Below, piece by piece: positions 1-26,431 of a stretch of DNA of 26,431 nt (position 1 is its first letter; every line of letters starts with the position of its first letter). Under the pieces are notes generated by a model. It did no database searches. It saw only the letters and a program-made list of their open reading frames with translations, and was not told where the DNA came from. The translations under genes and the position numbers were made by a program. This stretch comes from a virus: positions 1 through 26,431 of the IMG/VR virus record IMGVR_UViG_3300020213_000106; one strand, written 5' to 3'.

Positions 1-68
1 AGACATAGGTGGTATTCGCGCGCAAGACTGAAATGTAAAATACGCACCAAATTTGCAACTATCAATAT

Positions 69-614
69 TTAATCAATTTTGTCCCATTCTATTTGGATTT
101 CATAGTTCGCAAGTTGTGTTTTATTATTATTACTTTCAATATCATCGATCATGTTTCTAGACTTTCGAAAACAATTTTCCCAGTAATTTCCAGCTACTAA
201 CGCAAGTTGAGCTAACTGTTCAGCCGAAATTTCTCGCCATCGATTTTCACTATCGCGCCAATAACCAGACCATTTCCCACCGAGCTCAATTTTCTTCAGT
301 GCGAGTGACATTCGAACTAGATCCTCTTCCCTTGTTTGAAAATTTGAATTTTGAAACTCAACACCATCTTCAAGTTTTTTCCATAAGTAAGACTTAATTT
401 TTGATTTTAATTGGGATTTTCTATCATTCAGATTTATCTCATTATCAATAACCATCTCACTTTCAGTTTTATCTCGATATTCGCCGTTCTCAAATTTCTT
501 ACCAATGATAGGCCAAGAATCAGATATAATCATCCCTGGTTCAATCACCAGCTCAAGATCCGATTTACTTACGGACTGCTCGATTAAAGTTTCATTTTTA
601 ATTAAGTAATACAT
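69..614 (-). CDS. DUF4376-like tail-fibre-assembly protein
   Basis: A 181-aa protein, last gene of the late operon. The C-terminal half (about residues 95-160) has the pattern of the DUF4376 domain found next to phage tail fibres: an LVRMSLALKK helix, a tryptophan-rich turn (GYWRDSENRW), then an alanine/leucine helix ending in NYWENCF. The N-terminal half looks like a small beta-rich leader. It lies 9 nt after the tail fibre gene and has an AGGAAA ribosome site just upstream of its ATG. By analogy with similarly placed genes it may help fold or attach the fibre. That role is inferred from position and a family-level resemblance, with no catalytic residues to check. Confidence 0.6.
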   Translation of the reverse strand: MYYLIKNETLIEQSVSKSDLELVIEPGMIISDSWPIIGKKFENGEYRDKTESEMVIDNEINLNDRKSQLKSKIKSYLWKKLEDGVEFQNSNFQTREEDLVRMSLALKKIELGGKWSGYWRDSENRWREISAEQLAQLALVAGNYWENCFRKSRNMIDDIESNNNKTQLANYEIQIEWDKID

Positions 615-623
615 TTGATTTTC

Positions 624-1793
624 CTAAACTACGAATACTTTTCCATTTCCATATAATAGTGCGACCCCGTTCCTTTCCCTCGTATTTGGTCCAACTCTCG
701 GCGCACCATCCAACTCGTTGGTGACTGAATCTCGCACAATATTTACTGCATTTTGTGAGCGTGTTGTATGTAATTGGGCAGCACTCGCTTGCGAACGTGT
801 AGATATTGCATTTGCTGACGAAACAGTAGACGAATTGCCATCTGAAACATCGGAGGAAAATGCTAATTCTTTCCAGTGACCTTGAGACCTATCTTCTACT
901 CTAACATTTGCTGGGACTTCCATTAAATCGGTTCCCGAGTAAAACGTAGCTCCTGGAGTCATTAATCCGGCCTCGCCAATTTTACGCCATTTAGCAGAGT
1001 TCGTAGTAGGAGTTCCACCAGAAGCAATTCGATAAGGAAAAATCTCTATTGTTCCAGTTCCAGTCGTTGCTAAGGACGAGGTGTCTTTATCTATTCTAAT
1101 ATATCGATTGGTAACTGATAGAGTTTCAGCAAGTGAAGTTAAATATCTAATTCGAAATTCTTGACCTGCCTTCGGCGCATTATCTCCTGTCCCAATATCT
1201 GTTGTTATACGAACTATGTAAGCCCAATTAGAAAAAGCTGTATCATCGTCCGTTCCATCAGCATTTGTTGTAGCATTATAAGATTTAGAAAATCGATAAT
1301 CTCCGAGTAATGCTCTCATCAAATTCCTTGCAACCAAAGTATCCTCTAATTGCAAACGAGTAGTAGTTCCAGTTGAAAAACCTATAACATTAAAGATGCT
1401 TGCTGAACCAAATTCAATTTTAGTGTTTCTTAATTGGGGAACTAATAAAGGCCAGTTTTCAAGTAAGAGTGTATGATCTAAATCTGCTCGAAACCATGGT
1501 TCTAAGGGGGATGGAGAGAATTTTCTCCCTGACCATTTATAATCGAGAAGTCCAAAATGATCAACAAAATCTAAACCATCTTCATCTGCATTCACAACAG
1601 GAAGCATACCTTTCTTACCTGTGTAAGACGAAGGTGCATCATTTAATTGTGTAAAATTTACGACAGGATTATCCTGCCCATCTTTGAGATGATTTAGGTT
1701 ATTATAAATCCTTTGTATCTCTGGATTTACTAGATCTCCATCACCTGGAGTATTGCGATTCCAAGTCCGGGTTGGGGTTGCAACAAATACCAT
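624..1793 (-). CDS. Tail fibre / receptor-binding protein
   Basis: A 389-aa protein at the distal end of the baseplate genes, the usual place for the host-recognition fibre. The N-terminus (NRNTPGDGDLVNPEIQRIYN) looks like a short baseplate-attachment segment. The middle is rich in Gly, Thr, Ser and Asn without membrane segments. Residues about 315-355 are a low-complexity Ser/Ala/Thr/Gln stretch typical of a trimeric fibre shaft. The last 25 residues end in a compact hydrophobic tip (GVALLYGNGKVFVV). The ATG is preceded by GGGAG at about 7 nt. No enzymatic domain is evident. Fibre identity rests on position and composition, because such proteins diverge too fast to name a family by eye. Confidence 0.7.
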   Translation of the reverse strand: MVFVATPTRTWNRNTPGDGDLVNPEIQRIYNNLNHLKDGQDNPVVNFTQLNDAPSSYTGKKGMLPVVNADEDGLDFVDHFGLLDYKWSGRKFSPSPLEPWFRADLDHTLLLENWPLLVPQLRNTKIEFGSASIFNVIGFSTGTTTRLQLEDTLVARNLMRALLGDYRFSKSYNATTNADGTDDDTAFSNWAYIVRITTDIGTGDNAPKAGQEFRIRYLTSLAETLSVTNRYIRIDKDTSSLATTGTGTIEIFPYRIASGGTPTTNSAKWRKIGEAGLMTPGATFYSGTDLMEVPANVRVEDRSQGHWKELAFSSDVSDGNSSTVSSANAISTRSQASAAQLHTTRSQNAVNIVRDSVTNELDGAPRVGPNTRERNGVALLYGNGKVFVV

Positions 1794-1796
1794 AAT

Positions 1797-2081
1797 TTAC
1801 TCCCTCAATTCCTGTTCAAAAACTACAAATTGTTCTGTGATTTTCATTGGAGAATGAATTTTGAAAAAATTCTTTAATGATTGTTTGGTGTTAGACAAAT
1901 CAGAATTTCGAATCAATATTGAGTCCGAGCCAGTCCCTGAAATTTTCGAAAGACCTTCCGCATTAGTATAGTTAAAGAGAGACTCCAACGAACTAAAGGA
2001 GATCGTCGGTAATCTATCAATACATCTTTTTCCAACATCGGGTAACTCGATATAAGTTTCTCTTATCAAAGTAAATATCAT
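1797..2081 (-). CDS. Small protein between baseplate and fibre genes, unknown
   Basis: A 94-aa protein I do not recognise. Its ATG shares one base with the stop of the gpI-like gene (TAATG), so it is translationally coupled to it, and it ends 3 nt before the fibre gene. The sequence is mixed alpha/beta with no signal peptide, membrane helix or cysteines except one. The C-terminal part (MKITEQFVVFEQELRE) looks like a beta-strand followed by an acidic tail. By position it may be a fibre connector or small baseplate component. The tight packing makes it very likely to be a real gene. Confidence 0.65.
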   Translation of the reverse strand: MIFTLIRETYIELPDVGKRCIDRLPTISFSSLESLFNYTNAEGLSKISGTGSDSILIRNSDLSNTKQSLKNFFKIHSPMKITEQFVVFEQELRE

Positions 2082-3046
2082 TAAAGTCCTTCCCTTATGA
2101 CAAATTCATAATTAATATAACGATCTTTTGGTTTTCCTGAAAAAGAAAAGAGAGCGAATGGCTCTCCTGATTCACGAAAGATTCCAATTTCATTAATTGA
2201 ATCTCCGATCACTTCACCTGGTTTAATTTTCATACTGAATTCTTGTAAACCTTCACTAGTTCTTCTGATGGAACATAGCTTTCGCAGAACTTCTGTTTGT
2301 AATCCAGTGTCTTCAAATTCAGGTGCTCTTAAATTTCCGCCAGGTTCTGCACCGGTCCCTACTGCAATTTCAAATGGAATCAACTCTAATACATCACCAG
2401 AAAGCAATGTCGAACCATCGAGATTCCATGAACCATCTAGATCAGTATTTCTAAAATTGAAATGAAGCATTTCCGAAAGATATATTTCAAATCGGTATGA
2501 GATAATTGCTTCAACCCCACCAGCTCGAACTTCGGACATAGCTTGATTGAATTCGGAAATAACTTTTAAACTTTCAACTCTACCATTGAGTATAATTTCT
2601 ATAGTAGCAGGTTGTTTAAGTGAACCAGACAATGGAATATCACCATTTAATAACCAAGTTCCATCCAGGAATCTCGTCCCGGACTGATAGCATAACTCGC
2701 GTATCTCAAATAAATTGCCTTGGCCTGCTACAATTCTATTTCCAATTTCATTGAGTGAAAATAAATCACCCTTTGATTGACGTTTTGAATTAGCAATCGA
2801 AAGAAATATCTTATATTTTTCATCATCAAGACCATTTCTCGACTGTCGTAAATTTTGACCGATAAAATCCAACACTAAACCAGATTTAGATGAAAAATCC
2901 TTTAATTCATACATAGAATCTAATGCTTCACTTAATTCATTATACTCAGGGAAAACGATTAGCCAGCGTTTGCCTGTGTCAGAGTCTGATTTTTGATTCA
3001 AATATGAGACAGGATATTTTGAAATGGTTTCAACGGCACTAATCAT
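2081..3046 (-). CDS. gpI/DUF2612-like baseplate-to-fibre connector
   Basis: A 321-aa protein directly after the J-like protein (ATGA overlap), the usual slot of the P2 gpI-type protein joining wedge to fibre. The N-terminal 110 residues contain the helical segment expected of DUF2612/gpI proteins (LDFIGQNLRQSRNGLDDEKY, then GDLFSLNEIGNRIVAG). Two copies of a DG[TS]W-x-L-[ND]-G repeat follow: LDGTWLLNGDIPLSG near residue 128 and LDGSWNLDGSTLLSGD near residue 204, each followed by a beta-rich block. The C-terminal 80 residues (EIGIFRESGEPFALFSF) look like the strand-rich end of a fibre base. No enzyme motif is seen. The family call is moderate; the structural role is well supported by order. 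Confidence 0.65.
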   Translation of the reverse strand: MISAVETISKYPVSYLNQKSDSDTGKRWLIVFPEYNELSEALDSMYELKDFSSKSGLVLDFIGQNLRQSRNGLDDEKYKIFLSIANSKRQSKGDLFSLNEIGNRIVAGQGNLFEIRELCYQSGTRFLDGTWLLNGDIPLSGSLKQPATIEIILNGRVESLKVISEFNQAMSEVRAGGVEAIISYRFEIYLSEMLHFNFRNTDLDGSWNLDGSTLLSGDVLELIPFEIAVGTGAEPGGNLRAPEFEDTGLQTEVLRKLCSIRRTSEGLQEFSMKIKPGEVIGDSINEIGIFRESGEPFALFSFSGKPKDRYINYEFVIREGL

Positions 3047-4254
3047 ACGAATTCAACCTCAATATTTTCGGTGATTAGTTTAAGTCTTTGTCTTCCCGTT
3101 GCGGTAACATAATCTAAAGCAGGTGGTTCAGTGGTTCCAATTAAGATTGAGATAGATTTTATTCCTGAGACCTTTACAGTTTTAAATTCGTCTACACCAT
3201 ATTGAGCAGCTTCTAACTCCCATTTTGCTAACGCCTCGCCCAATCCTTTTCCGGCATAGATTGTTTGAATTACTCCGATTGTATCTGTTCCACCGACAAT
3301 TTTAATACAATTTGTTTTTACTATTGATTCGGATCCTTCTATCCAGGAAGCCGTTGTCTCAATAGTAATTTTAACAAATAAACCTACATCTTGCGGACGA
3401 TTATAAAAATACGTTCTTGGAATATTTTCGTTATCAATTATCGTTGCACTCTCTTCTCCGACTGACTCTATTCCACCTGGCCAATTTCTTACAAAGAGTT
3501 CTGCAATTTGTTCACCTGTTCCGCCTTCAATTACCGCTTCCATTGAACTAGGTGGTCGACCATCTGCATCTTCGAGTTTAGTCGCGTTTTCATATACTCT
3601 TGCAGTTATAATATTCTGTTGATTCTTTAATAAAGTTTGAAGTGTAACGGCAGAGCTACCACCGGAAGTTCCGCGCTCTTTATATCTCAATACTAATTCA
3701 GGATCTGTTTCCCGAATTCTTCCTAATGTAGCCTTCTCATTGTTAGTAACAGCTGTGATACCTACTTGAGGAGTATTAATTTCTGAAATAGATTCTTGAT
3801 CTACATTTCCGATCTCACCAAATTGGATCGCTTGTGCAAGGACAGTTCCTTTACCATCGGATCCGATTTCACCAGATTCTATTGTTATGAATTGAATTCC
3901 CTGAGGTGTTTGGCATATGATTCCAATAGGGATTATGGCATCTTCAACACCTTCAAATTCTAATAGAACTACCGAACGTTTGGGTTTAGCTCTTTCCACT
4001 CCACCTTCACCAACAACACGATCGAGCGAAATCCCAGTGGCTGTATCAAGAAAATTACTATAGAAAACATCTTCAAGCTTTTGCCACATCTCATCAATTA
4101 TATCAGCTTGCATTAGGATTCGAATTCCATCTTCTGATGAGTCAGATAAATCCACATCTGAACCTAACGTCACTTCGGCTCTTGCTTTGATGTCACGCAG
4201 AATTTCCGATTTAGTTTTTCGTATAAATCCTTGTTCGGTGACTCCGTAAGCCAT
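3043..4254 (-). CDS. Baseplate J-like wedge protein
   Basis: A 403-aa protein of the baseplate J / gp47 family, a wedge component of contractile-tail baseplates. The N-terminus (YGVTEQGFIRKTKSEILRDI) and the following helix with ISLDRVVGEGGVER are characteristic, then a glycine-rich beta region and a conserved RYKERGTSGGSSAV segment near residue 190. Length fits the family. The ATG forms a TAATG overlap with the gp25-like gene upstream, and the stop overlaps the gpI-like gene by ATGA, giving the canonical gp25-J-I order. Confidence 0.88.
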   Translation of the reverse strand: MAYGVTEQGFIRKTKSEILRDIKARAEVTLGSDVDLSDSSEDGIRILMQADIIDEMWQKLEDVFYSNFLDTATGISLDRVVGEGGVERAKPKRSVVLLEFEGVEDAIIPIGIICQTPQGIQFITIESGEIGSDGKGTVLAQAIQFGEIGNVDQESISEINTPQVGITAVTNNEKATLGRIRETDPELVLRYKERGTSGGSSAVTLQTLLKNQQNIITARVYENATKLEDADGRPPSSMEAVIEGGTGEQIAELFVRNWPGGIESVGEESATIIDNENIPRTYFYNRPQDVGLFVKITIETTASWIEGSESIVKTNCIKIVGGTDTIGVIQTIYAGKGLGEALAKWELEAAQYGVDEFKTVKVSGIKSISILIGTTEPPALDYVTATGRQRLKLITENIEVEFV

Positions 4255-4604
4255 TATAAATCCTCAGAGAATGTTACATCTCCATAAATACTCTTAACTT
4301 GAAACTTGATTGATAAGTATCTATTATCACGGTTAAATTCAAAAATTTCAAGGCTTAGGACAGCAAGTGTTTCGGGATCTTTTAGTATTACTTTTCGAAT
4401 TTCACTTAAAATTCTTTCATTGGACACTTTGTCTGAAAAGATTTGAGTCCAATTGATTCCTTTTTCAGGGGCGTATATGTTTTCTCGATAATGTGATTTT
4501 ATTGCAATTGAAATTCGTTGTTTATAATAATCTTTTCCTTCTATTGTAACAAGGCGACCATTTCGTCTAACGGTATCATTATTTTGAATGAGCAAACCTT
4601 TCAT
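4254..4604 (-). CDS. gpW/gp25-like baseplate wedge protein
   Basis: A 116-aa protein immediately upstream of the J-like gene, in the position and size of T4 gp25 / P2 gpW wedge proteins. The C-terminal half (ILSEIRKVILKDPETLAVLS, then a strand-turn-strand) fits the family. The N-terminal half carries KGINWTQIF, similar to the EYGxDW-type segment usual for these proteins. It starts at an ATG in an ATGA overlap with the preceding unknown gene. Cytoplasmic assembly of the wedge is the expected role. The call rests on order, size and a moderate motif match. Confidence 0.75.
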   Translation of the reverse strand: MKGLLIQNNDTVRRNGRLVTIEGKDYYKQRISIAIKSHYRENIYAPEKGINWTQIFSDKVSNERILSEIRKVILKDPETLAVLSLEIFEFNRDNRYLSIKFQVKSIYGDVTFSEDL

Positions 4605-5053
4605 GATAAAGGAACCTCAACGCTAGTAGTAATGTTTAAAACTTTCCATGACCGTAACCAGGCATCCATCAAATCGGTTCTTAGCTCACATTCTTCTTCA
4701 TGAGTCAATCCGGGTGGAATAACTTCCTGAAATTGACCAATGTGTGGAACGAGAGTGTGGCCTGCGATACCATTACATAAGGTTTCAGCAAACGCATCAC
4801 ATGCGAGTTTAAATACTAACCCAGTCGGATCCAGATTCATTGCTAATGCTGTACCTTCAAAAGCTATTTTTGCTGCATTGGCAGTAGTAGACGGTGGTGT
4901 TACAGCTTTTGCCATTTCATACCATGCTTCTGACCAGGAATCAATGGCTCTTTCATTTGCTTGTTCCTTTGATGTAGAATCTCCAAGATAATCGTCAAAG
5001 GATGGATCCATAAATTCACGAAGTTTCGGCAACGCAGAATCTTTATCTAACAT
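4601..5053 (-). CDS. Baseplate-region protein of unknown function
   Basis: A 150-aa protein between the spike and the gp25-like wedge gene, coupled to both (TAATG at the start, ATGA at the end). It is mostly helical, with a tryptophan-rich helix (AIDSWSEAWYEMAKAV), an Ala/Thr-rich middle (TTANAAKIAFEGTALAM), a glycine-containing segment with GIAGHTLVPHIG, and a C-terminal helix with two further tryptophans. There is no signal peptide. Several mildly hydrophobic stretches are too short or polar to be confident membrane helices. I do not recognise the family. Position suggests a minor baseplate or spike-associated part. Confidence 0.7.
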   Translation of the reverse strand: MLDKDSALPKLREFMDPSFDDYLGDSTSKEQANERAIDSWSEAWYEMAKAVTPPSTTANAAKIAFEGTALAMNLDPTGLVFKLACDAFAETLCNGIAGHTLVPHIGQFQEVIPPGLTHEEECELRTDLMDAWLRSWKVLNITTSVEVPLS

Positions 5054-5709
5054 TAGGCTTCTCCAATTGCAATTTTGGATATCGACGAACCTGCCGATGA
5101 TACGTGTCCGTGCTTGATTCCAGAGATTCGTCTAATTTTTGATTCAACGATAACATCTTTTTCTGTTTCAATATCTTTATTTGATTCAAGCTTATCATCA
5201 GTCATTGTCATCTTATGCCCGCTATCCCCTCCGACTTGGAAGATGATTTCATCTTTCTTTATATTGATAAAGGCATCGCCATCTTCATGCCCTAAAACGA
5301 TTCCTTCCTTTCCGAGTAGTGAGATTAATTTTGGTTTCAAATTTTTCTTTGATTTAAATGAACCGACGATAAATGCATCATGAATGTTAAATCCCGATGA
5401 ACTCGTTTCATCGCTTTGACCTAAGAGAGAATTTTGAATAGAGTGAGTTGCAAAAGTCATCCAAACGATATCACCCGTTTTATAATCTGGGGAAATAAAG
5501 AATCCTCCTGAGTAATTTATGTTTACTGGGATATCAGACAAAACAGGGAAAGGTAAAAATTCAAATTGCTTTTTCTTTTTTAAGAGTAATTTAACGGAAG
5601 CGGTCGCCTTTGACTTGCTATATGATTGTATCATTGCAGGACAACCAATCAAAATTTCAGATAATCGATTCTTTGTAAGATCGTCTAATAATTTTGCCAA
5701 TTCATTCAT
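5053..5709 (-). CDS. Gp138-like membrane-puncturing baseplate spike
   Basis: A 218-aa protein matching the layout of Gp138-type spikes. An N-terminal OB-fold-like domain (CPAMIQSYSKSKATASVKLL, then LPFPVLSDIPVNINYSGGFF) contains the usual 'P-V-x-F' segment and KTGDIVWMTFATHSIQ. Short beta repeats suited to a trimeric beta-helix follow from about residue 130 (KEGIVLGHEDGDAFINIKKD). The C-terminus has HGHVSSAGSS, resembling the His-x-His tip motif that holds a metal in such spikes. The role is to pierce the outer membrane during sheath contraction. The gene sits between the hub and an unknown baseplate gene, with an ATGA overlap to the hub. Confidence 0.82.
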   Translation of the reverse strand: MNELAKLLDDLTKNRLSEILIGCPAMIQSYSKSKATASVKLLLKKKKQFEFLPFPVLSDIPVNINYSGGFFISPDYKTGDIVWMTFATHSIQNSLLGQSDETSSSGFNIHDAFIVGSFKSKKNLKPKLISLLGKEGIVLGHEDGDAFINIKKDEIIFQVGGDSGHKMTMTDDKLESNKDIETEKDVIVESKIRRISGIKHGHVSSAGSSISKIAIGEA

Positions 5710-6518
5710 GCTTCAATTCCTTCGATATCTGCATATGCTTCATTTGAATGAGTTGAAAACTTGTTTTTACCTTTTAGTATTTTAATTTGAGAGTTTAAAT
5801 CTCCACCTTTAACAAAAATTAATTGATTAAACCTGAATTCATGTCTGAACAAACTTCGAATCTTCCATCGTTTTTTGTCTAGCTTCTCTGGGCGTCCTAT
5901 TAGCCCCGAAGTATAATCTATATAAATCTGAGAAGGTGCAAGTGATCCATCTTTTGCAATGATATATATTTTCCCGTCATCAAAATAATATTCTGATTTC
6001 GTTAAGTTACACAAATCATCAATAGACTTTCGTAAAGACGTTGCTCCGTAGGACATTAATTTATCTTCGCCAGGAGTTATTTTCCCAATTTGAAAGTTTG
6101 CAGTTGAACAAATGTCAGCTAGTATTGCTGATACCTGCATTTGTTTATATGATTTTAGAATATTTGATTCTGACCAGATGCCAGCCTTTTCAGAAACACT
6201 CAGTTCTAATATTTTATCTGTTCCTGAATTTACTAATTTGTTTTGATATATTTTTCCTCCACATACAATTCCATTGGTATCCATATATCCAGCTGTTAAA
6301 ACTAGATCTGTATAGCTATATCCATTTGCAATTTTACTTGGAGCAACGGATTCAATCGTTTCTTTATTTGGATTATATAATCTAATTTTAGTAGATGCAA
6401 ATCTATCGAAATCGGTTTCGAAATCTATTCGGAATGGAGGATATACAAATGTTTTAGCAAGTCCTCGTGTTGGACGTAAATCTATACTCGCAACACGGCC
6501 GAATAATTTCTTACTCAT
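5706..6518 (-). CDS. Baseplate hub protein
   Basis: A 270-aa protein in the hub slot, after the baseplate plug and before the spike. The beginning (YPPFRIDFETDF, then STKIRLYNPNKETIE) is the strand pattern of the first hub domain. The middle has KAGIWSESNILKSYKQM and a YYFDDGKIYIIAKDG strand-turn, and the C-terminus contains GLIGRPEKLDKKRWKIRSLF, a conserved kind of segment in Pam3-type and gpD/gp44-like hubs. It should trimerise above the spike and form the first tail ring. It overlaps the plug gene by 8 nt and the spike by ATGA. Subfamily is uncertain; the hub role is well supported by order. Confidence 0.78.
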   Translation of the reverse strand: MSKKLFGRVASIDLRPTRGLAKTFVYPPFRIDFETDFDRFASTKIRLYNPNKETIESVAPSKIANGYSYTDLVLTAGYMDTNGIVCGGKIYQNKLVNSGTDKILELSVSEKAGIWSESNILKSYKQMQVSAILADICSTANFQIGKITPGEDKLMSYGATSLRKSIDDLCNLTKSEYYFDDGKIYIIAKDGSLAPSQIYIDYTSGLIGRPEKLDKKRWKIRSLFRHEFRFNQLIFVKGGDLNSQIKILKGKNKFSTHSNEAYADIEGIEA

Positions 6519-6849
6519 TTACTTTACCCAAATAGAGTTTAATGCTTCCGATAGTGTCTTTCGTAAATGTATATTCCTTAATTTCTTCCGAATAGATATC
6601 ATTCAGATCAGCAGGAATTAAAGTGATATCAAATGGAAATCCATCAACGATAAAATGATTTGCATTGACACCATATACTAGTTTGGTTGAAAAAATGATT
6701 TGGTCAAATGGATCCTTTGCGATCATTGTGAAAAAGTTTCCGAATGAATTGAAATGGAATTCAAAAAGATAATCCGCATTACCTAACGAAACTGTTTTTG
6801 AAATTGGCAGTTCATCGAATTCAAAAGGTATAGATTCAAATTCAGGCAT
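6511..6849 (-). CDS. Baseplate plug family protein (Pam3 gp18-like)
   Basis: A 112-aa protein of the short 'baseplate plug' type, seen as the strand pattern YLFEFHFNSFGNFFTMIAKD followed by a basic/hydrophobic strand and LIPADLNDI near the C-terminus. The frame could begin upstream at a TTG (6870), but the ATG at 6849 is preferred. It forms a TAATG overlap with the preceding stop, as most genes here do, and starts at MPEFESIPFEF. In Pam3-like contractile phages this protein closes the tube end inside the hub. The order Dit-like, plug, hub, spike seen here is the one found in that group. Confidence 0.72.
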   Translation of the reverse strand: MPEFESIPFEFDELPISKTVSLGNADYLFEFHFNSFGNFFTMIAKDPFDQIIFSTKLVYGVNANHFIVDGFPFDITLIPADLNDIYSEEIKEYTFTKDTIGSIKLYLGKVNE

Positions 6850-7487
6850 TATAAAAGTGATTTTCCCCAAGAAAGTTTTTTGCTAGGTGGTGGCTCTGTG
6901 CTTTTGTCTTCTTTTTGTTTTGCGACTTTTCCTTTACTCGGCACTCTCGTTAGAGTTCTAGTTTTTGCTTCCGAGATAATTACAGGAAATAGAGGTATCG
7001 TTGCTGTCATATCGTCCCCAGTATCTGGAGATTCTCCAAAGTTTATAGAACCTAATAACAAATTTGGGATTTCATCGGTTGATCGTCCTAGATAACGATT
7101 CATTTCGTCGTCTGGTTCTAGATACTGAAATAAAGAAGGAAGGAAAGCTAGTATTTTAGAAATGATACCATTCGTCGTATAACCAAGAAGGGTTACAAGT
7201 TGCCCTTTTGATTGCCATACGATTAATTGTTTCATTTTCGCATCGACAGTCATTCGTTTTAGAGAGAATATTTCGGTTGAAGTTGATAATACGCATTGCA
7301 AATTTATTGCTCGATCTCCAAGGATCACGTGATCAGAAACCGTTTGTTTGGTGCCGTCTTCTTTTTCGATAGGATGCTTTGTTACTTCGGCAGGATAAGC
7401 ATAATCAATATTAGTCGTGACATTTAGTTCAACTTCTTCATCGCCTGCCTTGAGTGCTATCGTTTCACGACCAGTAATCAATCCCAT
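6849..7487 (-). CDS. Dit-like baseplate/tail protein
   Basis: A 212-aa protein directly after the tape measure gene, the position of distal-tail (Dit-like) proteins. The N-terminal 130 residues show a beta-rich domain of the Dit-like N-terminal kind (PAEVTKHPIEKEDGTKQTVS followed by the strand INLQCVLS). That is the 'VTxHPVEDG' signature of the family used by several contractile phages. A Pro/Lys-rich basic tail (residues about 180-212) is probably disordered. It starts in a TAATG overlap with the tape measure stop. The role is to cap the tube and anchor the hub. Confidence 0.75.
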   Translation of the reverse strand: MGLITGRETIALKAGDEEVELNVTTNIDYAYPAEVTKHPIEKEDGTKQTVSDHVILGDRAINLQCVLSTSTEIFSLKRMTVDAKMKQLIVWQSKGQLVTLLGYTTNGIISKILAFLPSLFQYLEPDDEMNRYLGRSTDEIPNLLLGSINFGESPDTGDDMTATIPLFPVIISEAKTRTLTRVPSKGKVAKQKEDKSTEPPPSKKLSWGKSLL

Positions 7488-9376
7488 TAATATTCTACCT
7501 CCGGGACTCCTAACATCTGACGTAGTTTAGGTGCAACCTTTTCGTCTAATAATGATTCTATCATTTCGAGAAATTTATATGCATCTTCCTGTAAATTTCC
7601 GTTGCCGAGTATGATTTTATCGATCTCGATTTTAAAAGTGATCCCTCCAGCTTGGGTTTTAACAGAACCTTGTTTAGCTGAACTATCTGGAGCTCCTGTT
7701 GCGCCGGGCAATTTTTTAAACGCATAGATATTATCATCGGGATGTGTGTGGATTACTTTCCCGTCTTTAGTTATGATTGCATCGTTTACTCGTTCTGAGT
7801 TGGATCCCAAATCGATGCCAATTGATTTGAGTCCATTGATAAATGATTCTGGTAGAATATCCTTTAACAATGCTCTGATAGAATCTTTCATTGAGACAAA
7901 GAAGCCAATAATTTTATCAGGGATACTAGATATGAATGCCACGATCTCATCCCAAAAGAAATACAAAGCAGAAATCGGAAACATCGCGATGATGATCCAT
8001 TTACCATATGTCTTAACTAAATTGAGAACTCGATCTAACATTCCCTTGAAAATTTTTCCTAAATCAAAATCTTTAAATGGCCCAAGGAAATCTCCGATAA
8101 TTGATTCGCCTCCATCCATCCATGAAAGTAGATCTTCAATAACTAACACAAGAAAAGTTAGTCCCGCACCAATTGCTAGAATTGGAGCCATCATTATAAC
8201 CCATGGAACTACAGCTGCCCATGCTGCTATTGCCATAGCACCTAAATTTGGAACAACCATAGTTGCTATAACAGATGACAGAAAAATCAGAGCAACTTTT
8301 ACACGTCCCATTCCCTTTTCAGAATCCGTAAAGTAATTCAGAATTGGAATGATTGCAAGCTGTAACGGTTTTAGTCCCATCGTTAATAGTTCGCCAATAG
8401 TTTCTTTTAAATCACCAACACGTTGCGACATGATCTCTGCACGAGCCCCAGCTGTTTGCATGTGCTTGCCATATTGTTCCGTCAATGCAGTGTTTTGTGA
8501 CAATGCTTTGGTTATTAAAGCTTCTCTGAGTTTAATAGAAGTTTGATCGGCTCCTGATCCAATTTTTTTGAATTGCTCACGATATTGAGCAAAGATAGCA
8601 CCGTTCTCTTTAAAGAATTTGGTTGAACCTGTTAGGATGGCACCTTGGGCTTGTTCCATGATTCCATTTAGAGAACCACCTGTAACGGCAGCAGCTTGTT
8701 GCATCCCGGATAAAGAATTAGATACAAAGTCGACCGTTGCACCCATCTTCAAAGCCGCGTTAGCCGCTTCTTTGAGAGATCCTTCAGACATCAGACCACC
8801 CGATGCATCCATAGCTTTATTGATCGATGATTCTAACTTCGGAAATTCATCTTCCGCTAAGTTTACAAGCATAGTCCTTTCTTTCTCTAACGCAGAATAG
8901 GCATCGAGAGAAGAACTAGCGAAACTTGACATCATCGCAATAGCACCGGTAGCAGCAACTACCTTAAGAACATTGCCGAAACCATTAGCTGATTGAGAAG
9001 TTTTACCTATAGTCTGATTGAGTTTATTGAATTCTTTATCAGAAAGTCCAGCTGCCTTAGCCGCATTTACTAAATCAGTCTCAAGTTTTAAATCATTTTT
9101 AGTTTGGGAAATTAACTTTGCAACTTCAACTTCTGTTTTACCGAGTAGTCTTGCCATCTCTGCAATTTGAGGATTTGATTTATTTGAAATATTATCTGCG
9201 ATCGAAGCTCCAAACTCATTAAAAGAATTTGCAGCCTCGACTGTAAACATATCGACTCTATCAGTTAGATCGCCAAATGTTTCGCGAAGTCCTTCTACAC
9301 GTTCATCGAGTGCAGACATCTCGTCAGAGGCGTCACCACTCAAATTGATTTCAATGTTTAATGAACGTAAAGCCAA
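7487..9376 (-). CDS. Tape measure protein
   Basis: A 629-aa protein, the longest in the window, located after the chaperone pair as expected. It has an N-terminal heptad-rich coiled region (about 20-130), an Ala/Gly/Ser-rich middle (130-330), a strongly hydrophobic block at about 359-416, a second at 459-475, and a polar C-terminus. That profile is typical of proteins that set tail length and insert into the host membrane. The start is taken as TTG at 9376 because GGGAG lies 6 nt upstream, it is 1 nt beyond the chaperone stop, and MALRSLNIEI is a natural N-terminus. Using the usual rule of about 0.15 nm per residue, the tail would be near 90-95 nm (inference). Confidence 0.9.
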   Translation of the reverse strand: MALRSLNIEINLSGDASDEMSALDERVEGLRETFGDLTDRVDMFTVEAANSFNEFGASIADNISNKSNPQIAEMARLLGKTEVEVAKLISQTKNDLKLETDLVNAAKAAGLSDKEFNKLNQTIGKTSQSANGFGNVLKVVAATGAIAMMSSFASSSLDAYSALEKERTMLVNLAEDEFPKLESSINKAMDASGGLMSEGSLKEAANAALKMGATVDFVSNSLSGMQQAAAVTGGSLNGIMEQAQGAILTGSTKFFKENGAIFAQYREQFKKIGSGADQTSIKLREALITKALSQNTALTEQYGKHMQTAGARAEIMSQRVGDLKETIGELLTMGLKPLQLAIIPILNYFTDSEKGMGRVKVALIFLSSVIATMVVPNLGAMAIAAWAAVVPWVIMMAPILAIGAGLTFLVLVIEDLLSWMDGGESIIGDFLGPFKDFDLGKIFKGMLDRVLNLVKTYGKWIIIAMFPISALYFFWDEIVAFISSIPDKIIGFFVSMKDSIRALLKDILPESFINGLKSIGIDLGSNSERVNDAIITKDGKVIHTHPDDNIYAFKKLPGATGAPDSSAKQGSVKTQAGGITFKIEIDKIILGNGNLQEDAYKFLEMIESLLDEKVAPKLRQMLGVPEVEY

Positions 9377-9377
9377 G

Positions 9378-9725
9378 TTATACTCCCGATTTCATCGCTT
9401 CTAACTTTTTGTTTTCATATTCGATCCTTTCGGAAAGAGCCTCCAGAAAAACGCGATACCATAAATCAGGCATCGCATCTATATCAGATTGTGAGAAAGA
9501 ACTAACACCCAAAACAAATGGTTGCCAATACGATCTATTTTTTTTATACAATTCATAAATATACTTTTGATATTTATCTGGACTCGGACTCCTATCGAAT
9601 AACGGAAATTTATTTGTCCAGCTTCCCTGCAAGAAACCGATGAGCCATCTTAGACCACACCTCCGCAGAATAAGGATGGAGTGAGTCAAAATTTGGTTTG
9701 GAATGAGCCCCCATAGGGAAAACAC
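9378..9725 (-). CDS. Second tail-assembly chaperone frame (frameshift-expressed)
   Basis: The frame opens after a TAG at 9732-9734 and could begin only at a GTG (9725) with no clear ribosome site, so it is probably expressed by a frameshift from the upstream chaperone frame. The last 75 residues look like real protein (SPDKYQKYIYELYKKNRSYW and a C-terminal helix EALSERIEYENKKLEAM). The part overlapping the first frame looks like out-of-frame noise. It is positioned between the first chaperone and the tape measure gene, as for lambda gpG/GT and the Mu pair. The C-terminal domain normally binds the tape measure. Frame offset is +1 (equivalently -2) relative to the first frame. Confidence 0.75.
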   Translation of the reverse strand: MFSLWGLIPNQILTHSILILRRCGLRWLIGFLQGSWTNKFPLFDRSPSPDKYQKYIYELYKKNRSYWQPFVLGVSSFSQSDIDAMPDLWYRVFLEALSERIEYENKKLEAMKSGV

Positions 9726-9954
9726 AATGCTCTAAAAAGTTGTCCATCAAATCTCCGTTAGAGATTTTCTCGGTGAGACTTACTCCACGCCATTCATCGG
9801 CTTTCCTGTTACCTGGATGTTCCAATCTATAATCAAGACCGTCGATAAAAGTGATCTCGGCCTTCCGGCCATCATCTGATACCTTTTTCAAAATAGGATT
9901 TTTAGGAAGAGGTTTTGATTTATTCTCTTCTGTTGGACTTTTAATTTCGCTCAT
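9610..9954 (-). CDS. First tail-assembly chaperone
   Basis: A 114-aa protein, coupled by ATGA to the tail tube gene. The N-terminal 30 residues are polar and Lys/Pro-rich, then a compact domain contains LDYRLEHPGNRKADEWRG and ends in HPYSAEVWSKMAHRFLAGKL, a pattern typical of tail chaperones placed between tube and tape measure. Its role is to coat the tape measure during tube assembly. Because its frame looks coding right up to the TAA at 9610-9612, most product is probably the short form, with a minority fused to the next frame. Confidence 0.78.
   Translation of the reverse strand: MSEIKSPTEENKSKPLPKNPILKKVSDDGRKAEITFIDGLDYRLEHPGNRKADEWRGVSLTEKISNGDLMDNFLEHCVFPMGAHSKPNFDSLHPYSAEVWSKMAHRFLAGKLDK
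9707..9714 (-). other. Candidate programmed frameshift site (G-run)
   Basis: On the coding strand the sequence reads ATGGGGGC, with frame 0 as ATG GGG GCT and the second chaperone frame as TGG GGG CTC. A +1 slip on the G-run keeps GGG pairing exactly; a -2 slip is also possible. Phage Mu is known to use a -2 shift on a similar G-run in its tail chaperone genes. The site lies just inside the point where the second frame opens (9731). Against it, frame 0 still looks coding for 32 more codons. A later alternative is GCA GGG AAG at 9622-9630, where GGG could realign on GGA. Confidence 0.35.
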
Positions 9955-10358
9955 GCTGTATACGCTCCGTTATAATCAAGACCTAAGAATACCCACGTTT
10001 TATCTTTGTATTCCTTCCCACGTTCAGAGTTGGCAGGTGTCATCAAGTAACACTTTTCAGAAAAACCAATCTCTCCACCATCCGATGTATCTTTCCATAA
10101 GAAAGGGACTGCGATACCTGCCTTAGCGAGAAGGTCAAATTTTTTATTCGTTGGTGAGTCACCAAGCAAAACAATCGTTATCTTGACTCGGGCATCGTGA
10201 ATCTTTGATACATTCGCTTCACCTTTGACACCGGACTGCGAAGATATCAAATCGGCTGTCATACGTTCTACTTTGAAATGGTTATCTGCCCCGAAACCAG
10301 TTACTTCATCTAACGCAATTGATACAGAATGTTTTTTTGGGTTCCATAATCCGTTCAT
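9951..10358 (-). CDS. Tail tube protein (DUF3277-like)
   Basis: A 135-aa protein between the sheath and the chaperones, the standard place for the tube. The sequence is beta-rich, with an N-terminal SVSIALDEVTGFGADNHF and a middle RVKITIVLLGDSPTNKKFD followed by a C-terminal WVFLGLDYN strand, as in DUF3277-type tube proteins. It has the strongest ribosome site in the region, AAGGAGG about 5 nt before the ATG, which suits a protein needed in hundreds of copies. It forms stacked hexameric rings inside the sheath. Confidence 0.85.
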   Translation of the reverse strand: MNGLWNPKKHSVSIALDEVTGFGADNHFKVERMTADLISSQSGVKGEANVSKIHDARVKITIVLLGDSPTNKKFDLLAKAGIAVPFLWKDTSDGGEIGFSEKCYLMTPANSERGKEYKDKTWVFLGLDYNGAYTA

Positions 10359-10368
10359 TTAATCCTCC

Positions 10369-11727
10369 TTAGGTAAATACACCTTGAATATCCATTTCGT
10401 TGATAGCACCAACTAACCTAGCACTAAACTTGATTTCGGGAAAATTTCGGTTGTTTATTTCGTTAGCTGGAATTTCCGCAATTGAATTTGGTAGATCAAT
10501 TTTGTATTGATATGCACCCATATCTGATCTTGTTCTATCGTCATCGCTTTCAACAGGTGCAATCTTACCAGCCTTTGCTGATGAATCCAATCTTGTTCTC
10601 ATTGTCGATTCGACTTTACTCACATCAGTCAATGTGTAGCCGATTTTTCTATTGTTTAAGAACAAAGCAGAAACGTCTTCTAACAAACGTGTTTCGAGCC
10701 AATCTTTTAGATCGATAATATCAGCCCACGCACCACTAGTTGTCATTCCTTTCCAAAAAACTTGAAAGCCACTAAAATTTACTATGAGATTTCCTTTATC
10801 CTCAATGATCGAACTCACTTGTGAATTAGTAAATGCCGAGTTTGTAGCACCGGATAAACGAAGATAAGCATAGTTAAATGTTCCAGGCTCTAAAGCGACA
10901 GTCGCTCCTAGTAGCCTAGCATCTGTATGATTGCTAGGATCACTATGTAAGATCAGTATTTCTCGTGACTGATTTCTTCCAGCTAGAATTGTGATATCAC
11001 TAGTTAAACCAACATATCTTTTTCTAATGGATGCCATATAGTTCGAGTTCAAAATGATCTCGGATTTAGTATTTGTTGTTCCAAATACTTTATACCACGA
11101 ATTGAATCCATTATTTCGCAGAGCTGCAATTTCTGTTTCGATCGCCGACCATGCAGTCAAAAGATAAACGGCTAATTTTCCAGGCGCATCATCTTGTTCA
11201 AAGAAAGCTTGTGCTTTTTTGTAAGCGGCATCTGAACTTAAGAATCCGAGAGCTAAGAGATCATCAGCACCAAGTATTTCCATATAACGTTCATATGCGA
11301 GTGGTGTTGAAGCAACAGCTACTAAGGCAACGTTGCCAGTTGTTCCAATTAGGGCTATCGTAACAAGAGCTGCAACTTCCGCCACCGCTTCCGCTGCTGT
11401 TTTGACAGCTGATGCCGTCGATGTTGCAACGCCACCGCCGTTAGTTGCTAAATTGACTGTAATTAAGTAAGGTGACTCCGACGTTCCCAAACCTGTTAAC
11501 GCAACCGAAAGGGCAGTATTGTTTCCAGAGACTACATAAACAATATTTATAAAAACAGGTCCAGCTGCTTTTGCTTTCCAGTTCAGTCCTGATTCACCGC
11601 TCAAAAGATTAGCAAAATACAATGGAGCTTTCGTGTCCAAAAGTAAGGCCAAACCAAAATTTGTTTGAGCAACGGCCGCGTTTGCCAAACTGATATTAAC
11701 TACAATTGGTTCAATGATAGACTGCAT
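10369..11727 (-). CDS. Tail sheath protein (DUF3383-like) with an inserted domain
   Basis: A 452-aa contractile sheath protein. The N-terminus (NISLANAAVAQTNFGLALLL) and the C-terminal domain (segments YTLTDVSKVESTMRTRLDS, and a final sheath handshake domain ending ARLVGAINEMDIQGVFT) fit DUF3383-type sheaths. Residues about 50-143 hold an Ala/Thr/Val-rich module (SPYLITVNLATNGG and TSTASAVKTAAEA) that looks inserted into the first domain. A module about half identical to it occurs in the 331-aa capsid-region protein at 14714-15709. The gene is coupled to the neck gene upstream (TAATG) and carries an AGAGGAAA ribosome site. Confidence 0.88.
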   Translation of the reverse strand: MQSIIEPIVVNISLANAAVAQTNFGLALLLDTKAPLYFANLLSGESGLNWKAKAAGPVFINIVYVVSGNNTALSVALTGLGTSESPYLITVNLATNGGGVATSTASAVKTAAEAVAEVAALVTIALIGTTGNVALVAVASTPLAYERYMEILGADDLLALGFLSSDAAYKKAQAFFEQDDAPGKLAVYLLTAWSAIETEIAALRNNGFNSWYKVFGTTNTKSEIILNSNYMASIRKRYVGLTSDITILAGRNQSREILILHSDPSNHTDARLLGATVALEPGTFNYAYLRLSGATNSAFTNSQVSSIIEDKGNLIVNFSGFQVFWKGMTTSGAWADIIDLKDWLETRLLEDVSALFLNNRKIGYTLTDVSKVESTMRTRLDSSAKAGKIAPVESDDDRTRSDMGAYQYKIDLPNSIAEIPANEINNRNFPEIKFSARLVGAINEMDIQGVFT

Positions 11728-12311
11728 TAAGTTTCCTCTTCCTGAATTTGAATAGAATTGCTATTAGGTGGTTGCATCAGAGGTATCTCTGATTCTTTGG
11801 TTCGATAAAAACTGAAATTCAAATCGAAACCTGCTTTGTAATCGTATCTAGCATTGTCGAAAACAACGGTGCGATCCTCAACGGCATCGCTTATAAGTGT
11901 GGGAGTGATTCCTTTGGTTTCACAAAAGGCCATACCTTCTTCTGAATCAAAGTATTCCAAGGCAAAATCTGCGAGAGCAATTGCAGTCGCCAAAGATTTC
12001 TCATGTAAAATAGAAAAGGAAATGAAAGCAGAGGCTCGCTTCTTCTGTGTTCGTTTGAATTTTTCGGAATCAATTTCTTCACCTTCAACAATGTCTTCAT
12101 CCACATAAAAAGAACTTTTCGTTGGCATTCGTTTGATGCTTCCGAGTCGATAGGTTCCGTAGGGATAAGATGGTCTATCAGCTACTTGATCCACGCGATC
12201 AATGACAAGACTTACTGATTCCTCAACAGGTGTTCCTTTAATTCTTGCTAACTCTTTTCCGAGTTCGGTGCCAAGATGTGTAAAAATTTCTGTGATTTCT
12301 TTTGTGATCAT
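11727..12311 (-). CDS. Neck / tail terminator protein
   Basis: A 194-aa protein just before the sheath, in the position of the tail terminator that caps the sheath-tube and joins it to the head. It is an alpha/beta protein: an N-terminal amphipathic helix (EIFTHLGTELGKELARI), then DRPSYPYGTYRLGSI, whose proline/tyrosine turn is typical of phage neck terminators that begin with a RPxxPY element. Strands and a helix (SLATAIALADFALEYF) follow, and the acidic C-terminal tail is probably disordered. Coupled on both sides by TAATG-type overlaps. The family call is moderate; the neck role is strong from order. Confidence 0.72.
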   Translation of the reverse strand: MITKEITEIFTHLGTELGKELARIKGTPVEESVSLVIDRVDQVADRPSYPYGTYRLGSIKRMPTKSSFYVDEDIVEGEEIDSEKFKRTQKKRASAFISFSILHEKSLATAIALADFALEYFDSEEGMAFCETKGITPTLISDAVEDRTVVFDNARYDYKAGFDLNFSFYRTKESEIPLMQPPNSNSIQIQEEET

Positions 12312-12694
12312 TAGGAAGTCCTTGGAGGAGTTTGAGGGATTTTCTTTTTGGAAATATACCGAAGATAACCGGCCTCATCGGTCACATCCTTTATATCCTT
12401 CACAACAAAGTATGTGGTCTTATATAAGAACTCATCGCCTTGTTTAATATCAAACAAAGGTTCTTCTGTAATCAGTTGAAAGAAGTTTCTGTCTTCTGTC
12501 GTATAAGATCCATCAGCTGACAACTGAAACTGCCTAGCAGATACATTTGTTGTTGGCCAAAATAAGTCATCATGTCGAACGGCAATGCCATCTTGCCATT
12601 CTCCATTGTCGTCTTTGCCTTTCGGTGCTTTTAGAAAAAGGGAAACATTTTTTCTATGTGGAAGAAGCGATTGTGCCAGTGAGGAAAGCATCAT
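12311..12694 (-). CDS. Head-tail connector / stopper-like neck protein
   Basis: A 127-aa protein between the gpG-like and terminator-like genes. After a short helix (SSLAQSLLPHRKNVSLFL) it is beta-rich, with EEPLFDIKQGDEFLYKTTYF, the 'G-D-xx-x-xG-xx-Y-x-V' kind of strand seen in stopper proteins, and ends in a basic Pro/Thr tail. Two adjacent ATG codons are possible; the first gives the ATGA overlap with the gene upstream and is chosen. The role is in closing the capsid after packaging and joining the tail. Exact family not recognised. Confidence 0.62.
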   Translation of the reverse strand: MMLSSLAQSLLPHRKNVSLFLKAPKGKDDNGEWQDGIAVRHDDLFWPTTNVSARQFQLSADGSYTTEDRNFFQLITEEPLFDIKQGDEFLYKTTYFVVKDIKDVTDEAGYLRYISKKKIPQTPPRTS

Positions 12695-13353
12695 GCAACA
12701 CCACCTGACACAGAATAGATTTCTCCATCAATAGAATAGGATATAGATTGAAAGAGCCTTAGTGAATCACGAAGTGGACCCGAACCTTTCTTTAGTTTGA
12801 GTGTCAAAGGTGAGTTTGGTGCCAAAGCAGGATCATTGTCTACAATCCGATTTCTAATTTCGGCAACCATACGAAGTCCAATCCTATGAAGAATTTGAAT
12901 TGCCTCTATTTTACCGGCAAAATAATCTTCGATTGCAAAAGTTGCTTCTTCTCGAATCGCATCTAATACAGAAGTCTGTTCGAATGTTTCTCTTAAGAAA
13001 CTTCTTTCGGGAATTATCACTTGTTTCACGAGAGCAAAAATTGGTTCAATGTTTGCTCCACTGACTCGCGCAAGAATTCCACCGGCTTCGCCTTTAGATC
13101 CTTTCTTTCGGATCAGCTTCAAATCTCCGAAGGCTTTTGGCGATTTACCTTTTGCTTCCGGAACAAGTGGGATCGCTAAGAACTTTCCTTTTTTTGGTTT
13201 GATGATGGCTCCAAATTCATTTGCAGCAGCTATCTTGATAAATTCTGAATCGACGTTTGCAAGGATACCAACATACACCGATTTGGTTTCGACCATTCGA
13301 AGTCCATTAATCAAATCAGATATGCTTCCAATGTCTTTTACGCTACCAGGCAT
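12691..13353 (-). CDS. Mu gpG-like virion morphogenesis / tail completion protein
   Basis: A 220-aa protein with features of the Mu gpG / tail-completion family: an N-terminal VYVGILANVDSEFIKIAAAN followed by NEFGA, then the conserved IPERSFLRETF near residue 115, a long helix, and a C-terminal block LKLKKGSGPLRDSLRLFQSI followed by two beta strands. The N-F-G and IPxRxFLR elements are the family hallmarks. A basic lysine/glycine-rich insertion sits at about 65-90. It joins the DUF4054-like adaptor upstream by TAATG and the neck gene downstream by ATGA. Role: neck or tail completion. Confidence 0.78.
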   Translation of the reverse strand: MPGSVKDIGSISDLINGLRMVETKSVYVGILANVDSEFIKIAAANEFGAIIKPKKGKFLAIPLVPEAKGKSPKAFGDLKLIRKKGSKGEAGGILARVSGANIEPIFALVKQVIIPERSFLRETFEQTSVLDAIREEATFAIEDYFAGKIEAIQILHRIGLRMVAEIRNRIVDNDPALAPNSPLTLKLKKGSGPLRDSLRLFQSISYSIDGEIYSVSGGVA

Positions 13354-13694
13354 TAGAAAATCCTTCCTTTGAATCCGTTTACTTCGTATAATTTTCTTTT
13401 ATAAAGATCCAAGTATGTTTCCATGGATCCTTGAACGAAGGCTGTATCGAATGATCTTGATATTCCATCAGCGGATTCGGAGGTGACTTGATTAAGTAAA
13501 ATACCTGCCGAATCTAAAAGGTGTGCTGCATAGTATCTTTGTAATTCTGCAAATCTCTTATGAGAAACAGAAACACCACCGGAGAATACCGAACCTTCCG
13601 CATCATCAAGATAGATTTGCAATGTGTCATCGCTGACTCCTTGCACCTTATCTCTTAGAAAGACTTTTAGTTCGTTAACTGTTGCTATTCCCAC
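13353..13694 (-). CDS. DUF4054-like head-tail adaptor
   Basis: A 113-aa all-helical protein following the major capsid gene, with the pattern of DUF4054/gp6-type adaptors: VNELKVFLRDKVQGVSDDTL, then a helix containing RFAELQRYYAAHLLDSAG (the 'YxAAHLL' segment), and a C-terminal GSMETYLDLYKRKLYEVN. The start is GTG at 13694 with AAGGAAA about 9 nt upstream; there is no closer ATG. A 42-nt spacer separates it from the capsid gene. It should bind the portal and form the first neck ring. Confidence 0.8.
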   Translation of the reverse strand: MGIATVNELKVFLRDKVQGVSDDTLQIYLDDAEGSVFSGGVSVSHKRFAELQRYYAAHLLDSAGILLNQVTSESADGISRSFDTAFVQGSMETYLDLYKRKLYEVNGFKGRIF

Positions 13695-13736
13695 GATGGT
13701 GTTTCCTTAAACCTATTTACTTTAAATTTGGTTCGC

Positions 13737-14702
13737 TTAAACGGCCTTAGATGACCCAGTTCTAATCACGATTCCTTTTGGTTGGTAAACGAAGATACCA
13801 CCAACTTTCTCATGACATTTGATTTTCAATTCACCCTTATATTCATCCCAAGGAGTCTGAACAACTTCTAGATCACGGGCAATGATTAGCTCTGCGACAT
13901 CAGCAGAATCATCAAACATACAGAATCCACCGATTTTAGTATTGCCATCTTTGAAGCCCGAGTTAGCTGGAGTGATATCTTGAGATCTTACAAAGCCTTT
14001 TGGAAAGATCATCTCTTGATGCGTTAACAGCCATTGAAGAATGGTAAATGTGACGGCATCTGAATATGGATTTAGAAGTGTAAGATAATCTTCATCCGAA
14101 ATCAGAATGCCTGACGCTTTGTATTTACCAGTTCCTTCTAGTTGTTTTTTTGCATCGATAATATCCTTCAGAATCGCTTGCGGAGTTTTTCCAGAGAAGA
14201 GGCGAGCATCAGTATTTGCTCCTGCAACTGGCTGAATATCAACACCTGGCCAGTTTAAGAGACCAGGCTGAACAATTTTTCCAGCTTTTGTATAACCGTG
14301 AATGCCAAGTTTATTTTCTGTCTCAGATACAAACCTTCGCGCTGCATCTAATCTTTTTTCCTGAACCGGATATTCAGAACCCTTTCCAGACTGGCGTCTT
14401 GCATCCGCAGCTTCGAGATCATCCTCAGTAATTCGAATTGCATCTCGAATTTTGAAAAGATTTCCTTTTAAGGAACCGACAGACTCTCCCACAAAAGGTA
14501 TGTTATCTGAATCGGCACCCGACTCTACGATTTGAGCAGATCCAGTATCAGTTACATGCTCAACTTCGAAAGTATGTGAGTAAGTCGGTGTCTCGTTATT
14601 GATTGGGAAGATGCTTCTTAATACTAACTCATTCTTTCTTGGTGTAAGAATTCGTTTTTGTATGTGATTAAAGTCTTCCTTTCTAAATAGTGCTCTTGCC
14701 AT
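13737..14702 (-). CDS. Major capsid protein (DUF2184-like)
   Basis: A 321-aa protein in the capsid slot, of DUF2184 / encapsulin-like HK97 fold type. Supporting segments are ILTPRKNELVLRSIFPINNE at the start, a beta-hairpin (E-loop like) at about 40-100, RFVSETENKLGIHGY at about 125, LLNWPGVDIQPV, SGILISDEDYLTLLNPYSD at about 198-216, and the C-terminal GGIFVYQPKGIVIRTGSS, a typical last strand of this family. There is no long N-terminal delta domain, consistent with the separate scaffold encoded upstream. The ATG has AAGGAAA about 5-6 nt upstream. Most abundant head component by inference. Confidence 0.9.
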   Translation of the reverse strand: MARALFRKEDFNHIQKRILTPRKNELVLRSIFPINNETPTYSHTFEVEHVTDTGSAQIVESGADSDNIPFVGESVGSLKGNLFKIRDAIRITEDDLEAADARRQSGKGSEYPVQEKRLDAARRFVSETENKLGIHGYTKAGKIVQPGLLNWPGVDIQPVAGANTDARLFSGKTPQAILKDIIDAKKQLEGTGKYKASGILISDEDYLTLLNPYSDAVTFTILQWLLTHQEMIFPKGFVRSQDITPANSGFKDGNTKIGGFCMFDDSADVAELIIARDLEVVQTPWDEYKGELKIKCHEKVGGIFVYQPKGIVIRTGSSKAV

Positions 14703-14713
14703 TTTCTTTTTCC

Positions 14714-15709
14714 TTATACGTCGAGTGTGAGTTCATAGAAACCGGAGGATAAGTCTAGTTCAGCGGCACCTGTTTCTTGCTGAGAACCAAATTTGACTCC
14801 CTTGATAACGGCAGTGATACCGACGATTGCCGTTTTTCTAAATTGACCTGCAAGGTTTGCCCCTTCGGTAACAAGGCGAATACGAACTGTATCAAGTTCC
14901 TTGGTAGCTTCTTCACAAGGGACAAAAACATTTCCCTTATTTATGAAAGTAGCTAGTTGAGAATCGTGATAAGCTCCATTCTCTAAATCACCTCCGGCAC
15001 TGGATTGAGCGGCAACGCCATCAAATCTAAGATCAGCAATGCTTTTAGTTAAAGGAGCTTCTGCTTGTGCAACGACAGCACTCCCACCAGTTCCCAAAAG
15101 TTCAACAGCGATGATTGCGTTAATATTCGCATCAGCTTCTAAAGCAGTTTTTACGAGAGAGGCTGTGGATGTGATTTGTGCAGATCCGTTTGTTGCAGTG
15201 CTAACAGTGATCACATAAGGATCATCTTGAGTTCCTTCACCTTCTAAGGTAAGAGCAAGTGCTGCGTTGTTTGTTCCTGGATTGACAATAGCAAACCTTA
15301 CCCAAGTTGCAATTGCCTTGGTTAGGATTCGTAACCCTGCATTGCCAGAACCAGATTCTAATTTATCAACTACAGCATCGGCACCGACTACAGAGATACC
15401 TTCACCATCTGCAACAAGTGCAATACCGAAGCCGAAAGGAACTCGACCAATAGCGACCTTGCCACCAACTCGATATAAGCTTGCAGAGTCTCTAGCAACT
15501 GTTCCAAATAATCCGGCTTTCTCATTATAAAGTCCGCCGTCTGGCATCACTCCACTGATTGCAAGAGTAACTCCTGAGAACAAAGCAACTAAATCGCTTT
15601 TTTGAAATGGGATGTATTGGCCAAGACTTTCAGGTGCGATGTAAAGGCACGAAATCCCAATCAGCGAAAAGAACAGAATAGACGTTAGAAAAATAAGACT
15701 TCGTTTCAT
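14714..15709 (-). CDS. Capsid cement/decoration-like protein with lipoprotein-like leader
   Basis: A 331-aa protein between the protease/scaffold and the capsid gene, the place of cement or decoration proteins. Three parts are visible. Residues 1-25 form a basic-plus-hydrophobic leader with Cys21 in LIGISC, a loose spirochaete-type lipobox. About 45-125 is a Gly/Ala-rich beta domain (FGTVARDSASLYRVGGKVAI, GFGIALVADGEG) resembling DUF2190-type cement proteins. About 128-220 is the module shared with the tail sheath (DPYVITVSTATNGSAQITST). A beta-rich C-terminus ends SGFYELTLDV. The start is firm: AAGGAG lies 8 nt upstream of an ATG in a TAATG overlap. A secretion-type leader on a virion protein is odd, and it may not act as one. 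Confidence 0.68.
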   Translation of the reverse strand: MKRSLIFLTSILFFSLIGISCLYIAPESLGQYIPFQKSDLVALFSGVTLAISGVMPDGGLYNEKAGLFGTVARDSASLYRVGGKVAIGRVPFGFGIALVADGEGISVVGADAVVDKLESGSGNAGLRILTKAIATWVRFAIVNPGTNNAALALTLEGEGTQDDPYVITVSTATNGSAQITSTASLVKTALEADANINAIIAVELLGTGGSAVVAQAEAPLTKSIADLRFDGVAAQSSAGGDLENGAYHDSQLATFINKGNVFVPCEEATKELDTVRIRLVTEGANLAGQFRKTAIVGITAVIKGVKFGSQQETGAAELDLSSGFYELTLDV

Positions 15710-16329
15710 TACACTTTCTCCTTAGTTTGAGCCATTTGAAGGCGGTCTTGTTTGATTTTGGCAATCTCTTGATCTGCATCCAGATTAGCCTGAGTATGGC
15801 CTTTGCCTTCTTTGCCCGCAAGGTTTCGAGTAGCTGCACTTTGACGGGCAAGTTCCATGGAGGCCTCGTAACGAGCGTTGAGATTTACGTCGTCTAACGA
15901 ATCCAATTTCACGCCCTCGGCTGGTGGCATGAGTTTGGTCACGACTAAGAGTTTTATCTCTCTTTCTGTTAAAGAATCTGTCTTTGCTTCCGGATCAACA
16001 GAGCGAACAGAATCAATTAGAGAAAGTCTTCGACGTGCTATGGAATCTTGCGTTGCAGGTGAAAGTGCCTGCTCTAAAATTGCTCTTGTTGCTTTCAAAG
16101 TTTCTTCGAGAAGTTTCACTTGGTCTTGCAAGGCTTTTATAAGAACACTATCATTGTTTGTTGGAGCTGGTGTCTGAGTTGGAACCACATCATCCTTCTT
16201 TGGTTCCTGTGCATTAGGTTGAGCAGTTTGTTTTGTTGGATCTTCGACAGTGCCATCTGCACTATCCAATTTCACTCCAACACTCTTTAAGAACGCTTCG
16301 GCCTTAGCCAAAAATTCTGGTTTCTTCAT
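15709..16329 (-). CDS. Nested scaffold protein (in-frame internal start)
   Basis: The C-terminal 206 residues of the protease gene can be made alone from an internal ATG at 16329, giving MKKPEFLAKAEAFLKSVG. AAGGAAA sits about 10 nt upstream, and the new start falls at the boundary between the protease domain and the coiled-coil region. Lambda (C and Nu3) and many other phages use this arrangement to make excess scaffold. The product would be acidic-to-neutral, helical and without enzyme motifs. Whether the internal start is used cannot be proven from sequence. Confidence 0.5.
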   Translation of the reverse strand: MKKPEFLAKAEAFLKSVGVKLDSADGTVEDPTKQTAQPNAQEPKKDDVVPTQTPAPTNNDSVLIKALQDQVKLLEETLKATRAILEQALSPATQDSIARRRLSLIDSVRSVDPEAKTDSLTEREIKLLVVTKLMPPAEGVKLDSLDDVNLNARYEASMELARQSAATRNLAGKEGKGHTQANLDADQEIAKIKQDRLQMAQTKEKV

Positions 16330-16941
16330 TCGTTGGTTTTCCTTATCGTTGGAATCGATTCGTATGGCAATGTTTAGGTCTGGATTTGCATGATCTAGAT
16401 AGGCTCGCACCTCAGAACCTGCACGACCTTTGATAACATGGGCCAAATGGTTAAATCGAATATTCGTCTGTCGAACATCATACGGCTGTCCCTTATACTC
16501 TCCAGGTGTATCGTCGATTTTACATCGAGAACCAACACTGACTTCGAGCTTCTCACCCCTTAACAATGAAGCTTTTAAATCTTCATCCCAAACTGTTTCA
16601 TTGCCCCAAAGGATTTCTCCTTCGCCGACTTCGATAGAATCACCTAATGCACCTTTGGCAAAACGAGTCGCATTGGCAGTTGTTAGGAGTCCTTGATTTT
16701 CAGTTACTGGGGGGTGATCATCTGTGGCAGGAATACCGCGAGCAGAAGCAATGGCGTCCTCAGAAAATAAATCTTCCGGGAGTTTCGCTTCACGTCTGAT
16801 GGATCCGTTCAGATGGTAATAAGGAAAAACACCAGCACGAGCGAATGCAACGCGGAACCTGAGAAATTGTTCTTTCTCAGAAGAGCTAACGAGCTCTACC
16901 GTAGCACTGTCATATCGAATCGCTTCTGGTGATGTTCTCAT
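15709..16941 (-). CDS. Prohead protease fused to scaffold (DUF2213-like)
   Basis: A 410-aa protein with two parts. Residues about 1-190 match DUF2213-type maturation proteases: FPYYHLNGSIRREAKLPEDL, then the ATDDHPPV segment with the likely catalytic His, LEVSVGSRCKID with a candidate Ser, and IRFNHLAHVIKGRAG near the end of the domain. From about residue 205 the sequence is Lys/Glu/Gln/Pro-rich with a coiled coil (KALQDQVKLLEETLKATRAI), as expected for a scaffold. The ATG at 16941 is preferred to the TTG at 16950, although neither has a strong ribosome site; a hairpin lies 3 nt upstream. It cleaves head proteins and removes itself from the prohead. Confidence 0.82.
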   Translation of the reverse strand: MRTSPEAIRYDSATVELVSSSEKEQFLRFRVAFARAGVFPYYHLNGSIRREAKLPEDLFSEDAIASARGIPATDDHPPVTENQGLLTTANATRFAKGALGDSIEVGEGEILWGNETVWDEDLKASLLRGEKLEVSVGSRCKIDDTPGEYKGQPYDVRQTNIRFNHLAHVIKGRAGSEVRAYLDHANPDLNIAIRIDSNDKENQRMKKPEFLAKAEAFLKSVGVKLDSADGTVEDPTKQTAQPNAQEPKKDDVVPTQTPAPTNNDSVLIKALQDQVKLLEETLKATRAILEQALSPATQDSIARRRLSLIDSVRSVDPEAKTDSLTEREIKLLVVTKLMPPAEGVKLDSLDDVNLNARYEASMELARQSAATRNLAGKEGKGHTQANLDADQEIAKIKQDRLQMAQTKEKV

Positions 16942-16944
16942 CTG

Positions 16945-16964
16945 AATCAATCATACGATTGATT
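16945..16964 (-). promoter_or_regulatory. Hairpin just upstream of the protease start
   Basis: AATCAATC, 4 nt (ATAC), GATTGATT form a perfect 8-bp inverted repeat ending 3 nt before the protease ATG. In the mRNA it would occupy the ribosome-site region, and no good purine-rich site is present. It may limit translation initiation or mark a processing site. The same 84-nt spacer (16951-17034), the largest inside the late operon, also holds the palindrome CCTTACGTTAAGG at 16984-16996. No convincing T-tract follows, so a terminator is unlikely. Confidence 0.4.
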
Positions 16965-17034
16965 TGATTTAGAACCAAGGTCGCCTTACGTTAAGGAGAG
17001 AGGAGGTTTCGAGTGAGGAAAAATTTTGGAAAAA

Positions 17035-17280
17035 TCAAAGGTAGAGAGCATTAGAATTTTCAGAATCAAATTTGCTTCGAATTTCAAGATCAACTTCCAT
17101 CTGTCCAAGCTCTGCAAGATTCCAATCGACATACTCAGTTGCTTTTTCTTCTCCCATTTTCAGAACAAACATAACAGATGCAATGAGTTGATCTCGTGAA
17201 AATTCAGATTCACCAAGCTTGTCAAAAATTTTGAGAGCTTGTTCCTCGGTCAGAGATTCTTTAATTTCATTTGGGCTCAT
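17035..17280 (-). CDS. Small acidic protein, candidate immunity partner of the MuF metallopeptidase
   Basis: An 81-aa protein of no recognised family, strongly acidic (about 18 Asp/Glu against 8 Lys/Arg) and predicted to be helical. Helices are suggested at ESLTEEQALKIFDKLGESEF, at RDQLIASVMFVLKMGEEKA, and at EYVDWNLAELGQME. There is no signal peptide or membrane segment. Its ATG overlaps the stop of the MuF-metallopeptidase gene (ATGA), so the two are translationally coupled. Small acidic helical proteins encoded directly after a polymorphic toxin are often immunity proteins; that function is inferred here from position and composition. It could equally be a minor head assembly factor. Confidence 0.7.
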   Translation of the reverse strand: MSPNEIKESLTEEQALKIFDKLGESEFSRDQLIASVMFVLKMGEEKATEYVDWNLAELGQMEVDLEIRSKFDSENSNALYL

Positions 17281-18869
17281 TTTAGAATTCCATGTTCAGT
17301 AAATAATTTCTCCAAAACTTGTTCAACCTTTTTAAAATCGTCGTCATCCCAATAATGAGAAATAAAATTCATTTCTTCCTTTTTGCGAATTTGGCGAAGT
17401 AGTTCACTTGAACCCAATTTTCGAGCTATATACATTTCATGTGCTCTGGCGAAAAACTCTTCCTCGCTCAAAAGATAAGGTAGATTATCTCTTAATTTTT
17501 TTGGTAAGGTGATAATTCCTCCTGAATTTTTGACAATGCCTGTCTTATATGCCATCTTCAATTTATCATAAAGCTTGGTGCCGATAACAGCTGTTTTGAA
17601 ACTAGCGAGAGCGGCAGATTTCGTTCCAAAGGTTCCACTTGGTCCCAACATTTGAAAGTCGACCATATGACCAAATTCATGGATGAAGGTGGACTGAATA
17701 ACATCCGTAAAAATTGGTGATGGATTTAAAGCAATAACAGAATTATTCGGATCATAATATCCAACCACATTCTTTTTTTGATACGTCTGATTCATCGTAT
17801 TGATTTTTAAAGATGCCATGCTCACGGGAACTTTATATACATCTGCTAAATCTTTAACTGACTGACTAACCTTTGGAACGAAAATTTCTTTAGAGTTAAA
17901 TTGAATTTTTTCAACTAATAAATTGCTGGGATTTGGTTCTCTCGATTGAACCTGTATCGATTGTTCGGTGGGATTATTTGCCTTTTTTTCTTTTGGTCCA
18001 CGCGCAGGCTCTGCCCAACACCGACAACCCCATTCGTCTCCAGGTTTTGTCCGCACTAGTCCTATACCTTTTCTATTTACAAAAGGCAATTCATCCCAAC
18101 TGAAATATTTATCTTGTAGATGGGAGTGAGTATCACGAACCCTTGAGTCTTTTTGTGTTTTCCAGATGAAGCCTGGAAAGCCTGCGGCTGATTGGCGGAT
18201 CTTACTCTGTTCACCAAAGAAATTCTTCGCCTGATCCTTTGCCCAAAACTCAGCTCTTGACTGAGAAACATCAGTTGTCTCAGTAATTTTCTTAGCAATG
18301 TCTTGGTAGGAGGTTCCGTTTCTAATTCCGTCTTCAATTTGCGATTGAACATCTGAGAAATGAGTTTTAAAAGCACTCGAAGCGATCTTTCTATTTTTGC
18401 TTATCGTCTCATTTACTCGATCCCAGATCAGAGGAGATTCATTCGTTGGCAATGTCACTGCCGGAACTCGAAATTGGGAGCGATCACCACCGCTCACTCC
18501 TGCTCTTGGAGGACTTCCCATCATTTCATTTTGTCCTTGAATGAGCGCACCTGTTTTGTCGCGAGTCCAAGCATCGATTTGATGGATGTTGCGTTTGATT
18601 TGAGATTCAAATTTTGGTCTCGGAGGAAAATCTCCATACTCATCTCGAAGTGCAAAGAGAGATTTGAGTAAATCAGAGACATCATGTTTCACTTCGGTAT
18701 GATTTTGACCAGGTTGAATGACTGAATCTAGTCTTGGATCAGAGTTTGGGTTCTCGCGAATGTATTTTTTAGCAAGAGAAAGGAACTTTCGGTTTAGTTC
18801 AGCGGCAAAGACTCCAAATTCATCTCGAAACAACTCACCATATTGCTGTTCCAAGGCCAAAGGATACAT
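17277..18869 (-). CDS. MuF-type head protein with C-terminal HExxH metallopeptidase
   Basis: A 530-aa two-part protein. Residues about 150-290 form the Mu gpF-like minor head domain, seen as KTQKDSRVRDTHSHLQDKYF (about 237-256) and PGDEWGCRCWAEP (276-288) with the family's GCRCW cysteines. After a Pro/Asn/Gln-rich linker (about 290-320), the C-terminus contains STFIHEFGHMVDF: a zinc-metallopeptidase HExxH at 397-401 and a likely third ligand Glu near 469-471 in LLSEEEFFARAHEMY. Ordinary MuF proteins end soon after the Cys motif, so about 240 residues are extra. MuF proteins with toxin-like C-termini are a known class in temperate phages. The protein may be packaged and act on the host, or mature the head. 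The start has AAGGGG about 8 nt upstream. Confidence 0.85.
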   Translation of the reverse strand: MYPLALEQQYGELFRDEFGVFAAELNRKFLSLAKKYIRENPNSDPRLDSVIQPGQNHTEVKHDVSDLLKSLFALRDEYGDFPPRPKFESQIKRNIHQIDAWTRDKTGALIQGQNEMMGSPPRAGVSGGDRSQFRVPAVTLPTNESPLIWDRVNETISKNRKIASSAFKTHFSDVQSQIEDGIRNGTSYQDIAKKITETTDVSQSRAEFWAKDQAKNFFGEQSKIRQSAAGFPGFIWKTQKDSRVRDTHSHLQDKYFSWDELPFVNRKGIGLVRTKPGDEWGCRCWAEPARGPKEKKANNPTEQSIQVQSREPNPSNLLVEKIQFNSKEIFVPKVSQSVKDLADVYKVPVSMASLKINTMNQTYQKKNVVGYYDPNNSVIALNPSPIFTDVIQSTFIHEFGHMVDFQMLGPSGTFGTKSAALASFKTAVIGTKLYDKLKMAYKTGIVKNSGGIITLPKKLRDNLPYLLSEEEFFARAHEMYIARKLGSSELLRQIRKKEEMNFISHYWDDDDFKKVEQVLEKLFTEHGILK

Positions 18870-18873
18870 GATT

Positions 18874-19065
18874 TTACCCCTTTTCTGGCGATTCGAGACA
18901 TAATGGTCTTAAACCAATAACTGGAATGCCTCTAGAAACCCAGCAAAGGTGTTTAGTTTTGTTTAGTAATTCAAAACCCATACCTTTACTACCCCCTGAC
19001 AATAAAACGGCGGAAAAGGGCATTCCCTGCGTTTTTTGAAAATCCAGAAAACCATCATTTCTCAT
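18874..19065 (-). CDS. 63-aa protein between portal and MuF genes
   Basis: A 63-aa open frame that fills the space between the portal stop (2 nt away) and the MuF start (4 nt away), a fit that argues for a real gene in this tightly packed operon. The sequence has Gly-rich turns (VLLSGGSKGMGFEL) and two cysteines (HLCWVSRGIP, LRPLCLE), with no signal peptide or membrane helix. The upstream ribosome site is weak, so it probably relies on coupling to the portal stop. I do not recognise it. It could also be a leftover spacer open by chance. Confidence 0.5.
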   Translation of the reverse strand: MRNDGFLDFQKTQGMPFSAVLLSGGSKGMGFELLNKTKHLCWVSRGIPVIGLRPLCLESPEKG

Positions 19066-19067
19066 TG

Positions 19068-20459
19068 TTAAACGGTCTCAGGTAGTTCTGGCGTCCCAAA
19101 TTTGAGTCCATTGTTATTTTCAGATGTGTAATCAGAGAATTTTTCCATCTGTGGAAATCTCATTTGCTTCGTTGAGTCCGCGCCTAGCACTCCAGTAGTG
19201 ATGTATATTTGATCTGCTTGTGCATTTTTCAAATACGTGTCTGCCTCAGAGTTCGGTGTCGCTTTGTAGAGAGGTTTAAATTTGAATTCCCAATCGAGCG
19301 CTTTATAGTTTCCACCGAGCAGTCGATAAATTTCACCTTGAGTGGATCTAATTTCTAATTCTATGAATCGATTGATGATTGGCCTTACTTCCAACTCGCG
19401 AAATGTATGAACCATTTCATTGTAACTGATATCATCTCCATCAGATCCACCGCCAATGTTGATTACTGATTGAGTCTTCCCTAAAATTTTGGATTTTGGA
19501 ATTTTAGAAAGACCAGATAAAACTTCAAAAACGAAATTAAGAAGACTATCCAAATTGGAATCTGAGATTCCAGTATTGCCAAGCCTTTCAAGAGATTCTT
19601 TTTCTCCTAACATCGCAGTTGATTGAGTTGAAAGTGATCTTCTCATTAAACGAAGGTAGTCCATCATTTGTTGTGGAGAGGAATCAATTTTATCTGTTTT
19701 CAAAACTTTGACTGCGAGCTCGAATAACACCGAAGTGACAGACCAAAGAGCCGTATCGATTGCCATGATACCGTCATAGATTTTTTCTAATACAGATACA
19801 CCGCGCATGTTATCCCAAACCCAACTGTTCACTAGCCAATGGAATCTTGATGGATCGAGAGTGGTGCCTCCAATGGAAATTGATGGTTCATGCCAGAGGC
19901 TAGATAGCGGATCATAGGAAAGACGATTCACTGAATAACGATCCGGCTCAATTACATTTATGAATTGTAATTTCCGAATCGTGTCTGGCATTTTTAGTGC
20001 CAACTGAGAATCTGTTTGTGGAAGGTCTGCAAGAATTCCCCAAAACAAAAGTGAACCATTGGAATGTAACCTAGAATTTCGAATGTGTTCACGAACGCGA
20101 CCCATCAGTTTCATTTCTTCCATACGATTCAAGAGAATCCTTGAAATTCCTAATGTCTTTTCACCGGTAACTAAATTATCTTTATCGCGATTTGTTTGTA
20201 AGTCGATTCCTTCGCGTGTGGCATCATCAGCCACTGAGTCGATGATGTTCGCTATGAAACCATTTGACTCATAATATTTCCGAGCTTCCGAAGGAAAAAA
20301 TCTTGTTGGATTCGGAGCTGTGTCTCTAAGTTTATCTCGTCCTAAAATTCCTTTCCCTGTTCCAGTATGAATTAGCGTGTCAAGCCTAGACTCCATATCA
20401 TTTGTTGATGGAATAATTTTTGCTTCACGATTTTGTTTATTGTTTTTGGATCTTCTCAC
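19068..20459 (-). CDS. Portal protein (DUF1073-like)
   Basis: A 463-aa protein in the portal slot, of the DUF1073-like class. Characteristic segments are RFFPSEARKYYESNGFIANI and IDSVADDATREGIDLQTN near residue 80, GSLLFWGIL, FINVIEPDRYSVNRLSYDPL, HWLVNSWVWDNMRGVSVLEK, and the C-terminal long-helix region with RPIINRFIELEIRS. The start is taken as GTG at 20459, because it forms a GTGA overlap with the nuclease stop and has GGAGG 6 nt upstream; the TTG one codon earlier is too close to that site. It forms the dodecameric DNA entry ring. Confidence 0.85.
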   Translation of the reverse strand: MRRSKNNKQNREAKIIPSTNDMESRLDTLIHTGTGKGILGRDKLRDTAPNPTRFFPSEARKYYESNGFIANIIDSVADDATREGIDLQTNRDKDNLVTGEKTLGISRILLNRMEEMKLMGRVREHIRNSRLHSNGSLLFWGILADLPQTDSQLALKMPDTIRKLQFINVIEPDRYSVNRLSYDPLSSLWHEPSISIGGTTLDPSRFHWLVNSWVWDNMRGVSVLEKIYDGIMAIDTALWSVTSVLFELAVKVLKTDKIDSSPQQMMDYLRLMRRSLSTQSTAMLGEKESLERLGNTGISDSNLDSLLNFVFEVLSGLSKIPKSKILGKTQSVINIGGGSDGDDISYNEMVHTFRELEVRPIINRFIELEIRSTQGEIYRLLGGNYKALDWEFKFKPLYKATPNSEADTYLKNAQADQIYITTGVLGADSTKQMRFPQMEKFSDYTSENNNGLKFGTPELPETV

Positions 20460-21190
20460 CAATCACCTCCGAGAAGTAAGTCGAAGAAATTCATTCTGTT
20501 TTTGATCGATTTTGCTTTTATTCCAAAACCTAGAATTTTTATAAGACAGGCTAAAGTATCAGGCGCATCATCATGTTTTACGAGTTCAGTATATTTTAGA
20601 ATTTGTTTGATAAATTCAGAACTAACGGAATGACTGAATCGGATTTTCGGCCAATTCAACTTCACATAGTTCTCGATTCGAAATTCTTTTGAATCAGAAG
20701 AGTAATGTGGCTTCACTCTGAGTCCTCGATTTTCTAACTCAATGATCAATGCATCTTGGCCTTGGTTGATTTCTACATGAAGTAGTTCAATTCCAGATTG
20801 ATGATAGTGCTTTTCAACTCGATCATAGGTAGATCGAAGATCAGATCTCCATATCTCTCCTTTTTTTAAAAAGAAAAGATCTTCGTGAACATTGCCGGCA
20901 CCGAAACCATTAAAGTCTTTTTTCTTCGATTCCTTTTTGAAAGCAGGATCCCACCAACCAACCATCTTAAGGTCGTCAGGTGGCTCAGCAAAAACGGGAT
21001 CGACAAACCAAGTTCCAACGGTGTCCATAGGGATCTGTTGATAAATTCCGCTAAATCTTTTCTCGTTGTAAAGAGCTCTGATCTTTTGCAAACGTTCAAT
21101 TGGATATCGTTCTGGCCAAAGCGCATTGCCTTCTACATCTATGGCAGGCAATCGTAAAACTTTCCAATCGCCAATCGTTTCGAGTTTCAT
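20456..21190 (-). CDS. Large terminase, nuclease subunit (separate gene)
   Basis: A 244-aa protein matching the C-terminal half of a phage large terminase. It begins with the linker DWKVLRLPAID and ALWPERYPIERLQKIR, continues with FSGIYQQIPMD, and then shows the RNase-H-like nuclease: D81 in GWWDPAF, E140 in LHVEINQGQD, and D208/D211 in KHDDAPDTLA. All three acidic positions are kept, so it should be active. The ATG overlaps the ATPase gene stop (ATGA) and has its own AAGGA 6 nt upstream. Its frame is closed by TAA at 21200-21202, so little read-in is possible. Cuts concatemeric DNA during packaging. Confidence 0.88.
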   Translation of the reverse strand: MKLETIGDWKVLRLPAIDVEGNALWPERYPIERLQKIRALYNEKRFSGIYQQIPMDTVGTWFVDPVFAEPPDDLKMVGWWDPAFKKESKKKDFNGFGAGNVHEDLFFLKKGEIWRSDLRSTYDRVEKHYHQSGIELLHVEINQGQDALIIELENRGLRVKPHYSSDSKEFRIENYVKLNWPKIRFSHSVSSEFIKQILKYTELVKHDDAPDTLACLIKILGFGIKAKSIKNRMNFFDLLLGGDW

Positions 21191-21906
21191 TCTTCGTCCT
21201 TATCTTCGCCTAAGAGACGGCCTGTGAGATCATTCCTAGTCCACCTCGTATGAACAATTAGAACTCTTGCGTCTGGAGCTAAACGAGCTTCCGCAACACT
21301 GAGATAGTTCTCCCATATTTTTTCATTCATCGTTTCCGATGTTGCTTCTTCCATATTTTTGTATGGATCATCTATGATAAGAAGTCCTGCGCCTTCACCT
21401 GTTAATCCACCGGAGAGACCAGCACCTATCACCACACCACCGGCGGTTGTTTGCCAATCACTCCGAGCTCTGACGTCATCTCGAACGGCAACATCAGGGA
21501 AGACTGCTGAGAAAGCAGGAGCTTCAATTCGGTCACGTATCCAACCAGTAAATCGTTCTGCTTTTTTATTTGAATATGATGCAATGATGACTTCGGTTTC
21601 AGGATGTTTTCCTAAAAACCATGTGGGAAAAATGCGAGTGCAAATTTGCGACTTACCATGTCTAGGTGGCAAATTTAAAATGGCTCGGAGTATCTTTCCT
21701 TTTTCCATATATTCTAATAAGTCGATGATGGTTTTGATATGCTTAGGTGATTGGAATTTAGGATCTATATATCTTGCGAAAGCGAGCAAAGACTTTTGAC
21801 CAAATTCTTTTCCATAATGAATTCGATCATCTTTTCTGATTTTGGAGAATCTTTTGGTTCCTTCCTCAGAAAGTTGTTGGTAGATATTTTTATCTATCGG
21901 TAACAT
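21187..21906 (-). CDS. Large terminase, ATPase subunit (separate gene)
   Basis: A 239-aa protein equal to the N-terminal motor half of a phage large terminase. It carries Walker A LPPRHGKS (79-86), Walker B LLIIDD (175-180) and the coupling motif VHTRWTRNDL (about 218-227), then ends at once in an acidic GEDKDEE tail. Normal terminases continue in the same chain for another 220 residues; here the nuclease is in the next gene in a different frame. It overlaps the small-terminase gene by 17 nt and has no clear ribosome site, so coupling is likely. Drives DNA translocation through the portal. Confidence 0.9.
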   Translation of the reverse strand: MLPIDKNIYQQLSEEGTKRFSKIRKDDRIHYGKEFGQKSLLAFARYIDPKFQSPKHIKTIIDLLEYMEKGKILRAILNLPPRHGKSQICTRIFPTWFLGKHPETEVIIASYSNKKAERFTGWIRDRIEAPAFSAVFPDVAVRDDVRARSDWQTTAGGVVIGAGLSGGLTGEGAGLLIIDDPYKNMEEATSETMNEKIWENYLSVAEARLAPDARVLIVHTRWTRNDLTGRLLGEDKDEE

Positions 21907-22453
21907 TTTTTATAGAAGGAGTATTGGAAGAGGAAACGTGAATGAAATCATCTCGAATGATTTTGTTAATCTCGTCCCAATGTTTTTCAATCACTACAGA
22001 CACAGGCTTACATTTCATGAGTGCATTGAAAAAAGATTGGATGAGCATCATTGGTGAAAGTTTGGAATCTTCTATGTCTGCAAGTTTGGTTTCAAATTCT
22101 GCCAAAGTCTTGAATGCATAAGCAGCACCTTCAAGCGTCTTGATGCCTGGTGCTCCTGCAGCAATCATCGAATCATAAATTGTATCTATGATTTTTTTAG
22201 TTCTCGAACGAATCTCTACTAAACGATTTTCTGCAACAACTTCGATTCGACTTTCAGCTTTCTGAGTGACAACCTTCCTTCGATCTTCCCAATTCATCCC
22301 AACTGAATCTTTTTTTGTAGCCCATGCTTGAACTGACTTAGCAGTAGTTCGTGTTCCAAATTCTGTTCGCAAAGCGAGTGCTATGGAATTATAAGATTCC
22401 CCACTAACCAAAAACATAAAGAAGGCACGTTCACGAATGATCTCAGGTGTCAT
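21890..22453 (-). CDS. Small terminase subunit, Mu/DUF1804-like
   Basis: A 187-aa helical protein in front of the large terminase. The N-terminal 60 residues form an HTH typical of Mu-like small terminases (RERAFFMFLVSGESYNSIAL, then TTAKSVQAWATKKDSVGMNW). A long central helix follows (about 60-90), then a Gly/Ala-containing segment and an amphipathic C-terminal helix. The frame extends further upstream to 22525, but the ATG at 22453 forms an ATGA overlap with the spanin-like gene, and the extra 24 residues are Arg/Cys/Phe-rich noise. Recognises phage DNA ends for packaging. Confidence 0.78.
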   Translation of the reverse strand: MTPEIIRERAFFMFLVSGESYNSIALALRTEFGTRTTAKSVQAWATKKDSVGMNWEDRRKVVTQKAESRIEVVAENRLVEIRSRTKKIIDTIYDSMIAAGAPGIKTLEGAAYAFKTLAEFETKLADIEDSKLSPMMLIQSFFNALMKCKPVSVVIEKHWDEINKIIRDDFIHVSSSNTPSIKNVTDR

Positions 22454-22803
22454 CCAAACCTCTTCAAAAGTATTGGACCTACAAAATATATTAAGGCACC
22501 GAATAACAAAATGCCAACGAACCAATACAGAAAATCAATCTGACCTGCTTTATAGGTCAAGTTTTGGATTTCTTCTTGGTTCTCACCGGATTGTCTTCCT
22601 GTGATCTGAATCAAATTAGCCGCTCTTTCCAATTCGTTTGCAGTTGCGATTTCTTCTTCCGTCGCGTTCGGCTTTTCCTTTATCGATTTAGCTTTTTCTT
22701 TTAGAGAATTTGCATAGGCATTTGTAGCAGGCTCCGAAATAGGTAGACTGCTACATCCATTGGATACAAATAACAAAATCAAAATGGAATATACGATTTT
22801 CAT
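22450..22803 (-). CDS. Candidate unimolecular spanin (lipoprotein with C-terminal membrane helix)
   Basis: A 117-aa protein with an N-terminal lipoprotein signal: MKIVYSILILLFVSNGC, with Cys17 as the lipid-attachment site in a loose spirochaete-type lipobox. A polar helical stretch (about 18-90, with KEKAKSIKEKPNATEEEI and NELERAANL) follows, then one membrane helix at about 91-112 and a basic KRFG end. A lipid anchor in the outer membrane joined to an inner-membrane helix by a periplasmic helix is the architecture of unimolecular spanins such as phage T1 gp11. It lies after the holin-like gene (ATGA overlap) and before the small terminase. Function is inferred from topology; a simple cell-envelope lipoprotein is the alternative. 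Confidence 0.68.
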   Translation of the reverse strand: MKIVYSILILLFVSNGCSSLPISEPATNAYANSLKEKAKSIKEKPNATEEEIATANELERAANLIQITGRQSGENQEEIQNLTYKAGQIDFLYWFVGILLFGALIYFVGPILLKRFG

Positions 22804-23084
22804 TCTTGAATTTTATCTTGGAACTGTTTGGCTTTTTTATTATCCAACCAACGAAAGACGAGCGGAATGAAAACAAATCCAGCAAGTCCTGCTAAAATGA
22901 TTTCATTTGTTTTTCCTAGAAAGCTTCCCTGGAAGAGACCAAATGTAGTTTCAAATTTTGGATAGTGTTGACCGGCAAAGATCATCCCGACTGACAAGAG
23001 TCTCCAAAAATCATTCTTAGTGAACATCGGTCGCTTGAGTTTTTCGATCTCAGCTTTTAATCTTGAAATTTCTTCTTCGCTCAT
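22800..23084 (-). CDS. Holin-like membrane protein
   Basis: A 94-aa protein with an N-terminal charged coiled-coil segment (SEEEISRLKAEIEKLKRP), a moderately hydrophobic stretch (WRLLSVGMIFAGQHYP) and a clear membrane helix (EIILAGLAGFVFIPLVFRWL), then a basic, charged tail. Size, charge and location between a candidate endolysin and a candidate spanin, coupled to both by ATGA overlaps, fit a holin. Whether it spans once or twice is unclear. No named holin family was recognised. Confidence 0.62.
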   Translation of the reverse strand: MSEEEISRLKAEIEKLKRPMFTKNDFWRLLSVGMIFAGQHYPKFETTFGLFQGSFLGKTNEIILAGLAGFVFIPLVFRWLDNKKAKQFQDKIQE

Positions 23085-23770
23085 TTTACTTTTTTCCTCA
23101 CGTATCCAAAAAATCGCGGCTTATCTTCGGGAGAGCCCATCATCTTGTGCCAGTTGTTCATATCGTATCTGACATTGTTTCCGTTATGGTTTATATATTT
23201 GGTCAAACAGTCACCAAAGGGATCATCACAAATCCATGCTATTACGTTTCCATTCTCATCTAACACATATCCCTTAATCACAATAAGGTGGCCTCGACCT
23301 GACGGATACCAAGGACGAATCCAAATCGAACAGATAACAACAAATCCTAAATCAATGGACTCTTTTATCTTCTGTTCATTGTTTTTTGCTTTTTGATAAA
23401 CGAATTCATACTCGGAATCTTTGAGGTAGAATTCGTTAAAAACTCTTTTATGTGCTTCCCAAAAGTATCTAGATTCTTTCTTTTCAAGGTTATCTATGAC
23501 ATTGATTTTATAAGTCAGTTCATCGATTATCGTTGGAAGTATTCCTGCATTGTGTAAACAACCTGAAAACATGGAACCGGCGGAGACGAAACATTCAGTC
23601 ACCCTGTCAAAAAGTTCGGACTCTCGTTTGTCCATCTCGGTAACTGGAAACAATTTCTTTTTTGTTTCATAGTTCCAGACATAACCATCTATGACTTGTA
23701 TGGCGAGAGCGTTATCTCTTTGCGTTAGATAATCGGACGCAAATTTTGCAGTGTGAAGTTTCGGAATCAA
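23081..23770 (-). CDS. C39-like cysteine peptidase, candidate endolysin
   Basis: A 229-aa protein with the layout of a C39/papain-like peptidase: a cysteine segment SMFSGCLHNAGILPT (Cys71), a His segment GRGHLIVIKGYVLDENGNV (His161) and an Asp in ICDDPFGD (about 183-187). The His-to-Asp spacing with a strand between is typical. There is no signal peptide, so release would need a holin, which appears to follow directly. In this setting it probably cleaves peptidoglycan peptides; protease activity on another target is possible. The start is a TTG at 23770, with AGAGGAAA about 8 nt upstream and no nearby ATG. Confidence 0.7.
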   Translation of the reverse strand: MIPKLHTAKFASDYLTQRDNALAIQVIDGYVWNYETKKKLFPVTEMDKRESELFDRVTECFVSAGSMFSGCLHNAGILPTIIDELTYKINVIDNLEKKESRYFWEAHKRVFNEFYLKDSEYEFVYQKAKNNEQKIKESIDLGFVVICSIWIRPWYPSGRGHLIVIKGYVLDENGNVIAWICDDPFGDCLTKYINHNGNNVRYDMNNWHKMMGSPEDKPRFFGYVRKKVK

Positions 23771-23771
23771 T

Positions 23772-23996
23772 TTAGTTTCCTCTTTGCTTTCTCTGCAAAA
23801 GTGTTTTCACATCCAACCGGACTTCTTCCATAACTTTGCCTATGGAAAACATTTGAGTTTCAAGAACCACAATTCGAACTTCGTGATCTCGATACATAGT
23901 CTGGTATTGAAAGACAAAAGAGATTCCAAGCCCCATGACGTAGAGCAAATCCTTCAAGCTCAAATCTTTTGAAATAGATTTTACAATTTCACTCAT
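23772..23996 (-). CDS. Small membrane protein with coiled-coil tail (lysis module)
   Basis: A 74-aa protein. The start is set at ATG 23996, because it shares one base with the SGNH stop (TAATG); an upstream start would overlap more. A membrane helix (about 15-33, LLYVMGLGISFVFQYQ) is followed by a charged amphipathic helix with heptad leucine/valine spacing (VRIVVLETQM, VMEEVRLDVKTLLQRK). Placed between a secreted hydrolase and the candidate endolysin, it could be a second holin, an antiholin or a lysis accessory. I do not recognise its family. Confidence 0.6.
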   Translation of the reverse strand: MSEIVKSISKDLSLKDLLYVMGLGISFVFQYQTMYRDHEVRIVVLETQMFSIGKVMEEVRLDVKTLLQRKQRGN

Positions 23997-24727
23997 TACA
24001 GTAAAACCCCACATTGAATTCTTAAGAGTTCTTTAATACAGACTGCTGGTGTCTTATTTGGATGTATCGCATCCAACATTTCTGATTCAGATAATGGATT
24101 GGAAAAACAAACATCGGGATCAACCCAACACGCGTCTTGTGATCGGGTTCGCATTGCAGAAGAAATGATTTTTCTATTTAAGTTTGCATATTCAACGAAG
24201 GTTTTATGAACTTCAACATACGATAATTTTGTATTTGGAAACCAAGAACGAAGAGATTTATGAAGATCATCAAAAGTTTCAATGATTGTTGAATTTGTTC
24301 TTTTAGAAAGGAGATCATTACCTCCAACTGTAGAGATAACAATATGTTTAGGAGCGATCCTTATTGATTTTTTGAAACGAGATCGATAATCACAAAGCAT
24401 ATCACCCGGCACTGCGTTATTCTGAGTATTCGTTGTATCTAAGAAACCTTCAAAGGTCGAATAGATTGTAGCTGTCGAATCGCCGAGTAAGCTATTCTCA
24501 TATTGTTTGAAGTCTGATAAAAATCTTTCTGCGAAACCACCGGGGACGTATGAAGAATTTAGCTGATAGGAAAGCTGACAATTCGCAGGTTCATAGATTT
24601 GATATTGTTGGTTATAAAGAATTCCGAGTAGGAGAAGATTGCGATCAGTCTCTTTTGATTCTTTGGCGAAACAGAAGATATTTTGAAAGGTTAGAAAAAA
24701 TATGAAAAGAATTTTAGCTAGTCTCAT
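23996..24727 (-). CDS. Secreted SGNH/GDSL hydrolase
   Basis: A 243-aa protein with an N-terminal signal peptide (basic start, ILFIFFLTFQNIFCFA). It has SGNH blocks in the right order: LLGDSTA with Ser84, STVGGND at 133-138 with the Gly/Asn oxyanion residues, and LDAIHPN with Asp219 and His222. Seven cysteines suggest disulfide bonds and a periplasmic or external site. Such enzymes hydrolyse esters or acetyl groups on lipids, peptidoglycan or polysaccharides; the substrate is not readable here. It is the first gene of the lysis-type block, with no ribosome site seen, and its ATG lies inside an inverted repeat. Confidence 0.8.
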   Translation of the reverse strand: MRLAKILFIFFLTFQNIFCFAKESKETDRNLLLLGILYNQQYQIYEPANCQLSYQLNSSYVPGGFAERFLSDFKQYENSLLGDSTATIYSTFEGFLDTTNTQNNAVPGDMLCDYRSRFKKSIRIAPKHIVISTVGGNDLLSKRTNSTIIETFDDLHKSLRSWFPNTKLSYVEVHKTFVEYANLNRKIISSAMRTRSQDACWVDPDVCFSNPLSESEMLDAIHPNKTPAVCIKELLRIQCGVLL

Positions 24728-24739
24728 GATAAGACTAGC
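24717..24739 (-). promoter_or_regulatory. Inverted repeat enclosing the SGNH start codon
   Basis: A perfect 8-bp inverted repeat, GCTAGTCT and AGACTAGC, is separated by 7 nt that contain the start codon of the SGNH gene. In the mRNA the ATG would sit in the loop, with the region where a ribosome site should be held in the stem. It may be a translation-blocking hairpin or a DNA operator for the neighbouring HTH protein. The 45-nt gap upstream shows only a weak promoter-like pair (TTGGCT, 17 nt, TAGGCT). Confidence 0.5.
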
Positions 24740-24758
24740 CTAACAAAAATTTAGAATT

Positions 24759-24780
24759 AAGCCAAGGTCAGGTCAGGCTT
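24759..24780 (-). promoter_or_regulatory. Short inverted repeat at the end of the HTH gene
   Basis: AAGCC and GGCTT flank 12 nt that contain the tandem GGTCAGGTCA, overlapping the last codons of the HTH gene. On the minus strand a T-rich stretch follows after about ten bases. It could be a weak attenuator between the HTH gene and the lysis genes, but the stem is only 5 bp. Confidence 0.25.
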
Positions 24781-25174
24781 GTTTTAGTTTCCGTTTCACC
24801 AAATATGGTTTTTTGATCTTCGCTTCCTGTTCTTCATCATAAGAAATGTGAAAAGAATTTTTGAAAAATTCTTCAATGCCTTTCCTGGAATATAAAAAGT
24901 GAGTTTGAGAAAGCTTCCAGTATTTACCAAGTTTCCCTTCGCGCCTGTAATTCGTTACAGTCCGATCGGCGCATTTTAAAAATGCTGCAACTTCCGCGCA
25001 AGTCATCGTCTCACTAGGATCACGCGGGATCGCATCATCTGATGATTGCGGATCACCTTGGGTTTTAACTAGACTTAGTGGTTGTTTCTCGAAAAGGCTG
25101 CCTTCGTAGGTATGTCCTGCTTTAATCATGCCGCCATGGATTTTTATGTAATTACGCTTGTCAAGCGAAAGCAC
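24773..25174 (-). CDS. Excisionase/MerR-type HTH DNA-binding protein
   Basis: A 133-aa protein whose middle (about 57-108) is an HTH_17/excisionase-like domain: TCAEVAAFLKCADRTVTNYR, then a GKLGKYWKL wing and YSRKGIEEFFKNS. The N-terminal 50 residues are polar and perhaps disordered; the C-terminus is Lys-rich (KKPYLVKRKLKQ). A later ATG at 25129 would drop 15 residues and leave the palindrome at 25155-25167 in the leader, which would suit autoregulation. It is the first gene of the minus-strand run and may control excision, late transcription or the divergent plus-strand gene. Confidence 0.72.
   Translation of the reverse strand: MLSLDKRNYIKIHGGMIKAGHTYEGSLFEKQPLSLVKTQGDPQSSDDAIPRDPSETMTCAEVAAFLKCADRTVTNYRREGKLGKYWKLSQTHFLYSRKGIEEFFKNSFHISYDEEQEAKIKKPYLVKRKLKQA
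25155..25167. promoter_or_regulatory. Palindromic candidate operator
   Basis: CGCTTGTCAAGCG is a perfect 13-bp palindrome around a central T, extending imperfectly by two more pairs on each side. It lies at the 5' end of the HTH gene, near the divergent plus-strand gene, and contains a TTGACA-like -35 element on the minus strand, though no good -10 box is correctly spaced. A site for the HTH protein itself is the natural guess. Confidence 0.4.
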
Positions 25175-25221
25175 ATAACGAAGGATTTGTATTTAATAAA
25201 ATCAATTAATTGGAGCAGTGT

Positions 25222-25617
25222 ATGAATGATAAACCATCACCATATTTAATTTTTAAATCTTGGAAATTGTGGATAGGGATATTTGCCTTTAGCATAATAT
25301 TCGTAATTTGTAGTAGGAGTGGCGATAAAGATCCTTTCGAATTTGAAAAAAGAGAAGTAAACAAATTCTGCAAGGAATTGTTAACCAAGAAAATTGCGAT
25401 CAAAGATTCGATTAATTTTTCTTATTTTGAATCAGCACTTGGTTTTGTGATGTCTGATGGATCGGAAGACCCTTTGAAAATCCGCTATCGGGGAACGGTG
25501 GAATATAAAAATGCATTTGGAGTAAATTTTAATTCAAAATATTCATGTGTAGTTTCAAAAAAAGGATCGAATTGGATACTAGAAGAACTTCTTTTGGATG
25601 ATAAAAAACTTCAGTAA
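25222..25617 (+). CDS. Small membrane-anchored protein, unknown
   Basis: A 131-aa protein on the opposite strand to the late operon. ATG 25222 is chosen because GGAG lies 6 nt upstream; a TTG at 25210 has none. The N-terminus has a basic segment then one hydrophobic helix (LWIGIFAFSIIFVIC), so the rest (RSGDKDPFEFEKREVNKFCK and a beta-rich tail with WILEELLLDDKK) should face the periplasm or be lipid-anchored. The cysteine after the helix gives a poor lipobox. Its separate orientation suggests its own promoter and perhaps expression outside the late phase, as for prophage cargo genes. Family not recognised. Confidence 0.7.
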   Translation: MNDKPSPYLIFKSWKLWIGIFAFSIIFVICSRSGDKDPFEFEKREVNKFCKELLTKKIAIKDSINFSYFESALGFVMSDGSEDPLKIRYRGTVEYKNAFGVNFNSKYSCVVSKKGSNWILEELLLDDKKLQ

Positions 25618-25856
25618 ACTGAAAGTCAGGTGAGCGTTCTGATTTTCTTACATGCGCTCTCGAAATTCTCCGATTCAAATCTTTCCACTCCATTCTAACA
25701 TCATTTGAACCAAATAATTGATCTGGGAAAGGCTGTTGGATTTGCTATCGATCGAGTTTTCAAAACTGAAAACAGAATGAATCTCTACTACTAACTAAGT
25801 AGAACGCCTTTGCTTTCTCGAAAGAGAAAAATCCCAACGAAGGCCAAGAGGTTCAT
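25618..25856. other. Non-coding stretch with several palindromes
   Basis: No credible gene on either strand. It contains TCGATCGA (25748-25755), the 13-bp palindrome AGTTTTCAAAACT (25755-25767), GAGCG/CGCTC at 25632-25659, and a nested fold: GCCTT (25806-25810) pairs with AAGGC (25840-25844) around TTTCTC-GAAA-GAGAAA (25814-25829), a GNRA-type tetraloop hairpin. The region probably holds regulatory sites or an RNA leader. Confidence 0.45.
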
Positions 25857-25958
25857 ATGAACAAGAAAATACTTTTCTCAGCTCGTTTGCGATTTTTGTT
25901 TCGGATTCAATTTCGATTTATTGCATCCCAATCTAAAAAAAAGTTTAAAATGAAATAA
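25857..25958 (+). CDS. Possible 33-aa basic peptide
   Basis: ATG to TAA open frame of 33 codons, starting MNKKILFSARLRFLFRIQF and ending in a Lys-rich tail. GAGG is 5 nt upstream of the ATG, and an intrinsic terminator follows at once, so it may be a leader or small regulatory peptide. It is strongly basic and could also be an accident within a structured RNA. Low confidence. Confidence 0.3.
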   Translation: MNKKILFSARLRFLFRIQFRFIASQSKKKFKMK

Positions 25959-25962
25959 AATC

Positions 25963-25999
25963 TCTGCCTGGAGTCCGGAATTCAGGCAGAAGTTTTTTT
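25963..25999 (+). terminator. Intrinsic terminator
   Basis: TCTGCCTG (25963-25970) pairs perfectly with CAGGCAGA (25983-25990), two more inner pairs (one a G-T wobble) are possible, and seven T residues follow at 25993-25999. This fits a Rho-independent terminator for plus-strand transcription of 25222-25958. The reverse side has only a broken T-run. Confidence 0.75.
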
Positions 26000-26084
26000 G
26001 AGCTAACAGGTTTTTAGTCGCCAAAATTGTCCCACGATCAACATACTATACAAACGACGGTATAGATAAATGTTGGAGAAAAAC

Positions 26085-26240
26085 ATGGATGTTGAGGAAG
26101 GAGAAGAGATTGAAAATTTGGTTTTGGAATTTCAGATTAGAGAAAAGTTAAGATGGTTTTTAAAGGACTATCGAGAAGGAAAGGAGCCGATGGAAATTTT
26201 GATCCATCGGTATGCAATGGAGATTGTAAAATTTTATTAA
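26085..26240 (+). CDS. 51-aa acidic/helical protein, unknown
   Basis: A short gene preceded by GGAG about 6-7 nt before its ATG; an in-frame ATG at 26070 is possible but lies upstream of that site. The product is helical and charged (EEGEEIENLVLEFQIREKL, then WFLKDYREGKEPMEILIHRY), without signal or membrane segment. A 6-bp inverted repeat (CTATAC, 26046-26051, with GTATAG, 26060-26065) lies upstream and could be an operator. It may regulate or bind another small protein. Function unknown. Confidence 0.5.
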   Translation: MDVEEGEEIENLVLEFQIREKLRWFLKDYREGKEPMEILIHRYAMEIVKFY

Positions 26241-26256
26241 TAAAATAAACGATTTA

Positions 26257-26431
26257 TTAGAATTCAAAGCCTTCAACATGGATATTTTCAATTATTAGCT
26301 CTCTCCGAAAGATTATGTATTTATACCTTATCTGATAACTAATTGTATAATCTCCAATAGTAATAATATTTTCCCTTAATTTAGTATCCGAGGCCGCTAT
26401 TTCATTTATTTTTTCATGAATATGATTAGCC
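26257..26431 (-). CDS. Partial gene running off the right edge
   Basis: A frame on the minus strand is open from the window edge to a TAA at 26257-26259, giving at least 57 residues without a start inside the window. The visible C-terminus includes NEIAASDTKLRENIITIGDY and ends IIENIHVEGFEF, beta-rich and soluble-looking. It converges on the 51-aa gene with only 16 nt between them. No family recognised. Confidence 0.5.
   Translation of the reverse strand, partial: ANHIHEKINEIAASDTKLRENIITIGDYTISYQIRYKYIIFRRELIIENIHVEGFEF

Follow-up and report, generated by a model that had tools for sequence, protein, structure and literature searches.

Does a large terminase gene that is divided between two open reading frames record a gene in decay, or does it encode a packaging motor whose large subunit is kept as two proteins? 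The question is raised by the window, by which we mean the whole stretch of 26,431 nt analysed here (positions 1 to 26,431 of the viral record IMGVR_UViG_3300020213_000106), where one ORF (TerL-N, ORF1) carries the ATPase motifs of a terminase large subunit (TerL) and the next (TerL-C, ORF2) carries its nuclease motifs. The packaging genes follow one another on the minus strand in the order TerS, TerL-N, TerL-C and portal (Table 1), which places the large terminase between TerS and portal. Past the portal gene lie genes for a MuF-like pilot, a head maturation protease, a major head protein, a tail sheath, a tape measure and the baseplate, the gene set of a contractile-tailed phage. Elsewhere on the minus strand, an overlapping ORF pair between the tail tube-like and tape measure genes (9378-9954, comprising ORFs at 9610-9954 and 9378-9725, the second with a frame open upstream only as far as 9731) sits where a frameshifted tail-assembly chaperone pair is usually encoded, and an ORF near the packaging genes (23996-24727) is predicted to encode a secreted or lipoprotein-like SGNH/GDSL hydrolase, with a weak Pfam match below the cutoff.

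Table 1. Features of the packaging region of the window, with the evidence for each
Feature	Position	Strand	Evidence
Terminase small subunit gene (TerS)	21890..22525	-	phrog_2414, E=7e-40; overlap with the TerL-N start
TerL-N, ATPase (ASCE core) half of the large terminase, 239 aa	21187..21906	-	phrog_4758, Pfam Terminase_6N, AF2 model
TerL-C, predicted lid, hinge and RNase H-type nuclease half, 244 aa	20456..21190	-	phrog_5573, Pam1 alignment
Portal gene (Phage_portal_3)	19068..20462	-	Pfam PF06381, E=1.8e-42; phrog_146; 7 nt overlap with the end of TerL-C
ATGA stop/start overlap of TerL-N and TerL-C	21187..21190	-	sequence
AAGGA, Shine-Dalgarno-like, 6 nt spacer to the TerL-C ATG	21197..21201	-	sequence; duplex energy -5.9 kcal/mol
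TAA in frame with TerL-C, 9 nt upstream of its ATG	21200..21202	-	sequence

Both ORFs are recognizable as parts of a terminase. TerL-N (predicted mass 27.2 kDa) contains a Walker A motif (PPRHGKS, aa 80-86), a Walker B motif (LLIIDD, aa 175-180) and a coupling motif (IVHTRW, aa 217-222), the residues of which are largely invariant across 11 aligned relatives, and it matches phrog_4758 (terminase large subunit, 243 positions; E=3e-86) as well as Pfam Terminase_6N. Its AF2 model (pLDDT 73) finds TerL ATPases as its best PDB matches, namely the PhiV-1 terminase, T4 gp17 and P74-26. TerL-C (predicted mass 28.6 kDa) carries a D/E/D set of nuclease acids, D81 (WWDPAF), E140 (HVEINQG) and a D of HDDAPD (206-211), and D81, E140, D207, D208 and D211 are invariant in the same number of aligned relatives. 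It matches phrog_5573 (terminase large subunit, 250 positions) with E=1.5e-57, as do the relatives L004-L012 with values up to 1e-110. The AF2 model of this half is poor (pLDDT 39), so that its putative identity as an RNase H-type nuclease is drawn from its sequence; PDB sequence searches with it returned no useful match.

The two halves together account for a whole TerL. They match the full-length family phrog_38 in order, TerL-N at profile positions 266-466 and TerL-C at 467-707, and nothing is therefore missing at the junction; in pairwise alignments with the TerL of the Pseudanabaena phage Pam1 they are likewise collinear with no residues missing, and the joined halves align end to end with this continuous protein by hhalign (E=2.5e-128, in a profile whose rows include Pam1 itself). 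An intein-interrupted TerL was rejected as a candidate, as no insert of the intein or intron type separates the halves, which overlap by 4 nt. Every position given by an earlier sequence-only reading of this DNA for the motifs, the ORFs, the ATGA, the AAGGA with its 6 nt spacer and the upstream TAA is exact.

The simplest account of such a junction would be that a recent frameshift, an assembly error or decay of a prophage broke an intact terL by a single indel, and the frame does step by a single base at the junction, within a purine-rich stretch. The sequence-only reading had instead argued for a functional split and had proposed comparing the junction across related prophages. That comparison strongly supports its view: three scans of IMG/VR yielded 18 related records with an ATPase half 59-100% identical to that of the window, the terminase gene is split in all 18, and no continuous relative lies one indel away, so that an ATPase and a nuclease in one polypeptide are absent from the window and from every one of these relatives. 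One of them, an 8.6 kb metagenome contig (L003, IMGVR_UViG_3300022222_000060), shares 99.5-100% identity with the window across TerS, the two TerL halves and portal. This record comes from another metagenome and is identical to the window at the junction. In independent records of other assemblies and other lineages the gene is likewise always divided, and the sequence at the junction differs. The portal, TerS, head and tail genes of the window are intact. Both halves are under strong purifying selection, with dN/dS of 0.027-0.071 in diverged pairs, whose synonymous sites are near saturation (pS ~0.55-0.73); L086 and L087 are nearly identical and differ at too few sites for dN/dS to be judged. 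We rejected a single indel, assembly error or decay on these grounds and regard it as almost out of the question.

Among the related records the split is stable and its junction is not. At least three junction geometries occur, with two frame relations. In the window, L003, L004, L011, L012 and L049 the start codon precedes the stop by 1 nt in an ATGA overlap, with the second ORF in the -1 frame; in L005-L008 and L085-L091 an ATG, GTG or TTG start lies 11 nt before the stop, giving a 14-nt overlap, and in L009 and L010 it lies 13 nt after the stop, across a 10-nt gap, with the second ORF of both of these groups in the +1 frame. The order TerS, TerL-N, TerL-C and portal is kept in 19/19 sequences, the window included. 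In a quick tree a single branch (SH-aLRT 99) has all of the 12 split sequences chosen as representatives on one side, and relatives outside this clade (at most ~42% identity) that have a complete gene are all continuous, with one frame running into the nuclease; these include L046, counted as continuous on its unbroken annotated CDS despite an automated "SPLIT" flag. A scan of genome contigs returned one distant, continuous gene only. The plain reading is one ancestral split that has long been maintained. Within the ATPase half itself, the N-terminal part of L011 resembles L009 and its C-terminal end resembles L012, a pattern that suggests recombination inside the gene.

Oddly named or short matches were checked as possible further cases, and all of them (Verity, phiCbK, PVN02, BF503P4, Chickadee, Gina, Pam1 and LE3) proved to have a single continuous gene. 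The match in Gordonia phage Verity (gene 2, L164) is an 881-aa continuous protein annotated as "exonuclease" that matches the terminase ATPase half in sequence.

A split at the level of ORFs could still yield one protein, if programmed ribosomal frameshifting fused them into a single-chain TerL, made alone or beside a short ATPase. The ORFs overlap or abut, and the AAGGA upstream of the junction is a Shine-Dalgarno-like element in a layout able to stimulate -1 shifts. However, the shift that would be needed varies by lineage, from -1 in the group of the window to +1/-2 in the others, within a possible shift window of 4 to 38 nt, and the junctions show no slippery sequence in common. The constraint is tightest in L011, where the shift window is 4 nt long and is closed by a stop codon that a -1 slip from GAA must read through. 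Each second ORF moreover begins at a start codon of its own, in most cases accompanied by a Shine-Dalgarno-like stretch. With neither a constant frame relation nor a shared slippery site, programmed frameshifting was rejected as a general explanation, and we consider it very unlikely here.

The putative ribosome-binding site of the window contributes little to the case for a functional split. According to the sequence-only reading an ATGA together with a ribosome site would hardly arise by chance, but this is weak on its own, as anti-Shine-Dalgarno pairing is as good or better in 20% of in-frame windows of the ATPase ORF. The site is stronger in most relatives than in the window, and strong in several of them, and it is the comparison of relatives that settles the question of the split.

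Where the cut lies bears on how two chains could act as one. The sequence-only reading had placed it at the interdomain linker, which the motif distances and the alignment show to be wrong. The cut falls 17 residues past the tryptophan of TRW in the coupling motif and 80 residues before the first nuclease Asp, D81 of ORF2. In the D6E TerL the lid holds Y213, M216 and R224 and the linker spans 230-241 (PMC5727402); with the D6E coupling motif at ~169-171 and its first nuclease Asp at D263, a motif assignment made in this analysis, this linker follows the coupling motif by 59-70 residues and precedes D263 by 22-33 residues. The cut of the window, so much closer to its coupling motif, is therefore not at the linker; it would lie about 40-55 residues N-terminal to the linker position of solved terminases and, as placed by the distances and the alignment, is inside the ATPase domain, ahead of its final strand and of the lid.

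Comparison with Pam1 points to what the second chain may contain. Residues 3-62 of ORF2 are 52% identical to the Pam1 TerL downstream of its coupling motif, and in alignment with Pam1-type TerLs ORF2 begins just before a conserved W-x-V-L-x-L-P-A-I strand and contains an ALWPE...YQQxP stretch. The general ASCE fold has the strand order 5-1-4-3-2, in which the W-x-V-L-x-L-P-A-I strand would presumably adjoin the Walker A strand, and the AF2 model of ORF1 contains just the strands that precede it. From the strand order, the Pam1 alignment and the strands of the model, we infer how the domains are shared out: residues 1-60 of ORF2 are probably the last core strand and the lid, with hinge and nuclease following in the same chain, and ORF1 would hold the remainder of the ATPase. 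The lid was mapped by motif distances, a MAFFT alignment and the published D6E numbering; an hhalign alignment of D6E with the family was not confident.

We think it highly probable that TerL is here an obligate two-chain subunit, translationally coupled, whose lid completes the ATP cleft in trans. Translation of ORF2 would be coupled to that of ORF1 by their overlapping or near-overlapping stop and start codons, yielding roughly equal amounts of both chains, which would bind each other to form one motor subunit active in packaging. The first chain would supply the ASCE ATPase core with its Walker A, Walker B and coupling motifs, and the second would add the final strand of this core's sheet together with the lid or "transmission" subdomain, the hinge and the nuclease, so that ATP would be bound where the core of the first chain faces the lid of the second. 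Published models have the lid pass motion to the nuclease (PMC5727402; PMC3012670); hydrolysis would shift a lid that is covalently joined to the nuclease, leaving the transmission of power unbroken. The natural cut may thus be tolerated because lid, hinge and nuclease share one chain.

Another arrangement of separate chains can be weighed against the coupled two-chain subunit. The ORFs could encode two functional proteins that form no joint subunit, with the core translocating alone in the manner of phi29-type motors, where the nuclease is vestigial, and ORF2 serving only as a nuclease for maturation. Either domain, ATPase or nuclease, can be active when isolated, as in T4 (PMC3012670), and the D6E ATPase alone hydrolyses ATP faster than the full-length protein (PMC5727402), but the alignment and distances map the last core strand and the lid to the nuclease chain, which would make ORF1 alone an incomplete ATPase; we judge this arrangement unlikely. 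A bolder form of the two-chain reading, which we consider improbable, is a motor built as a ring of heterodimers with the ATP site completed in trans, in which core and nuclease units would be exchangeable, or unequal in number, across initiation, translocation and cutting.

If the coupled two-chain subunit is the right description, this phage lineage has kept the large subunit of its packaging motor as two proteins over long evolution, and it offers ready-made separable motor parts for reconstitution and structural work. The split is already implicit in PHROGs as two database clusters, since PHROG 4758 and PHROG 5573, held as separate "terminase large subunit" families, are the best fits to the two halves and match them in length. 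In some phage annotation guides, terminase genes may also be annotated separately as "ATPase domain" and "nuclease domain". The literature search, which covered open-access full texts, turned up no account of a TerL naturally divided between ATPase and nuclease, and the papers that it found on split terminases concern other things. Two relatives of ~37 kb each, G003 and G005, encode Mu-type transposase homologues, G003 together with a DNA transposition protein homologue and Mu Gam, and share gene order with Leptospira transposable (Mu-like) prophages (PMC8705779). The passages of that paper considered here show TerL as one block and do not use the term "split" (PMC8705779).

Among the closest known systems, the TerLs of Pam1, T7 gp19 and the Terminase_6/PHROG 38 type have in common with that of the window the ATPase motifs, the D/E/D set, their order and the TerS-TerL-portal context, but a TerL of the Pam1/T7 gp19 type is one polypeptide, whereas that of the window is two, cut inside the ATPase domain. 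By homology and context the gene of the window is a TerL that lacks the single-chain feature, and it is best called a split variant. The TerLs of phages Mic1 and phiCbK are interrupted by an intein and rejoined by protein splicing, unlike that of the window, which has no insert. A further comparison is with T4 gp17, which when cut at its linker in the laboratory retains ATPase and nuclease activities and loses translocation, and so packaging (PMC3012670; PMC9958956). These T4 data argue against a two-chain reading insofar as physical linkage can matter (PMC3012670; PMC9958956). The divided gp17 and the terminase of the window both consist of two chains with the same functions, but the engineered cut of T4 lies at the linker and the natural cut lies upstream of the predicted lid, a natural experiment which suggests that lid, hinge and nuclease have to remain one piece, whereas the core may form a chain of its own.
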